The position numbers and the translations under genes are program-made. This document shows positions 1 to 64,000 of a stretch of DNA of 64,000 nucleotides, in pieces. The stretch lies in contig NZ_AP017470.1 of the NCBI RefSeq assembly GCF_016592575.1, positions 1,684,501 through 1,748,500 on the forward strand. The letters run 5' to 3'. Position 1 is the stretch's first letter; the number at the start of each line of letters is the position of its first letter. This stretch comes from Thermotomaculum hydrothermale (GTDB lineage Bacteria; Acidobacteriota; Holophagae; Thermotomaculales; Thermotomaculaceae). The notes under the pieces were generated by a model that saw only the letters and a list, made by a program, of their open reading frames with translations, made no database searches and was not told the origin of the DNA.

Positions 1-531
1 ATTGCTTCTAATTGCAGGTGCACCAAAAGAGAAGTAAACCCTTTCAAATCTTTTTAGCAACGCCTTTGCAAAATCAAGCTTTCCTGAAAACATGTGCATA
101 ATATAGGTTAATTCTTTAAAGTTATCTGTTATTTCAAGGAATTCTTTAAAACCTTTTCGCAAATGAATTATTACAGGCTTTTTGGTTTCCCTTGCAATCT
201 CAAGCTGCTTTTCAAAGAAATGCGCCTGTAAATCTTTATCAATGTTTTTTTCAAAAAAATCAAGCCCAATTTCTCCAATTGCAATACAGTTTGGGTTTTC
301 AGATGCAACATCTAAAATAGTTTTTAGCGCTGTTTTTGGTGCTTCGTTAATGTATAGAGGGTGCACCCCGACAGCATAGAAAACACTTTGGTATTTTTCA
401 GCCAATTGATTTGCTATGTATGAGTATCCCTTAATGCCGGGAATAACAAACCCCTTTACTCCTAAATCAATTGCCTTTTCTATCTCTCTTTCTTTTAAAA
501 AATCAAGGTGGCAATGGGAATCTATTAGCAC
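1..531 (-). CDS. tatD: TatD family metal-dependent hydrolase/DNase (3' end outside window)
   Basis: 177 codons are visible, reading off the left edge of the window, so the C-terminus is missing. The start is GTG at 531-529, directly abutting the speA stop codon, and gives a TatD N-terminus: DSHCHLD (the HxH metal pair), then GEIGLDF, PVIIHLRKG and HMFSGK in family order. TatD enzymes are amidohydrolase-fold, divalent-metal-dependent 3'-5' exonucleases or phosphodiesterases of the cytoplasm. The family normally reads HCFSG where this protein has HMFSG, a minor variation. It is last in a minus-strand run after speA and is probably translated from the same transcript. Identification is firm; the in vivo substrate is not. 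Confidence 0.9.
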   Translation of the reverse strand, partial: MLIDSHCHLDFLKEREIEKAIDLGVKGFVIPGIKGYSYIANQLAEKYQSVFYAVGVHPLYINEAPKTALKTILDVASENPNCIAIGEIGLDFFEKNIDKDLQAHFFEKQLEIARETKKPVIIHLRKGFKEFLEITDNFKELTYIMHMFSGKLDFAKALLKRFERVYFSFGAPAIRSN

Positions 532-2607
532 TTAAATCTCCTTAAAAGAAAACCCATTTTTAACAAGCAATTCTTCAAAAACAGGCTTTGCCTCCTGAGA
601 TTCAAGGGTTATCTCAACAATTTCCTTATCCTTATCCACCCGGAAAGAGCTAACGATAGATGCATCGCTTACAAGTGAAATCAACTCCCCTCTGCATCTT
701 GGGCAACTCAGGTTTTCAACATTGTATGCCAAGGTAATACTTTTCTGTTTTTCTACAGCAAAAACCTTTCCTGTAGTTTTAAGGTAAGAAGTCTTACCAA
801 TAATTGAAGAAATAAAATCTCTATCTTTTATTCTTTCCTTTACAGTATCAACATTATAGCCTTTCAATTTTAGCAACTCTTCAACACTTTTACCTTGCGA
901 AACAGAGTCAAACTCAAATTGATTTTCTCCATTTACACTTACCCATACCTCTCCTGTTTCTCCAAAAAGGTTATGTATATTCCCTAATGTTTTCTGGTAA
1001 GCACCTGTAAGAAAAACCCCTAAAAGATACTCCCCGTCGTTTAACTTGTGAAGTTTTATTGTGTCGCTGTACTTTGCAAAATCAACAAACCTGTCTATCT
1101 TGCCGTCTGAATCACAGGTTATATCAACCAAAGTTGCATTTACAACAGGTATTTCATTAAGTCTCTCTATTGGACAAACAGGGAACAATTGCTTTATTGC
1201 CCAGAAATCCGGAATTGAATTAAATATTGAAAAATTGCTTACATACTTGACTGCAAGAAGGGAATCAAGATTTTCCAACTCCTCTGGCAAATCCTGCATT
1301 TTTCTTGAAATAATGGAAGCCTTTTTGACAATATTCCAGAATAAGACCTCGCCAACAGCCTTTTCTTCAAGAGTTAACAGCCCTTCATTAAACAAAGTGT
1401 GAAGCCTGTTTTTAAAATGTACTGCATCGTGAAAGTACTCTCTTAAATTTTGTGAGTTAATAACATCGAATGTTTCTTTAAGGTTTAAAAGAATCTCATT
1501 TTTTGAATAATCGTACCTTTCAGGCAAGTCCCTCTGTTTAAAGAGGGAGGTGTATTCAAACACATTAAAAACAGTAAAAGAGTGGTATGCCACCATTGCC
1601 CTGCCGCTTTCAGTTAAAACAAAGGGGACTTCAACATTTTTGGCATCGCAAACCTCTTTTAAGTGGAAGATTATATTGTTTGCATACTCGGTTATTGTAT
1701 AGTTTGCGCTGGAAGGGGTTGCAGATTTGCTTCCATCATAGTCAACAGCAAGCCCACCGCCAAAATCAATATACTTTATATCAACCCCCAATTTTTTCAA
1801 TTCACAGTATAAAACTCCCGCCTCATACACCATCTCCTTGATTTTAACCGTGTGAGTTATCTGAGAGCCTATATGTGCATGGAGAAGTTTTACCCTATCA
1901 AGAAGGTTTTTATTTTTCAAAAAGTCAATCGCCTTTAAAATCTCCATTGCAGTGAGGCCAAACTTAGCGTAATCCCCCCCCGACATCTCCCATTTCCCAG
2001 TACCCCTTGTGTGTAGGCGGCACCTTATTCCTATGAAAGGCAACCTTTCCGCTTCTCTAAAAACCTGTTCTATTAAAAAAAGCTCTGAAAACTTGTCTAT
2101 TACCACAAATATTTCATCAAAGAAATTTGCAGCCTCTTTAATTAGCTTTATATACTCAATATCTTTAAACCCGTTGCATATAACAGTGGTATTTTTATCT
2201 GCTTTTTCAATAATTGCACACAACTCGGCTTTTGAACCTGCCTCAATACCAATAGAAAACCCTTTTCCACCCTTTAAAACCTGTTCAACAACCAAAGCAT
2301 CCTGGTTTACCTTTATAGGGTAAACAGGTTTATAACCCTTTGCACCTCCAAACTCTTTTATTGCCTTCTCAAAAGAGTGCACAATCTTTGATATTGAGTA
2401 ATCTATAATCTGCCCAAAGTTAAAGGTTATAGGCAAATTTAATCCATACTCTTTCCTCGCCTTCTTAACAAGCAGGGGTATTTCAACATAAACATCTTGC
2501 TTTTTTGTGGGGTTAACGCACAGATTCCCTTTCTCGTTTACAGAAAAGTATCTTACCCCCCAGTCTTTTATCCTGTAATAATCCTCTGGCGTTTCAAGAT
2601 AGTACAT
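532..2607 (-). CDS. speA: Biosynthetic arginine decarboxylase with CxxC-bearing C-terminal extension
   Basis: Predicted PLP enzyme converting arginine to agmatine, the first step of agmatine/polyamine synthesis. The N-terminus WGVRYFSVNEKGNL and the PLP-lysine region YPIKVNQ (K99) are typical SpeA, as are HAHIGSQ and the glycine-rich IDFGGGLAVDYDGS. At 691 residues it is longer than the usual 630-660. The last ~65 residues hold a short segment with CPRCRG and an alternating hydrophobic pattern resembling a small ferredoxin-like or metal-binding domain. The nitroreductase gene upstream ends at 2607, so stop and start overlap (TAATG), suggesting coupled translation. Function confident; role of the tail unknown. 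Confidence 0.92.
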   Translation of the reverse strand: MYYLETPEDYYRIKDWGVRYFSVNEKGNLCVNPTKKQDVYVEIPLLVKKARKEYGLNLPITFNFGQIIDYSISKIVHSFEKAIKEFGGAKGYKPVYPIKVNQDALVVEQVLKGGKGFSIGIEAGSKAELCAIIEKADKNTTVICNGFKDIEYIKLIKEAANFFDEIFVVIDKFSELFLIEQVFREAERLPFIGIRCRLHTRGTGKWEMSGGDYAKFGLTAMEILKAIDFLKNKNLLDRVKLLHAHIGSQITHTVKIKEMVYEAGVLYCELKKLGVDIKYIDFGGGLAVDYDGSKSATPSSANYTITEYANNIIFHLKEVCDAKNVEVPFVLTESGRAMVAYHSFTVFNVFEYTSLFKQRDLPERYDYSKNEILLNLKETFDVINSQNLREYFHDAVHFKNRLHTLFNEGLLTLEEKAVGEVLFWNIVKKASIISRKMQDLPEELENLDSLLAVKYVSNFSIFNSIPDFWAIKQLFPVCPIERLNEIPVVNATLVDITCDSDGKIDRFVDFAKYSDTIKLHKLNDGEYLLGVFLTGAYQKTLGNIHNLFGETGEVWVSVNGENQFEFDSVSQGKSVEELLKLKGYNVDTVKERIKDRDFISSIIGKTSYLKTTGKVFAVEKQKSITLAYNVENLSCPRCRGELISLVSDASIVSSFRVDKDKEIVEITLESQEAKPVFEELLVKNGFSFKEI

Positions 2608-3113
2608 TAAACTTCCTCAACAATTTCAGGCAAAGGTTTTCTTGACCTTTCTCTCCTTGCCTCCTTTTTTGGATAACCTAAAGGAGTCATTAAAAAAGGC
2701 TCTTCGTTTTCAGGAAGGTTGAGGGCTTCTTTAAGCTTTTCCCTGTCAAATGCAGCAATATAGCAGGTACCCAGCCCCATTTCAGTTGCAGCAAGGACAA
2801 AGTAATCTGTTATTATTGTAACATCGCACATTAAGTAATCTTCTCCGTCCCGTCTAACCCAGTTTGACCCTTTTTTACCAACAAAGACAGCAATTATTGG
2901 AGCTTCCTTTAACCAATCCCTTGCATAGGCCTGACAAACCCTTTCTTTCATCTCCTTTGACTTTACAATGTAAATTTTCCATGGCTGTAAATTCTTTGCA
3001 GAAGGGGCAAGGCGCGCACATTCAAGGATATAATCAATCTTCTCCTGCTCAACATTTCTATCTAAATAGCCTCTATAACTGTATCTCGAATTTATAATAT
3101 CAATTAATTTCAT
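2607..3113 (-). CDS. Nitroreductase family FMN-dependent oxidoreductase
   Basis: 168-residue protein of the compact nitroreductase fold. RYSYRGYLDR near the N-terminus matches the FMN-phosphate-binding SxRxF/Y motif, LAPSAKNLQPW is the second FMN segment, and GLGTCYIAAFD followed by PLGYPKKEARRERSRKPL is the family C-terminus. Such proteins are homodimeric NAD(P)H oxidoreductases acting on nitro compounds, quinones or flavins; the substrate cannot be read from sequence. Its stop overlaps the speA start and it lies 10 nt downstream of the kinase gene, so kinase-nitroreductase-speA-tatD probably form one transcription unit. Confidence 0.88.
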   Translation of the reverse strand: MKLIDIINSRYSYRGYLDRNVEQEKIDYILECARLAPSAKNLQPWKIYIVKSKEMKERVCQAYARDWLKEAPIIAVFVGKKGSNWVRRDGEDYLMCDVTIITDYFVLAATEMGLGTCYIAAFDREKLKEALNLPENEEPFLMTPLGYPKKEARRERSRKPLPEIVEEV

Positions 3114-3123
3114 AACACCTCCT

Positions 3124-4056
3124 TTATTGCTTTTCGTTGCAATGAGGACAAACCCTTGAATTTACCGAAATAATTTTCCCACAATTCCAGCATCTTTTAT
3201 ACTTTTTCAATTCCCCTGTTGAAGGTGTATTTTTAGGTTTAATACTTTCGTCGATTTCCCCTTCCGAAACCTTCAATATTGCCTTCTTTAATTCAATTGG
3301 AGTTTTAAACCTCTCATTTAATGATTTAGCAAGAGCCTTCATTATCACCATAGCCTTGTACTTTGTTAATCCCTCAACCTTTAAATCTGGAGAGGTAAAT
3401 AGCCTGTTTTTTGCCTCTTCTTCAATCTTTAAAGGGTTAAAATTTGAAAAGGGAAGTTTTCCAACAAGCAATTCATAAAACATCATGCCAATTGAATAAA
3501 CATCAGATTGAAATGTCGCCTTTCCCTCAAAATGCTCAGGTGCCATATACGGTGGACACCCCACCCTTGTCATTGCAACAGAGTCAATGTTTAAGTGTCT
3601 TGAAGTACCGAAGTCAGTCATCTTTACCCTTTTATCCCTTGTTAAAAGAATATTTGCAGGCCTGATGTCTCTGTGGATTATCCCCATACTATGAGCGTAC
3701 TGGACAGCATCGCAAACCTGAAAAATAATTGTTACAGCCTCATCCCAGCTAAGCCTTCCTTTAGCTTTCAAATATTTGTCAAGGGCTCCCCCCTCAATGT
3801 ACTCACTTACCATAAAGAAAATTCCATCCCTTCTTTCAGCAGAGTACAGTTGAACAATGTTGGGATGCTGCAATTTAGCCTGAATTCTCGCTTCTTTTAA
3901 AAGCTTTTCAAGCTTATCTGATTGATTGTGAGGAACTTTAATAGCAACCTTTCTCTTTACCCAGGTATCAATTCCTAAATAAACAGAGCCAAAGCCACCA
4001 CTTCCAAGCCTCTTTACTATTTTGTACTTACCAATTGAACCTTTCTCCAACAGCAT
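3124..4056 (-). CDS. Hanks-type Ser/Thr protein kinase with C-terminal zinc ribbon
   Basis: Cytoplasmic eukaryotic-like kinase, 310 residues. Glycine loop GSGGFGSVYLG (~19-29), ATP lysine in VAIKVP, catalytic loop HRDIRPANILL, metal loop TDFGTSR and the MAPE motif are all present. The lysine two residues after the catalytic Asp (HRDxK) is replaced by Arg, an unusual substitution at a phosphate-contacting position. The last ~25 residues form a four-Cys zinc ribbon (CWNCGK...CPHCNEKQ) in place of the transmembrane/PASTA tail common in bacterial kinases. No membrane segment is seen. Start uncertain: no clear ribosome-binding site precedes the ATG at 4056. Targets unknown. Confidence 0.87.
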   Translation of the reverse strand: MLLEKGSIGKYKIVKRLGSGGFGSVYLGIDTWVKRKVAIKVPHNQSDKLEKLLKEARIQAKLQHPNIVQLYSAERRDGIFFMVSEYIEGGALDKYLKAKGRLSWDEAVTIIFQVCDAVQYAHSMGIIHRDIRPANILLTRDKRVKMTDFGTSRHLNIDSVAMTRVGCPPYMAPEHFEGKATFQSDVYSIGMMFYELLVGKLPFSNFNPLKIEEEAKNRLFTSPDLKVEGLTKYKAMVIMKALAKSLNERFKTPIELKKAILKVSEGEIDESIKPKNTPSTGELKKYKRCWNCGKIISVNSRVCPHCNEKQ

Positions 4057-4092
4057 ACAGGAATTTTAACACAAAAAAATTTGAGATTTCAG

Positions 4093-5004
4093 TTAATCAA
4101 CAATCTCCTCTATTCTTTTGCCTTTTCTTGAAGAGATAATTACGGCAATAAAAATCAAAGCCATACCTGTAAGTTGAATAAGTGAGACCCTTTCCCTAAA
4201 TAGAAAATAGGCAAAGATAGATGCCCCAATAGGCTCACCTAAAATTACAATAGCCACAAAATCAGGTTTCAAGAATTTTAGCGAATAATTGAAGCTTGTA
4301 TGCCCCAACAACTGAGAAACAACTGCAAGAAGAAAAACAAAGATATAGGATTTTAAGGAAAATCCTAAGAATAAACTATGCCCTTTAAAAAAGGTAACAG
4401 ATGCTATTAAACCTATAATTAAAAGAATAACAGAGGTTATCGTATAAATCACCAGAATATACTCAAATGTCTCCACCCTTTCCCTTACAATGCTTCCAAT
4501 TAAAATATACCCACTTGCAAAAACAGCACCTAAAATAGCAAGCAAATCCCCTAAAATGTGGTTTGGGGTTTCAATTGATGCCCCAACATAACCCCTTGAA
4601 ATTAAAAAACTTCCTAAAACCGAAAGCACAATCCCAATAACTATCTCCCTTTCAAGTTTGTTTTTTAAAACAAAAACAGAAAAAACACCTACAAAAATAG
4701 GGTTTGTTGTAACAAGGGCAACGCTGTTTGCCACAGAGGTATATTTTAAAGAGGTAATCCATGCTAAAAGGTGAAATGCAAGGAAAAATCCTCCCAAAAT
4801 CATTAAAACCAAATCTTTTTTTTGAATTTTATCTAATTTCACTTTTCTAAAAAATGCAATTGAAATCAGGATAAGGGAAGAAATAACTAACCTGAAAACA
4901 GCAATTGAGAGAGAGGTCATATCAGAGCACATTCTTATAAAAATTGCGGATAATGAGATGGAAATTATCCCTACTATTAAAACAAAGATAATTCTAAAAT
5001 TCAT
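4093..5004 (-). CDS. EamA/DMT superfamily transporter
   Basis: 303-residue integral membrane protein with about ten hydrophobic helices in two EamA repeats. Typical features include SAIFIRM near the N-terminus, TTNPIFVGVFSVFVLKNKLER at the end of repeat one, and VAIVILGEPIGASIFAYFLFRERVS in repeat two. DMT proteins of this type are drug/metabolite or amino-acid exporters of the inner membrane; substrate not predictable. It is divergent from the lysine-ketoglutarate-reductase gene across a 106-bp intergenic region. Short basic cytoplasmic tail (SSRKGKRIEEIVD). Confidence 0.88.
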   Translation of the reverse strand: MNFRIIFVLIVGIISISLSAIFIRMCSDMTSLSIAVFRLVISSLILISIAFFRKVKLDKIQKKDLVLMILGGFFLAFHLLAWITSLKYTSVANSVALVTTNPIFVGVFSVFVLKNKLEREIVIGIVLSVLGSFLISRGYVGASIETPNHILGDLLAILGAVFASGYILIGSIVRERVETFEYILVIYTITSVILLIIGLIASVTFFKGHSLFLGFSLKSYIFVFLLAVVSQLLGHTSFNYSLKFLKPDFVAIVILGEPIGASIFAYFLFRERVSLIQLTGMALIFIAVIISSRKGKRIEEIVD

Positions 5005-5040
5005 AATTCCCCCTAAATATATTACCCTAAAATTCCTTAC

Positions 5041-5069
5041 TTGCGACAGATTAAACCCTTAATTATGTT
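5041..5069 (+). promoter_or_regulatory. Possible promoter of the LKR-like gene
   Basis: TTGCGA at 5041-5046 and TATGTT at 5064-5069 are separated by 17 nt, in the gap between divergent genes. An AGGAGGAGG ribosome-binding site precedes the ATG at 5111. The -10 match is weak, so this is tentative. Confidence 0.35.
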
Positions 5070-5110
5070 ATATTATTAGAAAAGGTTAGAAAAAATTATC
5101 AGGAGGAGGA

Positions 5111-6400
5111 ATGATATTAGGGATAAGAAATGAAGATAAGAGTAAATGGGAAAAAAGGGTGCCTTTAATTCCTGCACACATCAAAAGGCTGGTTAATGAG
5201 GGATACAAAGTTTTAGTTGAGCCTTCATCTCACAGGTATATTGACAATCCAGAGTTTGAAAAAGCAGGGGCAATTGTTACAGAAAACATAAATGAAGCAG
5301 ACATAATAATTGGGGTAAAAGAAATTCCCAAAGAAAAGATAGAGGACAACAAGATTTATATGTTTTTCTCACACACAATAAAGGGGCAGGAATACAACAT
5401 GCCTATGCTGAAAACCCTGGTTGAAAAAAAATGCACATTGATTGATTATGAGTTAATAAAAGATGCAATAACAGGGGAAAGGCTTATCTTTTTCGGAAGG
5501 TTTGCAGGAATTGCCGGAATGATAGAAACACTCTATGCAGCAGGGCAAAAGTACAAAATGTTGGGGTATGAAACTCCCCTTGAAAAGGTTAAAAGGGCTT
5601 ATGAATACAAATCAGTTGCTCACGCTAAAAAAGAGATTGCAGAGATTGGGGATGAAATAAGAAAAAAAGGATTGCCTAAAGAACTTCTTCCTCTAACAAT
5701 AGGCATTACAGGTTACGGCCATGTGTCAAGGGGGGCATGGGAGATTCTTGATCTGCTTCATGTTGAAGAAATTACCCCAGGACAGCTTTTAAACGGTTAC
5801 TTTGACAAAAAAAGGCCTATTATTTACAAAATAGTTTTCAGAATTTACCACTTTGTAAAGCCTTTGAAGGAAGAGTTTACCTTTAAGCATTACTATGAAC
5901 ACCCTGAACTTTACGCCCCTGACTTTAACAAATATATACCTAAACTCTCAATCCTCGTAAACGGGATATACTGGGACCCAAGATATCCCAAACTGATAAC
6001 CTTAAAGGATTTCAAAGAGTTGTGGCTTAAAGGGGAAAACAAACTAAAAGTTATTGGGGACGTAACCTGCGATGTAAACGGTTCAATAGAGTTAACTGTA
6101 AGGGATGGAGACCCTGACAAAGGTTTTTTAACCTATATCCCGGAAGAAGACAGGTTTGTTGACGGAATTTTAGACAAAGGTGCAACAGATATGGTTGTAA
6201 CAATCCTTCCAAGCGAATTGCCTAAAGATTCATCTGAGTACTTCTCATCTGTGCTAATAAACCTTATAAAACCGGTACTTAAGGCAGATTACAATGTAGA
6301 TTTTGAAAAATTAAATCTTCCCCCTGAAATAAAAAACGCAATTATCTGCCACAAAGGGGAATTAACCCCCAAATATAAATACCTTGAGGAATATCTTTAA
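5111..6400 (+). CDS. Lysine-ketoglutarate reductase (saccharopine-forming)-like protein
   Basis: 429 residues with an alanine-dehydrogenase/transhydrogenase-like N-terminus (GIRNEDKSKWEKRVPLIPAHIK) and a Rossmann segment TIGITGYGHVSRGAWEILDLL. ITPGQL follows, and further on are ILVNGIYWDPRYP and VIGDVTCDVNGSIE. This is the pattern of the N-terminal half of the eukaryotic bifunctional LKR/SDH (aminoadipic semialdehyde synthase). The predicted reaction is lysine + 2-oxoglutarate + NAD(P)H to saccharopine. It stands alone without a fused or adjacent saccharopine dehydrogenase; any partner must lie outside the window. Monocistronic by layout, with a strong ribosome-binding site. The family call is good; reaction direction and substrate are inferred. 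Confidence 0.78.
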   Translation: MILGIRNEDKSKWEKRVPLIPAHIKRLVNEGYKVLVEPSSHRYIDNPEFEKAGAIVTENINEADIIIGVKEIPKEKIEDNKIYMFFSHTIKGQEYNMPMLKTLVEKKCTLIDYELIKDAITGERLIFFGRFAGIAGMIETLYAAGQKYKMLGYETPLEKVKRAYEYKSVAHAKKEIAEIGDEIRKKGLPKELLPLTIGITGYGHVSRGAWEILDLLHVEEITPGQLLNGYFDKKRPIIYKIVFRIYHFVKPLKEEFTFKHYYEHPELYAPDFNKYIPKLSILVNGIYWDPRYPKLITLKDFKELWLKGENKLKVIGDVTCDVNGSIELTVRDGDPDKGFLTYIPEEDRFVDGILDKGATDMVVTILPSELPKDSSEYFSSVLINLIKPVLKADYNVDFEKLNLPPEIKNAIICHKGELTPKYKYLEEYL

Positions 6401-6960
6401 ATACTTTCCGCTTCTTTTTTGATTTTTTTATACATATTAAAGAGGTAGCCAAAGGTAAATGAAAGAAGAAAAATTATATAAGGGAAGAGAAAAAAATTAA
6501 ATGCATAAGGCAATTTACTATTTAATGCACCTAAATAGATAAAATACAAAATAATAAAAAGCATAAGGTTTACTAAAAACATTAAAATTGCAAGGAATTC
6601 AAAGTATTGCGCAATCCAGACCGACTGTCTATCTTCATTAAGTTTTTGCGCATAGATGTAAAAAGCTGGAATATTAATCAGGTAAGGAAATTTCTCAAAC
6701 AAATAGTACCTTTTGTAAACAAAAAGGGAGAACAAAAACGATATAACAAAAAACAAAATAGATATACCAAGTAATTCGGTTTTATTCCCAAACCTGTCCG
6801 GCTGCCCATTTAAGCCGAAGTGAACAGCCACTTTTTCAGGCAGGTGAAAATAAGCGTAAACCCCAAAAATTAAAATCAAGAAAGAAAAAACCAAAGATGC
6901 ATAGAGAAAAAAGTTGCCCCTCTTTGAAAGAGGAATTTCTTTAATTGGCAAATTAGCCAT
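6397..6960 (-). CDS. DUF1648 domain membrane protein
   Basis: 187 residues, about five hydrophobic helices. After the first helix comes HLPEKVAVHFGLNGQPDRFGNK, the DUF1648 signature also found in SdpI-type immunity proteins and several uncharacterised membrane proteins. The C-terminal SdpI domain is not evident. The ATG follows an AGGGAGG ribosome-binding site. Its end overlaps the 3' end of the convergent LKR-like gene by 4 nt. Function unknown. Confidence 0.75.
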   Translation of the reverse strand: MANLPIKEIPLSKRGNFFLYASLVFSFLILIFGVYAYFHLPEKVAVHFGLNGQPDRFGNKTELLGISILFFVISFLFSLFVYKRYYLFEKFPYLINIPAFYIYAQKLNEDRQSVWIAQYFEFLAILMFLVNLMLFIILYFIYLGALNSKLPYAFNFFLFPYIIFLLSFTFGYLFNMYKKIKKEAESI

Positions 6961-7002
6961 AATTGCCTCCCTGAAGTCTTTACTATCTTTTACGAAGATA
7001 AA

Positions 7003-9597
7003 TCATAAAAGTTTCTTTAATTTGTAAAGAATCTCAAGCGCTTCAAGGGGGGTAAGTGTGTCTGGATTTATGGATTTTAACTCTTCCAAAACAGGGTGTT
7101 CTTCCCACATAAAAAGAGGCCTCTCCTTCATTTCAAAAGCCTCTTTTCTTGCTATCTTTGGTTTTCCATCAAGAGAAAACTCATTTTTTTCAATATTTTC
7201 AAGTACCTCAAATGCTCTCTTTATAACCTCTTTTGGAAGCCCTGCAAGTTTTGCCACCTGGATACCGTAACTTTTGTCAGCAGCCCCTGGCACAACCTTC
7301 CTTAAAAAGAGAAGCTCATTATTCCATTCTTTTACAACAACATTGAAGTTCACAACATTTGAAAATAGTTTATCAATGTCTGTTAATTCGTGATAATGGG
7401 TTGCAAAAAATGTTCTCGGTGCCTTTTGCCCCTTTTTTGCAAGGAATTCTGTTATTGCCCACGCCAAAGATAATCCGTCAAATGTTGCAGTACCCCTTCC
7501 TATCTCATCAAGGATAATCAGGCTATTTTCTGTTGCATTGTTAAGAATATTGGCAGTTTCAATCATTTCAACCATAAAGGTTGACTGCCCACCTGTAAGG
7601 TTATCTCCTGCCCCAACTCTTGAAAAAAGCCTGTCTGCAATACCTATTACAGCCTTTCTTGCAGGGACAAAACTTCCCATCTGGGCAAGGAGAACAATCA
7701 ATGCATTCTGCCTTAAATAGGTTGATTTTCCCCCCATATTGGGGCCTGTAATAATTGCAATCCTCTTTTCCTCTGTTAAATTTGTATCGTTTGGAACAAA
7801 ATTCTCATTCTCAAAAACCTCAACAACAGGGTGTCTCCCCTGCTCAATGTAAAGCACACTTTTTTCAGTAATCTCAGGTTTTCTGTAATCCCTTTCAACA
7901 GCTAATTTAGCAAACGAGAGTAAAACATCAAGAATAGCTATGCTTTCCGCAGTTTCAAATATCTCTCTCCTGTACTCTTTAAGTCTGTCAAGCAATTGCT
8001 GATAAATTTCAAGCTCAAGTTCAACAATTCTCTCCTCTGCAGTTAAAACCTTTTCTTCAAATTCCTTTAATTCTTTAGTTATAAACCTTTCTGCATTAAC
8101 AAGTGTTTGCTTTCTCTCGTAACCTTCTGGAACACCGTTTTTAAGGTTTGCCTTTGAAATCTCAATATAATACCCAAAAACCTTGTTGTACTTCACCTTC
8201 AGGTTTTGAATGCCAGTTTTTTCTCTTTCCTGTTGTTCCAGTCTTCTCAAAGATGATTTAACATCTGAAACAATCTCCCTTAAAGAGTCAAGCTCAGGGT
8301 TAACACCATTTTTAATTACATTCATTCCCTTTACAGAGGGTGGTTCTTCAGCAATTGTTTTATCAATCAAAAGGTAAATATCTTCAAGGTTTGAAATCTC
8401 CCCTGAAACCGATTTAAAGGGTGAATTTTCAAGTAATTTAATCAAATGAGGTGTTACAGCAAAAGATTGCTTTAAAATATTTAATTCCTGAGGCTTTACA
8501 CTGTTTAAAACAACCTTTGAAAAAATCCTCTCAATATCCCCAACATAGGATAAAAGAGAGTCAATATCATCAATTTTACCGCTTTCAATAAGCCACTCAA
8601 CAAAGTTTAACCTTGCCTCAATCCCCTCAACAGATTTCAAAGGAAACATAATAAAATCAGATAACTTCCTCTTTCCCTGAGGTGTTTTGGTTCTGTCTAT
8701 TGCCCAGAAAAAACTCCCTCTCCTTCTTCTTTCAAATACAGTTTCAAAGAGTTCAAGGTTTTTGCCGGTTGTTGAATCAACAATAAGGTAATCGCTTACC
8801 TCTTTTAAATTTATTGATTTTACAGGTATATTTTCAGTTCTGTAATTTTCTTCCAAATAATTTAAGTACCCGTCAATTGCTTTTAAACACTCTCTCTTGC
8901 CCTTTAATCCAAACCCTGCAACGGTTGAAACATTAAACAACTCCTTTATCTTCTCCTCACCCTCTCTTTCGTTGAAAAATGATTCATCGTATTCGTTTAA
9001 AGAGGGGCTATACCCTAACTTTTTTGAAAGATAGCCTGTTTCAACAATGCCAAAAGGAGATACAATCTCTTTTGGTTGAAACAAAGATAATTGCTCAAAC
9101 AATTTATCAGCAGAATTTTTACCTGAAAACCTGAAAATGCTTAACTCTCCAGTTGTGGGGTCTCCAACAACCATTGCTGATTTTTTCTCTGTTGCGTAAA
9201 TTGAAACAAGGTAATTCTTTTTGTAATCAGAATCAACCCCTAAGTGGCTTGTTGCAGGGGTTAATACCGCAACAACATCCCTTTTTACAACACCCTTTGC
9301 CTTTTTAGGGTCTTCAACCTGCTCAACAATTACAACCTTCTCCCCTGCCTTTAAAAGCTTTGAAGCATAAGACTCATAGGCATGGTAAGGCACCCCGCAC
9401 ATAGGGGCTTCATTTGTTCCCCCCTTGCTGTTTCTCTTTGTTAAGGCAATTCCTAAAATTGAAGAGGCTTTTATTGCATCGTCAAAAAACATCTCGTAAA
9501 AGTCACCCATTCTGAAAAAAACAATATGGTCAGGATATTTTTCCTTAACCTCTATAAATTGCCTCATTGCAGGTGTGAGTTTTGTTTTATCCATCAA
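7003..9597 (-). CDS. mutS: DNA mismatch repair ATPase MutS
   Basis: 864 residues, full length for bacterial MutS. The mismatch-reading Phe-X-Glu motif sits in FFRMGDFYEMFFDDA near the N-terminus. The ABC-type ATPase has Walker A GPNMGGKSTYLRQ, the signature region NLTGGQSTFMVEM and Walker B SLIILDEIGRGTATFDG, with FFATHYHEL. The protein recognises mispaired bases and recruits MutL. Its 5' end overlaps the stop of the upstream TudS-like gene by 4 nt. No mutL in the window. Confidence 0.97.
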   Translation of the reverse strand: MMDKTKLTPAMRQFIEVKEKYPDHIVFFRMGDFYEMFFDDAIKASSILGIALTKRNSKGGTNEAPMCGVPYHAYESYASKLLKAGEKVVIVEQVEDPKKAKGVVKRDVVAVLTPATSHLGVDSDYKKNYLVSIYATEKKSAMVVGDPTTGELSIFRFSGKNSADKLFEQLSLFQPKEIVSPFGIVETGYLSKKLGYSPSLNEYDESFFNEREGEEKIKELFNVSTVAGFGLKGKRECLKAIDGYLNYLEENYRTENIPVKSINLKEVSDYLIVDSTTGKNLELFETVFERRRRGSFFWAIDRTKTPQGKRKLSDFIMFPLKSVEGIEARLNFVEWLIESGKIDDIDSLLSYVGDIERIFSKVVLNSVKPQELNILKQSFAVTPHLIKLLENSPFKSVSGEISNLEDIYLLIDKTIAEEPPSVKGMNVIKNGVNPELDSLREIVSDVKSSLRRLEQQEREKTGIQNLKVKYNKVFGYYIEISKANLKNGVPEGYERKQTLVNAERFITKELKEFEEKVLTAEERIVELELEIYQQLLDRLKEYRREIFETAESIAILDVLLSFAKLAVERDYRKPEITEKSVLYIEQGRHPVVEVFENENFVPNDTNLTEEKRIAIITGPNMGGKSTYLRQNALIVLLAQMGSFVPARKAVIGIADRLFSRVGAGDNLTGGQSTFMVEMIETANILNNATENSLIILDEIGRGTATFDGLSLAWAITEFLAKKGQKAPRTFFATHYHELTDIDKLFSNVVNFNVVVKEWNNELLFLRKVVPGAADKSYGIQVAKLAGLPKEVIKRAFEVLENIEKNEFSLDGKPKIARKEAFEMKERPLFMWEEHPVLEELKSINPDTLTPLEALEILYKLKKLL

Positions 9598-10040
9598 TTA
9601 ACCCCTATAACCTCAATTCCTTCCCTTTCGAAAAGTGCCGCCGTAACCCCCATTCCATTTGTCCTTTTATTGTTAACATAAACAGTATTTACCCCGCAGG
9701 AAGGGGAGCGTTCTTTAAGATAAGCCTTTTTTACCCCGTATTTTCTGGCAATTTCAAGAGCCTTTTTTGAGCCTTTCAAAAATTCTTCCGTCCTGTCTTC
9801 CCCGTCTATTGATACAACCTTTGTTTCTCCGTCTAAAACCCCTTCTCCCGTTTTTTCATTATCAAAAAAACTTGGAGTCCTGGGAATCCTTAGCCCTGCA
9901 AGGGTTTCAGGGCAAATCAGAATAACATTCTCCAGATTAACAGGCAAATCCCTTTTTTCAAGAATCTTCCCATTATACCTGCACCTTACCCCACAGAGGC
10001 ATGCAGACACAATTACCTTTTCTCCCCCCTTGTCGCACAT
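9594..10040 (-). CDS. DUF523 / TudS-type 2-thiouracil desulfurase-like protein
   Basis: 148 residues. N-terminal SACLCGVRCRYNGK and C-terminal LKERSPSCGVNTVY carry the conserved cysteines that hold an iron-sulphur cluster in DUF523 proteins; a characterised member, TudS, removes sulphur from 2-thiouracil. ICPETLAGLRIPRTPSFF and the closing GMGVTAALFEREGIEVIG are also family features. The ATG at 10040 has GAGG five bases upstream. It precedes mutS with a 4-nt overlap, so the two are likely co-translated. Exact substrate here is inferred only. Confidence 0.8.
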   Translation of the reverse strand: MCDKGGEKVIVSACLCGVRCRYNGKILEKRDLPVNLENVILICPETLAGLRIPRTPSFFDNEKTGEGVLDGETKVVSIDGEDRTEEFLKGSKKALEIARKYGVKKAYLKERSPSCGVNTVYVNNKRTNGMGVTAALFEREGIEVIGVN

Positions 10041-10061
10041 ACAAACCTCAAATTTAAAAAT

Positions 10062-11723
10062 TTATTTAATTTCAAATGAATCAACAACATAGCCGTGAAT
10101 TGAAACAGCCTCAACCCTGACCTTTTCCCCCACTTTAACAAGAATAAAGTGATTTTCTTTTGAAAAAGCTTTCAAATTTTTCTTCCAGGGAAAATTATCT
10201 GCCAATTCATAGAAAGGTGCACCAGCACCCCCTGAAATAATTTGAGTAATCTCCCTATTTACAGGTGCAATGTCTTTGTTAATCAAAACCCTTGTGTAAT
10301 TGTGCTCATCTCCGAAAAACACAATCTTAACTCCATATTTATCAAGAACCTTTAAAAACTCATTTCTTCTTTTAATAACATAGTGCCTGTCAATTCCACC
10401 GTTTTTAGCAGGGTCTCCCCCCCAATAGTACATTCCATCTTTTAAATGGGCACTGCATGGGAAGGCCGGCTCGTGGGCAAAAACAAATATCTCTCTCTTT
10501 CCTTTGCCCTCTTTATCAAGGACTTTTTCAAGCCACTTTAATTGATTATCCATAATATAACCTTCAAGGTTTCCACCAAACTTTTCTGGGTTGTATCCCC
10601 ACCAGTAATTTGTGTTTAACACAACAAACAGGCAATTTCCGTACTCAAAGTAATAAAGGTTTTCTTTGTATGAAGGAAGCCCTTTTTTTTCAGAAAAATC
10701 TGCATTTTCAGGGTTTACAAAAACCCTTCCAAAGACATCTTCAGCTGAATGAGGTGGTTTTTTATCTTTACAGAATTTTTCACCGTTTTTTTCAAAGCAA
10801 TCCATTAAAGCCTCGTGATTCCCCATTCCCTCATAGACAGGAATAATTGAGGAAATAGGCTCTGTTGCATAAGCAAAGCTTTTTAATTCCCTCTCAAACT
10901 CGTCTTCATAAAAGGTGTAACCAGAAACCATATCCCCAACAAAAACAATAAAATCTGCTCCTTTGTTAAAGGCTGTTAAAAATATCTTATTTACAATCTT
11001 TCCATTTGTATTCTCAAAGTTTGCATCAAAGTCAGTTTTTCTGTTTCTTGAATCAGACATAAATACAAATGAAAAATTATCTGTTTCATTTACCCTTGCA
11101 TTAAACACACGGGGGTAACCTTCAATGTAATATTTGTAATTACCTTTTTTCAGCTTTCCTAATTTTATAAAATGCCTCTTTTTCTTTTCACTGGAAAAAT
11201 ATTTTTTTCCATTGAAAACAAGAGTTGCCTTATCAGGGTACAATAATTCAAATGAAACAGTGTAAGAGTTGTCTTCCCCCCTGTCAAAGTAAGGCCCGTA
11301 AATTACCGTTTGCAAAATCTTATGATTACGGGAAATTAAAACCCTTGAACGATACTGCTCTTCTTTACCTTTTTTATCTATTAAATTAATTTTGTAAAAA
11401 ACAAGGGTTTTATCTTTGTTCAAGTACCACTTAAACTTTTTCCAGTTGATTAAAATTTCAAAATCTTTCCCATTCACAAATTCGTTCTTCGAAAACCTGT
11501 AAACAGGGTAAAAGGCATTTTCATCAGGAAGAAAACCTATTATTACAGAGGCAAATTTTACTTTCTTTGTCGATTTTATATTGAATTTTAACCCTTTATT
11601 TACTGATTCCACTTTCACAGACTTAACAATCAAATTTCTATGAGGAATTAAACTAACCTCTTCTTCTGAAAACAACAAAAGGGGAAATAATAAAACAAAA
11701 ATAAAAACAATACTCTTTTTCAT
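10062..11723 (-). CDS. Secreted metallophosphoesterase (purple acid phosphatase-like)
   Basis: 553 residues beginning with a clear signal peptide (MKKSIVFIFVLLFPLLLFSEE). An N-terminal ~180-residue beta-rich region precedes the calcineurin-like phosphoesterase domain: FVFMSDSRNR, VFVGDMVSGY (GDxxxxY), GMGNHEALMD (GNHE), FAHEPAF and FFGDEHNYTR supply the dimetal ligands. The overall order resembles purple acid phosphatase-like enzymes, with a Fibronectin-III-like front. Predicted periplasmic or extracellular phosphate release. It is 9 nt downstream of an organophosphate-type antiporter, which fits organophosphate scavenging. Substrate not determinable. Confidence 0.85.
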   Translation of the reverse strand: MKKSIVFIFVLLFPLLLFSEEEVSLIPHRNLIVKSVKVESVNKGLKFNIKSTKKVKFASVIIGFLPDENAFYPVYRFSKNEFVNGKDFEILINWKKFKWYLNKDKTLVFYKINLIDKKGKEEQYRSRVLISRNHKILQTVIYGPYFDRGEDNSYTVSFELLYPDKATLVFNGKKYFSSEKKKRHFIKLGKLKKGNYKYYIEGYPRVFNARVNETDNFSFVFMSDSRNRKTDFDANFENTNGKIVNKIFLTAFNKGADFIVFVGDMVSGYTFYEDEFERELKSFAYATEPISSIIPVYEGMGNHEALMDCFEKNGEKFCKDKKPPHSAEDVFGRVFVNPENADFSEKKGLPSYKENLYYFEYGNCLFVVLNTNYWWGYNPEKFGGNLEGYIMDNQLKWLEKVLDKEGKGKREIFVFAHEPAFPCSAHLKDGMYYWGGDPAKNGGIDRHYVIKRRNEFLKVLDKYGVKIVFFGDEHNYTRVLINKDIAPVNREITQIISGGAGAPFYELADNFPWKKNLKAFSKENHFILVKVGEKVRVEAVSIHGYVVDSFEIK

Positions 11724-11732
11724 AAAAACTCC

Positions 11733-13268
11733 TTAACCCTTCCTTTTTTCGGGAAAAGCATTCCATATTTTCCAGGTAAAATAAAGTCCAATCAAGGTAA
11801 AAGGAATTAGAAATATAGGCCAGTAATTCCATTTTGATGGGTCGCTTCCAGCGTTTTCAAGGATTTTTCCCAAAGTTACAGATTGAAAACCCGTTCCTAA
11901 ATACACAAAACCGTCAACAACCCCTGCAACTGTTGCCGCCGAATCCTTCCCGCCAAAATCCATTGATGCAGTACCTGAAAGCATTCCGTGTACCCCAATC
12001 ACACACATTGACATAAAGAATGCAAGAAAACCAACTATGTCATACCACTGATACCTGACTGCAAAAGCCATTACAACAAAGCCTATAAACATTCCAAAGT
12101 AAAGGAAGAATGCCGAAGGCCCTCTCCTTGAACCAAAAAATTTATCAGAGATGTATCCTGCAAAAAAACCGCCTGTGATGCCTGCAACCATTAAAATCAA
12201 ACCCCAGTTTTGAAAAAAGAAATCAGCATCTGCTATTGAAACAAGTTTTTTTACCCCGTTTACAACTTCAACTGTTTTCATATTGTGGGCATAGTGAACT
12301 CCCCAGTGCATTATACCGTTTCTCAAAACTCCTGAACAAAACTCAATTGCAATCATCATTAAAATAACCGGGTGGCTTAAAATTCTTTTATAGATTTCAA
12401 AAGAGGTTTCCTTTGCCACACCGTCTTCATATCTTGTGGCATCCCCTGTGTCAAAGTCTTCAAACCCAGCCTGAGAAGGCCTGTCTTTGATAACAAAAAT
12501 ATCAAGAATAGCAAAGAATAACAATACAATTGCAGGGGCAAAGAATGCCCACCATATATGGTAATATGTCTTCCCGTTTAATGAGGTTTTTGTAATGTCT
12601 AAAATAGCACCGTTTAAATCAAAAGCAAGGAAAATACCTAATGAGATTAGGGTGCCAAATATTCCGCCGAAAACCCCTCTCTCTTTTATGTGAAACCATG
12701 CTGCATTTACCTTAACTATTGAGACAGCACCGAAACTTTGAAAATACATATTCAATGCGTAAATAAAGAGAAAAGGCCAGAAAAGTTGATTTGCTGTCTC
12801 CCCGCTTTTCATTACAGTATAGGTTACAAAACCAAGGGCAATATTTGATAAAGCAGCCCCAACTGCTGCAATTATTATTGTCTTCTTCCCACCTAACTTG
12901 TCTGCAAGGGGGCCGTTTACAATAAATGAAACACCGTAAACCACAGCGCCAATGCCAAATATTGTGCCGAATGCCTCTTTGGACATTAAGCCAATCTCGT
13001 CAAACTTTGCAGAAGCAACTGTTAAATTATACCTGCCCATATAAAGGGAAGCGTAGGACAACCCTAAAATCAGCCAGTTAAAGTAAGACCTCACTCTAAA
13101 CGCCCTGCTATGCCCAACAGGATTGTTTAAAGAGTAAAGATAGGTAATTATTGCAATAACAACAAAGGGCAAAATTGCAACAAATAAATCATGGGAGTAA
13201 TTTACATAAACAAATGTCTCTAAAAGAATTAACAAAATAACAGGGATTGATTTTACAAAACTATTCAT
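11733..13268 (-). CDS. MFS transporter, organophosphate:phosphate antiporter-like
   Basis: 511 residues with 12+ hydrophobic helices. GLSYASLYMGRYNLTVA, KEAFGTIFGIGAVVYG and the loop GPLADKLGGKK match the GlpT/UhpT (OPA) branch of the major facilitator superfamily, and MDFGGKDSAATVAGVVDGFVYLG is typical of its second half. These exchange glycerol-3-phosphate or hexose phosphates for inorganic phosphate across the inner membrane. A longer than usual central loop (FEDFDTGDATRYEDGVAKE) and an extra N-terminal helix pair are present. Linked to the secreted phosphoesterase gene, 9 nt away. Actual substrate unknown. Confidence 0.82.
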   Translation of the reverse strand: MNSFVKSIPVILLILLETFVYVNYSHDLFVAILPFVVIAIITYLYSLNNPVGHSRAFRVRSYFNWLILGLSYASLYMGRYNLTVASAKFDEIGLMSKEAFGTIFGIGAVVYGVSFIVNGPLADKLGGKKTIIIAAVGAALSNIALGFVTYTVMKSGETANQLFWPFLFIYALNMYFQSFGAVSIVKVNAAWFHIKERGVFGGIFGTLISLGIFLAFDLNGAILDITKTSLNGKTYYHIWWAFFAPAIVLLFFAILDIFVIKDRPSQAGFEDFDTGDATRYEDGVAKETSFEIYKRILSHPVILMMIAIEFCSGVLRNGIMHWGVHYAHNMKTVEVVNGVKKLVSIADADFFFQNWGLILMVAGITGGFFAGYISDKFFGSRRGPSAFFLYFGMFIGFVVMAFAVRYQWYDIVGFLAFFMSMCVIGVHGMLSGTASMDFGGKDSAATVAGVVDGFVYLGTGFQSVTLGKILENAGSDPSKWNYWPIFLIPFTLIGLYFTWKIWNAFPEKRKG

Positions 13269-13300
13269 AAACTCTCCTTCTGAGTTTTTTAACTACACAA

Positions 13301-13331
13301 AAAGCCCCCCTGTTTGTAACAGAGAGGCTTT
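13301..13331 (-). terminator. Rho-independent terminator after the P-loop gene
   Basis: Read on the minus strand, an AAAGCCTCTCTGTT arm and an AACAGGGGGGCTTT arm (13301-13331, two mismatched positions) enclose a 3-nt loop and run into TTTTT. It would end transcription of the 13360-14124 gene before the transporter operon. Confidence 0.65.
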
Positions 13332-13359
13332 AAAAACACTTTTAAAAGAACCAAAAAAA

Positions 13360-14124
13360 TTATGAATGAATCTTTTTATAGTTTTCCCACAACCTTTTCA
13401 TAACCTCTTCAAGGTGAGGCTTAATCTTCGCAGGATCATCAGTCTTTTCAGGCATATTGTTAAAAACTGCATAGGGAATTTTAAAATCTTTCACATGTAA
13501 AAAATTAGGGTCGTCTTTTGTAAACTCTTCCCAATCGCTTTCCTTGTAAAGCATCTCAAGTTTTTTATCCTCAAGTGCGTGTTCAAGCCATGAATCTGGT
13601 CTATCAGGGTTGAACCTTCTCCTGTTTTTTCTCAAAGACTCTTCCCAGGTTACATAAATATACAATGTTGCAGCCTTTGAAAGTATTTTGTCCGAAAGGT
13701 ATTGATAGGCTGTTTTAAAACCTCCATGCTCACTTCCCCTTGAAAACTCAACAAGAAGGGTGTATTTGTCATGGTAATTTGGGTTATCCCTTAACTTTTT
13801 CTCATATAAAAGGTTTAGTTTTTTAATCAAAAAATTCCAGAACCATTTCTCCTTAAAAACATATCCCTCATACCTTTTGCCTTCATATTCAAAGTATTTG
13901 TCTGTAAACACCCTTGGAAGCCCCATTTCTTCAAAGATATCGTCGTCTTCAAACCTTTCCCATAAAATTGGGAAATCGTCAATCTCTTCAAACTCCCCTA
14001 TATGGTATTTTTCAATCCTCTCTTCTAAAGGCACCTTTTTAAGAAAGTCAATAATTTCAGATTTACCTGCAGCAGGCCTTCCATTTACTATAACAATGTC
14101 AAAGGTGTTTCTTTCAATCCCCAT
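13360..14124 (-). CDS. P-loop NTPase / nucleoside-kinase-like protein of unknown function
   Basis: 254 residues from the ATG at 14124, chosen because GGAGGG lies five bases upstream; a longer frame starting at 14163 lacks such a site. The N-terminal VIVNGRPAAGKSEII is a Walker A P-loop like those of kinases and AAA-type adenylate-kinase folds. Other recognisable stretches are EFSRGSEHGGF and the Arg-rich ESLRKNRRRFNPDRPDSW, which looks like a lid segment. No signal peptide or membrane helix. I do not recognise a characterised homologue; a small-molecule or nucleotide kinase is the most likely general class. Confidence 0.65.
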   Translation of the reverse strand: MGIERNTFDIVIVNGRPAAGKSEIIDFLKKVPLEERIEKYHIGEFEEIDDFPILWERFEDDDIFEEMGLPRVFTDKYFEYEGKRYEGYVFKEKWFWNFLIKKLNLLYEKKLRDNPNYHDKYTLLVEFSRGSEHGGFKTAYQYLSDKILSKAATLYIYVTWEESLRKNRRRFNPDRPDSWLEHALEDKKLEMLYKESDWEEFTKDDPNFLHVKDFKIPYAVFNNMPEKTDDPAKIKPHLEEVMKRLWENYKKIHS

Positions 14125-14216
14125 AATCCCTCCACTTATCAAAAATTTAATTTGCAATAACAATAATACCTTATTTTTAGAATTGAAAAAAGCAAAAGGG
14201 GGTAAAAAAGTTAACT

Positions 14217-15044
14217 CTAATCTAAAAATTTATCAATCGATTTAAGCGCTTTAAGCCCTGTTAAAGGAATGGAATAATGAGGTTTATTTATAAAATGCTC
14301 CCGTGGGTTAATCCTGACAACAATCGCATTACTGTATGAACCTATTCTTTCACTTAAATACCTGATTGAAGGAATTGCAGTACCAGCACCTATTTCAATT
14401 ACAACCTTTTTAGAATTCTTATTCCTTTGAAGAAAATTTTCAAACCTTGTTTCCTGTTCATTGCTCCTTTTAGATATCCAGGAAAAATCACCAAACATTA
14501 AAATATTCGGTCTTGCCACATCTCCGCAATTTTTACAGTATGGAATATTCTTTGCCCTCATTGTTTCATAGTCAATTTCAATCGTCTCCTTATTCTCCCA
14601 TATTTCATCGGTACAGGGCCTTACACATTGCAGATAATGGATTGAGCCGTGAATTTCATACACTTTTTCATCGGGAAAGTTCGCCTTTTGAAACTGCCCA
14701 TCAACATTTGAAGTAACTACAAAGTAATCAAGGTTAAATTTTTTTATCCATTTTAGAAGCAGGCTGAAACCTTCGTGAGGTTTAGTTTTTCTGTACAATT
14801 CTAACCTGTGTCCATAAAAACCCCAGCCAAAGTGAGGATCTCTTCTAAAATGTACAGGATTTGCACAATCGTAAAAGTTAAGGTTAAGCCTCTCATACAT
14901 GGGATAGGCCTTCCAGAACCCTTTTTCCCCTCTAAAATCCGGAAGCCCTGAATCTACCCCCATTCCAGCCCCCGCTGTAATAATGAGGATATCTGCATTT
15001 TTTATTTTTTCCGCTATTTCTTTGAAAACTTCCTCATTCTGCAT
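14217..15044 (-). CDS. Sir2 family NAD-dependent protein deacylase (sirtuin)
   Basis: 275 residues from the ATG at 15044 (MQNEEVF); the frame also extends to a GTG at 15083, and neither has a good ribosome-binding site. NAD-binding GAGMGVDSGLPDFRG replaces the usual GAGxSxxSGIPxFR. TSNVDGQF and YEIHGSIHYLQC supply the Asn/Asp and catalytic His, CVRPC...CKNCG are zinc ligands, and NILMFGDFSW and EIGAGTAIPSIRYL complete the Rossmann part. The variant NAD loop places it in a divergent sirtuin subfamily whose substrate preference I cannot assign. Divergent from the GGDEF gene. Confidence 0.87.
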   Translation of the reverse strand: MQNEEVFKEIAEKIKNADILIITAGAGMGVDSGLPDFRGEKGFWKAYPMYERLNLNFYDCANPVHFRRDPHFGWGFYGHRLELYRKTKPHEGFSLLLKWIKKFNLDYFVVTSNVDGQFQKANFPDEKVYEIHGSIHYLQCVRPCTDEIWENKETIEIDYETMRAKNIPYCKNCGDVARPNILMFGDFSWISKRSNEQETRFENFLQRNKNSKKVVIEIGAGTAIPSIRYLSERIGSYSNAIVVRINPREHFINKPHYSIPLTGLKALKSIDKFLD

Positions 15045-15108
15045 AGAAAAAATTCTAAAATACCAAAGAAAAAAATTCAACACTTGAGAAGATAATAATG
15101 AATTTTAT

Positions 15109-15136
15109 TTGTAAAAAAGAATTTGCTGCTTATAAT
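15109..15136 (+). promoter_or_regulatory. Promoter of the ODP-GGDEF gene
   Basis: TTGTAA (15109-15114) and a perfect TATAAT (15131-15136), 16 nt apart, about 34 nt upstream of the ATG at 15170, which has AAAGGGGG as ribosome-binding site. Confidence 0.6.
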
Positions 15137-15169
15137 TTAACTAAGAAGTAAAATTTAAAAGGGGGAAAA

Positions 15170-16936
15170 ATGAGTTTAGATTATTCAAAGCCCATAGAAA
15201 TAGCCGAAGATATTTTCTGGGTTGGATATAAAATACCAGACGACTCTTTTCAATGCCATGTTTATTTAATAAGAAATGGAGACGAGTCTGTATTAATTGA
15301 CCCGGGGAGCATGATTACCTTTCCTGTAACAATAAACAAAATCACCAGCCTAATCAATCTTAATGACATTAAATATATAATCTGCCACCATCAAGACCCT
15401 GACATAACTGGCTGTATTTCAACACTGGAAAAGCTTATTCCAAGAAAGGATAAATTTATAGTTACCCACTGGAGAACTCAGACTTTGCTTAAACACTATC
15501 AATGGGAGACTCCCTTTTATCTCGTTGAGAAGAACAAATGGAAACTATTTCTCAAAAATGGCAGGGTGCTTGATTTTATATTCACGCCATATGCCCACTT
15601 TGCAGGCGCATTCTGCACATTCGATAGAAAAACAAAAACACTATTTTCAAGCGACATTTTTGGCGGTTTCACAGAAGAATTCTCCCTCTTTGCAGAAGAT
15701 GAAAGCTATTTTGCAAGTTTAAAAGCATTTCATGAACACTATATCCCAAGTAAAGAAATTCTCTTAAACGCATTAATTGAAATTGAAAAAAAAGAGCCTG
15801 AATTAATAGCGCCACAGCATGGCTCAATAATTAAAAAAGAGCTTATCCCATACATGATAAATAGATTGAAAGAGTTAAACTGTGGTCTATTTCTTTTAAG
15901 TTCTTACGAATCAAATATAGAAATTCTTTTAAAAACAAACCAGATAATAAATGCGGTTTTCAGTGAAGTAGTGAATAACAGCGATTTTTTAACTGTTTTA
16001 AGAAAAACATTTTCTACTTTAAAAGAAAACAATATTCCCATTAGAGACATTATCACCTATGTGTACGATAAGGGAGAGAAAGGAAAAGAATGGTATGATA
16101 TTTTTTCAGTAATAAAAGGAGAAATCTCTCAGAAGGAAACATCTCATCATAAAGCAATTATAAAAAATTTAGTGGAAGGGATACAATCTCCTAAATGTAT
16201 GAGAAGAATAAAACTTGTTACAGATACACTTGACGAATATCAAAATATTTTTTGTATCCCCCTAACCTCAAAGCGAGAAACTTTAAAAGCTTCTGCATAC
16301 TTTATAATGGAAAAAGAGTTAAGCGATAAAGACAGAAAAACTGTTGAAGAAGCATTAGACAAACTTATCCATCCGATTTCCTCTTCTTTAGCAAATGAAG
16401 TTTTAATTAAAGAGTTAGGAGAGGAGAAAAAAGAGCTTTTCAATACTGCAATACATGACTCTCTTACAGGACTAAAAAACAGAGTATTTCTTGACAGTAT
16501 TGCCTCAAATGAAATTTCAAAAGCTATAAGGTACGAATACCCTATTAGTGTTATTATTTTTGATATTGACCACTTTAAAACTGTTAACGACACATACGGC
16601 CACCTTGCTGGAGATTTCGTCCTTCAGGAAATATCAAAAATAATCAAAGCATCATTCAGAACAACAGACTATGTTATTCGTTACGGAGGCGAAGAAATTG
16701 TAGCAATTCTACCTTACGCTAAGGAACAGGATGCTTGCAAAAGGGCTGAACATATTAGAAAAATGATAGAAGGCAAAGAGTTTGTAATAGGGAATAACAT
16801 TATTAAAACAACTATTAGCGCAGGAGTTTATGAAAGGAGAGACGAAACTGATATATACGAAATAATAGGAGCAGCAGACAAAAGGTTGTACAGGGCAAAG
16901 GAATCAGGAAGAAATAAAGTTATTTGTAAAGATTAA
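15170..16936 (+). CDS. ODP-type (diiron metallo-beta-lactamase fold) sensor fused to GGDEF diguanylate cyclase
   Basis: 588 residues, soluble. Residues ~1-220 are a metallo-beta-lactamase fold like the oxygen-binding domain of flavodiiron proteins. Candidate iron ligands line up as H74-x-D76-x-D78, H143, D162 (SSDIFGG) and H217 (PQHGS). A ~200-residue region with no family I recognise follows. The C-terminal GGDEF domain has DIDHFKTVNDTYGHLAGD, active-site RYGGEEI (GGEEI 506-510) and an RTTD inhibitory c-di-GMP site exactly five residues before it. Predicted cytoplasmic cyclase making c-di-GMP in response to O2 or NO. Domain identities are confident; the signal is inferred from ODP homologues. 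Confidence 0.85.
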   Translation: MSLDYSKPIEIAEDIFWVGYKIPDDSFQCHVYLIRNGDESVLIDPGSMITFPVTINKITSLINLNDIKYIICHHQDPDITGCISTLEKLIPRKDKFIVTHWRTQTLLKHYQWETPFYLVEKNKWKLFLKNGRVLDFIFTPYAHFAGAFCTFDRKTKTLFSSDIFGGFTEEFSLFAEDESYFASLKAFHEHYIPSKEILLNALIEIEKKEPELIAPQHGSIIKKELIPYMINRLKELNCGLFLLSSYESNIEILLKTNQIINAVFSEVVNNSDFLTVLRKTFSTLKENNIPIRDIITYVYDKGEKGKEWYDIFSVIKGEISQKETSHHKAIIKNLVEGIQSPKCMRRIKLVTDTLDEYQNIFCIPLTSKRETLKASAYFIMEKELSDKDRKTVEEALDKLIHPISSSLANEVLIKELGEEKKELFNTAIHDSLTGLKNRVFLDSIASNEISKAIRYEYPISVIIFDIDHFKTVNDTYGHLAGDFVLQEISKIIKASFRTTDYVIRYGGEEIVAILPYAKEQDACKRAEHIRKMIEGKEFVIGNNIIKTTISAGVYERRDETDIYEIIGAADKRLYRAKESGRNKVICKD

Positions 16937-16939
16937 AGC

Positions 16940-17861
16940 CTATTCAAAATCCTCAGGAAAGAAAATCTGCTCCCTCTCTAACTTAACACCAAATTTTTCG
17001 TAAACCTTTTTTTTGCACAAGTGATATTAAATCTTTTATATCCTGAGAAGTGGCATTGCCTAAATTTACAATAAACCCTTTGTGCTTTTCAGACACCATT
17101 GCATCTCCAACCCTTAATCCACCGCATCCTGAATCCTCAATCAACTTCCCAGCATAGTATCCTTTAGGCCTCTTAAAAACGCTTCCAGCATTTGGGTATT
17201 CAAGGGGAAATTTTTTCTCCCTTTCTTCCTTAATCTTTTTCATTAAAGAAAGAATTTGTGCTTTTTCGCTACGGCTTCCTTTAAAAACAGCATCAAGCAC
17301 AATAAATCTTTTCCTTTTGAAGATTGAATTTCTATATCCAAATTCACATAAATTCTTTCTAAAAACAAAAACCCTTCCATCTCTACCCATTGCCCTGACT
17401 TTGCATATAATATTTGCGAACTCCCCGTAATTGTTGCCAGCATTCATAATAATTGCCCCACCTACACTGCCAGGTATATTGTACGCAAATTCAAAACCTG
17501 ATATACCCTTCCCACAAGCAAAATCTGCAAGTTTTTCAAGACTGACTCCCGCTTCTGCAAAGATTTTGCCCTCTTTAAAAGAGATTTTATTCAATTTTTT
17601 AGTAATACAGACAATCCCTTTAACACCTGTGTCGCTAACAATAACATTTGCCCCACCGCCTAAAATGTAAAAGTGGATATTCAATTTTTTTGCAAAAAGA
17701 AATGCCTGCTTTAATTTTTCCGTTGAGTCGGGAAAGACTACAAATTCAGTTTTACCGCCTGTTTTGTATGAAGTAAACTCTTTAAGTGAAAAATCTTCAA
17801 AAAACTCTATATTTTTAAAATTAAAAAAATCAATCAACCTTTTTCTTACTGTTCTGTTCAT
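16940..17861 (-). CDS. murB: UDP-N-acetylenolpyruvoylglucosamine reductase, frameshifted near C-terminus
   Basis: MurB reduces UDP-GlcNAc-enolpyruvate to UDP-MurNAc in peptidoglycan synthesis. FAD-binding YKTGGKTEFVVFP and ILGGGANVIVSD, GFEFAYNIPGSVGGAIIMNAG, and PNAGSVFKRPKGYYAGKLIEDSG (catalytic Ser in GSVF) are all present. As written, the frame stops at 16983 with KKGLRKIWC. Removing one base from the A8 run (17007-17014 on the plus strand, T8) gives KKVYEKFGVKLE... ending at a TAG at 16940-16942. That is the normal MurB tail and a total of 306 residues. Either a true frameshift or a homopolymer error. Convergent with the GGDEF gene, only 3 nt apart if intact. Confidence 0.9.
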
Positions 17862-18007
17862 AACCCATCACCTTTTGTATGTCAAAACGGCATATTTTGA
17901 ATAGCACCTATTACAATCAAATCTCGATTTTTTATAACACCTTTAATATCTTAAAGTTAGAAAATTTATTGCATTTATCTTTTCTGGCATTAAAATTGCA
18001 TATTTAT

Positions 18008-18037
18008 ATACGACAGCCTTCTCCCAAATTATTTGGG
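18008..18037 (-). repeat. Copy of a sequence block also found at the TonB-receptor start (57964-57992)
   Basis: On the minus strand, a perfect CCCAAAT-A-ATTTGGG palindrome is followed by AGAAGGCTGTCGTAT. Nearly the same ~29-nt block (about three differences) forms the hairpin, ribosome-binding site and start codon of the large TonB receptor. Here it lies between the purB terminator and murB, and the ATG is replaced by ATA. The 17862-18069 gap holds nothing else I recognise. Role unknown. Confidence 0.55.
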
Positions 18038-18040
18038 AAA

Positions 18041-18063
18041 AACCGGGACAAATAATCCCGGTT
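18041..18063. terminator. Bidirectional terminator between purB and murB
   Basis: Perfect 8-bp stem AACCGGGA/TCCCGGTT (18041-18048 and 18056-18063) with a 7-nt loop. On the minus strand it follows the purB stop and runs into TTTTT from the overlapping arm; on the plus strand it is followed by ATTTTTTT. Confidence 0.8.
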
Positions 18064-18069
18064 ATTTTT

Positions 18070-19506
18070 TTATACATTCAAATCAACCTTTTTCCCATCA
18101 ATAATATCCTGATAGGTATCAAGTATTGGGTCAATCTCATTTCTCAGAAACTCTTCAACCTGAGACGGCGCCCTTCCAATAAACTCTTCAGGTTTAAGAA
18201 TTGACATAATCTCTTCCCTGTTTAAGGGAATCCTACTGTCTTCTGCAAGAAAATCAATAAGCGGGTTTTTATCTGCCCCCTGCTTTATAGCATCCATTGC
18301 TTTGTGAGAGTATTGCCTTATAACCTCGTGAATCTCCTGCCTGTCAGCACCTTTTTTAACAGACTCCATTAAAATATTCTCAGTTGCCATAAACGGCAAT
18401 TCCCTTGCAACATGAGCCTCAATAACCTTTTCGTTAACCCTCAAGCCATCAGTTATATTTGCGTAAATCAAAAGCAATGCATCAGCGGTTAAAAATGCCT
18501 GTGGGATAACAATTCTTCTGTTTGCAGAATCGTCAAGGGTTCTCTCAAACCACTGTGTAGCTGCGGTGAAAGCAGTGTTGTCTGCCAGAGAAATCAAATA
18601 CCTTGCAAGTGCCGTCATCCTCTCACTTCTCATTGGGTTTCTCTTGTAAGCCATAGCGGACGAGCCAACCTGCTTTTCTTCAAAAGGCTCTTCCATTTCC
18701 CTGTCATGCTGCAAAAGCCTTAAATCATTGCCAAATTTTGAGCACGATACAGCAACCTGCCTCAAAACATGAATAACATCGTCGTCAATCTTTCTTGTAT
18801 AGGTTTGCCCTGTAATAGTTAAACTCCTGGGAAAACCCATTCTTTTAACAACAATCTCATCTAACTGCTTAACTTTTTCCTCATCTCCGTCAAAAAGTTT
18901 TAGAAAACTTGCCTGTGTACCTGTTGTGCCCTTAACCCCCCTTGCAGGAATTCTGCTGAGAAGAAGGGAAATCAATTTAAAATCAATAAGCAAATCCTGT
19001 AACCACAAAGCAGCTCTCTTCCCAACAGTTGTTAATTGTGCCGGCTGGAAGTGAGTGAAACCCAAAGTAGGCATATGGCGATAATCACAGGCAATCTTCC
19101 TCAAATTGCTCATAACCTTTAAGAGCCTTTTTCTGACTAATCCAAGCCCCTCTTTCATCTGAATTAAATCTGTATTATCACCGACAAAGGCAGAAGTTGC
19201 CCCAAGGTGAATTATTGACATAGCGGAAGGTGCAACCTTACCAAAGGTGTGAATATGTGCCATTACATCGTGCTTTAACTCTTTTTCCTTTTTAGCCGCA
19301 TATTCAAAATCAATGTCATTGAGATGCTCTCTCATCTCCTCAATCTGCTCATCTGTTATAGGCAAGCCTAAATCCTTCTCCGCTTCAGCAAGGATAAGCC
19401 AGAGTTTTCTCCATGTCCTGAATTTGTTTTCATCAGAAAAGATATAAGCCATCTCTTTTGAGGCATACCTTGTAATAAGTGGGTTGTTGTATTTTTTTCT
19501 TTCCAT
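18070..19506 (-). CDS. purB: Adenylosuccinate lyase, eukaryote-like type
   Basis: 478 residues from the ATG at 19506, which has GGAGGA six bases upstream; a longer frame starts at 19524. The enzyme acts twice in purine synthesis (SAICAR to AICAR; adenylosuccinate to AMP) by fumarate elimination. The fumarase-superfamily signature SSAMAYKRNPMRSE is present, with HDVMAHIHTFG and TGTQASF. The sequence follows animal ADSL closely over its whole length (TRYASKEM, FRTWRKLWL, GFTHFQPAQLTTVGKR, QWFERTLDDSANRR, ELPFMATENI) rather than the shorter B. subtilis/E. coli types. 36 nt downstream of the carboxyltransferase gene. Confidence 0.95.
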   Translation of the reverse strand: MERKKYNNPLITRYASKEMAYIFSDENKFRTWRKLWLILAEAEKDLGLPITDEQIEEMREHLNDIDFEYAAKKEKELKHDVMAHIHTFGKVAPSAMSIIHLGATSAFVGDNTDLIQMKEGLGLVRKRLLKVMSNLRKIACDYRHMPTLGFTHFQPAQLTTVGKRAALWLQDLLIDFKLISLLLSRIPARGVKGTTGTQASFLKLFDGDEEKVKQLDEIVVKRMGFPRSLTITGQTYTRKIDDDVIHVLRQVAVSCSKFGNDLRLLQHDREMEEPFEEKQVGSSAMAYKRNPMRSERMTALARYLISLADNTAFTAATQWFERTLDDSANRRIVIPQAFLTADALLLIYANITDGLRVNEKVIEAHVARELPFMATENILMESVKKGADRQEIHEVIRQYSHKAMDAIKQGADKNPLIDFLAEDSRIPLNREEIMSILKPEEFIGRAPSQVEEFLRNEIDPILDTYQDIIDGKKVDLNV

Positions 19507-19542
19507 CAAACTTCCTCCGAACAAATATATTCTTTCAAAAAA

Positions 19543-21093
19543 TTATAACGGAATATTCCCGTGTTTTTTAGGTGGCAATGTATCCCTTTTGTTATCAAGT
19601 GATTCAAGAGCCTTAATCAGTTTAACCCTGGTGTTTTCAGGCATAATTATCTCATCAACAAAACCCATCTCCGCTGCGGTATATGGATTTGCAAACAGTT
19701 TTTTATAATCCTCAACAAGCTTTTTTCTCAACTCTTCCGGATTATCTGATTTTGCCAATTCTTTTTTATAGAGGATATTAACTGCCCCCTCAGGCCCCAT
19801 AACGGCAATTTCAGCTGTTGGATAAGCAAAGTTATAGTCTGTCCTGATATGTTTTGAAGCCATTACGCAGTAAGCACCACCATAGGCCTTTCTTGTGATA
19901 ATAGTAATCTTTGGCACAGTTGCCTCAGAAAAAGCGTAGAGAAGTTTTGCACCGTGAACAATAATTCCGCCGTGCTCCTGATTTACCCCCGGTAAAAATC
20001 CAGGCACATCTTCAAATGTAATTAGGGGGATATTAAAGGCATCGCAAAATCTCACAAATCTTGCTCCCTTCCTTGAAGCGTTTATATCAAGCACACCAGC
20101 AAGGTAATTCGGCTGATTTGCAACAATACCCACCGGCCTTCCGTTTAACCTTCCAAAACCAACAACAATATTCTTTGCAAAGTGTTCGTGCACCTCAAAG
20201 AAGTAATTATCGTCAAGAACAGGCCTTATTATGTCTCTAATGTCATAAGGAAGGTTTGGATTATCAGGAACAACAGTGTTTAATTCAGGGATAACCCTAT
20301 CAACCGGGTCATTACAATCCTTCCTTGGCGGCTCTTCCATGTTATTTGAAGGCATAAAGGAAAGCAATTCCCTTATACAAGCAAGGCATGCTTTATCATT
20401 TTCAAGTGCAAAATGGGCAACACCTGAAATCTCATTGTGTGTCCTTGCCCCCCCTAACTCCTCTTTTGTAACCTCTTCATGGGTAACTGTCTTTATCACA
20501 TCCGGCCCTGTAACAAACATATAAGAGGTGTCTTTAACCATCAAGGTAAAATCTGTAATTGCAGGGGAATAAACAGCACCACCGGCACAGGGCCCCATAA
20601 TTGCTGAAATCTGAGGAATAACACCTGATGCAAGAGTATTTCTCAAAAATATATCAGCGTACCCACCTAAAGAAACAACACCCTCGTGAATCCTTGCACC
20701 TCCAGAATCGTTAAGGCCAATAATCGGCGCCCCAACTTTCATTGCCAAATCCATTATCTTGCATATCTTTTTAGCGTACATCTCTGAAAGTGAACCGCCA
20801 AAAACGGTAAAATCCTGAGAAAATACATAGACAAGCCTTCCGTCAATCCTCCCAAAGCCTGTAACAACACCGTCCCCAACAATTTTCTTTTTATCCATCC
20901 CAAAGTTGTCACATCTGTGAACGACAAACCTGTCAATCTCTTCAAAAGTCCCTTTATCTAAAAGAAGTTCAATCCTCTCCCTCGCTGTCAACTTCCCTGC
21001 TGCATGCTGCTTTTCTATCCTCTCTTTACCACCACCTAAAAGAGCCTTTTCATTTCTCTCTTTTAATTCTTTTAACTTTTCTTCAAGAGTCAT
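19543..21093 (-). CDS. Acyl-CoA carboxylase carboxyltransferase subunit (PccB/MmdA-like)
   Basis: 516 residues with both crotonase-like halves. [50 protein letters not shown] (biotin/acyl-CoA pocket), [11 protein letters not shown] and, in the C-terminal half, [29 protein letters not shown] and [10 protein letters not shown] are hallmarks. Carries out carboxyl transfer between biotin and an acyl-CoA (propionyl-CoA type by overall look) or works in a Na+-pumping decarboxylase. No biotin carboxylase or carrier gene is adjacent; both occur ~40 kb away in this window (59.1-61.1 kb), where a carboxyltransferase gene is absent. Specific acyl-CoA not assigned. Confidence 0.92.
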
Positions 21094-21208
21094 CTAATCC
21101 CCCTCTTACCGTTTTTGCAAACCTGTCTCTAATCTATCAAAAAAAGGGGGATTTTACAATTTTTAAAAGAGATAAAAAAGGGAATGAATTCAGTAACAAA
21201 AAATGTTA

Positions 21209-21409
21209 TTATTCGTGTTTTTCTTTCTCACCTGTATCCTTTTCTTCTTTATTTTTTTTGTTCATACCTATAATAAAAAACAAACCTCCTAAAGCAATAA
21301 ATACAATTCCTAAAGACCCAAATTTACTACTTAAAGTGGTTGTAAAAATAACCCCTAACGCTATTAAAACAATTCCTAAAAACAACATTCTTCGCCATTT
21401 TTCCATCAT
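21209..21409 (-). CDS. Small two-helix membrane protein
   Basis: 66 residues: MMEKWRRM, two hydrophobic helices separated by a short SSKFGS turn, and a charged Lys/Glu-rich tail (NKKNKEEKDTGEKEKHE). An AGGAGG site precedes the start region. Lies between the carboxyltransferase and the TsuA-like transporter genes, same strand. No known family recognised. Confidence 0.55.
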   Translation of the reverse strand: MMEKWRRMLFLGIVLIALGVIFTTTLSSKFGSLGIVFIALGGLFFIIGMNKKNKEEKDTGEKEKHE

Positions 21410-21467
21410 TTACCTCCTATTTCATTAAATGCTGTTTACTTATACGAAAAATATAATCAAAAGTTTA

Positions 21468-22472
21468 TTATTTTTTATAAAACAACCTTCCCGTTACAAG
21501 CAAACTTATAAAAACAAAGATAGCAAAGACAAAACTGCTTATTGCAAATTGCATTCCGCCTGATAAAATATGCCCGCTTGTGCAACCGCCTGCCATCCTT
21601 GCCCCAAAAATAAGGATAAAACCGCCTAAAAATGCATAGATTAACCTTTTTACCTTTGAATTGCCCTTTGTTTTCTCCCACCTTGGATAAATATATTTAA
21701 AAGCAAACTCTTTCTTTATTAAAGCAAAAACAAAAGCGCAAACAATTGCACCTGCAAGAAAAATTACTTCCCAGTGTCCAGGCTTCTGGATTTTAAGAAA
21801 GTATGGATTATCAGTTAAACCGAAAATTTTATCTGCAACATAAGGAAAAGCGGTTGATGCCCCAATTGGCCTGTTTTGAACAACCTCTAAAAAAACAATT
21901 GGGTTTAATATTCCAAGCATTATGCCTGAATAAAGCCATTTTTTATCCTTTTTCCCTTCCAATTTATTAAGGTAAAATGCAAGTGCCATTAATGCTATCC
22001 CGACTATAACCGCAACAATGTAAAAGATTATCACCTGCCCACCTATTATTTTTTCAAGGTAAACCTTACCGAAATTTGGCCCTAAAATACCTTTAATTGA
22101 AGGCAAAACAAGAGTAAAAACAAGGCCACCAAATAATCCGCCTATTATTCCAACAATAGCATCAACAGAACCCTCTCCCGCTGAAATTGCAAGAGTACCC
22201 GGGCAGTAGCCTAATATTGCCATGCCAATACCGAAAAGTATTCCACCTAAAACAACTCCCCCTAAAATAAAGGGTTTAACATGATATGTTGCAAGCATAA
22301 AGCCAATTTCAAAAGGCAAAATTATCATACCCAACCCTATTGCAAAAGCCATTGCCTTTGCTACAGTTAAATCTTCCAGTGTTGCCATTCCGCTGATTGT
22401 TTCAAATTTGTTTAACCTTGCGTAAATTATTGCAAAACCAAATAAAACCCCCAGAACAAAAATCTCTAACAT
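21468..22472 (-). CDS. YeeE/YedE (TsuA-like) thiosulfate/sulphur transporter
   Basis: 334 residues, around nine or more hydrophobic helices. The two conserved cysteine loops of the YeeE/YedE family are clear: GMAILGYCPGTLAISAGEGS (~90) and GARMAGGCTSGHILSGG (~295). In TsuA these cysteines line the channel that passes thiosulfate. An N-terminal charged loop (NKFETISGMATLEDL) is also typical. No rhodanese or TusA gene adjoins it. Divergent from the Rieske gene. Substrate (thiosulfate) inferred from the family. Confidence 0.83.
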   Translation of the reverse strand: MLEIFVLGVLFGFAIIYARLNKFETISGMATLEDLTVAKAMAFAIGLGMIILPFEIGFMLATYHVKPFILGGVVLGGILFGIGMAILGYCPGTLAISAGEGSVDAIVGIIGGLFGGLVFTLVLPSIKGILGPNFGKVYLEKIIGGQVIIFYIVAVIVGIALMALAFYLNKLEGKKDKKWLYSGIMLGILNPIVFLEVVQNRPIGASTAFPYVADKIFGLTDNPYFLKIQKPGHWEVIFLAGAIVCAFVFALIKKEFAFKYIYPRWEKTKGNSKVKRLIYAFLGGFILIFGARMAGGCTSGHILSGGMQFAISSFVFAIFVFISLLVTGRLFYKK

Positions 22473-22539
22473 ATCCCCTCCTAAGAATATTTCTTATTTC
22501 AAATTTACTCTTTTTTCATCACCATTTCAATAAAAAATT

Positions 22540-22568
22540 TTTACAAAAAAATAAAGTTTAAGTATAAT
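22540..22568 (+). promoter_or_regulatory. Promoter of the Rieske/radical SAM operon
   Basis: TTTACA (22540-22545), 17-nt spacer, perfect TATAAT (22563-22568). Transcription would begin about 14 nt before the start codon at 22590, leaving just room for the GGAGG site. Confidence 0.65.
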
Positions 22569-22589
22569 TAGAGTGATTATGGAGGAATT

Positions 22590-22961
22590 ATGAGTGAATA
22601 CAAATTTTTAATAAACATAAACGAAGTTAAAAAAGGCACTCCCAGACAGGTAAAAATGGGATTAAAAAAACTCACGGTTTACTTTAACGGTGAAAAATAC
22701 TTTGTCTTTGACTCCCATTGCCCCCACGCAAGGGCTGATTTAACAAAGGCAAAGTATGATAAAAACCAGGTAAAATGCCACTGGCACGGATACATCTTCA
22801 ACCTTGAAAACGGTGAGGGGAAGGGAAATAATTTCCATTTAAAACTCTACAAGGTTAAAATAGAAGACGACAAGATTTTTATAAAGGAAAAGAAGGAAGA
22901 AAAAGAGGATTTACTGCTTTTTCCTGAAGTTAAATTCAAGGGGGATAAAAATGATAAGTGA
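22590..22961 (+). CDS. Rieske [2Fe-2S] domain protein
   Basis: 123 residues, soluble. The cluster motif is C44-x-H46 (HCPHA) and C63-x-x-H66 (CHWHGYIF), 16 residues between boxes, as in small Rieske-type ferredoxins. The C-terminal third is very Lys/Glu-rich and probably disordered. The stop overlaps the start of the radical SAM gene by 11 nt, so the two are translationally coupled; this Rieske protein may pass electrons to that enzyme, which is inference. Confidence 0.88.
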
Positions 22962-24027
22962 TTTAAGATGGATAGCGTGGGAGGTAACCCCAAGGTGTAA
23001 TTTATCATGCGTGCATTGTCGATCATCTTCAACAATGCACCTGCCAGAGCCTATGGATACAAAGCAGGCAATGGAGGTTTTAGATAAAATAGCAGATTTT
23101 TGTAAACCTGTGCTTGTACTTTCCGGTGGAGAGCCTCTTTTAAGAAAAGACCTTTATCAGCTTGCTCAAAGGGGGACAGATTTAGGCTTTAGAATGTGCA
23201 TAGCAACAAACGGCACCCTTATAAATGACGAGCACTGTGAAAAAATGAAGGAAACGGGGATAAAAATGGTATCCCTATCCCTTGACGGAAGCACAGCAGA
23301 AGTGCACGACAACTTTAGAAATCACAAAGGGGCGTTTGAAGGAATTTTAAGGGGGATTGAGTTTTTAAAGAAACACAATATTCCATTTTTAATAAATTCT
23401 TCATTTACAAAAAGAAATATGCACGACATAGAAAACACATACAAACTTGCAAAAAAATTAGGGGCAACAGCATGGTATATGTTTATGATTGTGCCGACAG
23501 GCAGGGGAAAAGAAATAATGGAAGAGTTAATTCCACCTGAAGATTACGACAGGATTTTAGAATGGCACTATGAATTGGAACAAAAGGAAAAAGATATTTT
23601 AGTAAGGCCAACCTGCGCACCACACTATTACAGAATTTTTATTGAAAAGAAACAACAGGAAGGAAAGGCCGCAAAGAGAAGGGACTTAACCTTTTCAACA
23701 AAGGCAAACAAAGGCTGTGTGGCAGCACAGACAATATGCCTTATTAGAAGCGATGGAGAGGTTTTACCATGCTCATACTTCCCTGTATCAGGCGGAAATA
23801 TATTTAAGCAAAGCCTTGAAGAAATATGGAATGGTGAGTTGTTCAGCGGATTAAGAAACTTTGACAATTATAAGGGAAGATGCGGGGCATGCAAGTACAA
23901 GGGAGTCTGTGGAGGATGCAGGGCAAGGGCTTACGCTGTTTACGGAGACATTTATGAAGAAGAGCCTTTCTGCACATACATCCCTGAAGGATACACAGGC
24001 GGCATAAAACCGTTTGATATTTATTAG
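22951..24027 (+). CDS. Radical SAM/SPASM enzyme, AhbD/NirJ-like
   Basis: 358 residues. N-terminal [14 protein letters not shown] gives C16-x3-C20-x2-C23 for the SAM-binding 4Fe-4S cluster, followed by [19 protein letters not shown] and SLSLDGS. The C-terminal SPASM-type region ([22 protein letters not shown]...FC) would hold an auxiliary cluster. [12 protein letters not shown] together with [20 protein letters not shown] resembles AhbD, the heme synthase of the siroheme-dependent heme pathway, and related NirJ proteins. Peptide-maturation SPASM enzymes are the alternative; no precursor peptide gene is visible nearby. Family call strong, AhbD assignment moderate. Confidence 0.82.
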
Positions 24028-24300
24028 GTTAGGTTATGGGTACTGGGTTGGGATTGGGATTTTGGGTTTTGAATGTTAAATTATAGATTGAGGAAGAAAA
24101 CTTTTTTAAAAAGATGTTGGATTTTGGATGATGAATTATGGATTAAGGTAAAAATCCTTTTATTTAAAGAAATTCTTCCTCAATCCAAAATCTAAAATCT
24201 ATAATCAAGAATTTATAATAAAATTAATGTTTACTTTATCAGGACGAGACACTAATACCAAATACCTTATTTACCCAGAATCCAATACCTAAAACCCTAT
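24028..24300. repeat. AT-rich imperfect inverted-repeat region, MITE-like
   Basis: The gap between two convergent genes is filled by variants of GGATTTTGG / GATTATAGATT on the left (24028-24165) and their reverse complements on the right (24172-24300). Examples are ATAGATTGAGGAAGAA (~24083-24098) against TTCTTCCTCAATCC (~24173-24186), and TTGGGATTTTGGG against CCCAGAATCCAA. The whole segment could fold into one long imperfect hairpin. It may be a degenerate miniature element or a large terminator. Confidence 0.5.
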
Positions 24301-24930
24301 TCATTCACTTTCAGCAGAGATTACAACAAAGCCTCCTTCACCTATTCCCTTTTTAGGCTGTTCTATATCTTTAATTTCAGATGGCAGGGAAAATAGAGTC
24401 TGGTAAAAGTTAAAATTACCAAAGCCTGCCTGTGTTAACATTGAAATAACCTTAAATGCTGAATAAAAACTTGCATCTTTATAAAAAATACTTGACTGCT
24501 TTTTCTCAAGATAAAATTGCCCTAAAAAACTCTCTTCGTCAACAAAGCCAACAATTATTTTACCCTTTTCCTTCAAAACCCTCTTGGCTTCAAGAAAAGC
24601 CTTTAAAGGCTCATCAAAATAGCAAACTGTAACCACAATCAATACAAAATCAAATACACCTGTTTTAAATGGAAGTTTTTCCCCTCTGCCGATTACCGTT
24701 TCCACCCCTCTTCTTTTCGCAAATTCAGCCATTTTAAATGAAGGGTCTATTCCGTACTTAACCCCTAAAGGAGAGGCAAATCGCCCAGTGCCAACACCAA
24801 TCTCCAACCCAACACCCTTTTCAGGCACAACCCTCTTCAATGCCTCCAACTCAGAGAGATAAACAAGTTTATTCCTTTCATACCAGTTGTCATAATCTTT
24901 TGCATAGCTATCAAAAATTCTGTATTTCAT
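24301..24930 (-). CDS. Class I SAM-dependent methyltransferase
   Basis: 209 residues, Methyltransf_11 type. Motif I is GLEIGVGTGRFASPLG, followed by the acidic post-I strand GIDPSFKMAEFAKRRG, DFVLIVVTVCYFD (motif II/post-II region) and LKEKGKIIVGFVDEES. N-terminal FDSYAKDYDNWYERNK is typical of ubiquinone/menaquinone- or small-molecule-methylating relatives. No neighbour suggests the substrate. Starts at the ATG at 24930; stop abuts the repeat region. Confidence 0.83.
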   Translation of the reverse strand: MKYRIFDSYAKDYDNWYERNKLVYLSELEALKRVVPEKGVGLEIGVGTGRFASPLGVKYGIDPSFKMAEFAKRRGVETVIGRGEKLPFKTGVFDFVLIVVTVCYFDEPLKAFLEAKRVLKEKGKIIVGFVDEESFLGQFYLEKKQSSIFYKDASFYSAFKVISMLTQAGFGNFNFYQTLFSLPSEIKDIEQPKKGIGEGGFVVISAESE

Positions 24931-25056
24931 ATTTTTATTATAGCATTTTACATTAAAATACTGTCGACAATTCTATTTAACTTTTTTGGTTATTCTTTAA
25001 AAAATTTTTAGAGATTTTCAACAATAAACCTGTTTCTATTTTAATTCTTACAACAA

Positions 25057-25830
25057 CTAATTTTTGTTTTTTTGAGCAACAACTACATATCCTGTACCTA
25101 AATCAGTTGAGAAAAAAAGCCTTTGAAGTAAATAGAAAGGGAACATAAAAAAATCATTAAACAAAAATCTAAAAATTAACGAACTGTTTCTGTCCACTCC
25201 ACTATTTTTACTTAACTCTTCTTTTGTTATATTTTTATCTATTTTTTTCATTTTCTTTGCTATAACAACATTCATCAACCTATCTGTAATCTCTGTTAAA
25301 GGGAATCCATAACTTATTATTTTTATTAGAGTTAAATCAAATTTGTCACATAAGCGTACAATATCTTTCCTCTCATATCTCCTATAATGCCCCGCCCATT
25401 CATCACTTATACTCCACTTACTCATATTAGATGGAACTGACAAAATGATAAACCCGCCACTTTTTAGTAAATTTACCCAATTGGCAAATTCTATTTCATC
25501 ATTTTCTATATGTTCTAAAACCTCAAATGCCATTAAAATATCAAAGTCGGCATAGTTTAAAGCGTCTTCAAAACTATTTAAAAGAAATAGGCGCTTCTCT
25601 TTCAGATAATTTGATAACCTTTCTTTTGTCAAAGCTTCCGCATCTTTTGACAATTCAACTCCGTAAGCAACCCCCCCTTTTTCAAGCACTAACTTCAGAA
25701 TTTCGCCTGCACCATATCCTATTTCCAGACACTTTTTACCTTTCACAAAATCTTCTTTCAATATTGTTTTTAAAACGCTTTTTCTTAACATAAAACGAGG
25801 TGTCGGAATCCATACCTTTTTTTCACTCAA
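25057..25830 (-). CDS. Class I SAM-dependent methyltransferase (UbiG-like)
   Basis: 257 residues from a TTG start at 25830, chosen because AAAGGAGG lies just upstream; the open frame extends to 25950 but that part is hydrophobic, A/T-rich and unlike the family. Motif I CLEIGYGAGEILKLV, post-I YGVELSKDAEALT, motif II DILMAFEVLEHIEND and LLKSGGFIILSVPS are clear. The C-terminal half continues with a hydrophobic region (FMFPFYLLQRLFF) that may associate with membrane. Divergent from the M1 peptidase. Substrate unknown. Confidence 0.8.
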   Translation of the reverse strand: MSEKKVWIPTPRFMLRKSVLKTILKEDFVKGKKCLEIGYGAGEILKLVLEKGGVAYGVELSKDAEALTKERLSNYLKEKRLFLLNSFEDALNYADFDILMAFEVLEHIENDEIEFANWVNLLKSGGFIILSVPSNMSKWSISDEWAGHYRRYERKDIVRLCDKFDLTLIKIISYGFPLTEITDRLMNVVIAKKMKKIDKNITKEELSKNSGVDRNSSLIFRFLFNDFFMFPFYLLQRLFFSTDLGTGYVVVAQKNKN

Positions 25831-25968
25831 ATTTGCACCTCCTTTAAAAATAATTATATCTAATAAAAACATTTTTTGTAACATACCGCAAAATAGTCGC
25901 ATTTTTTTAAAAAACCTTTTTTTATTTCTTTCGTAAAAAAAGAGGAACAAAACTTTAGGGGAGAAATT

Positions 25969-27933
25969 ATGAAAAGAATCTTTGCGCTTTTTCTTTTATT
26001 AGCATTTTCGCTTTCAGGCCTTTCTCTAAATTACACAATAAGCGTTAAACTTAATCCAAACAAAAAAACAATTCAGGGAAAAGAGATAATTATCTGGGAA
26101 AACAATACGGAATCACCAGCAGAAATTATTCCCCTTCACCTTTATATCAATGCTTTTCAAAACAATAAGACTGTTTTTCTATCTGAATCCGGAGGTAAAC
26201 ACAGAAATTACAGGCTTAAAGGAAAAGATATTGACAAATACGGATACTGCAAGGTGTTGGCTGTTACGGTTAACGGAGAGGATTTTTCAAAGAATTTTAA
26301 ATACCTGACGGAAATTAAAAACCCTGAAAAGCTAAATGTTTTCTGGCCAGACGAAACAACTAAAATTAGAGTAAAACCTGATAACACAATAGGGATAATC
26401 TTTTTAAAACAGCCTGTAAAAAAGGGAGAAGCAGTAAAAATTGAGATAAATTTTGAAACAAAATTTCCCCACATCTTTGCAAGAACAGGTTACTGGAAAA
26501 CATTTTTTATGGCTGGCCAATGGTTTCCTAAAATTGCAGTTTATCAAGGGGAAAGGGGATGGAATTGCCATTTATTCCACCTGAATTCTGAATTTTTTGC
26601 AGACTTTGCAGACTATAATGTCTCAATAACTGTTCCTGAAAAATACATTGTTGGGGCAACAGGTATTAAAATAAGCGAACAAACAGAGGGAAAGAAAAAA
26701 ACATACAAATTTAAGGCAGAAAATGTTATTGACTTTGCATGGACAGCCTGGAATTACTGGCAGGTTGCCTATGACAAATGGAACAATGTTCCTCTTACCT
26801 TGCTTTATCCACCTGGATTAAAGCACACTGTAAAGAGGCAGTTTAAGGCTTTAAAAGCAGCACTTAACGCTTACGGGGATTTAACAGGCCACCTATATCC
26901 ATACCCCCACTTTACCCTTGTTTGCCCACCACCGCAAGCAATGGGGGCAGGGGGGATGGAGTACCCAATGCTTGTAACTGGCGGATTCCCATCTTACAAA
27001 ATCCCGAAAGGAATGAGATTTCCTGAAATGCTAATTATTCACGAATTTGGGCACAACTACTTCTATGCAATCTTTGCCACAAACGAATTTGAAAACGCCT
27101 GGATGGATGAGGGAATAAACTCTTTTGCAACAGCATACGGAATTGAAAAAGGCTATGGAATGCAGATTGATTTACCCTTCCTTAAAGTTCCCCCTTACAC
27201 AATGGAAAGGTTAGGCTTTAGTCAATACAAGGGCAAGGAAGCGCCGTCAAAGGCATCCTGGGAATTTATATCAAATGGCGTTTATTCAACTTTATCGTAC
27301 GCCAAACCGACAATCTATTTAAGAACACTTGAAAACCTTGTGGGAGAAAAGAAATTCAAAGAGATTTTCAACCTCTATTACAACAAATTCGCCTTCACCC
27401 ACCCAACCCCTGAAGACTTCTTCTCCTGCGTAAAGGAAATTGCAGGGGAAAAGTATTACAACTTTATAAAACAGGCAATTACAACAGGCTCAAGGCTTGA
27501 CTTTGCAATATACACAGCAAAATCTGAATTAGAAAAGCCTTTAAGCGGATACGACTTTAAATTCAACCCTGTAAAAGCAGATAAAGAGAAAAAGGAAAAC
27601 AAAAAAAAGGAAACATACATAAACAGAGTTGTTGTTGAAAACAGGGGAGACTTTAAAAACCTTCCTGTTGAAGTGCTTGTGGTGTTAAAAAACGGAGAAA
27701 AAAAGACATTTAAATGGAACGGAGAGGGAGACTGGAAGGCTTTTGAATTCAAATCAAAATCGCCAATATCTTACGCTTTTGCAGACCCGAAAAAGGTTTA
27801 CGCCTGCGACAACAACCTTGCAAACAACATAAAATCCTTCACCTCAAAAACAAACAAGGCAATAACAAAAACATCTCTTGCACTTGCGTCTGCTATTCAA
27901 TTTTTTATAAACATATTAACTTTAGGAATATAA
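25969..27933 (+). CDS. Secreted M1 family (gluzincin) aminopeptidase-like metalloprotease
   Basis: 654 residues with an N-terminal signal peptide (MKRIFALFLLLAFSLSG). Beta-rich N-terminal domain typical of M1 enzymes, exopeptidase motif GAGGMEYP and the zinc site HEFGHNYF with H358, E359, H362 and, 18 residues on, E381 in MDEGINSF. A Lys-rich linker near 545-555 leads to a small beta domain (VVVENRGDFKNLPVEVLVVLKNG) and a hydrophobic C-terminus that could anchor the protein. Likely periplasmic or surface peptidase supplying amino acids. The following membrane-protein gene starts 10 nt after its stop. Confidence 0.9.
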   Translation: MKRIFALFLLLAFSLSGLSLNYTISVKLNPNKKTIQGKEIIIWENNTESPAEIIPLHLYINAFQNNKTVFLSESGGKHRNYRLKGKDIDKYGYCKVLAVTVNGEDFSKNFKYLTEIKNPEKLNVFWPDETTKIRVKPDNTIGIIFLKQPVKKGEAVKIEINFETKFPHIFARTGYWKTFFMAGQWFPKIAVYQGERGWNCHLFHLNSEFFADFADYNVSITVPEKYIVGATGIKISEQTEGKKKTYKFKAENVIDFAWTAWNYWQVAYDKWNNVPLTLLYPPGLKHTVKRQFKALKAALNAYGDLTGHLYPYPHFTLVCPPPQAMGAGGMEYPMLVTGGFPSYKIPKGMRFPEMLIIHEFGHNYFYAIFATNEFENAWMDEGINSFATAYGIEKGYGMQIDLPFLKVPPYTMERLGFSQYKGKEAPSKASWEFISNGVYSTLSYAKPTIYLRTLENLVGEKKFKEIFNLYYNKFAFTHPTPEDFFSCVKEIAGEKYYNFIKQAITTGSRLDFAIYTAKSELEKPLSGYDFKFNPVKADKEKKENKKKETYINRVVVENRGDFKNLPVEVLVVLKNGEKKTFKWNGEGDWKAFEFKSKSPISYAFADPKKVYACDNNLANNIKSFTSKTNKAITKTSLALASAIQFFINILTLGI

Positions 27934-27943
27934 GGGGGAAGCA

Positions 27944-28693
27944 ATGAAATATTTAAAATATATCTGGAAAAACAAGCAAACTGCTATTCTTCTTTACCTT
28001 GAAGACTTTATAATGTTTCTTTTAGTCTTTATCCCGATATTCACAACAATTAAATCTTCGGCAAGGAGAAACTATTACTCTATAAACTTCACCGTTGACT
28101 ATGTTGCAGACATACTCCCTAAAATGAGGGGAATAGGCGCTTATGCGGTAATCATTGCAATACTTCTTCTTGTTTACTTCATTGTGAGGATACTTCTTTT
28201 ATCCGGCATATTCTCAAAACTTATTGACGAAAATGTAAACTGCCTGAAAAAATCACCTGAAAACTTCTGGAGATTTTTAGGGCTATTCTTCATTTACATA
28301 ATAATCTTTGGAGTTTTAAGCGGGATTATAGGATTTCCTTTAAAAAAAATGATGGACAACACTGTAAATGTAAAAACAGCGTACATCTTGCAACACATTA
28401 AACTTGTTTTAACACTCTTAATAGGGTTAATAATCTCACTATTTCACAACGCAGCAAGAGTAAAAACTGTTATGGAAAACAGATTCAAAGCATTCTCAAA
28501 GCCTGAAAGAGTGCTGCCATTTTTTGGATACCAGATAGTTGAGGGGATAATTACCTTTATTGGCCTGCTTATAACCTATAAAATCTTTATCCTCAACGGC
28601 TGGCTTGCAATAATATTTGCCTTCATTCTCTTTCAACTTACAATCTTTCTCAAAATCCTCTTCAAACTCTCATCCTACAAATCACTAACATAA
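27944..28693 (+). CDS. Multi-pass membrane protein of unknown function
   Basis: 249 residues with about five to six hydrophobic helices: ~20-36, 65-90, 110-130, 147-163 and a long C-terminal pair. Between them are charged loops (KSSARRNYYS, RVKTVMENRFKAFSKPERV). No family motif recognised. Co-directional with and 10 nt after the M1 peptidase, and followed by a hairpin terminator, so the two form an operon. Confidence 0.7.
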   Translation: MKYLKYIWKNKQTAILLYLEDFIMFLLVFIPIFTTIKSSARRNYYSINFTVDYVADILPKMRGIGAYAVIIAILLLVYFIVRILLLSGIFSKLIDENVNCLKKSPENFWRFLGLFFIYIIIFGVLSGIIGFPLKKMMDNTVNVKTAYILQHIKLVLTLLIGLIISLFHNAARVKTVMENRFKAFSKPERVLPFFGYQIVEGIITFIGLLITYKIFILNGWLAIIFAFILFQLTIFLKILFKLSSYKSLT

Positions 28694-28698
28694 AAAAG

Positions 28699-28715
28699 CG
28701 GGGCTTAACGCCCCG
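28699..28715. terminator. Bidirectional Rho-independent terminator
   Basis: CGGGGC (28699-28704) / GCCCCG (28710-28715) with loop TTAAC. The plus strand is followed by TTTCT. The minus strand is followed by CTTTTTT, the better U-tract, implying that something is also transcribed leftward into it. Confidence 0.82.
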
Positions 28716-28737
28716 TTTCTAAATCTCTTTATGAAAA

Positions 28738-28836
28738 TTATCTGAAAAGGCTTAAAAAAATTAACCCTAAAATAATTATCCCGATAACTCCCAAAGACAA
28801 CAGCCATAAAACAAATAACACTAAAATTTCAATCAA
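28738..28836 (-). CDS. Possible single-helix micropeptide
   Basis: A 32-codon frame starts at TTG 28836, two bases after GGGGGG. It encodes a nearly pure transmembrane helix (IEILVLFVLWLLSLGVIGII...) ending LSLFR. The minus-strand-oriented U-tract of the terminator at 28699 lies ~20 nt downstream, which supports a leftward transcript. Without homologues this remains speculative. Confidence 0.3.
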   Translation of the reverse strand: MIEILVLFVLWLLSLGVIGIIILGLIFLSLFR

Positions 28837-28989
28837 ATACCCCCCGCTGTTTTCAGAATCATCAATATATTAAAAATTTCTAAAGTGACAAATCCATTTT
28901 TTTATTTAGAATAAACTCCCAAAAACACACTAAAAAAACAACCAACAACTAACTCAAAGCATGACACAATATATAGTATTGTTTTCTTC

Positions 28990-29017
28990 TTGACAACACA
29001 AGATATATTACTATATT
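28990..29017 (+). promoter_or_regulatory. Strong promoter of the DUF2188-DUF3800 cassette
   Basis: Consensus TTGACA (28990-28995), 16-nt spacer, TATATT (29012-29017). The palindrome at 29021 begins at the expected transcription start. The rest of the 28837-28989 gap is A/T-rich sequence with nothing recognised. Confidence 0.7.
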
Positions 29018-29020
29018 TTT

Positions 29021-29042
29021 ATTGGGCTAAAATTAGCCCAAT
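29021..29042. promoter_or_regulatory. 22-bp perfect palindrome, probable operator
   Basis: ATTGGGCTAAA followed by its exact reverse complement, placed immediately after the -10 element and before the AAGGAGG site of the DUF2188 gene. The position fits a dimeric repressor operator; as RNA it would form a hairpin at the 5' end of the transcript but lacks a U-tract, so it is not a terminator. Confidence 0.6.
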
Positions 29043-29061
29043 AAAATTGAAGGAGGAATAA

Positions 29062-29289
29062 ATGAAAAAGACATCTTTTCACGTAGTGCCCCAAAAAGGG
29101 AAATGGGCTATTAAACAAGAAAAAAAAACCCCATTGCAATCCACTAGAACAAAAAAAGAAGCAATTGAAAAAGCAAAAAAAATCGCAAAAAACAAAAAAA
29201 CAGAATTAATCATACATAACAAAAATGGCAAGATTTCTAATAGAAACAGTTATGGAAACGACCCATGCCCACCAAAAGATAAAAAATAA
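29062..29289 (+). CDS. DUF2188 domain small protein
   Basis: 75 residues. HVVPQKGKWAIKQEKKTPLQS, a Lys-rich middle that matches TKKEAIEKAKKIAKN, ELIIHNKNGKISNRNSYGNDP and the C-terminal CPPKDKK follow the DUF2188 pattern, a small alpha/beta fold of unknown function found on chromosomes, plasmids and phages. Highly basic. The DUF3800 gene starts 17 nt after the stop, so both were probably one transcript from the promoter at 28990. Very A-rich codon use compared with neighbouring housekeeping genes suggests acquired DNA. Confidence 0.85.
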   Translation: MKKTSFHVVPQKGKWAIKQEKKTPLQSTRTKKEAIEKAKKIAKNKKTELIIHNKNGKISNRNSYGNDPCPPKDKK

Positions 29290-29447
29290 CTATACAGGAT
29301 TAAACAATGAAAGAATACGAAATTTTTCATGATGAATCAAAAAAAAATGGATATTGGCATTGTTTTTATTTCATTCCTATCCAAAGAAAAAAAGAAATAA
29401 CAAACAGTTTAATTGAAATTAAAAGAAAAATCGCACCAAAAGCAGGT

Positions 29448-29455
29448 GAAATTTC
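29448..29455. repeat. Target-site duplication, left copy
   Basis: GAAATTTC, identical to 30714-30721 on the other side of the element. 8 bp is the normal IS256-family length. The target itself is palindromic. Confidence 0.9.
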
Positions 29456-29481
29456 GGTAATGTCAAGTTAATTGTGTCAGG
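29456..29481. repeat. Left terminal inverted repeat of the IS256-family element
   Basis: Begins GGTAATGTCAAGTTAATTGT and ends GTCAGG. Pairs with the reverse complement of 30688-30713, five mismatches. Confidence 0.88.
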
Positions 29482-30611
29482 CATGGGAAGCCTTCCGGGA
29501 AAGAGAAGAAAAAAAGCGATTAAAAGAAGAAGAATACCTCAAACTCCTTGATTGATACTTCTCATTCTTGTCTGTGAAGAAAATGTAAAGAAACTTCTCT
29601 GCACTTTGTTCATTTTGAAAAAATCCTCGTATTCGTATGTAATCTTTTAACTCTTTAAAACACCTTTCCATCCAGTTTGTTGTTCTGAAGTAACTTCTTA
29701 TCTCATCAGGGGCAAGGAGAAAGAATGTATAGTTATCAACTTTTGCCTTAATGTTTTTTAAAAACCTGTATATCTTTTTCCATTTTTCAATAAATGCAAG
29801 AAGTTTGGTTTTCCCTTCTTCCCTGCTTTCGCATTTCATTATCTCGTCTAATTCTTCTTTTATTTTCTCAAAATGATGTTTTCTTACTCTGTTTTTTATG
29901 TTTCTTTTCAGGTGAAACCAACAAAGTTGGTGCATAGTCTCAGGAAATTCTTCTTTTATCGCTTCAGATAAACCTGTTAAATCATCACTTATAATCAGTT
30001 TTACTCCTTTTAAGCCTCTTTCTTTTAAATCCCTGAATATTTCCTGCCAGAGGGATGCTTTTTCGTTTCCTCCAGGAAGAAAGTATCCTAAAATTTCTCT
30101 TTTACCGTCTTCAGACAGGCCCAATACTGCATATACTGCCTCTTTTGCCACACTGTCTCTTTTTAATGAAAATGTATGTTGCGTCTATGTATAGCACGGG
30201 GTATGTTTTTGTTAATCTTCTGTTTTTCCATTTTTCAATTACTTCTTCAGATATTTCACTTATCCTGCTTACATATTGAGCGGATATGTTAGCCCCTATG
30301 AGATTTTTAATTACCCCTGCTGTCTTTCTTGTGGATACTCCTGCTATAAACATTGCCTCCACAATATCTTCAAGAAAAAACATTACCCTTTTTCTCTGGG
30401 GAAGCCATTTAACCTTAAACTGACTGTCTCTTGTTCTTGGAATTTGCAATTCAATCTCTCCTAAAAAGCTTTTAGGCGTTCGCTTATAATAACCGTTTGC
30501 CCTTGTTTGGCCTCTTGCTTCTTTTAAGTATCTTTCCCTCTCTTCCAACAACATTTCCTGCAACATTTTCTTGAAAAATTCTTTAAATTGAGTGAAAATT
30601 AAATCACTCAT
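29477..30611 (-). pseudogene. IS256-family transposase, one-base frameshift
   Basis: The N-terminal frame (30111-30611) and C-terminal frame (29477-30151) are halves of one DDE transposase. The first Asp is in VLYIDATYIFIK, the second in LIISDDLTGLSEAI, CWFHLKRNIKNR is the family C-x2-H region, and the Glu is in NWMERCFKELKDYIRIRGFF. The frame breaks at an A5 run (30160-30164 on the plus strand); with four A's the read is IKRDSVAKEAVYAVLG and one 377-residue protein results, normal for IS256. The family does not use programmed frameshifting. The ATG at 30611 has AAGGAGG eight bases upstream, inside a hairpin. Confidence 0.9.
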
Positions 30612-30620
30612 TGGTGGTAC

Positions 30621-30676
30621 CTCCTTTCGGGAATTTTTCTTCTGAGGTTATTTTAACCTCTCCTTCCCGAAAGGAG
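30621..30676 (-). promoter_or_regulatory. Nested hairpin sequestering the transposase ribosome-binding site
   Basis: Outer 13-bp perfect inverted repeat CTCCTTTCGGGAA (30621-30633) / TTCCCGAAAGGAG (30664-30676) and inner GAGGTTA-TTT-TAACCTC (30644-30660). The arm nearest the gene contains the AAGGAGG site. Transcripts entering from outside the element would fold and hide it. Confidence 0.65.
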
Positions 30677-30687
30677 TTTCTTTTCTC

Positions 30688-30713
30688 CCTGACACAATTA
30701 ATGTTACACTGCC
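30688..30713. repeat. Right terminal inverted repeat of the IS256-family element
   Basis: Reads inward on the minus strand as GGCAGTGTAACATTAATTGT then GTCAGG. Partner of 29456-29481. Confidence 0.88.
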
Positions 30714-30721
30714 GAAATTTC
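30714..30721. repeat. Target-site duplication, right copy
   Basis: GAAATTTC, identical to 29448-29455. Confidence 0.9.
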
Positions 30722-31478
30722 ATTTAAAAAATTAAATAAAGGCAAAAAAACAAATCACGGCATTCCAAACATAATCAAAAGTTGGCTATCTTATGCCATT
30801 GCCACATTGCACCAAAACAACAAAAAAAATATTTATTATTATTCAGATAGTATTCATAACTCTATTTACAAACTGGAAACCCCTATTTGTGCAAAATTAA
30901 CCGTGTTAAGAATTGAAGATGAACACAAAAATATGTATGAGAATTTAGATGAATTACAAAGAATAGAAACGACTATGAGAATAGGAATTAAAAGTGGATT
31001 GCACGGGTTATTTTTCAATGAACCTGTAATTATAAAAAATTTCTATGTAGATGGAGATGAGCATTATCAAGGATTTTATAATAGAAGTTTAGACTATTCA
31101 AGAATAATTAAAAAACTCAATCCCCAATTAAAGAAAAACATTATAATTGACGAAAATTGCAAAATAATTCCTATTGCTAGAAAAAACTCTAATCCGAATG
31201 ATGAAAATAGACTCTTAATACAAATTACGGATATTTTACTAGGAAGTATTAGATTTTTTTTATTAACAGGTAAGTTACACACAAATAAAGTGAGATACTA
31301 TGCGACGGAAAGTATAATCAAACTATTATTAGAGAGAGGAAACTATTGCAATATAGCACGAATGAGAAACAGTCGTTTTTATAGGGCTTTTTCGATAACT
31401 AACGCAAAAATTAAAAATAACAAATGGCAATTCAACTGTCTAAAAAAAGAAAAAGAACAACAACCAATGCTTTTCTAA

Positions 31479-31694
31479 AAAACTAATTGATTTATCAACT
31501 TTAATAAAGGACTTAAAAAGCAAGTGGGAAATGAATTATCTGGACAGAATTGACAAACAACTTGAGAATCTCCGCGAAGAAGTAATAATTGCAATTGAAA
31601 ATAGATTGGATTAGCCTTGCTTTTATAAATTTTTCGTAAACTTTGGGCTTTTATAGTAAAATTACAGACTGAAAAGAAATTAAAGGGGAGAGTT
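31479..31694 (+). other. Intergenic tail of the accessory cassette
   Basis: 216 nt between the DUF3800 remnant and hisS. A 27-codon frame starting at ATG 31531 (MNYLDRIDKQLENLREEV...) is open but has no convincing ribosome-binding site and could be a decayed gene end. The hisS ribosome-binding site AAGGGGAG is at the right edge. No terminator seen. Confidence 0.4.
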
Positions 31695-32948
31695 ATGCCT
31701 GTAAAAACGGTTAAAGGAACGAGGGATATTTTTTATCCTGATATTGAAAAGTGGAGATTTTTTGAAGAAAAGGCAAGAGAAATTTTAAAGACTTACAATT
31801 TCAAAGAGATAATGACCCCTATTTTTGAATACACCGAGGTTTTTGCAAGGGGGATAGGAGAGGATACAGACATTGTACACAAGGAAATGTACACATTTAA
31901 AGACAGAAAGGGAAGAAGCATTACTTTAAGGCCTGAAAACACCGCATCTGTCGTAAGGGCATACCTTGAGCATAAAATGTATGCAGAGGGGGGAATTAAG
32001 AGGCTTTTTTATATAGGACCAATGTTCAGGTACGAGAGGCCTCAAAAGGGAAGGTATAGACAATTCTTTCAACTGGGAGTTGAGGTTTTCGGAAGCAAAA
32101 ACCCATACATTGACGCAGAGACAATTGAACTTGTTATTAACCTTCTTGAAAAGGTTGGATTAAAAGGATTAAGCGTTAAGATAAATTCACTTGGATGCGA
32201 AAAGTGCCGTCCTGTTTACAGGGAGAATTTAAAGAAATTCCTTGAAAGCGTAAAAGAGAATTTATGCGAGGATTGCAAAAGAAGGGTTGACACAAACCCT
32301 TTAAGAGTGCTTGACTGCAAGGTGCCGTCCTGCAAGGAGACTGTGAAAGATGCACCGGATATACAGCAGAGTTTGTGCGAGGATTGCCAAAAGCATCAGG
32401 ATAGAGTTTTCCACTTCCTTGAAAAGATGAATGTTAAGTTTGAACTTGACCCAAACCTTGTTAGAGGGCTTGACTATTACACAAGAACAGTTTTTGAGGT
32501 TGTATCGGAAAATTTAGGAAGCCAGAACGCAATTTTAGGCGGCGGAAGATACGACAACCTTGTAAAAGAGTTAGGTGGGCCTGATACCCCTGCATTTGGC
32601 TGGGCATTAGGGATAGACAGGCTTGTTCTTTTGCTTGATAATAAAAACTTTGATTTTTCAAACAAAACAATCTATGTAATTCCTGCGGGAGATTCAATTG
32701 ACTATTGCTTTTCAGTTGCAAAAAATTTAAGGGAAAACGAACTTGCCGCAGAGGTTGTTGCAGACTCAAAATCCCTTAAAAAAGCATTGAATTATGTAAA
32801 CAAGCAGCAGGGAAGATTTGCAATTATTGCAGGGGAAAACGAAGCAGAAAAGAATATGGTTGTCTTTAAAAACCTTGAGAATAGAAGCCAGAAAGAGATA
32901 AGTTTTGAAAATCTTGTAAAGGAGATAAAAGATGAAATTAATAAATAG
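31695..32948 (+). CDS. hisS: Histidyl-tRNA synthetase
   Basis: 417 residues, class II synthetase. Motif 1 region GTRDIFYPD, motif 2 MFRYERPQKGRYRQFFQLGVEVFG, the histidine signature GLDYYTRTVFEV and motif 3 AFGWALGIDRLVLLL are all there. The insertion domain carries four Cys pairs (CEKC, CEDC, CKVPSC, CEDC), a zinc-binding-like pattern seen in some thermophile and clostridial HisS. The C-terminal anticodon-binding domain is intact. Overlaps aspS by 17 nt, so the two synthetases are translationally coupled. Confidence 0.97.
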   Translation: MPVKTVKGTRDIFYPDIEKWRFFEEKAREILKTYNFKEIMTPIFEYTEVFARGIGEDTDIVHKEMYTFKDRKGRSITLRPENTASVVRAYLEHKMYAEGGIKRLFYIGPMFRYERPQKGRYRQFFQLGVEVFGSKNPYIDAETIELVINLLEKVGLKGLSVKINSLGCEKCRPVYRENLKKFLESVKENLCEDCKRRVDTNPLRVLDCKVPSCKETVKDAPDIQQSLCEDCQKHQDRVFHFLEKMNVKFELDPNLVRGLDYYTRTVFEVVSENLGSQNAILGGGRYDNLVKELGGPDTPAFGWALGIDRLVLLLDNKNFDFSNKTIYVIPAGDSIDYCFSVAKNLRENELAAEVVADSKSLKKALNYVNKQQGRFAIIAGENEAEKNMVVFKNLENRSQKEISFENLVKEIKDEINK

Positions 32949-34701
32949 AACCCATACCTGCGGGGAATTAACCGCAAAAAATGAAGGTGAAATGGTAAAA
33001 CTCTGTGGATGGATAAACTCGCACAGGGATTTAGGCTCCCTGGTATTCTTTGATTTAAGAGACAGGTGGGGAATTACGCAAGTTACCCTTGACGAAAACG
33101 ACGGAGAGGTTTTTGAAAAGGCAAAATCTTTAAGAAACTGGGATGTTGTCTCTGTTGACGGCATTGTTCAAAAAAGACCGGAGAATATGGTTAACAAAGG
33201 AATGACCACAGGAGAGATTGAGGTTAAGGCAACAGATGTTAAACTTCTCAACAAAACAGAGGCATTGCCAATAAACATTGACGAAAACGCAAAGGTTTCA
33301 GAGGAGTTGAGGCTAAAGTATAGGTATTTAGATTTAAGGCGCTATCCTTTGCAAAATAAACTTATTTTAAGGCACAAGGTTGCACTTGCCGTTAGAAATT
33401 ACCTGAATGAAAAGGGCTTTGTTGAGGTTGAAACCCCTATGCTTACAAAGTCAACCCCTGAAGGGGCAAGGGATTATGTTGTGCCGTCAAGGATTCACAC
33501 AGGAAAATTTTACGCATTGCCTCAATCACCGCAGTTGTTTAAGCAATTGCTGATGATTTCAGGCTTTGACAGGTACTTCCAGATTGTAAAATGCTTCAGA
33601 GACGAGGATTTAAGGGCAGACAGGCAGCCTGAATTCACCCAGATTGATATGGAGATGTCTTTTGTGGAAGAGGAAGATGTTTTCTCAGTTGTTGAGGGAA
33701 TGATGAAAGAAATTTGCAAGGTTGCAGGCTTTGAAATTGAAACACCCTTTAAAAGAATGACATACAAAGAGGCAATGGAAAAATACGGAAGCGACAAGCC
33801 AGATATACGCTTTGGGATGGAATTAAATGAGATTTCAGATATTGTCTGCGGTGCAGGTTTCAAGGTTTTTGACTCTGTAAAGGAAAACAACGGAGTGATT
33901 AAGGCAATTCTCGTTAAAGGCGGGGCAGAATACTCAAGGAAAAATATAAAAGACTTTGAGGATATTGCAAAATCCTATGGGGCAAAAGGGCTTGCATGGT
34001 TTAAATGGACTAACGAAGGCTTTAACTCGCCTATCCTGAAATTTATAGGGGAAGAGAGAGCTGAAAAACTCTTTGAAAAATTAAACGGTGAAAAGGGAGA
34101 TATAGTATTCATAGTTGCAGATACATTTGAAACAGCCTGCACAAGCCTTGGGGCATTAAGGGTAAAAATCGCAAAGGAGAGAAATTTAATCCCTGAAAAT
34201 ACCCTTTCTTTTGTATGGATTACCTATTTCCCGATGTTTGAATGGGATGAAGAAGAGAAAAGGTATGTTGCAATGCACCACCCATTCACCTCACCGAAAA
34301 GAGAACACCTTGATTTACTGGATAAAGACCCTTCAAAGGTTATGGCAAGGGCTTATGATTTAGCATTAAACGGATTTGAAATAGGCGGAGGAAGCATAAG
34401 AACCCACAATATGGAAATTCAGAAAAAGGTATTCAAGGCAATTGGATTAAGTGACAAAGAGGCAGAAGAGAAGTTTGGATTCTTTTTACAGGCATTAAAA
34501 TTAGGTGCACCACCCCACGGGGGAATTGCATTCGGGCTTGATAGGATTGTTATGATTCTTGCAAACGGGGAATCAATCAGGGATGTTATTGCATTCCCAA
34601 AAACAACATCAGCAACCTGTTTGATGACAGAATCCCCTTCAAGCATTGACAAAAGGCAGTTAGAGGAATTAAAAATAAAAATCACAGAGGAAAAAGAGTA
34701 A
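32932..34701 (+). CDS. aspS: Aspartyl-tRNA synthetase
   Basis: 589 residues, bacterial type. N-terminal OB-fold anticodon-binding domain (VKLCGWINSHRDLGSLVFFDLRDR), class II catalytic core (PEGARDYVVPSR, FRDEDLRADRQPEFTQIDME), GAD insertion domain (~290-405) and C-terminal GGIAFGLDRIVMILANGESIRDVIAFPKT. Start codon inside hisS. The presence of the GAD domain is the bacterial hallmark; whether the enzyme discriminates tRNA-Asp from tRNA-Asn cannot be read here. Confidence 0.97.
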   Translation: MKLINRTHTCGELTAKNEGEMVKLCGWINSHRDLGSLVFFDLRDRWGITQVTLDENDGEVFEKAKSLRNWDVVSVDGIVQKRPENMVNKGMTTGEIEVKATDVKLLNKTEALPINIDENAKVSEELRLKYRYLDLRRYPLQNKLILRHKVALAVRNYLNEKGFVEVETPMLTKSTPEGARDYVVPSRIHTGKFYALPQSPQLFKQLLMISGFDRYFQIVKCFRDEDLRADRQPEFTQIDMEMSFVEEEDVFSVVEGMMKEICKVAGFEIETPFKRMTYKEAMEKYGSDKPDIRFGMELNEISDIVCGAGFKVFDSVKENNGVIKAILVKGGAEYSRKNIKDFEDIAKSYGAKGLAWFKWTNEGFNSPILKFIGEERAEKLFEKLNGEKGDIVFIVADTFETACTSLGALRVKIAKERNLIPENTLSFVWITYFPMFEWDEEEKRYVAMHHPFTSPKREHLDLLDKDPSKVMARAYDLALNGFEIGGGSIRTHNMEIQKKVFKAIGLSDKEAEEKFGFFLQALKLGAPPHGGIAFGLDRIVMILANGESIRDVIAFPKTTSATCLMTESPSSIDKRQLEELKIKITEEKE

Positions 34702-34760
34702 CCAAAATTAAATTTTCGTAACAGCCATAACCGTAACTGCGGTTACAAAGCGAGGTGTTA

Positions 34761-35561
34761 ATGAAGTTAAAGGTTGGATTTTTACAGTTTAAGCCTGAAT
34801 TTGGGAAGATAAAAGAGAACACAGATTTTATTGTTTCAGAACTAAAAAAACACAAGTTTGACATTGCAGTTTTGCCTGAACTCTGTTCAACAGGATATTT
34901 GTTTGAAAACACAAAACAGGCAAATGAATTGGCCGAAGATGAGAATGGATACTTTGTAAAATCGCTGTTAAGCCTTGCAAGAGAGAAAAATTGCCTGATC
35001 GCAGGGGGATTTTGCGAAAAGGGGAAGGATAAGCCGTTTAACTCTCAGGTGCTTGTTTCAGAAAAAGGTATTGTTTCAATTTACAGAAAAGCACACCTCT
35101 TTTACAAGGAAAAAGAAATATTTGAAAGGGGAGATACCCCATTTAATGCAGTTGACACGGGGAAAGGATACAAGGTTGGCTTAATGATTTGCTTTGACTG
35201 GATTTTTCCTGAAGCAATGAGAAGCCTTGCATTGGACGGGGCAAAGGTTATCCTTCACTCTGCAAACCTTGTTTTGCCGTATTGCCAGAGGGCAATGTTT
35301 GCAAGAAGCCTTGAAAACAGAGTATTTATTATCACCGCAAACAGATTTGGTAAAGAGAAAAACAAAAAAGGGGAAGAGATAGAGTTTACGGGAAAAAGCC
35401 AGATAATTTCCCCGAATGGGGAAGTGGTATTAACTGTCGGCAGAGAAACAACAGGCCTTTTTTCTGTTGAAATTGACTTAAAGGAAACAGATAAAAACCT
35501 GAATCCCTTAAACAACTTATTTTCAGACAGGAGAACAGATTTATACAAAATCTCCAACTAA
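34761..35561 (+). CDS. Carbon-nitrogen hydrolase (nitrilase superfamily amidase)
   Basis: 266 residues from the ATG at 34761 with GAGG upstream; a GTG two codons earlier is less likely. The Glu-Lys-Cys catalytic triad is visible as LPELCSTGY, YRKAHLFYKE and GLMICFDWIFPEAMR. C-terminal SQIISPNGEVV fits the family. Members hydrolyse amides such as omega-amides or carbamoyl polyamines, in the cytoplasm; the substrate is open. It follows aspS by ~60 nt and overlaps the convergent activase gene by 21 nt. Confidence 0.88.
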   Translation: MKLKVGFLQFKPEFGKIKENTDFIVSELKKHKFDIAVLPELCSTGYLFENTKQANELAEDENGYFVKSLLSLAREKNCLIAGGFCEKGKDKPFNSQVLVSEKGIVSIYRKAHLFYKEKEIFERGDTPFNAVDTGKGYKVGLMICFDWIFPEAMRSLALDGAKVILHSANLVLPYCQRAMFARSLENRVFIITANRFGKEKNKKGEEIEFTGKSQIISPNGEVVLTVGRETTGLFSVEIDLKETDKNLNPLNNLFSDRRTDLYKISN

Positions 35562-36308
35562 TTCAATTGCACTAACGGCAGCACCTATTGCACCTAAAAA
35601 TTGAGGATATTGAGGGACATAAACTTTGTACCCCAGTTTTTCCCCCAACAACTTAACAAGGAGAGAATTTAAAGCACCACCGCCGCTAAAAACAATTCTC
35701 TCTTCAGGCCTTAAACTCTTTACCATTGACACAAGCCTGTCTGCAATTGAATCAACCACTCCGTAAACAATATTTTCAACGCTTTCCTTTTTTGCAAGAA
35801 GCGATATAACCTCTGATTCTGCAAAAACAGCACACATTGAGGTTATTTTTATCTTTTTATCAGCATTTTCCCCTAAACTTGCAAATTCGTTTAAAGAAAC
35901 ACCTAACCTTGATGCAACAATCTCTAAAAACTTTCCAGTGCCTGCGGCGCACTTGTCATTCATCTTAAAATCTGAAAAATTACCGTCCTCATCAACCTTT
36001 ATAACCTTGCTATCCTGCCCGCCTAAATCAATTACAGTTTTCACATCAGGGAAGAAGTGGTATGCACCCTTTGCGTGAGCCTTAATCTCGCTTATTACAG
36101 GGCAATTAAAACTATCCTTTATCATATACCTGCCGTAACCTGTTGAAACAATAACCTCAACATTTTTATCCTTCAAAAACTTTTTAACATCTTCATCTGG
36201 ATTTACCTGTGTTGGGAAAACATGCAAATCAATTATCTCCCTTTCCTCGTTAAACCCTGCAATCTTTGTGTAAGTTGAGCCCACATCTATACCGTAAAAC
36301 ATTTTCAC
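35541..36308 (-). CDS. Acyl-CoA dehydratase activase (BadF/BcrA/HgdC ATPase family)
   Basis: 255 residues, ASKHA ATPase fold: [37 protein letters not shown], and [19 protein letters not shown]. The dimer-bridging 4Fe-4S ligands are the cysteines in [13 protein letters not shown] and [15 protein letters not shown]. Such proteins use ATP hydrolysis to inject a low-potential electron into a partner dehydratase/reductase. The partner gene lies immediately upstream with a 4-nt overlap. Oxygen-sensitive by nature of the family. Confidence 0.92.
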
Positions 36309-37615
36309 CTCTTGGCTTTAAAAGACTTTTTAAACCTGATGCTTTCAAGAAAAGCCTCAACCCTTGTTTTTATCTGACCAACATCCTCTGCTGAATAGTC
36401 TGATTCAATCTTCAAAACAGGTATTTTTTCTTCTTTAAGCCTGTCAATTACCTTTTTAGATTCAACATTGTAAGTGTGGCAGAAGGAAAGCGTATAGTAA
36501 ATTATTCCGTCTGCTTTCTTTTCCCTATACATCTTTATAATCTTGTCAATTCTCTCGTCATTTGGAGTAAAGCAGGCGCAGTCAATCTTCATATACCTTT
36601 CAAGCATTCTCTCAATAATATCTTCAACACTCTCAACACCATCTAAATCTATGTTGTCTTTAAAGTACCTGTGGCCAATGCAGGCCTCTTCATTTATAAC
36701 AATCCCCCCTGTTGTCTCAACAACCTGGTGAAGCTTCCAGTTTGGCGGAGCCATAGGCGTGCCTATAACCATAATCCTTGGAGTATCAGACTCACAAACA
36801 GAAATACCCTTATCAATCCTCTCTTCAAGTTCATCGCAAAGTTCAAAAACCTTGTCTGAAAACCTTTCAGGGTCATCGTAAAAGGAAATTTGAGTAACTA
36901 AAAGGCTATCCAGCCCGCTAATTGGCACAATATCAGGTTTTGTACTCCTTAAATAATCAAGCCTTTGCAATGCCTCTCTCTTTTTATTTATTATTTCAAC
37001 ACCTTTCTTTAACTCTTCAAATGTCAATTCCTTGCCAACTATCTCTTCAATGTGATTCTTAAACTCGTAAATCTCTTCTCTCCACAAATCCTTTTCCCTC
37101 TTCCCCTTCATGTGTGGGATGTGCATTACATGAGTTGGATGGAGGTCGTTTAATATCTCCCATGTCTTCTTTTTTGCCTCGCAGGTTGTTTCCCCGTAAA
37201 TAAAGTTTGAAATTTGAGTATAGGGGCATGTTCTCTGCACCTTAAAGCCATAGGCTGATTTAATTAAGGGGCAAATATTCCTCGGCAAATCCCTCTCTGC
37301 ATCAGGGATTGAAAACTGTGCACCGCCGCATAATCCATAGCAAGCACCACCGGATGCAACAACAATCTCTTCAGGGATAAAGATACAAAATGTTCCAACA
37401 AGGGGTTTGTTTTTATCTTTAAATTCCATTAACTCTTCAATTCTCTTCCCGTGAATCTCACTCATTAGCCAATCAAAGTATTTAATATTTTCAGGCCTGT
37501 TTTTTTGAGTTAAAAATACATCTGAAAATAACTGAAATAATGCCGACATTAACTCACTATGCTTTTCTATATCCATATCCAATTTTTTATAAATATCAAC
37601 ATACTTTTCAGACAT
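36305..37615 (-). CDS. 2-hydroxyacyl-CoA dehydratase-family / double-cubane-cluster reductase
   Basis: 436 residues from the ATG at 37615 (GGGGGG four bases upstream); the frame opens at 37633. The HgdB/FldC-like fold is shown by [32 protein letters not shown], the Cys-rich [36 protein letters not shown] and [14 protein letters not shown]. Only one such subunit is encoded here instead of the HgdA/HgdB pair. That matches the YjiM/double-cubane-cluster protein type, a homodimer holding a [8Fe-9S] cluster. Works with the adjacent activase. Physiological substrate unknown. Confidence 0.88.
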
Positions 37616-37700
37616 ATAACCCCCCAAAATCATTTACTCAATTTTACCGAACACCTATTCCCTTTTCAATAACTCTAATTGTTTTCAAAAATCACTATCC

Positions 37701-39749
37701 TCAAAAAACATAAGACAATTCAAAGTTAAAACTCCTTCCCATACCCTCGTTCATATAGCGAATCCTTGATAAATGGCTGTGGTACGACTTGTCTGTAATA
37801 TTAGTAACTGAAAGGTTAAACCTTAAATGCTTTGAAAACATAAAATCAGAGTAAAAATTGTAAACTGTAAATCCAGGAGTTGGTTTTTCAAACTGTGCAA
37901 CCCTATCCTGCCTGCATTCGCTGTGTGCAACAAATTTAAAATTGTACTTAATTCCATCCCTTTCCCCTGAATAATCTAAAATATTGTTGATAATTACAGG
38001 GGGAATCTCATACAGGTATGAGTCAGTATGCACATCTTTAGCAATTACATAAGAAAGATTAATTTTATAGGATAAGGAATCAGTAAAATGATAGTGAACT
38101 TCAAACTCACCACCCTTTAAAACAACCTTTGAAAGGTTTAGCCACTTCCATATTTCAAGACCACTGTTAGAATCAATCTCCCCTGTGTTTGCAAGTTCAA
38201 TAAAGTTGTCTATTGCTGTCCTAAAAACACCTATAGAAAAGTCAACCTTTTCTCTTTTAAACCTGTATCCTAAATCAACACTCTTCCCCCTTTCAGGATT
38301 AAGGTGGGGATTTCCAATATTTACAGAATCCTGATGTGCACCGTAAAAAAACCTTTCAAGCAATGAAGGTGAACGGAATGAGGTTCCTGCATTGAGATAA
38401 AACACCTGATTGTTGGTTAATTGATACAAAAACCCTGTTGAAAAGTTGCTTTTTTTATCAGTATCCGTTACCCCTGAATAATAGTAGTCTGAATTATCCT
38501 TCGCATCAGCCTTTATCCAATCGTACCTTGCTGCCAAAAATCCGCTTAACTTTTCGTTAAAATCGTGCTCTTCCCTTGCAAATATTCCCCAGCCATACCT
38601 TTTTGAAGGGGGGATCACCCCTGGAATTGTTTGAGGATTATATTCTGATGTTTCTAAACTCTTTAGCCCCTTTCTCTTGTAAGACCAGGCCTCTTCCCTG
38701 AATCCGTCAAAGCCAACTGTTAAAAGGTTTGAACCAAATAGAAAGTCTGAAAAAATCCTTACATTTCTTGAAGTTTTATTTAGAAAAATCTCATTTACCC
38801 TTGAAAATTGGTTGTTGTACGGCAATTCCATATACATATGCCTGTGCTTAAACTGATTTGCAAAGATAATCTTAACCCCAGTCCAATTAGAGACAGACGG
38901 GGAGTAATCAATTTCCCCCTGCATTCTCTTATATTCGTTGTTTTTAAACCCCATATCAATTGCAACCGGATTTACAGGGATGCCTAAATCAGCCTGCATT
39001 CCATAAAAATTGAGTTTGTACGACCACTTGTCTTTACTGTAATTTAAACCAGTATTGTAAAAATACCCTTTTGCGTAAGAGTTTCTTAAAGTTCCATCTG
39101 GCGTTGTAATGTTTCCCATATCCTTGTTCAATCCTTCAAAATAGACAGACAAATCATTGAAATTCTTTGAGTAAAAAAAGTGTTGTTTATTCCCGTTTGT
39201 TGCTGTTTGATAGAATGCTGAAAAAAAGTTTGAAGGAATTCTATCCTCACCATAACCGTTTAAAAACATATTTATAACCCCGCCAATTGCATCAGAACCA
39301 AAGGTAACCGAAGATGAACCCTTTAAAACAGAGACAGAGTTAATAAATTCAGGGGCTATTGAATAAGTGTGATTACCCCCACCAAACTGCTCTTCCTGCC
39401 TTATTCCGTTTACCATCATCAACACCCTTTCATCGTAAAGCCCTCTAACAACAGGACGCACACTTGAATTTCCTGTTGAAGAGGATGTAACACCTGCAGT
39501 TCTCTCAAAAACATTTGAAAGTGAAGATGGCGCTGTCAGTTTCAAATCCTTGAAATCTATGTAATTTACAGACTTTTCAGCCTTGAAAACCTTTTCCTGC
39601 TTAATATCACAGGTTACAACTATTGTCTCTTCAACCTTCTGATTTTTATTCTTATTCTCTTTCTTCCCTTTGTTCTCATTCAGTTTATTAGCAAATGAAA
39701 AAGATACAGATAACAAACAAATAATGCAAAAATATATAATTTTTTTCAT
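37701..39749 (-). CDS. TonB-dependent outer-membrane receptor
   Basis: 682 residues. Signal peptide (MKKIIYFCIICLLSVSFSFA), a Lys/Asn/Glu-rich spacer, the TonB-box-like EETIVVTC, a plug domain (NVFERTAGVTSSS, VVRGLYDERVLMMVNGIRQE, VSVLKGSSSVTFGSDAIGGVINM) and a beta-barrel ending in NFELSYVF with terminal Phe. Imports an unknown ligand by TonB energy. It is preceded by a His/Cys-rich periplasmic protein, which hints at a metal or metal complex. Includes SFRSPSLLERFFYGAHQDSVNIGNPHLNPE, the usual mid-barrel signature. Confidence 0.92.
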   Translation of the reverse strand: MKKIIYFCIICLLSVSFSFANKLNENKGKKENKNKNQKVEETIVVTCDIKQEKVFKAEKSVNYIDFKDLKLTAPSSLSNVFERTAGVTSSSTGNSSVRPVVRGLYDERVLMMVNGIRQEEQFGGGNHTYSIAPEFINSVSVLKGSSSVTFGSDAIGGVINMFLNGYGEDRIPSNFFSAFYQTATNGNKQHFFYSKNFNDLSVYFEGLNKDMGNITTPDGTLRNSYAKGYFYNTGLNYSKDKWSYKLNFYGMQADLGIPVNPVAIDMGFKNNEYKRMQGEIDYSPSVSNWTGVKIIFANQFKHRHMYMELPYNNQFSRVNEIFLNKTSRNVRIFSDFLFGSNLLTVGFDGFREEAWSYKRKGLKSLETSEYNPQTIPGVIPPSKRYGWGIFAREEHDFNEKLSGFLAARYDWIKADAKDNSDYYYSGVTDTDKKSNFSTGFLYQLTNNQVFYLNAGTSFRSPSLLERFFYGAHQDSVNIGNPHLNPERGKSVDLGYRFKREKVDFSIGVFRTAIDNFIELANTGEIDSNSGLEIWKWLNLSKVVLKGGEFEVHYHFTDSLSYKINLSYVIAKDVHTDSYLYEIPPVIINNILDYSGERDGIKYNFKFVAHSECRQDRVAQFEKPTPGFTVYNFYSDFMFSKHLRFNLSVTNITDKSYHSHLSRIRYMNEGMGRSFNFELSYVF

Positions 39750-39776
39750 AATTCCCCCTTTGTTTTTTAAATTAAC

Positions 39777-40055
39777 TTAAATCAAAACAAAAGAGGAAAA
39801 AGGAGGGCATCTTCCTGATGGCTTAATCAGTTTTACAATATAAACAGAGTAAATTATCTCTGGAAACGGAATAAAAATTTTATCAAAAAACAAATTTAGT
39901 GGTAAATCCAAACTTGCTGTTGAAGAAAAATCGTGCTGCAAGACGCATAGGCTACACTCAGGATGAGGCCTATTGTCACTGTGGTGGTGAACCCCTAAAA
40001 CAAGGGAAAAAATTGAAAAGGTTATAAAAAACAGTATAGTTGTAATTCTTCTCAT
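39777..40055 (-). CDS. Small His/Cys-rich secreted protein (DUF2946-like)
   Basis: 92 residues: signal peptide MRRITTILFFITFSIFSLVLG followed directly by HHHSDNRPHPECSLCVLQHD, a cluster of five His and a CxxC that looks made for metal binding. The rest is hydrophobic with a Pro-rich end. Genes like this often precede TonB receptors for metals. 27 nt upstream of the receptor gene and 10 nt after the hotdog gene, so all three are likely co-transcribed. Metal identity unknown. Confidence 0.65.
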   Translation of the reverse strand: MRRITTILFFITFSIFSLVLGVHHHSDNRPHPECSLCVLQHDFSSTASLDLPLNLFFDKIFIPFPEIIYSVYIVKLIKPSGRCPPFSSFVLI

Positions 40056-40065
40056 ACTTAAAAAA

Positions 40066-40539
40066 TCACTCTTTTAACTTCAAAGACAGAGTTAAAACAA
40101 AATGGGCAACCGGTTCTCTTTGTTTTGAGGGGACATATGCGTCAATGTGAAGAGGCATATTCTGCCTCTCTTTAGTTTCTATAACCTTCTGAATTAAATC
40201 TTTTATACCTTTTCCGTCTTTGCAAACAAAATGTGTATCACCCTCTGCCCTCTTATAAAACTCCGCCTTTAAGTCCTTAAAAATTAAAGATATTTTCCTT
40301 CCGCTATCCTTAATTAACTTCATTGCAAGCACCCCGCCAGAGGCATCTGCCCCAACGGTTAACACCCCGAAATACATTGAGCCTAAATGGTTTTTGTTCT
40401 TTTTCTTAAAAGGTATTTTTATCTCAATTTCATCATCAGTTAACTTAACAATTGAAGGTTCAACAAAGTGAAGCAGGGGAATGTTTTTCTTTGCAAAATG
40501 CCTCATCATCTTTGTTGCCATTATTTCTTTCAGCCCCAT
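40066..40539 (-). CDS. DUF4442 / PaaI-like hotdog-fold protein
   Basis: 157 residues from the ATG at 40539 (GGAG six bases upstream; a longer frame to 40578 has none). FKKKNKNHLGSMYFGVLTVGADASGGVLAMKLI is the DUF4442 hotdog core, in which the HLGSMYF segment marks the acyl-CoA site of thioesterase relatives. The central helix is followed by FKDLKAEFYKRAEGDTHFVC, the family's second conserved strand. Predicted cytoplasmic acyl-CoA thioesterase-like protein; activity not proven for most DUF4442 members. First gene of the receptor operon. Confidence 0.8.
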   Translation of the reverse strand: MGLKEIMATKMMRHFAKKNIPLLHFVEPSIVKLTDDEIEIKIPFKKKNKNHLGSMYFGVLTVGADASGGVLAMKLIKDSGRKISLIFKDLKAEFYKRAEGDTHFVCKDGKGIKDLIQKVIETKERQNMPLHIDAYVPSKQREPVAHFVLTLSLKLKE

Positions 40540-40665
40540 ACAATTCTCCAATCTTCTCCTATCAATTACAATAACCATTAAAAGTAGTACTTTCAGTTTT
40601 TAATGCTATAACACTGGTTTAAAAGTTTCAAATTTTTCCATTAAGGAGTATTAAAAAAATTTTTA

Positions 40666-40693
40666 TTGACAATTGTGATTTGTGTGATAACTT
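40666..40693 (+). promoter_or_regulatory. Promoter of the aromatic amino-acid operon
   Basis: Consensus TTGACA at 40666-40671. The -10 is imperfect: TAACTT at 40688-40693 (16-nt spacing) or GATAAC within TGTGATAAC. Transcription would start about at the first leader ATG (40701). Confidence 0.5.
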
Positions 40694-40700
40694 TTATAGC

Positions 40701-40766
40701 ATGATGAAGACGGATATGAATACAGGCAGACAGTACTTTTATTTTTATTACTTTTATTTAAAATAA
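40701..40766 (+). CDS. Phe/Tyr leader peptide of the aro-phe-tyr operon
   Basis: 21-codon frame (alternative in-frame ATGs at 40704 and 40716) ending TAA 40764-40766. Codons 12-19 encode Tyr-Phe-Tyr-Phe-Tyr-Tyr-Phe-Tyr, so ribosome movement depends on charged tRNA-Tyr and tRNA-Phe, the end products of the genes downstream. No strong ribosome-binding site is visible; the message may be nearly leaderless. The stall site lies right after hairpin arm 1 (40725-40733), as required for attenuation. Confidence 0.82.
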
Positions 40767-40827
40767 GGGCTGTCTGCTTAAAATATGCGAGCCGCAGGGC
40801 AGACAGTCCTGCGGCTTTTTCTTTTTT
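40725..40827 (+). promoter_or_regulatory. Transcription attenuator with mutually exclusive hairpins
   Basis: Arm 1 GCAGACAG (40726-40733, inside the leader frame), arm 2 CTGTCTGC (40770-40777), arm 3 GCAGACAG (40799-40806). The terminator stem GCCGCAGG/CCTGCGGC (40791-40798, 40808-40815) encloses arm 3 as its loop and runs into TTTTTCTTTTTT (40816-40827). With free translation, 1:2 pairs and the terminator forms. With the ribosome stalled in the Tyr/Phe run, arm 1 is covered, 2:3 pairs over 8 bp and breaks the terminator. Confidence 0.85.
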
Positions 40828-40850
40828 ACAAAGCCGCGAAACCATACTAA
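40785..40850 (+). CDS. Possible second leader peptide overlapping the attenuator
   Basis: A 21-codon frame starting ATG 40785 reads through the first terminator and its U-tract ([13 protein letters not shown]) and stops at 40848-40850 within the second terminator. It contains two Phe and two Tyr codons. A ribosome at its end would cover the 5' arm of terminator 2. No ribosome-binding site precedes it, so this is speculative. Confidence 0.25.
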
Positions 40851-40866
40851 GGTTCGCGGCTTTTTT
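40833..40866 (+). terminator. Second terminator in the aro leader
   Basis: GCCGCGAAACC (40833-40843) / GGTTCGCGGC (40851-40860), one bulged A, 7-nt loop, followed by TTTTTT (40861-40866). It lies between the attenuator and the aroF start, so transcripts that escape the first terminator must also pass this one. Confidence 0.8.
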
Positions 40867-40897
40867 GTTTTTAAAAGCATTTATCTGGGGGGAAAAG

Positions 40898-41731
40898 ATG
40901 AACAATTTAAGACTTGCTAAAAAGAAAAAGGAAAAAACAATTGTAAAGGTGGGGAATGTTGAAATTGGGAAAGACTTTGTCATTATGGCAGGGCCATGCT
41001 CTGTTGAAAGCGAAGAACAGACTATCACAATTGCAAAGTATGTAAAGGAAGCAGGGGCAAACATTTTAAGAGGCGGGGCATTTAAACCGAGAACCTCACC
41101 CTACTCCTTTCAGGGATTGGGATTGAAGGGGCTGAAAATACTTGCAAAGGCAAGGGAGTTAACAGGGCTTCCGATAATAACCGAGGTAATTGACCCGAGG
41201 GATGTTCAGTGGGTTTCAGAATTTGTTGACATTCTCCAGATTGGCGCAAGGAATATGCAAAACTTTTCCCTTTTAAAAGAGGTTGGAAAGGTAAACAAAC
41301 CTGTTATGCTTAAAAGGGGAATGCACTCAACAATTGTTGAATGGCTATCCTGTGCTGAATATATATTAAATGAGGGCAATCCAAATGTGATTTTATGCGA
41401 AAGGGGAATAAGGAGTTTTGAAACCTACACAAGGAATACCCTTGACATTTCAGCAGTTTCAGTTGTTAAAACCTTAAGCCACTTGCCTGTAATAGTTGAC
41501 CCATCACACGCAACAGGAAGGCCTGAATTAATCCCCCCAATGAGCCTTGCTTCCGTTGCTTCTGGGGCAGACGGCATAATGGTTGAGGTGCACCACAAGC
41601 CTGAAGAGGCATTAAGCGATGGGGCACAGGCTTTATTGCCTGAAGAATTCAATACACTTGTAAAACAGGTGAGAAACCTTGTAAACTGTATGAAAGACAT
41701 TAATCCATACTTTGTAAAGGAAAGAAAATGA
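40898..41731 (+). CDS. aroF: 3-deoxy-7-phosphoheptulonate (DAHP) synthase
   Basis: 277 residues from the ATG at 40898 (GGGGGG upstream); the longer frame from 40865 overlaps the second terminator. First step of the shikimate pathway: PEP + erythrose-4-phosphate to DAHP. Class I-beta core with no regulatory domain: [92 protein letters not shown]. With no ACT or chorismate-mutase domain for feedback, control may rest largely on the attenuator. Overlaps aroA by 4 nt. Confidence 0.95.
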
Positions 41732-42984
41732 TAAAGGTTTTGCCTTCTGAAATTTCTGGAACGATAAAAATTAACCCTTCAAAATCTATTACACAGAGGG
41801 CATACGCTATTGCATCACTTTGCAATGAAAAAAGCGTAATCTTAAATCCGTCAAATAGCGACGACAGCCTTTCGTCTTTAAATATTGTAAAAGGAATGGG
41901 GAGTATTGTTGAAAGATACGAGAATTCAGTTGAAATTATAGGGCTAAAAAGAGAGGTAAAGGAAAAGTTCAACTGCAATGAGGCAGGGCTTTGTATAAGA
42001 ATGTTTACCCCCATTCTTTCCCTTTTTGAAAAAGAGATTGAGATTACAGGTAAAAACAGCCTTTTAAAAAGGCCTGTTGGAATGATGGTAAAGCCTCTTG
42101 AAAGATTGGGAGTAATTCTTGAAACCAACAACGGTTACCCCCCGATTAAAATAAAAGGGAAACTTAAAGGCGGATATACAGAGGTTGACGGAAGCATTAC
42201 TTCCCAGTTTCTAACAGGGCTTTTAATAGCCTTAACCCAGGTGGAAGAAAATTCTGAAATTAAGGTTAAAAACTTAACAAGCAAACCATACATTGACCTT
42301 ACACTTGATTTGCTTGAAAAAACAGGTGTAACAATTGAAAACAGGAATTATGAAACATTCTTCATAAAACCAAAGAAACTAAAGCCATTGAATATTAAAG
42401 TTGAGGGAGACTTCTCATCAGCCTGCTTTATGCTTGTATCAGGGGCAATTGGGGGAAAGGTTAGAGTTGAAAACCTGAATCCAGATTCCAAACAGGCAGA
42501 CAGGGAAATACTGAATATTTTACTGCAATCAGGTTGTAAAATTAAAATTGGAGAGAATTTTATAGAGACAGAACAATCCACAATTAGAAACTTTGAAATA
42601 GATGTAACAAATTGCCCTGACATTGTGCCTTCAATTATTCCCCTTGGGGCAAAGGGGGAAAAACCTTCAAAGATTTACGGAATTTCAAGGCTAAGGTTTA
42701 AAGAAAGCAACAGAGTTGAAGGGCTGATTGAAGAATTTTCAAAGATTGGAGTAAAAATTGAGGCTGACGAAAACTCAATGACAGTTTACCCATCAAACAT
42801 TATTGGGGGAAAAGCAGATTCAAGAAATGACCACAGGCTTGCAATGGCTCTTGCAGTATGCGGTCTTGTGTCAAAAAATGGAGTTGAAATTGAAAACTAC
42901 AAATGCGTTTCAAAGTCTTATCCTAATTTCTTTGAGGATTTAAGAAAACTTAAAGGAAAAGTAATTATAGAGGGGGGAAAATGA
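41728..42984 (+). CDS. aroA: 3-phosphoshikimate 1-carboxyvinyltransferase (EPSP synthase)
   Basis: 418 residues. Transfers enolpyruvyl from PEP to shikimate-3-phosphate. [17 protein letters not shown] (PEP/S3P-binding Lys), [34 protein letters not shown] and the C-terminal [28 protein letters not shown] are family blocks. The N-terminal [13 protein letters not shown] is where most enzymes read NSGTAxR, i.e. a divergent active-site loop (NEAGLCIR). Four-nt overlaps with both neighbours. Confidence 0.94.
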
Positions 42985-44045
42985 ACCTTGAAAAAGTGAG
43001 AAAAGAGATTGACACAATTGATTTTGAGATTATTAAACTATTAAACAGGAGAATGGAATTAGCCTTAACCTCAAAAAAGTTTAAAAAAAAGGTATTTGAC
43101 CCTGAAAGGGAAAAGCAGGTTCTCGCAAATGTTATCAATTACGCACACGGCGTTATCTCACCAGAATTTACCAAAAAACTTTTTTCCACCGTTTTGGAAG
43201 AGAGTAAATCCCTTCAAAGCAAGGATTACAAATTAATTGCTTTTCAGGGAGAGCACGGGGCGTATGGAGAGATTGCAGCGGGAAACTTCAATGGAAAAGG
43301 GATAGCCATTCCCATTAACACATTTGCAGATGTCTTCAATGGAGTTGAAAAGGGGTACTACGACTTTGGAGTTGTGCCTGTTGAAAATTCTTTAGGCGGT
43401 TCAATTCTTGATGTAAATGACCTTCTCGTCAAACACAATGTCTTTGTAATAAAGGAAATTCCAGTCAAAATCCAGCACAGCCTTTTAGTTCTTCCAGACA
43501 CAAATTACAGGGATATTAGAGTTGTTTACTCTCACCCTCAAGCACTCTCTCAATGCAAAGACTTCCTTGAAAGACACAACTTTGAAGCAAGGCCATACTA
43601 TGACACTGCAGGGGCTGCAAAAATGCTATTTGAAGAAAAACCAGACGCAACTGCGGTTATAGCAAATAAATTATGTGCAAAATTGTATCACCTTGAAGTG
43701 CTAATGGAAAATATTGAAGACCACTCTGAAAACATTACAAGGTTTTTTGCACTTTCAAACAAGCCTCAAACAAAGGGAGACAAAACATCAATTATTTTCT
43801 CTGTGAAGCACAAGGCTGGAAGTTTGTTCAATATACTTAAAATCTTTGCAGAAAACAAAATAAACCTTACAAGGATAGAATCAATGCCTGTAAGCGGTAC
43901 ACCTAACACCTATATGTTTTTCATTGATTTTGAGGGAAGTAGCGATGATAACCACATTAAAAAAACCCTAAATTTAGTAAAAGAAAATACAGACTTTTAC
44001 AAATGGCTTGGAAGCTACAATAAGGGGGAAATAGTATGCGAATAG
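42981..44045 (+). CDS. pheA: Bifunctional chorismate mutase/prephenate dehydratase (P-protein)
   Basis: 354 residues. N-terminal AroQ chorismate mutase (~1-80; RKEIDTIDFEIIKLLNRRMELA), prephenate dehydratase (~88-265; AFQGEHGAYGEIAA, GVVPVENSLGGSILDV, SHPQALSQCKDFLER, AIANKLCA-like VIANKLCAKLYHL, ENITRFFAL) and an ACT regulatory domain (GSLFNILKIFAENKINLTRIESMP). Usual ESRP is ESMP here, close to the Phe-binding site of the ACT domain. Produces phenylpyruvate. In the attenuated operon. Confidence 0.95.
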   Translation: MNLEKVRKEIDTIDFEIIKLLNRRMELALTSKKFKKKVFDPEREKQVLANVINYAHGVISPEFTKKLFSTVLEESKSLQSKDYKLIAFQGEHGAYGEIAAGNFNGKGIAIPINTFADVFNGVEKGYYDFGVVPVENSLGGSILDVNDLLVKHNVFVIKEIPVKIQHSLLVLPDTNYRDIRVVYSHPQALSQCKDFLERHNFEARPYYDTAGAAKMLFEEKPDATAVIANKLCAKLYHLEVLMENIEDHSENITRFFALSNKPQTKGDKTSIIFSVKHKAGSLFNILKIFAENKINLTRIESMPVSGTPNTYMFFIDFEGSSDDNHIKKTLNLVKENTDFYKWLGSYNKGEIVCE

Positions 44046-44815
44046 CAATAACGGGAATGGGGAAAATGGGGCGTTTTTTAGCAGAAATTTTAAAAAAACA
44101 CAATCTCTTTCTATACGACATTAATCCAGAAAAGTTGAAAAACATTAACATTGAAAATGCAGTTATTTCAAACAACCTTGAAGAGATTACTGAATTTAAC
44201 CCTCATATTGTAATAAACGCAGTCAACCTTAAAAATACAATCCCTGTTTTTAAAGAGTTAGAGGAATTTATATCCCCTAAAACAATAATTGGGGATATTG
44301 CCTCTGTTAAAGGAGACATAATTGATTATTACAAAAGCGCAAAAAATCCATTTTTCTCAATTCACCCTATGTTTGGCCCAACCTTTGCAAACTTGAACAA
44401 GGTAAAGGGGGAATGCGTTGTAATTATGGAAGAATCAGACCACTTAGCAAAAGAGTTTTTTACAGAACTTTTTGAAGACTTAGGCTTAAAGATTTACCAC
44501 TTCTCACTTGAAGAGCACGACAGAACAATGGCTTACTCTCTCACCCTTCCCTTTGTTGCAACCTTTATTTTTGCAGGCTGCATTGACATAAAAACAGTGC
44601 CAGGCACAACATTTAAAAAACACCTTGAAATAGCAAATGGGCTTTTAAGCGAAGACAACTTCCTTTTAAGCGAAATACTCTTTAACAAACACTCGGTTAA
44701 GGAGATTAATAAAGTGCAGTCTCAATTAGAGTATTTGAAACACATTATAAATCAAAAAGACAGCGAAACAGCCTTTGATTACCTTGACAGTTTAAGAAAA
44801 AATATAGAGGTATAA
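44036..44815 (+). CDS. tyrA: Prephenate dehydrogenase
   Basis: 259 residues, short for the family. N-terminal NAD(P) fold ITGMGKMGRFLAEILKKHNLFLYD, then GDIASVKGDII, SIHPMFGPTF (catalytic His region), EEHDRTMAYSLTLPF in the helical dimerisation domain. Converts prephenate to 4-hydroxyphenylpyruvate, giving the Tyr branch. No ACT domain. Start overlaps pheA by 10 nt with GGGGGAA as ribosome-binding site inside pheA. Confidence 0.92.
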   Translation: MRIAITGMGKMGRFLAEILKKHNLFLYDINPEKLKNINIENAVISNNLEEITEFNPHIVINAVNLKNTIPVFKELEEFISPKTIIGDIASVKGDIIDYYKSAKNPFFSIHPMFGPTFANLNKVKGECVVIMEESDHLAKEFFTELFEDLGLKIYHFSLEEHDRTMAYSLTLPFVATFIFAGCIDIKTVPGTTFKKHLEIANGLLSEDNFLLSEILFNKHSVKEINKVQSQLEYLKHIINQKDSETAFDYLDSLRKNIEV

Positions 44816-44816
44816 A

Positions 44817-45914
44817 ATGGTTGAATTTGCAAATAAAATAAATTTAATACCAGAGTATGTGCCGGGAAAATCAATTGAGAATATATCGGGAAAGTGGGGA
44901 ATCAAGCCTGAAAAAATTGTTAAGTTAGCATCAAACGAAAACCCCCTTGGGCCACCTGAAGAGGTTGTAAATTTTCTTGAAAAGGAAGTAAAAAATGTAA
45001 ATATTTACCCAGATAGAATTGGGATAAGCCTTTTAAAAAAACTATCAGAGTATTACAGCATTTCTGTTGAAAACCTTTTTATCGGCAACGGCTCAAGCGA
45101 AATTGTTGATATGCTTTGCCGCATTATGCTAAATCCGGGGGATTCCGGATTAACCTATGAAAAGGAATTTGCACTATACAAAACCTGCATAAAAGCAAGC
45201 GACGGAGAATTAATAGAAATTCCACTTGAAGAAAATTTCAAAAGAAATGTTGAAGCAATACCTAAAAATGTTAACGAAAACACAAAGGTAATTTTTATAG
45301 CAAATCCAAATAATCCGACAGGGGATTTTATTGAAAAAGATAACCTTGTTGAAACTATTGAGAAAATCCCTGAAAATGTTTTAACGGTTGTTGACGAGGC
45401 TTACATTGAATACATTGGGGAAGAAAACTCGCTTCTCAATTACTTTAAAGAAAGTGGAAGGGAAAACCTTGTAATTTTAAGAACCTTTTCAAAGATTTAC
45501 GGGCTTGCAGGATTGAGGGTCGGTTACTGCTTTGCAGATAAAAATATAATTAATGCTTTAAGGAAGATTAAGCTTCCGGTTAATGTTCCTTACCTTTCTC
45601 AAAAGGGGTGTGAGATAGCATTAGATTGCGAAAACTTTAAAGAAAAATCAAGAAGACTTGTTGAAGAGGAAAAGTTAAGAATTTTCGAAATTTTTAAACA
45701 AAACAATATAGAGTATATTGAGGCAAAGGGAAACTTTTACCTTGTAAAAGACAATAATGCAAGCAAAACAGTTGAAAAACTTGAATCAAAAGGTGTGGTG
45801 GTAAGAAGTCTGAAACCTTACAGCATTGACAATTATTTCAGAGTAACTGTGGGAACAGAAAGACAAAACAATATTTTTCTTGAAGAGTTTTTAAAAACAA
45901 GGGGAAAAAATTAG
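44817..45914 (+). CDS. hisC: HisC-like aminotransferase, probably aromatic
   Basis: 365-residue class I/II PLP aminotransferase: KLASNENPLGPPEEV, IYPDRIGISLLKKLSEYY, FIGNGSSEIVDMLCRIML, FIANPNNPTGDF, VVDEAYIEYIGEE, TFSKIYGLAGLRVGYCF (PLP lysine in FSK). Closest in form to histidinol-phosphate aminotransferase, but no his gene is nearby. Placed one base after tyrA at the end of the Phe/Tyr operon, it most likely transaminates phenylpyruvate and hydroxyphenylpyruvate. HisC enzymes with dual roles are well known. Confidence 0.9.
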   Translation: MVEFANKINLIPEYVPGKSIENISGKWGIKPEKIVKLASNENPLGPPEEVVNFLEKEVKNVNIYPDRIGISLLKKLSEYYSISVENLFIGNGSSEIVDMLCRIMLNPGDSGLTYEKEFALYKTCIKASDGELIEIPLEENFKRNVEAIPKNVNENTKVIFIANPNNPTGDFIEKDNLVETIEKIPENVLTVVDEAYIEYIGEENSLLNYFKESGRENLVILRTFSKIYGLAGLRVGYCFADKNIINALRKIKLPVNVPYLSQKGCEIALDCENFKEKSRRLVEEEKLRIFEIFKQNNIEYIEAKGNFYLVKDNNASKTVEKLESKGVVVRSLKPYSIDNYFRVTVGTERQNNIFLEEFLKTRGKN

Positions 45915-46276
45915 AATGGAAATTCCTTAATTTTTTCTTCAACCAATTTTTTAATGGTTTCTCTATCTTCTTCTGGTAGGTCTAAAAACTGACAACCTAC
46001 TATAGCTTTATTAACCTCTTCATCTTTTCTAACATACCTTACAGAAAGGGAAACAAGAGAATTTATTATAATCTTATCTTTGGTTTTTATGGAAGAAAGA
46101 AAAATTAAATCATCCTTTTTAAAGTCATCCCCTTTTTTAAGTGGAAGAAAAAAACTTAATCCCCCCTCACTTAAAGAAAGAAGCCTTGGCTTTAAAACAG
46201 ATTTTCCCTGAATTTCAACAAAGTAATCTTCATCTAAAGAAAAATAGACTCGCTTATGCTTTCTTTTCTCTTCCAT
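45911..46276 (-). CDS. PilZ domain protein
   Basis: 121 residues. N-terminal KRKHKRVYFS (RxxxR-type c-di-GMP arm) and SLSEGGLSFFLP (the [D/N]xSxxG motif, first position Leu-Ser here) followed by a beta-barrel pattern define PilZ. Probable c-di-GMP receptor, linking it with the GGDEF protein elsewhere in the window. Last gene of the mglA-lolA-helicase block; overlaps the convergent hisC by 4 nt and the upstream hydrolase by 1 nt. Confidence 0.8.
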   Translation of the reverse strand: MEEKRKHKRVYFSLDEDYFVEIQGKSVLKPRLLSLSEGGLSFFLPLKKGDDFKKDDLIFLSSIKTKDKIIINSLVSLSVRYVRKDEEVNKAIVGCQFLDLPEEDRETIKKLVEEKIKEFPF

Positions 46277-46908
46277 TATTTTATCCTTACAAAAGGGTTA
46301 TTCTCCTTTTCAAAGCCTATTGTTGTTGTCTCCCCATGCCCTGAAAAAACAATTGTGTTGTCAGGAAGAGTATAGAGCTTGGTTAAAATAGAGTTTTTCA
46401 AAGTCTCAAAATCTCCCCCGGGTAAATCTGTCCTTCCTATTGAAAGCTTAAAAAGGGTGTCACCTGTAAAAACAACAGAATACTTCTCTGAATAAAGGGA
46501 AATCCCGCCGGGAGTGTGGCCAGGTGTATCAAAAACCTGTAATTTTGCATCTCCAATTTCAAGAAAATCTCCCTCTTTATAGAAAAGAGGATTTTCAGGC
46601 GGTTCTTTGACCTTTAACACTGAGGCAAACATATCCCTTGGTGCATGTTCAACATACTTTAAATCTTTTTCATTTATATACCAAGGAGCCCCTGTTAAAT
46701 CAACAATATCTCTTAATCCGGCAATATGGTCTATGTGGCCGTGAGTCAAAGCAATCCACTTTACTTTAAACCCCTCTTTTAAGTAATTCTCAAGTTCAGA
46801 AGAAATTCCAGGTGCGTCAATTAAAGCTAATTCCTTATTTTCCCTATCTATTAAAACATGATTGTTAACAAAAAAAGCGTTGACAACATAGGTTTCAATT
46901 TCAATCAT
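46276..46908 (-). CDS. MBL-fold hydrolase (glyoxalase II/YcbL-like)
   Basis: 210 residues. Metal site THGHIDHIAG (HxHxDH), then TPGHTPGGISLY, VFTGDTLFKLSIGRTDLPGGDF and FSGHGETTTIGFEKENNPF, as in glyoxalase II-like YcbL proteins, which hydrolyse S-lactoylglutathione or other thioesters. GRTDLPGGD is a strong subfamily marker. Overlaps the zinc-ribbon gene upstream by 8 nt. Cytoplasmic; native thioester unknown. Confidence 0.9.
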   Translation of the reverse strand: MIEIETYVVNAFFVNNHVLIDRENKELALIDAPGISSELENYLKEGFKVKWIALTHGHIDHIAGLRDIVDLTGAPWYINEKDLKYVEHAPRDMFASVLKVKEPPENPLFYKEGDFLEIGDAKLQVFDTPGHTPGGISLYSEKYSVVFTGDTLFKLSIGRTDLPGGDFETLKNSILTKLYTLPDNTIVFSGHGETTTIGFEKENNPFVRIK

Positions 46909-47134
46909 TTAAATACCCCCTTAACTCCTTAGGTAATTTTACCATTTTCCCACAATTGCCACAAACAACTTTATATAAAGTAAATCTGTATGGAATTAAG
47001 AGAAAAAAACCTTTGTGAACAACTTTAATAACTTCTTGAGCATTTATTACTGCACCACAGTTTGGACATGTGAAGGGAGGTAAAGCAGTATCTATAATCT
47101 TATTATCTGTTTTGTGGAAGAATAAAAAAAACAT
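46901..47134 (-). CDS. Small zinc-ribbon protein
   Basis: 77 residues with CPNCGAVI and CGNCGKMV about 35 residues apart, a four-Cys zinc ribbon. The N-terminal MFFLFFHKTDN is hydrophobic. No enzymatic domain. Stop overlaps the hydrolase start; its ATG directly follows the helicase stop (47135). Could be a nucleic-acid- or protein-binding accessory; function unknown. Confidence 0.7.
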   Translation of the reverse strand: MFFLFFHKTDNKIIDTALPPFTCPNCGAVINAQEVIKVVHKGFFLLIPYRFTLYKVVCGNCGKMVKLPKELRGYLND

Positions 47135-49246
47135 TTATTCCTCCTTTTTTAAGGTATTGCCCTTTAAAATCTTTATTCCCACTCTTTTAAATTTGACAAT
47201 AACCTTGCTACCCCCATCAAGCACATTCATTACCGTTCCCTCTCCATATCTTGAATGGATTACTGTATCTCCCTTTGATAATTTATTTTCACCTTCAGAA
47301 TCGTCAATTATCTTTTCTTTTGAAGAGTAAGAAGCAGAAGAGTAATCGGGGCTTGAAAATGGAGAAAATCCAGAGATAGAAAACTTTTCAATTGGAATCT
47401 CTTTCAAAAACCTTGAAGGAGTTCTCTTTTCAAAATACCTGTCACCAAACCCCCTTGAGCGAGAAAATGTGAGGAATAAATTTGTCTTTGCCCTTGTTAT
47501 TGCAACATATATAAGCCTTCTCTCCTCTTCAATCCCTTCTAAAGAGGAAAAACTCTGGCCTGTTGGGAATACCCCCTCTTCAAGGCCAACAACAAAAACG
47601 CTGTTAAACTCAAGCCCCTTAGCTGCATGGATAGTCATTAAGTTAACTGCATCTTTGCTAATCTCATCTGTATCAGATGCAAGGGAAATTGAATCAAGAA
47701 ACTCTTTTAAAGAAGGGTTTTCAGCTCTTTGAATATACTCTTTTACAGCATTTCTGAATTCGTATATGTTTTCAATCCTTGATTCAAGTTCATGGCCAAA
47801 ATATTCACTCTTCAAAAAATCAATATATTGAGTTTCTTCTAAAAGCAAATCAAAAAAGTTTAAATCAAATTCAGCCTGCTTTAAATTATTAATTGTCTCT
47901 TTAAACGCTTTGAAAAATTTGAATTTAGGGAAATTTTCAGGGATTAAATCTATTGCTTCAAATAATGAGGTGGAATATTGCTCAAGTTTGTCAAGCGTCT
48001 TCTCTCCAATTCCCCTTTTAGGCAGGTTTATAACCCTTTTAAAGGAAACATTGTCATGTGTGTTGTTAACAAGCCTTAAAAAAGCAAGTATATCCTTTAT
48101 CTCTCTTCTTTCGTAAAACCTTATGCCGCCTACAACCCTGTATGGAATTCCCCTTTTAACAAAAGCATCCTCAAAGTGTCTTGAAAGGTAATTTGCTCTG
48201 TACAAAATTGCAATCTCTGAATGCAATTCCCCGGATTCAATCAATTCCTCAACCCTTTCAGCAACAAATTCAGCCTCTTCCCCGGGAGTTAACCCCCCAA
48301 AAATAACCATCTCACCCTTTTCTTCTCGTTCTGAAAAGAGTTTTTTTTCTATTCTATCAGGGTTGTTCGAAATAACACTGTTTGCCACTTTTAAAATCTC
48401 TCTTGTTGAACGGTAATTTTTCTCAAGTTTAATAATCTTTACATCTTCAAAATCCTCTATAAACCTTGAAACATTCTTGTATTCAGCCCCTCTCCAACCA
48501 TATATACTCTGGTCTTCATCCCCTACCACGCAAAGGTGTATTGAATTTTTTGAAAGCCTTTTTATTAACTCGTACTGCACTGTGTTTGTGTCCTGAAACT
48601 CGTCAACTAAAATAAAGGGATAATTTGAGGCATAGTAATCTAAAACTGAATCATTCTCCCTGAACAACTGCAATGTATTGAGCAACAAATCGTCAAAATC
48701 CATTAAGTTATTGTTTTTGAGATAGTTGTTGTATTCCTCTATTACATTGTTTATTAAATCGCTACTTAAATCTTTAGGAAGGCTTGTTTTTCTGCCGTTT
48801 TTGTATGCAGATATTATCCCATGCACAACCTTTGGCTTTTCTTTTAGTCTTAACCTCATATTCTTTAAAACTTCTTTCACTATTTGGACAGAGTCGTAGG
48901 AGTCGCAAACAGCAAAATCAAGAGAATAACCTAAATAATGGGCTTCTTTTCTCAAAACCCTAAGACAAAATGAATGGAATGTTGAAATCTGGCCAAAAAA
49001 GTAATTCAATTCAAGAAGGGATTCAACCCTCTCCTTCATCTCTCCCGCAGCCTTATTTGTAAAGGTTACTGCCAGTATATTCTGCTGAGGGACAAGTAAT
49101 TCTTTTACAAGATAGGCTATTTTATATGCAATTACCCTTGTTTTTCCACTACCTGCTCCTGCGGACACAAGGAGATTGCCGTTGTTATAGAGTACTGCCT
49201 CTTTCTGTGCTGAATTAAGAAGGGAAAGGTCAAAGTCTTCACTCAC
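47135..49246 (-). CDS. pcrA: UvrD/PcrA/Rep family ATP-dependent DNA helicase
   Basis: 703 residues, superfamily 1A. Motif Q/I LNSAQKEAV and VSAGAGSGKTRVIAYK, Ia NILAVTFTNKAAGEMKERV, II LVDEFQDTN, III VVGDEDQSIYGWRGA, IV LEKNYRST, V VNLMTIHAAKGLEFNSVFVVGLEEG, VI EERRLIYVAITRAK. A Ser-rich linker leads to the C-terminal KGDTVIHSRYGEGTVMNV, the Tudor-like RNA-polymerase-interacting domain of PcrA/UvrD. Roles in repair and clearing of stalled polymerase. Overlaps the upstream secreted-protein gene by 8 nt. Confidence 0.94.
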   Translation of the reverse strand: MSEDFDLSLLNSAQKEAVLYNNGNLLVSAGAGSGKTRVIAYKIAYLVKELLVPQQNILAVTFTNKAAGEMKERVESLLELNYFFGQISTFHSFCLRVLRKEAHYLGYSLDFAVCDSYDSVQIVKEVLKNMRLRLKEKPKVVHGIISAYKNGRKTSLPKDLSSDLINNVIEEYNNYLKNNNLMDFDDLLLNTLQLFRENDSVLDYYASNYPFILVDEFQDTNTVQYELIKRLSKNSIHLCVVGDEDQSIYGWRGAEYKNVSRFIEDFEDVKIIKLEKNYRSTREILKVANSVISNNPDRIEKKLFSEREEKGEMVIFGGLTPGEEAEFVAERVEELIESGELHSEIAILYRANYLSRHFEDAFVKRGIPYRVVGGIRFYERREIKDILAFLRLVNNTHDNVSFKRVINLPKRGIGEKTLDKLEQYSTSLFEAIDLIPENFPKFKFFKAFKETINNLKQAEFDLNFFDLLLEETQYIDFLKSEYFGHELESRIENIYEFRNAVKEYIQRAENPSLKEFLDSISLASDTDEISKDAVNLMTIHAAKGLEFNSVFVVGLEEGVFPTGQSFSSLEGIEEERRLIYVAITRAKTNLFLTFSRSRGFGDRYFEKRTPSRFLKEIPIEKFSISGFSPFSSPDYSSASYSSKEKIIDDSEGENKLSKGDTVIHSRYGEGTVMNVLDGGSKVIVKFKRVGIKILKGNTLKKEE

Positions 49247-49784
49247 CTATTATAATCTCCTTATTTATATCATAGTACTTCCACTTTTCAGTTCCATCTT
49301 CTAATTTAACCCTTTCATCAGGAAAACCGTATTCTTTTAAAACCTTATAGTAAGGTGAGTCTTTCCCAATTATGTCAAGAACAAGTTTTACATCCTTCCA
49401 GCGTTTGTTAAACTTAAAAACCCTGTTAACAACAATATCAATCCCCTTGTCAACAAGCTTTGTTATATCTTCAGGTTCAGGCTTTTTATATTTTGCATAA
49501 CAAAATCCATCTCCAACAAAATCCACAAAAAACTTATTAAAGTACTGGTCTATTTCAACATCAATTTTATATAATCCATCCTGATTGGTTTTTGTTTGAA
49601 CAACTTTTGAATCAACCTCAATTAACTTAAATTTTTTTAAAGAAAACTTAACTTTTTTCATTACAAGAAAAACAGGAGTATCCACAATTGGCTTTCCCTC
49701 TTCATCCATTATTGAACCTTTAATAGTAATGGAGAAAGAGTTAACGGCAAAAACAAAGAAAAGCAAAAAAGCAATCTTTTTCAT
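49239..49784 (-). CDS. Secreted protein with carboxypeptidase-regulatory-like beta domain
   Basis: 181 residues. Signal peptide MKKIAFLLFFVFAVNSFS followed by ITIKGSIMDEEGKPIVDTPVFLV and TKTNQDGLYKIDVEID, the pattern of a carboxypeptidase-D-regulatory-like (transthyretin-type) beta sandwich, then a charged C-terminal part (KVLKEYGFPDERVKLEDGTEKWKY). Periplasmic. Located between lolA and the helicase with 4- and 8-nt overlaps. Function not known. Confidence 0.65.
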   Translation of the reverse strand: MKKIAFLLFFVFAVNSFSITIKGSIMDEEGKPIVDTPVFLVMKKVKFSLKKFKLIEVDSKVVQTKTNQDGLYKIDVEIDQYFNKFFVDFVGDGFCYAKYKKPEPEDITKLVDKGIDIVVNRVFKFNKRWKDVKLVLDIIGKDSPYYKVLKEYGFPDERVKLEDGTEKWKYYDINKEIIIGE

Positions 49785-50341
49785 TTTTGAGCCTCCACTT
49801 TAAAAAGGGAACTATCAGGTTTATACCCGGGTATATAATTTGAAAATTTATACACAGTCCTTTGCTCTGTTTCATCAATAATTTCAAGCATAAGAATTTT
49901 ATCCTCTTTATTATTAAGTTTAACTTTTAAAACGGTAAAAGGCATATCATCTGTTTTAGTTTTTGGGATAAGCCTGTAAAAGTGCTCTTCCCCCTCAATC
50001 TTTTGAATAACAAAGTTTTGAGTTAATTTACTTCTATCCAGCAAAAGAGACAGAAATGGATTTGTCTTGATCTTTCCATAGTCAAGAACAATTATAGAAT
50101 TATCATCCTTATTTATCTGGTAGATCTTTTTGCAGTCTCCAACAGTTATCCTCTTATCATTTGTTGTGTATTCAAACCTGAATTTACAACCGTCAACCAC
50201 AAGAAACCCCTTATCCTCAATTTCAGGAAAAAAAGGGCTCTGAGTTTTCTGTACAAAATCAACTTTAAAGGATTTTAAATTTAAAAAACTTGATGGGAAT
50301 TGAGAAAGAAGTAAAAATACAAGGAAAAAAGCCTTTGTCAT
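49781..50341 (-). CDS. lolA: LolA-like outer-membrane lipoprotein carrier
   Basis: 186 residues with a signal peptide (MTKAFFLVFLLLSQFPSSF). The mature part starts LKSFKVDFVQKTQSPFFPEIEDKGFLVVDGCKFRFEYT, the LolA fold's start (cf. FxQ and the G.L....P.RFRW-type motif), and ends IPGYKPDSSLFKVE. LolA shuttles lipoproteins from LolCDE to the outer membrane. Two Cys (CKF, DCKK) may form a disulphide. Coupled to the MglA-like gene by a 4-nt overlap. No LolB or LolCDE here. Confidence 0.8.
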   Translation of the reverse strand: MTKAFFLVFLLLSQFPSSFLNLKSFKVDFVQKTQSPFFPEIEDKGFLVVDGCKFRFEYTTNDKRITVGDCKKIYQINKDDNSIIVLDYGKIKTNPFLSLLLDRSKLTQNFVIQKIEGEEHFYRLIPKTKTDDMPFTVLKVKLNNKEDKILMLEIIDETEQRTVYKFSNYIPGYKPDSSLFKVEAQK

Positions 50342-51633
50342 GACAGTAAATCAACTAATATTTTTAGAAGGGCTTTCTTTGTCTTGGATTTTTTATCCAG
50401 CTTCATAAAAAACTCTTCAACCCTGATAACTTCTCCATTTTCATCTTTGAAGTTTAAAGTTACATCAACTCCTTTAATTTTTTTAAACTCCTGAGAATTA
50501 AACTCGTACTTTAACTGCTTTATAAAAGTCTGCTTTGTTGGAACCAGCCCTGCTAAAAGATTATCTACATCAAGGTCATCTATTGCCTTTTTCTTTTTAG
50601 GTTTTTCAGATTTAGGTTGTGGTGAAGTATCAAAGTTCACAGTTATTAAATCTTCTTTTTTTGGCTCTTCTTTTGCAATGGGCTTTTCCTGTGGTTTTTC
50701 TGCTGGAGCCTCAACCTTTTCCTCTTTAGCAGTTTTCACTTCCTCACCCTCTTCAACCTCATCAACTTTCACACTCTCATCTGCCACACTCTCTCTCACA
50801 TCACTTGGGGAAATTTCTTTAGAGGGTATTTCCTGCTCTGCCTGTTCATTTTGAGATGTAACTTCTACTTCTTCATCAACTTCTACTTCTTCATCAACTT
50901 CAACTTCTTCTTCAGTAAGGTATAAATCCTCATTATTCTCTCTTATCTCCTGCTCCTTTTTGCTTTCTTCAACAACATTGGTTGGAGACGGAGGAGTTGC
51001 AGGAGTAGAAACTTTCGGTGCTTCAGCCTTTTTGACCTCATCAAGGTTAAGCTTCTTCCTTACCGAGAGAAGTGTATATTTAGAAATCAGCTTTAAAGTC
51101 TCAAATACCCCTTTTCCTGTAATCGCGATAGATTCAACATAAGGGTAACCCTTTTTATTTAAAGCCTCATTTAATTCTTCAACAGAGCATATATTTTTCA
51201 AATCTCTTTTATTGTATTGAAGGACAATAGGGACATCGTCAATGTTTATTCCTAAATCAGCAAGGTTTTCTTCAAGGTTTTTAAAGCTTTCAATGTTTGC
51301 TTCAAGCATTGGCCTCTGAGAATCTGCTACAAAAACAATACCATCAACACCCTTTAAAACCAGTTTTCTTGTCTGATTGTAAAACACCTGTCCAGGAACA
51401 GTATATAATTGGAATCTTGTTTTAAATCCCCCAATTACACCCACTTCAATAGGGAGAAGGTCAAAAAACAAAGTCCTATCTGTTTCTGTTTCAAGGCTTA
51501 CCATCTCTCCCCTTGATTTAGGAGAGGTTTTTGAATAAATATATTCAAGATTTGTTGTTTTTCCACATAAACCGGGACCATAGTAAACTATTTTTACTAC
51601 CATCTGCATTGTAGAATAATTAAAAAATACCAA
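50338..51633 (-). CDS. mglA: MglA-like small Ras-type GTPase with long acidic tail and C-terminal domain
   Basis: 431 residues from a TTG at 51633 with GGAGG six bases upstream; this start reproduces the MglA N-terminus (FFNYSTMQMVVKIVYYG). G1 GPGLCGKTTN, G3 TVPGQVFYNQTRK, G4 QYNKRDL and VFVADSQRP fit MglA, which controls cell polarity and motility. The canonical protein is ~195 residues; here an acidic, Pro-rich linker (~205-330) with three VDEEVE repeats leads to a separate ~90-residue domain. No MglB-like GAP gene adjoins. Heads the seven-gene block down to the PilZ gene. Confidence 0.88.
   Translation of the reverse strand: MVFFNYSTMQMVVKIVYYGPGLCGKTTNLEYIYSKTSPKSRGEMVSLETETDRTLFFDLLPIEVGVIGGFKTRFQLYTVPGQVFYNQTRKLVLKGVDGIVFVADSQRPMLEANIESFKNLEENLADLGINIDDVPIVLQYNKRDLKNICSVEELNEALNKKGYPYVESIAITGKGVFETLKLISKYTLLSVRKKLNLDEVKKAEAPKVSTPATPPSPTNVVEESKKEQEIRENNEDLYLTEEEVEVDEEVEVDEEVEVTSQNEQAEQEIPSKEISPSDVRESVADESVKVDEVEEGEEVKTAKEEKVEAPAEKPQEKPIAKEEPKKEDLITVNFDTSPQPKSEKPKKKKAIDDLDVDNLLAGLVPTKQTFIKQLKYEFNSQEFKKIKGVDVTLNFKDENGEVIRVEEFFMKLDKKSKTKKALLKILVDLLS
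50861..50914. repeat. Three 18-bp tandem repeats in the mglA-like gene
   Basis: Units at 50861-50878, 50879-50896 (identical) and 50897-50914 (diverged). They encode VDEEVE hexapeptides in the acidic linker. Confidence 0.85.
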
Positions 51634-51730
51634 TCCCGTCCTCCAAAAAGATGTCTATAAAATTTTAGCACGGTAAAAAAAGGCGGTCAATTTAATTTAT
51701 AAGGATTTATACGAGAAAAAGAAAAATTTA

Positions 51731-52567
51731 TTAGAATCCTTCAATTGTTATTCTTCCATTTATTGTCTGAACTTCAATATCGCAATCTCCGTCGCCTTTC
51801 CATTCAAGATTTTTCTTAACCGTTTTCTTTCCCTTTAAAATAAGAGTTGTTTTTGAAGTCAAAGATTCAGTACTGATGCTCCCTATTGTTTTAAGGGGCA
51901 ACTTAATAGAAGCGTTACCGTTTACTGACTCAAAAGAAATTGAGGAAATTTTTGACGATTTTGTATCAAGCGAAAAATTTCCGTTTACAACTTCACAGGA
52001 TGCCTTTACCTCTATATTTTTAAAAACAACATTTCCGTTTACGCTTTCACATTTGACTTTTCTTGAATTTTCAACCTTAACATCCCCATTTACATTCTCA
52101 ACCTCAACATTTCTCACATTCAATACCTCTAAATCAAAATTTACTCCAGAAAAATCAACATCAAGGCTTTCAGGAAGTTTTATATCTAAATTTACACTTA
52201 TTTCAGGCTGTCTCCCCCATGAACAGAAAAGTCCCAAAAAACCGTCTCCTCTACTTAATTCCTTTTTTAATTCATCATAATTTAAAGAAATTTCCAATTC
52301 ATCTCCATGCTTTTTTATCTTAAAGTTAACCTTTTTTAATATTTCTTCGCCAACCGATTGATCTTTACCTTTTACCTTCACTGTACCCTTTATTTCAATT
52401 GAGTGTATATTGGCTCCCTCAATATTTGCTTTCCCATTCACAAATTCAAATGAAACTGTTCTAATTGAGGATATGTCATTAATTTTAAGATTTACATCTT
52501 TTTGCAATGCTTCAGCATGAATCGACAAACCAACTAAAAATAAAAAAGTCAGAAATATTTTTTTCAT
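51731..52567 (-). CDS. Secreted DUF4097-like putative adhesin/beta-helix protein
   Basis: 278 residues from the ATG at 52567, with GGAGG five bases upstream (the frame opens at 52579). Signal peptide MKKIFLTFLFLVGLSIHAEA. The body consists of short repeating beta strands, many with VNGxxxx (FVNGKANIEG, ENVNGDVKVE, ESVNGNVVFK, EVVNGNFSLD, ESVNGNASIK), as in DUF4097 proteins. It is divergent from an ECF sigma-factor operon, and DUF4097 genes are often associated with cell-envelope stress regulation. Exact role unknown. Confidence 0.8.
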   Translation of the reverse strand: MKKIFLTFLFLVGLSIHAEALQKDVNLKINDISSIRTVSFEFVNGKANIEGANIHSIEIKGTVKVKGKDQSVGEEILKKVNFKIKKHGDELEISLNYDELKKELSRGDGFLGLFCSWGRQPEISVNLDIKLPESLDVDFSGVNFDLEVLNVRNVEVENVNGDVKVENSRKVKCESVNGNVVFKNIEVKASCEVVNGNFSLDTKSSKISSISFESVNGNASIKLPLKTIGSISTESLTSKTTLILKGKKTVKKNLEWKGDGDCDIEVQTINGRITIEGF

Positions 52568-52673
52568 ATCTGCCTCCATAATCTTTTTTCATTGTAAATT
52601 TACGGGAAAGGGAATAAAATGTTGCAAAAGGTGGTAAAACTAAAAGGGAGATATTTCCGTCAAAAGAGGTGCT

Positions 52674-53168
52674 ATGGAATATGATTTTGATGAAATAGTA
52701 AAACAATACAGTGGAATTTTATACAACCACATTAGAAAGATGATAGGCAACGATGAAGATTCAAAAGATATTCTTCAGGAAGTTTTTATAAATGTTTACA
52801 GGAAAATAGATGGATTCAGAGAAGAAAGTTCTTTAAAAACATGGCTTTTCAGAATTGCGTCAAATAAAACTATTGATTTTTTGAGGCGTGAAAAGAGGTT
52901 TAAAGCAGATGAACTACCAGAAAACCTTAAAGAAAGCTCGAACCCTCTTAAACATACAGAAAAGAGCTTAAAAAAAGAACTTATAAACAGGGCACTTTTA
53001 AAATTAAAAGAAGAAGAGAGGGAAATAGTGATAATGAAAGAATTAGATGGATTTACATTTAGAGAAATAGCAGAGATTAAGGGAATACCTGAAAACACAG
53101 TTAAAACAAAACTCTACTCTTCTTTAAAAAAACTAAGAAAAATTATTTTAGAAATACAGGGAGGTTAA
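52674..53168 (+). CDS. ECF-type RNA polymerase sigma factor
   Basis: 164 residues with sigma-70 region 2 (LYNHIRKMIGNDEDSKDILQEVFINVYRKI, FREESSLKTWLFRIASNKTIDFLRREKR) and region 4 (LLKLKEEEREIVIMKELDGFTFREIAEIKGIPENTVKTKLYSSLKKLRK, a helix-turn-helix). No region 1 or 3. The anti-sigma gene starts 2 nt after its stop. Directs transcription of an unknown regulon when released. Confidence 0.93.
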   Translation: MEYDFDEIVKQYSGILYNHIRKMIGNDEDSKDILQEVFINVYRKIDGFREESSLKTWLFRIASNKTIDFLRREKRFKADELPENLKESSNPLKHTEKSLKKELINRALLKLKEEEREIVIMKELDGFTFREIAEIKGIPENTVKTKLYSSLKKLRKIILEIQGG

Positions 53169-53170
53169 AA

Positions 53171-53653
53171 ATGAATTGCCTAAACGAACAACAGCTTATG
53201 GAACTCCTTTACAGAGAAGGAAACCCAGAAAATTTGAAAAACTACAAAAACCACCTTTTAGAGTGTAAAAAATGTACAAAAGAATTTCTTGAACTAATAG
53301 AAATCAGAGATTATCTAAAAGGCATAGGGGAAGAGAATGTAGAGCCAGTTGTAATTGTTATGAATAACAAACCTAAAAAAGATATGTTCTCAAGATTTGC
53401 CCTTGTAGCAGCAAGCTTAATTCTGGCATTCAGCATAATTTTCACAGGATACCAGACAAAAAAGGTTGAAAATGCACAAAAAGCCATTGCACAGGCTAGT
53501 ATTAACCTTGAGAAAAGGATTGATGAGGTTTCTTACAAAACAGAGAAAACAGCAAGAGACAACTATCTATTAATTATGGGATTGAAAAATTATATTGATT
53601 CCTCTCTCATGAATAATCAAAACACAAGGAGAGCAACCTATGAAAAATTTTAA
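53171..53653 (+). CDS. Membrane-bound anti-sigma factor
   Basis: 160 residues. N-terminal HLLECKKCTKEF (H-x3-C-x2-C) zinc anti-sigma motif, one membrane helix (~73-92; FALVAASLILAFSIIFTGY) and a C-terminal periplasmic coiled-coil-like segment (KVENAQKAIAQASINLEKRIDEV). Would hold the adjacent sigma factor at the membrane until a signal. Overlaps the next gene by 14 nt. Confidence 0.87.
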   Translation: MNCLNEQQLMELLYREGNPENLKNYKNHLLECKKCTKEFLELIEIRDYLKGIGEENVEPVVIVMNNKPKKDMFSRFALVAASLILAFSIIFTGYQTKKVENAQKAIAQASINLEKRIDEVSYKTEKTARDNYLLIMGLKNYIDSSLMNNQNTRRATYEKF

Positions 53654-54092
53654 AAAAACTATTTTATTCCTATTAACAATACTCCTCACAACACCTATTG
53701 CACATTCATCAGAACTGTCAGCATATGTTGAAGCAACTTTAAGAAAGCCCTTAAACCTTGTTGTAGGGCCTGCAACCCAGGTTGTTGATTTTGAAATGGA
53801 TGGAAAAACCTATGTTATAGTTATTGCAGACCTTTCATTTAACAAAAATATAACTCCTTTTAACACAAAGAAAAAGAAATTAAATAGAACCTCAGAAAAA
53901 GAAATAACACAGGCTGTCAAAAACACTTTCATAAAATTGCAAAATACAAAGTACAAAACCAAAAATGAAATTGTTATTATAATCTTTGATAAAAAGCTTT
54001 TTGGTAGAACAGACAATAAAACATTACGAAAATTTATCTTTAAAGGGGAATTTAATAAAGGAAGACTTGTCAGAGTTAGCAGATTAGAATAA
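53640..54092 (+). CDS. Small secreted protein of the ECF operon
   Basis: 150 residues. Signal peptide MKNFKKTILFLLTILLTTPIAHSS, then a beta/alpha pattern (VVDFEMDGKTYVIVIADLSF, a Lys/Arg-rich linker, EIVIIIFDKKLFG). GGAG precedes its ATG inside the anti-sigma gene. Not recognised; by position it may be sensor or effector of the sigma/anti-sigma system. Ends convergent with the T2SS F gene (9-nt overlap). Confidence 0.6.
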   Translation: MKNFKKTILFLLTILLTTPIAHSSELSAYVEATLRKPLNLVVGPATQVVDFEMDGKTYVIVIADLSFNKNITPFNTKKKKLNRTSEKEITQAVKNTFIKLQNTKYKTKNEIVIIIFDKKLFGRTDNKTLRKFIFKGEFNKGRLVRVSRLE

Positions 54093-54896
54093 TCCGTCAA
54101 AAACTTTAGAAAAAGAAGTGACCGCAAAGAGGTAAATTGAATAAAAAACAACAATTGCAGCACTTATAACACTTAAATAAAAGAATATTTTTTCAAAACT
54201 ATTGAGTTTATTTATATAGTCTTCTTCTAAAATCCCAACTAATTTATTAAATGCAGAATCAAGGGTACCTGATTTTTCTGCGCCCTGAATAAATATACGG
54301 TACTCTTTTTTCAAAGAGATTAAATCAGCGAAATATTCAGCCTTTTTGTTATAAAAAAAGCCTAAATCAGAAAGCAATTTCTTTATATCAAGAAAAGAAA
54401 GACCGGCCTGGTAAGCGTTTCTTACAAGAAAAACAGATAGGTATTTTGAAAAGCCCGGGTTGATAAAAATAAACAGAAAAAGGATTAAAAACCAGACAAT
54501 TATTAAAAATGCATCAAACACAAAGAGTGAATGAGGGACTTCTGAACCTGTTGATTTAAAAAGGATAAAAGAAAGGACAATACCTAAAAAAAGTATAAAA
54601 AAAGTCTTCAAAAACAAGGAAATTATTTTTGAAAAAAAGTTTTCTTTTATCGCATAGTAACGGGACAGGCTTGAACATACACCTTCAAGGTTGCCTGTTT
54701 GCTCCCCGATGGTTAAAAAAACACACTCAATAATAGGGAACTTTGCCTTTTTTACTGATTCCTCTAAAGACAAGCCCTCTTCAAGATATTTAACAACCTT
54801 TTTGAACCTCCCCCCCAGGGGAAGAAAAAGGTCTACAACACTTGAACCTGATGAGAATCCATTTGAAAGGCTTTGATAAATAAGCGATTTTCTCAT
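54084..54896 (-). CDS. Orphan type II secretion/type IV pilus F-domain membrane protein
   Basis: 270 residues. The GspF/PilC pattern occurs twice: LEEGLSLEESVKKAKFPIIECVFLTIGEQTGNLEGVCSSLSRYY and LISLKKEYRIFIQGAEKSGTLDSAFNKLVGILEEDYINKL. Membrane helices lie between (~90-110, 125-145) and at the C-terminus. Shorter than the ~400-residue GspF and alone, without ATPase or pilin genes. Begins 13 nt after the receptor terminator stem with no evident ribosome-binding site. Confidence 0.75.
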   Translation of the reverse strand: MRKSLIYQSLSNGFSSGSSVVDLFLPLGGRFKKVVKYLEEGLSLEESVKKAKFPIIECVFLTIGEQTGNLEGVCSSLSRYYAIKENFFSKIISLFLKTFFILFLGIVLSFILFKSTGSEVPHSLFVFDAFLIIVWFLILFLFIFINPGFSKYLSVFLVRNAYQAGLSFLDIKKLLSDLGFFYNKKAEYFADLISLKKEYRIFIQGAEKSGTLDSAFNKLVGILEEDYINKLNSFEKIFFYLSVISAAIVVFYSIYLFAVTSFSKVFDGLF

Positions 54897-54908
54897 AAAA
54901 ATAAAAAA

Positions 54909-54927
54909 GGGGGAGAAAAACTCCCCC
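54909..54927 (-). terminator. Terminator of the large TonB receptor gene
   Basis: GGGGGAG/CTCCCCC 7-bp stem (54909-54915, 54921-54927) with AAAAA loop. On the minus strand it is followed by TTTTTTATTTTT. Located 18 nt after the receptor stop. Confidence 0.88.
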
Positions 54928-54944
54928 CTGCATTTTAAGTTCTA

Positions 54945-57900
54945 TTAGAACTTATATTTGAGACCAAATCTGATGTACCTTGGTGTCTGGAATGCTTCAG
55001 GCTGCATGAAGTGTGAGTAAACACTCATACCAACTGAATCCATGTAAGCTTCCAATTCATCAAGAGAATTGAATCTTCCATCAATCCACTTGATCCATGC
55101 ATCCCAGTCGCCGCCAAAGTTAGCATTGATATAATCTTCAGACGGTACATCATAAGTAATTCTCTGGTTAACAGCTGTTACTGCCTTCCAGTTAAATACA
55201 TTGTAGATATAGAAGTAACCGGTTACTGAACCATATTTACCAAGGTCATAGGTATATGAGAGGTTCAGGTCAAGAGACTGAACAGCGTCTGTCCTGCCTA
55301 AGCCAGGAGCACCGTTCCTGATAAGCCTGAACTCACCATAGTAACCTGTGTAATCAGATGCTGGGTCACCGTAAGCAGCGATTGGAGTACCGCTGTAGTA
55401 TGTGTAGGTGAAACCAACATTGAGACCCCAGTCATACTGGTACAATCCGTTAATCTTAACCTGCCATGGCCTATCATAAGGCAATGGTCCGTTTGTGTTA
55501 ACCAATGTTGAAGGTAAATCATACTGAGCTGTTAAGTTCGGGTCAACCTGTCCATAGAAAGGAAGAACACCACCAATGTAGTCACCCCAGAGGTCTGATC
55601 TGATAATAGAAGCATCAACTGTCCAGCCGTCAGCAAACTTTCTCTTTAACTTCAACTCGTATGCTCTGTAATCTCTCTTTGGTTTTTTGAATCCAGTCTG
55701 ATCAGCAGGGATGTAAACTTCGTTACCGTTTTCATCATCATAGATAATGTCTCTACCCGGGTTAGCGATTATGTAAGTATTTCCGCCGTCAAAAGAAACG
55801 TCTTCAATTACATCGTTGAGCTCTCTCCAGGTGAATTTGATTCCGACAGACCAGAGGTCGTTGATAAGGTAGTCGTAACCAATAATAAATTCATCAGTTG
55901 ACTGACCGTTGATGTTCTTGGAAACTGGTGAAGGAATAGCACCAAAACCAAGAGCAAAGAGTGGCTGATTTACATTGTAATCAAAGTTGTAGTTAGCAGG
56001 GTTGAAATCCCAGAAATCAATCTGGCCGTCGCCGTTTGTATCAGCGTCGTTAGCAGGTAAGAACCACCAGTCAAAGTAGAGAACTTCTTCAGCAAATGAC
56101 CTGTTGTTAATATCCATTGGTATATATTCATAGAATCTTCCATAGTGAGCATAGAGCTTGGAAGTTCCATCTCCGAAGATATCCCAGGTAAAACCAACCC
56201 TTGGTGCATAAGCATCATCAATATCAAGAGCAGTAAATTCACCGCCATAGTATGGGTGGTTACCCTTAATCTTCTGCTCTTCCCATCTTAAACCATAGGA
56301 GAGCATAAAGTTGTCTGTTACCTGCCATTTATCCTGGACATAAACTGCGGTATATTCAGTTTTTGTCTTTGTTCTTAAGAAATCAAAAAGCTGGGTGTAG
56401 TGATCACCGTAAGCATCGGTTAATTCACCGTTCGGGTCATTTTTAGCGAACATTCTTCTTCTCATGTAAACAGCATCAGGTGTTCCATCGTCGTCAAAAT
56501 CATAGTAATTGTACAGTCTGAGAACCTGTCCACCAGAGTACATTCTGCCTGAATCAAATTCATTGTCTTCGTATTCGTAACCGAATTTAATATCGTGGTT
56601 ATTTAAGAACCATTCAAGAGATAATTTGTACTGGTACCTATCCATCTCGGTATCTTCCATATAACCGAGACCACCGTTGGATACAGTCATTCCATACCAG
56701 TATGTTTCAGGGTTGTAGCCTTCTTCATTAAGAGGCTTATCTTTTCTTTCCTGATAGTGGTAACCAATCTGAGCTGAAAGTACGAAGTTTTCGCTTAAAA
56801 TACCATCGTATTTAACTGTCCAGTCAGTACCACCTAATGAAGTTTTTCTATCCCTTGACTTAGGAGCTGTTCCGTATCTGTTGTAGTAATCTCTTGGGTC
56901 ACCAAAGAGAGAAGCAACAACTGTGTGGTTTTCGTTGATGTTGTATGTAAGTTTCAATGCCCAGTAGTCTCTGTCATTCTTATCATAAACAGTAGATTCG
57001 CCTCTCAACCTCTGTACTGAAGTACCGATATCGTCAACTCCATCACCATCAAGGTCTTTGTCATTGTTTACCTTGTAGTAATATTCATTTACTGATGGGT
57101 TGTAAGCAAGGAAGAACCACAGTTTATCCTTGATAATGTAACCACCTAATGAGAAACCATAGTCGTATTCTTTTGTTCCAATATAGGAAGAACCGTACCA
57201 TGGCTCAGGCTGAGCAGCTGAGTATGATGGGTTTCTCCAGTAGTAGAATACTGACCCGTGGAATTCGTTACCACCGGACTTTGTAATAACATTTACAACA
57301 GCACCGGTTGATCTACCGAATTCAGGTTCAAAACCACCAGTTTTAACCTGAACTTCTTCAACGAAGTCAAAGTTAAGACCTTTACCCTGAGTACCGTTTT
57401 CAATATCGGTGGTATTCAAACCATCAATAATGTAGTTTGATTCGGTACCGGAAGCACCGTTAACAATCATACCACCGGAGATATCTGAACCGGTAACACC
57501 AGGAGTTAACTGAACAACTGAGAGATAGTTTCTTGCAGTAGGCATCTGCTCAACATAGTCAGTTGAGTAGTTAGCGCCTGTGGTTGTTGTTGTAACATCG
57601 ATCAAAGGCTTTTCAGCAACAACTTCAATCTGTTCAGAAACGCCTTCTTCTTTCAATACAGCGTTTACTGTTGTTACAACATCCAGGTTAACCTTAACAT
57701 TCTTTTTAACGGTTGCCTGGAAACCAGCAAGAGAATATTTTAATGTGTAAATACCAGGAGGTAAAAGAACCAACCTGTATTTACCATCTGCGTTTGTAGT
57801 TGTTGTCTTCTGACCCTGCAATGAGGGTGAAGTAGCAACAACTGTAACCCCAGGTAATGGAGCACCTGTAGCGTCGGTAACCTTACCGACAATAGAACCG

Positions 57901-57965
57901 GTTGTACCTGCAAAGGTAAAACCAGCAAACAGGATAAAAGTTAATACCAATAAAAACTTTTTCAT
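54945..57965 (-). CDS. TonB-dependent receptor with N-terminal carboxypeptidase-regulatory-like domain (Oar-like)
   Basis: 1006 residues from the ATG at 57965 (GGAGG seven bases upstream; the frame opens at 57983). Signal peptide MKKFLLVLTFILFAGFTFA, a transthyretin-like domain (GSIVGKVTDATGAPLPGVTVVATSP...YRLVLLPPGIYTLKYSLAGF), plug (QMPTARNYLSVVQLTPGV, FVEEVQVKTGGFEPEFGRSTGAVVNVITKSGGNEFHGS) and a large barrel ending YIRFGLKYKF. Strong domain order for the Oar-like receptors abundant in Acidobacteriota and Myxococcota. Extracellular loops contain Asp/Asn-rich calcium-binding-like runs (DKDLDGDGVDD, DADTNGDGQIDFWD). Ligand unknown; expression probably high. Confidence 0.93.
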   Translation of the reverse strand: MKKFLLVLTFILFAGFTFAGTTGSIVGKVTDATGAPLPGVTVVATSPSLQGQKTTTTNADGKYRLVLLPPGIYTLKYSLAGFQATVKKNVKVNLDVVTTVNAVLKEEGVSEQIEVVAEKPLIDVTTTTTGANYSTDYVEQMPTARNYLSVVQLTPGVTGSDISGGMIVNGASGTESNYIIDGLNTTDIENGTQGKGLNFDFVEEVQVKTGGFEPEFGRSTGAVVNVITKSGGNEFHGSVFYYWRNPSYSAAQPEPWYGSSYIGTKEYDYGFSLGGYIIKDKLWFFLAYNPSVNEYYYKVNNDKDLDGDGVDDIGTSVQRLRGESTVYDKNDRDYWALKLTYNINENHTVVASLFGDPRDYYNRYGTAPKSRDRKTSLGGTDWTVKYDGILSENFVLSAQIGYHYQERKDKPLNEEGYNPETYWYGMTVSNGGLGYMEDTEMDRYQYKLSLEWFLNNHDIKFGYEYEDNEFDSGRMYSGGQVLRLYNYYDFDDDGTPDAVYMRRRMFAKNDPNGELTDAYGDHYTQLFDFLRTKTKTEYTAVYVQDKWQVTDNFMLSYGLRWEEQKIKGNHPYYGGEFTALDIDDAYAPRVGFTWDIFGDGTSKLYAHYGRFYEYIPMDINNRSFAEEVLYFDWWFLPANDADTNGDGQIDFWDFNPANYNFDYNVNQPLFALGFGAIPSPVSKNINGQSTDEFIIGYDYLINDLWSVGIKFTWRELNDVIEDVSFDGGNTYIIANPGRDIIYDDENGNEVYIPADQTGFKKPKRDYRAYELKLKRKFADGWTVDASIIRSDLWGDYIGGVLPFYGQVDPNLTAQYDLPSTLVNTNGPLPYDRPWQVKINGLYQYDWGLNVGFTYTYYSGTPIAAYGDPASDYTGYYGEFRLIRNGAPGLGRTDAVQSLDLNLSYTYDLGKYGSVTGYFYIYNVFNWKAVTAVNQRITYDVPSEDYINANFGGDWDAWIKWIDGRFNSLDELEAYMDSVGMSVYSHFMQPEAFQTPRYIRFGLKYKF

Positions 57966-58024
57966 ACGACAGCCTCCGTCCAAATTATTTGGTTTTTATA
58001 ACAAAACCCCAAAATACTTTCCAT
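57962..58024 (-). CDS. Possible 20-residue upstream ORF coupled to the receptor
   Basis: ATG at 58024, ending with TGA at 57964-57962, which overlaps the receptor ATG as ATGA. The product includes KNQIIWTEAVV, encoded by the palindrome and ribosome-binding-site block. It lacks its own ideal ribosome-binding site: the perfect AAGGAGGTGA lies 26 nt upstream of its ATG. Translation would couple to the receptor. Confidence 0.35.
   Translation of the reverse strand: MESILGFCYKNQIIWTEAVV
57964..57992 (-). repeat. Receptor-start block shared with 18008-18037
   Basis: Hairpin-forming CCAAATAATTTGG (57980-57992) followed by GGAGGCTGTCGTAT containing the ribosome-binding site and start codon. About 26 of 29 positions match the copy upstream of murB. 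Confidence 0.6.
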
Positions 58025-58048
58025 TTAATGGATTAGTTTTCTCTCTCT

Positions 58049-58061
58049 CTCACCTCCTTTC
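58049..58061 (-). promoter_or_regulatory. Extended Shine-Dalgarno-like element far from any start codon
   Basis: Minus strand GAAAGGAGGTGAG followed by GA repeats, ~85 nt upstream of the receptor ATG and ~30 nt from the predicted 5' end. It contains GAAAGGAGG, the sequence known as STAB-SD from Bacillus cry3A mRNA, where ribosome binding stabilises the transcript. Confidence 0.5.
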
Positions 58062-58092
58062 AAGTTTTATACCTTACACAACGATACTAAAA

Positions 58093-58121
58093 TATTTACA
58101 TAAAACACAAGCATTTGTCAA
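58093..58121 (-). promoter_or_regulatory. Promoter of the large TonB receptor
   Basis: Minus strand TTGACA (58116-58121), 17-nt spacer, TAAATA (58093-58098). Predicted 5' leader of ~120 nt. Confidence 0.7.
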
Positions 58122-58129
58122 TAAAAAAG

Positions 58130-59020
58130 TTATTTTTTTGTTTTTTGTGACTCTTTTACCTTTTTAAATTGTTCAAGTCTTTTTTTAACCTCAGGAGTTA
58201 ATTTATCTTCGGGATATTCTTTAATAAAGTTTTCGCAAACATCTATCCCTTTATCAATACTTTCTGTCTCTTTGCAGGCATTAATTAAATAAGAGTAAGC
58301 GTCCTTTTTAAATTTTGAATTGTTTTTTATCAGCTTTTCAAGAAGAGGAATAGCTTTTTTGTATTCTTTAAATTCATTGCAGTACATTGAAGCAAGGATA
58401 AAATCAATTTCTTCATTGTCAACACCTGCTGCAATACCTCTTTCAAGAATGCTTCTGGCCTTGTTGTAATCTTTCATTGCTATATAAATTTTACCCAAAT
58501 TCAGATAAGCATAGGTATAATCTGGCTTTGCTTTCATTATTTCTTCATAAATCTCTTCAGCCTTTTTCATATTTCCTGTCTGAAAGTACTGAATGGCTAA
58601 TTGCTCCATTCTACCAATTTCAGCTCGTGACGCATTTTGGCCTTTTAACTTTAAAAGTTCAAGGCCGTACTTTTCCATACCTTTTTTGTCTTTGTTATAA
58701 GCTGCAAGTTCATACATTAGTTCAATAGCTTCAGCGTTTTTCCCACCTGAAAGGTCATATGCCTTTGATGCATACTGCTGGCATTTGTCAATCTGACCTG
58801 TTTTCGCATATGTTTTCGCAAGTAAAAGGTAAGCTTCTGAAAAATTAGGATCTTTGTCAATTGCCTTTAATAGCTTTGACTCTGCTTTCGCAAATTTCCC
58901 GGCCTGAAAGTATTCCACTGCTTTATCGTAATACTTTTGAGCCTTTTTTACGCTTGTTCCTGCAAATGAAACACTTACGCTTAACATTAAAATACCTAAA
59001 AAAAGGAATAACCTTCTCAT
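58130..59020 (-). CDS. Secreted TPR-repeat protein
   Basis: 296 residues. Signal peptide MRRLFLFLGILMLSVSVSFAG, then six or so tetratricopeptide repeats (KYYDKAVEYFQAGKFAKAESKLLKAIDKDPNFSEAYLLLAKTY; YFQTGNMKKAEEIYEEIMKAKPDYTYAYLNLGKIYIAM; and so on) and a Lys-rich tail. Periplasmic scaffold of unknown partner. It stands directly upstream of the large receptor gene, which has its own promoter at the end of this gene's coding region. Confidence 0.87.
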   Translation of the reverse strand: MRRLFLFLGILMLSVSVSFAGTSVKKAQKYYDKAVEYFQAGKFAKAESKLLKAIDKDPNFSEAYLLLAKTYAKTGQIDKCQQYASKAYDLSGGKNAEAIELMYELAAYNKDKKGMEKYGLELLKLKGQNASRAEIGRMEQLAIQYFQTGNMKKAEEIYEEIMKAKPDYTYAYLNLGKIYIAMKDYNKARSILERGIAAGVDNEEIDFILASMYCNEFKEYKKAIPLLEKLIKNNSKFKKDAYSYLINACKETESIDKGIDVCENFIKEYPEDKLTPEVKKRLEQFKKVKESQKTKK

Positions 59021-59075
59021 TTTTATATTTCCTCCTATGTTTATTTACTGGAATATTTTATCATAAATTTAATTT

Positions 59076-59573
59076 TCAACCACTTTTTTCAATTTTTACT
59101 ATAATCTCTCCAGCATTAATCGTTTGTCCTTCTTTGACATTTAATTGAGCCACTTTCCCGCTAAACGGAGCTTTTACCTCAACCTGTAATTTCATTGACT
59201 CCATCAGCACTAAAACCTGATTTTCATCAACAATATCACCCTCTTTCACCATAACCTTTAACACTTTGCCAGGCATTGGTGGCTCAATTTCCCCACTTGA
59301 TTCTCCTCCCATGTGGCTACCAGCCTGCTCTTCAACAGTCTTCTGGTGAATTTTAAAGCTTTCCCCCGCAACATGAAGGTACAGGTTATGAGATTCGTCT
59401 TTTGCGAAAAATACAGGGATTAAAATGCCTTCCTTAATTAGAAAAAATTTATCTCTGTCTTTGAATATATTTAATGAAACTTCTTTACCATTTACCAATG
59501 CAGAAACTTTATCCCCTAAAAACTTTTTTTGCTCAACATTGTACTCTTTCCCATCAATAACATAAATTGCCAT
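59076..59573 (-). CDS. Biotin carboxyl carrier protein of an acyl-CoA carboxylase
   Basis: 165 residues. The C-terminal biotinyl domain (PMPGKVLKVMVKEGDIVDENQVLVLMESMKLQVEVKAPFSGKV) has the biotin lysine K128 in ESMKL, where AMKM is more usual. The N-terminal half looks like the BT linker of MCC/PCC alpha subunits. With the preceding biotin carboxylase (8-nt gap) the combined ~660 residues equal a one-piece methylcrotonyl-/propionyl-CoA carboxylase alpha chain, split here in two genes with its own GGAGG site. Confidence 0.92.
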   Translation of the reverse strand: MAIYVIDGKEYNVEQKKFLGDKVSALVNGKEVSLNIFKDRDKFFLIKEGILIPVFFAKDESHNLYLHVAGESFKIHQKTVEEQAGSHMGGESSGEIEPPMPGKVLKVMVKEGDIVDENQVLVLMESMKLQVEVKAPFSGKVAQLNVKEGQTINAGEIIVKIEKSG

Positions 59574-59581
59574 TCCCCCTC

Positions 59582-61067
59582 CTAAGGCAACCAGCCTGAA
59601 ATTTCCGGTAAATAATTTTTATCATTACAATCTTCGCCCTTCTCTTTACTCTTTTTTCCTGAAACAATTGACGCAAGAAGGGTAATCTCTTCTTCTTTTA
59701 GTGAATGAGGCTTCGCCTTCTCAAATAGAAAATCCCTATATTTACTAACAAAGCCAGTGTCTATGTCTCCCTTTAAAAAAGCAGGGTGTTCCAAAACAGA
59801 TTTTAAAAAATTCAAATTTGTTTTAACCCCTAAAACAACAAACTCGTTTAAAACCCTTTTTGACTTCTCTATACAATCCTCTCTGTTTGAATCAAAAACA
59901 ATAACTTTGGCAATCATAGGGTCAAAATCAGGGAATATTTCATATCCATCCCTTACTGAGCTTTCAATTCTAACACCGGGGATTTTTGGTTCTATGTATT
60001 TTAATATCTTGCCAGGGGATGGCATAAAGTTGTTCTCCGGGTCTTCTGCATACACCCTGAATTCAATAGCATGGCCATTAGGTTTTATCTTATCCTGAGG
60101 TACATTTACAACCAATCCCATAGCCTCCTGAATCTGCCACTTGACTAAATCAACACCGTAAACCATTTCTGTAACTGGGTGCTCAACCTGTATCCTTGTA
60201 TTCATCTCTAAAAAGTAGAAATTTTTATCTTTGTCAACTATAAACTCAACAGTACCAGCACCAACATAGGAAACAGTATCGGCAAGTGCAACAGCCGCTT
60301 CCCCCCATCTCCTTTCTCAACTTGTCGTCAACAATAGGAGAAGGGCTTTCCTCAATAATCTTTTGATGCCTTCTCTGGATTGTGCACTCCCTCTCTCCTA
60401 AATAAACAGTCCTTCCTCCGGGAAAAGAAAAAATCTGAATCTCTATATGCCTTGGATTTACGATGTACTTTTCAACAAAGATTTCATCTGAGGCAAAGTA
60501 TTCCTTACTTTCAGATTTAGCAATCCTGATGTTCTCAAACAACTCTTTTTCTTTATCAACCCTTCTCATCCCTTTGCCACCGCCTCCTAAAGAGGCCTTA
60601 ATCAAAACAGGGAAGCCTATTCCCCTTGCCTTATTTAAAATTTCCTCTTCACTTAACCCCTTCAAAGAAAATCCAGGCACAGGGGATACCCCGCTTTTTT
60701 CGGCTATCACCCTTGCAGTCTCTTTGTGCCCCATCAACTCTATAGAGTTAGCAGGAGGGCCTATAAAGATTATTCCATTCTCCTCACAAAGCCTTGCAAA
60801 ATCAGCGTTTTCAGCAAGAAATCCGTAACCAGGGTGAATTGCCTGGCAATTATATTTTTTTGCAATCTCAATCAATCTTTCTTTATCCAGGAATACCCCA
60901 TCTTCTGTTTTAATCAATAAAGCATAGGGATAACAGGTGTAGCACTGATTATACTCCTTCTCAACAACAGGGATTACAGGGGTTATATCTAAATCCCTCA
61001 ATGCGTTGTATATTCTTTTTGCAATCTCTCCCCTGTTTGCTATTAAAACCCTCTTAAATTTACTCAA
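59582..61067 (-). pseudogene. accC: Biotin carboxylase subunit, one-base frameshift in a G6 run
   Basis: TTG start at 61067 (KFKRVLIANRGEIAKRI) overlaps the hydratase stop by 8 nt and has GGAGG before it. ATP-grasp enzyme: IHPGYGFLAENADFA, ASLGGGGKGMRRV, RECTIQRRHQKIIEESPSP, and after the break MNTRIQVEHPVTEMVYGVDLVKWQI. As written the frame goes MGGSGCCTCRYC and stops at 60246. With five rather than six G's (60301-60306, plus strand C6) it reads MGEAAVALADTVSYVGAGTVEF and continues to 59582, 494 residues. Genuinely broken or a homopolymer error; a 207-codon 3' frame begins at MNTRIQ. Confidence 0.9.
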
Positions 61068-61848
61068 TTTTATCCTCCAGCCATGAGGGTTTTCTCTTTT
61101 CAAAAAATGCGGCTATCCCCTCCTGCCCCTCTTCAGAAATCCTTGCCCTGGCAATAACCTCAACAGCGTAATCCTCAATCTCCTTTGATGGCACAGGGGA
61201 GATATGATCAAGAAGTTTTTTAATTGTTTTCTGGGAATTTTTCCCACCGGTAAGTATTTGAATCAATAGTTTTTTTAGCCCTTCCTCAAACTCATTTTCA
61301 TCGTAAACTTTATGAACAAGGCCTATTTGATATGCCCTATCAGCGTCAAACCTTTCACCTGTAAGCATATAATACCTTGCAGCAGATTGATTTGTCTTTG
61401 CAACAATGTATGGGCCTATTACAGCTGGAACAATTCCAAGCTTAACCTCACCAAATGAAAAGAGAGAGCCTCGCTTTGCAACAGCTATATCACAACCTGC
61501 TATTATGCCAACCGCTCCCCCTATCGCATGCCCATTTACTGCAGCCACAGTAACAAAAGGAACTTCTCTTATTTTTCTAAACATTAAGGCAAGCTTTTTT
61601 GAATCTTTTAGATTTTCCTCAAAAGAAAAATCTTTCATTTTTCTCATCCAGTTTAAGTCTGCCCCTGCACAAAAAACATTCCCAGCACCTGTAATAACAC
61701 AAAGCCTTCCGTTTTGGGATTCAACCTCTTCAAGTGCCATTATAATTTCAGCCTGCATTACTTCATTCATTGCGTTTCTCTTTTCAGGCCTGTTTAAAGT
61801 TAAATAATGAACTGAACCTCTCTTTTCAAGTTTTACTGTTTCAAACAT
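61060..61848 (-). CDS. Enoyl-CoA hydratase, methylglutaconyl-CoA hydratase (LiuC/AtuE)-like
   Basis: 262-residue crotonase-fold enzyme: LNRPEKRNAMNEVM, ITGAGNVFCAGADLNWMRKM (oxyanion hole), AAVNGHAIGGAVGIIAGCDIA, and EVKLGIVPAVIGPYIVAK, then AARYYMLTGERFDADRAYQIGLVHKV. GIVPAVIGPYIV is the pattern of LiuC/GnyH methylglutaconyl-CoA hydratases of leucine degradation and AtuE of the terpenoid pathway. It lies between the AtuA-like gene and the biotin carboxylase, which supports that pathway. Alternative: general enoyl-CoA hydratase. Confidence 0.87.
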   Translation of the reverse strand: MFETVKLEKRGSVHYLTLNRPEKRNAMNEVMQAEIIMALEEVESQNGRLCVITGAGNVFCAGADLNWMRKMKDFSFEENLKDSKKLALMFRKIREVPFVTVAAVNGHAIGGAVGIIAGCDIAVAKRGSLFSFGEVKLGIVPAVIGPYIVAKTNQSAARYYMLTGERFDADRAYQIGLVHKVYDENEFEEGLKKLLIQILTGGKNSQKTIKKLLDHISPVPSKEIEDYAVEVIARARISEEGQEGIAAFFEKRKPSWLEDKIE

Positions 61849-61851
61849 CTC

Positions 61852-63645
61852 TCACCTCTGCTTTACTGAGTCTAAAACTATTTCAGGAATTTCAAAATAC
61901 TGATTTAACAAAGCATGGGCAAGGGTTTTACCCTGCGCATCAATTCTCAAACTTTTTGTCCCGCCACCACCTAATGCATTGTGTAGGAGAAAGTTAAATG
62001 CGTTAAGGTTCTTTACCTCATACCTTTCAACCTTGCCTTTAACAATTTCACCAAATAGTTTTTTAACTAAATCAGCAGTAATTTTATAACCTATAAACTC
62101 CCATGCTAAATCGCTTCTTGCAATAAGCCCGATATTGCAGGTGTCCCCTTTGTCTCCGCTTCTTGCAAGGGCTATTTCAATAAGCTTAACTTTTTTAGTC
62201 GGGCTGTTTTTAAATTTATCTCCATTAAAATTAGTATTATCTTTTAATTCTCTAACAACTCCCCCTGTTTTTTCCCATTCCCCTTCTTTTTCAAATACTT
62301 TATTTCCACCTTCAAAAACAATTACCTTCCACTTAGAAATCTCCTGAGGCACAAGTGCAGGCCAGTAAGAAACAACATTTTGAATTTGAGGCGCCCCGCC
62401 TGTTACCGCAACTGCAGGGGGACCGCTTAAAATCAATGCTGGCAATTTCCTTCTAAACCTTTCAAACTTGCTTTTATCGTGGTCTCTTACCCCAAACCTT
62501 AAAAGTATCTCATTCGCTTCTTCAATGTGTGCAAGGTGTCTGTGGCAGGCGTTTAATCCAACAAACTCTGTTAAACTATCCTCATACTCAATTCCAACCC
62601 TCTTCCAGAAAATTTCTGCAAACTTTTCAGCCTTTTTCTTTGCATCAGGGCCTGAAATTATTATTGCTCCACTTGCCTTAAATCCATCTTCGTATGAGAT
62701 TGAAACCTTTAACAAATCTGTGGGGGGATAGCCTTTTATCCCGCTAACCTTTACCCTATTTTCTCCAACCTGTTCAAGATTTATTGTTGAAAAATCAGCA
62801 ATTACATCCGGGGTGATATAATTTTTCGGGTCTCCCATTTCGTAAACAAGCTGTTCCCTTACAGTGTCAACTGTAACCATACCATCAAGAGAATCATGTT
62901 TGGTAACAACAAATGTTCCATCTTCAAAGACCTCTGCAATGGGGTAACCAACAGTATCAAAAGAGGGAACTTTTTCCCAGTCTGTAAAATTTCCCCCAGT
63001 ACTCTGTGCACCACATTCAAGTATGTGGCCAGCAACAATACCAGATGCAAGCTTGTCATAATCCTTTGTATCCCAGTCAAAAGAGTAAATCATCGGGGCA
63101 AGGGTAATCCCTGTGTCGGTAACCCTTCCTGTGATTACTATGTCTGCACCCTGCCTTAAAGCCTCAACAACAGGCGCTGCACCAAAATATAGGTTTGCAG
63201 ACAACACCTTGCCCTTAATCAAATCATAGGGCTCCCCTGTTTCCATATTTGAAAAATCTATCCCATTTTCAGCCAACTCGTCTATTGAATTGAGGATATT
63301 ATCCCCTTCAACAACAGCTATCTTTACATTTTTAAGCCCTTTGCTTTCAGCAAGTTTGTTTAATTCATTAGCAAGAGAAACAGGGTTTACTCCCCCTGCG
63401 TTTGTTATAATTTTTATCCCCCTTTTTACAACCTCTTCAAAAACAGGGTCAAGGTGTTTAAGAAAATCCTTTGCATAACCTAAATTAGGGTCTTTCAACT
63501 TCTGTTTGTTCATTATTGACATTGTTATCTCGGCCAAATAATCTATGGTTATGAAGTCTAATTCTCCACCTAAAACCTGATTTTTTAATGCATCAGGGTC
63601 ATCACCCCAGTATCCCCCGGCATTGCCTATTTTTATAGATTTCAT
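61852..63645 (-). CDS. AtuA-like (DUF1446) acyl-CoA metabolism protein
   Basis: 597 residues. IKIGNAGGYWGDDPDALKNQVLGGELDFITIDYLAEITMSIM, RGIKIITNAGGVNP, GADIVITGRVTDTG, HILECGAQSTGGNFTDWEKV match DUF1446, and the C-terminal IEIALARSGDKGDTCNIGLIARS with VHNALGGGGTKSLRIDAQGK-like ending is the AtuA-specific extension. AtuA is required for acyclic terpene (citronellol/geraniol) catabolism in Pseudomonas but its reaction is unsettled; relatives occur in leucine/isovalerate clusters. First gene of the operon; AGGGGG site before the ATG. Confidence 0.87.
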   Translation of the reverse strand: MKSIKIGNAGGYWGDDPDALKNQVLGGELDFITIDYLAEITMSIMNKQKLKDPNLGYAKDFLKHLDPVFEEVVKRGIKIITNAGGVNPVSLANELNKLAESKGLKNVKIAVVEGDNILNSIDELAENGIDFSNMETGEPYDLIKGKVLSANLYFGAAPVVEALRQGADIVITGRVTDTGITLAPMIYSFDWDTKDYDKLASGIVAGHILECGAQSTGGNFTDWEKVPSFDTVGYPIAEVFEDGTFVVTKHDSLDGMVTVDTVREQLVYEMGDPKNYITPDVIADFSTINLEQVGENRVKVSGIKGYPPTDLLKVSISYEDGFKASGAIIISGPDAKKKAEKFAEIFWKRVGIEYEDSLTEFVGLNACHRHLAHIEEANEILLRFGVRDHDKSKFERFRRKLPALILSGPPAVAVTGGAPQIQNVVSYWPALVPQEISKWKVIVFEGGNKVFEKEGEWEKTGGVVRELKDNTNFNGDKFKNSPTKKVKLIEIALARSGDKGDTCNIGLIARSDLAWEFIGYKITADLVKKLFGEIVKGKVERYEVKNLNAFNFLLHNALGGGGTKSLRIDAQGKTLAHALLNQYFEIPEIVLDSVKQR

Positions 63646-63705
63646 TCCCCCTCCTCACTTTATTTCCTTTTCTTGAGTTTTCTTTTCTATTCTATTAAAA
63701 AAAAA

Positions 63706-63735
63706 TTGTAAGCACAATAAACGATTTGCTATAAA
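63706..63735 (+). promoter_or_regulatory. Possible promoter for the right-edge membrane protein
   Basis: TTGTAA (63706-63711), 18-nt spacer, TATAAA (63730-63735), in the region between divergent genes. Confidence 0.4.
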
Positions 63736-63790
63736 ACAAAATGAATGCTAATTGCGTATAAAAATTTAGATAAAAATTCAGGGGGTTAAT

Positions 63791-64000
63791 ATGATTGAGC
63801 TTTTTACGCTTCTTACAGTCGGAATAATAGGGTTTATCACACTTATTGTTTTTTTCTGGTTTATTAAACTTGTTTTTAAGGTTGCGTTTTACCTATCGGG
63901 AATGATTGTTGGGTTAATTGCCTTTCTTGTATTTTTTCCGATAATTCTTGCTCTTTTTGTAATAGGATTAAAACTTTTCATTCTTTTTATTGTACTAATT
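63791..64000 (+). CDS. Membrane protein, cut by window end
   Basis: 70 codons visible starting at ATG 63791 with GGGGG upstream: three long hydrophobic helices with hardly any polar residues (FITLIVFFWFIKLVFKVAFY, SGMIVGLIAFLVFFPIILAL...). Resembles short phage-shock-like or envelope helical proteins, but no family can be assigned from the fragment. Divergent from the AtuA-like operon. Confidence 0.6.
   Translation, partial: MIELFTLLTVGIIGFITLIVFFWFIKLVFKVAFYLSGMIVGLIAFLVFFPIILALFVIGLKLFILFIVLI

Follow-up and report, generated by a model that had tools for sequence, protein, structure and literature searches.

The region upstream of a five-gene aromatic operon in the window analyzed here, a 64-kb stretch of DNA (G000:C1:1684501-1748500) from a 2.32-Mb single-contig genome, very probably functions as a ribosome-mediated transcription attenuator sensing charged tRNA-Phe and tRNA-Tyr. 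This degree of confidence concerns the attenuator as such; a possible relay between its two tandem terminators (T1 and T2) is rated separately. Sequence and conservation support the leader, the pairing arms, T1, T2 and the operon, all on the + strand. Judged from its sequence, the element is of a known kind, with those features of a classical ribosome-mediated attenuator that can be examined in this way. Phe/Tyr attenuation by the ribosome had been proposed in a preliminary description of this DNA, and both the anatomy and the conservation within the family agree with it. On the other hand, T2 and the probable leaderless start had been missed, and the hisC gene is not there for histidine.

The leader peptide, its arms and the first terminator

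The leader ORF (40701-40766) has 21 codons and reads ATG ATG AAG ... TAC TTT TAT TTT TAT TAC TTT TAT TTA AAA TAA, with the aromatic run starting at nt 34 and the stop at nt 64. The eight consecutive Tyr/Phe codons claimed for this frame can be read directly (Tyr-Phe-Tyr-Phe-Tyr-Tyr-Phe-Tyr, 40734-40757). Such a run occurs once across the 64-kb window and was recovered in 3 of 20,000 dinucleotide shuffles of 40660-40900. The promoter (40666-40693) consists of a -35 TTGACA (40666-40671), a 16-nt spacer and a -10 TAACTT (40688-40693). The -10 hexamers of the seven family leaders are TAACTT, TATTTT, TAGTTT, TATTCT, TATGCT, TATGCT and TATAAT. Since the distance from the end of the -10 box to the leader ATG is fixed at 7 nt in 7/7 family members, and no Shine-Dalgarno was found upstream of the leader AUG in the family leaders, the leader is probably leaderless. 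Transcription would then start at or beside the AUG, with the ribosome loading on the fresh 5' end. Leader peptides whose transcripts start at the AUG are known for trpL of S. meliloti (PMC7298713) and leuL/trpL/ilvL of Streptomyces lividans (PMC8079986). Those cases differ in amino acids and phyla, and the start in the window is predicted from promoter spacing only.

All three 8-nt arms claimed before were confirmed, with GCAGACAG at 40726-40733, CTGTCTGC at 40770-40777 and GCAGACAG again at 40799-40806. Among the 20,000 dinucleotide-shuffled versions of 40660-40900, 90 had an A-A'-A alternation of 8-mers. Arm 1 (GGCAGACAG, 40725-40733) overlaps the leader ORF, its last base directly preceding the first Tyr codon, and can pair with arm 2 if not covered by the ribosome. 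Arm 2 (GGGCTGTCTGC, 40767-40777) adjoins the leader stop codon with its first base. Arm 3 (40797-40810) overlaps the top and loop of T1 and forms with arm 2 an antiterminator of at most 14 bp. The 2:3 helix has 11 bp, pairing GGGCTGTCTGC (40767-40777) with GCAGACAGTCC (40799-40809), and reaches 14 bp in a constrained fold; it is longer than first claimed because arm 3 extends into the T1 3' arm. T1 (40789-40827) is the hairpin GAGCCGCAGGGC-AGACA-GTCCTGCGGCTT (40789-40817) followed by a U-tract. The terminator previously described with the last arm as its loop is thus present, but arm 3 corresponds to the stem top plus the loop, not to the loop alone.

RNA folding, recommended as a check, gave -65.9 kcal/mol for the 170-nt leader against a shuffle mean of -35.3 (z -9.0, 0/200). 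At equilibrium, T1 and T2 are both more stable than the antiterminator state, therefore the mechanism depends on the order of folding. Greedy co-transcriptional folding was dropped, since it is trap-prone at low barriers and allowed RNA to pair across the ribosome, and a four-helix master-equation model was used instead. With arm 2 free, this kinetic model returned P(T1)=0 in 7/7 leaders; with arm 2 covered, P(T1)=1 in all seven.

We suggest that with plentiful Phe and Tyr the ribosome would reach the UAA and cover arm 2, since this arm starts at the next base, leaving T1 to form. T1 would end transcription about 125 nt in, with T2 as a further barrier. Under a shortage of charged tRNA, the ribosome is expected to stall within the run and cover arm 1 while arm 2 stays free. 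The 2:3 helix would then form before the T1 3' arm is made, preventing T1. If no ribosome is present, arms 1 and 2 would pair and T1 would terminate.

Conservation in the family and the second terminator

Seven complete leaders, spanning two genera, and one partial leader were recovered from the family. The proposed comparison with related genomes supports the attenuator: 7/7 complete leaders keep the codon run, the re-paired arms and the terminators with diverged sequence. All seven have exactly 21 codons, the run from nt 34 and the stop at nt 64, and their peptides include QFYFWFYFYFN and QFYFYYFYFYR. The 2:3 pairing is kept with different sequences in the window genus (g1; GGGCUGUCUGC/GCAGACAGUCC) and in its sister genus (g2; GGCUGUCGCCG/CGGUGAUnAGCC, with one bulge). 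The nearest named record, an acidobacterial MAG (L031), encodes an AroF 91% identical to that of the window; the class relatives fall into other families. The leader of this genus member (L031:1985-2050) has a Trp codon within the run (QFYFWFYFYFN), and the TrpE match is stronger in its genome (2e-113) than in the window's genome (2e-71).

T2 (40830-40870), absent from the preliminary description, has a hairpin at 40830-40863 with a bulged upper stem, followed by the U-tract TTTGTTTTT. It is found in all family members, including the partial G001 leader, 9-13 nt after T1 and with a U-tract. Between the two genera, the T1 stem is GCCGCAGGGC versus GGCCGTGCGG and the T2 stem GCCGCGAAACC versus GGGCCGTGAAT; given these differences, both stems were replaced with pairing kept. 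Tandem terminators are also found downstream of aromatic leaders of DAHP synthases in Desulfobacterota. The presence of T2 implies that expression of the operon should require more than antitermination at T1.

A possible relay between the terminators

Left to itself, T2 would still stop the polymerase; we therefore propose a relay in which the T1 3' arm, freed by the 2:3 helix, would capture the T2 5' arm once it is made and keep T2 open. The putative relay hairpin (40811-40837) would pair GCGGCTTT (40811-40818) with AAAGCCGC (40830-40837), abutting the 2:3 helix. The pairing T1 3' and T2 5' arms are UGCGGCUUU/AAAGCCGCG in the window genus and CACGGCCCAU/AUGGGCCGUG in the sister genus. We hold this disabling of T2 as a tentative proposal, to which we give somewhat less than even chances, because of limits set by the energetics and because the reciprocal pairing is matched as duplication would give.

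An alternative with about an even chance of being right keeps the same attenuator and takes T2 as a plain fail-safe of limited efficiency, with no relay, the likeness of the stems coming from duplication or from G/C strand bias. In nine lineages, the true T1-T2 combinations sum to -151.0 kcal/mol against a permuted mean of -111.3 (p 8e-5). The p-value is 0.001 without near-duplicates and 2e-5 without the window's family. With a tenth lineage included (L155), whose tandem terminator came to light after the relay hypothesis was formed, 0 of 100,000 permutations reached the observed value (p<1e-5). The null in these comparisons is cross-lineage permutation; terminators of the window were set aside for this purpose because they are mostly weaker hairpins. 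The reciprocal pairing, T1 5' arm with T2 3' arm, is likewise matched (p 8e-4), as a duplication predicts, although its sum of -122 is weaker than the -151 of the relay. Against duplication or strand bias, the stem likeness was kept while the stems themselves changed between genera and in independent lineages. Moreover, the relay helix in the family occupies only the portion of the T1 3' arm left free by the 2:3 helix, the two helices being 0-1 nt apart. In Syntrophales, arm 3 is on the T1 5' side and the relay can use the entire T1 3' arm (L068).

In the window genus, the energetics favor the fail-safe. The T2 hairpin exceeds the relay hairpin in stability by 0.7-7 kcal/mol in the three genus members; at 60 C the difference narrows to 3.4, 1.0 and -1.2 kcal/mol. 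Under most model settings T2 also forms in this genus with or without a coaxial term, being favored over the relay helix with P mostly 0.8-1.0; the exception is G004 with the coaxial bonus (P 0.18-0.80). In the sister genus, P(T2) falls to ~0.01 only with a coaxial stacking term of -3 kcal/mol, and is 0.71-1.0 without it. In the window genome with 2:3 holding, the model still lets T2 form (R->T2 barriers of 3-6 kcal/mol), therefore the ON state is not explained there by energetics alone. In 18/18 cases, the part of T2 left free by the relay has no stable nucleation, either lacking free pairs or lying at ~+1 kcal/mol or higher. A strong T2 under no control would silence the operon, which argues against a plain fail-safe.

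Returning to the relay, the two terminators would be interlocked, so that a single ribosome-sensing event switches two of them in series. It is conceivable, with the odds slightly against it, that the DAHP-synthase leaders of Acidobacteriota and Desulfobacterota have retained this logic or evolved it anew. No description of a relay was found in the literature searched for tandem terminators with a leader peptide, and the relay is possibly a new element. If true, it would give a tight OFF without loss of the ON state, and a simple design principle by which one sensor switches terminators in series, useful for building RNA circuits.

Two further readings question the attenuator itself. The leader could act in trans as a small protein or small RNA, the hairpins being the 3' end of a small RNA gene. 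The terminated product would indeed be an RNA of ~125 nt with a translatable ORF, and rnTrpL/peTrpL of S. meliloti is a known case of such a product acting in trans (PMC7298713). We find this reading very improbable, since conditional termination best accounts for the alternating arms and for the way they re-pair across genera, and the gap of 27-31 nt between T2 and aroF in the window leaves little space for a separate promoter. Still less credible is a T-box or TRAP-like leader sensing tRNA or a protein, or a riboswitch, with an incidental short ORF: terminator/antiterminator alternatives alone would fit several leader types, but frame, codon run and stop keep their exact nucleotide positions while the flanks diverge, T1 lies 25-29 nt beyond the leader stop wherever this spacing was measured from that stop in the family, and no Rfam family reaches its gathering score. 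The covariance-model search of the leader returned nothing at the cut-off, with sub-threshold hits such as RF04312 falling far short of it (33.8 versus 59 bits), and T-box, riboswitch and other known RNA families were rejected on these scores.

The operon, known systems and other aromatic leaders

The attenuator precedes aroF (core-only DAHP synthase, 40898-41731), aroA (EPSP synthase, 41728-42984), pheA (chorismate mutase-prephenate dehydratase-ACT, 42981-44045), tyrA (prephenate dehydrogenase, 44036-44815) and a hisC-type aminotransferase (44817-45914), whose substrate would be aromatic acids or prephenate. These genes abut or overlap and their identities are clear by Pfam and NCBIfam, in line with the five-gene aromatic operon first claimed. 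AroF aligns to profile positions 75-334 of 338 and is devoid of the N-terminal part of the profile, on account of which control at the transcript level may replace feedback inhibition of this DAHP synthase. Searches of six family genomes (G000-G005) recovered neither HisG nor HisD, while both were detected in class relatives and in 13/14 controls. This rules out a histidine role of the hisC homologue, as well as histidine control, and the aminotransferase most plausibly catalyzes the final step of Phe and Tyr synthesis. For IlvB, the family genomes yielded nothing beyond weak, partial matches below the cut-off. The family is likely composed of His and branched-chain auxotrophs that retained the hisC-type enzyme for aromatics. 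Upstream of pheS, a trpE-like gene and two other DAHP-synthase-like genes of the same genome, we found no aromatic leader.

The trp, his and pheA attenuators of E. coli have a leader peptide rich in the end product, arms 1-2-3, a terminator, a 2:3 antiterminator and a stop codon that places the ribosome over arm 2. The window attenuator has the same leader, arms, terminator, antiterminator and stop placement. It differs from them in sensing two residues together, in being probably leaderless, in its acidobacterial host and in having two tandem terminators with matching stems.

Phe/Tyr attenuation had been said to be rarely described outside Proteobacteria. This holds for the literature searched; however, F/Y leaders are not rare in sequence, and one has been published for Corynebacterium glutamicum. 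According to the excerpt consulted, aroF of that species has a Phe-Tyr-Phe leader peptide seen as a short transcript (PMC4046766); as in the window, the gene for DAHP synthase follows an F/Y leader peptide. It has three control codons where the window has eight, and the excerpt describes, unlike the window, neither a tandem T2 nor a five-gene operon. Two adjacent Rho-independent terminators under one leader peptide, as in the window, are reported for the erm(K) attenuator (cited in PMC4335068). There the stall is drug-induced, instead of depending on tRNA charging, and no T1-to-T2 relay for erm(K) was found in the excerpt of this citing literature. The attenuator survey of Naville and Gautheret (2010) also has a tandem terminator, at the rimP leader, and leader peptides, in Firmicutes (PMC2965389). 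As far as we searched, an acidobacterial example with comparative support and a matched double terminator is new. In a phylum with almost no assigned attenuator function (PMC2965389), attenuation by tRNA charging would be the likely means of controlling aromatic synthesis.

Aromatic leaders ahead of DAHP synthase were found in Desulfobacterota, Clostridia and several other acidobacterial families, and none was seen in class relatives. In the AroF tree, the family falls within a 39-row clade (support 100/98) with Desulfobacterota and other acidobacterial families, away from class relatives. This placement fits horizontal movement of the enzyme type, many of whose members have leaders, and associates leader peptides with a single DAHP synthase clade.

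In other Acidobacteriota (L211, L212, L213, L217 and L215), the aromatic codons upstream of aroF run into a short stop-codon hairpin, e.g. TACGGACGC-TTCTAA-GCGTCCGTA. C/T-rich DNA comes next with no U-tract terminator, and this is possibly a Rho-type attenuator. A delta-type genome has a second aromatic leader (MIISDQPWQNFYFYSYWRGMSMC, L032:3065-3136) which, together with a terminator, lies ahead of a shikimate-kinase-like ORF and suggests a leader regulon. Clostridia (L085, L090, L098, L099 and L110) have F/Y-rich leaders upstream of aroF, e.g. QFYYYYFFMNKR followed by a stop. They share a 'tagcgatttgtgctgca'-like motif followed by one terminator and look like a separate, uniform attenuator family.
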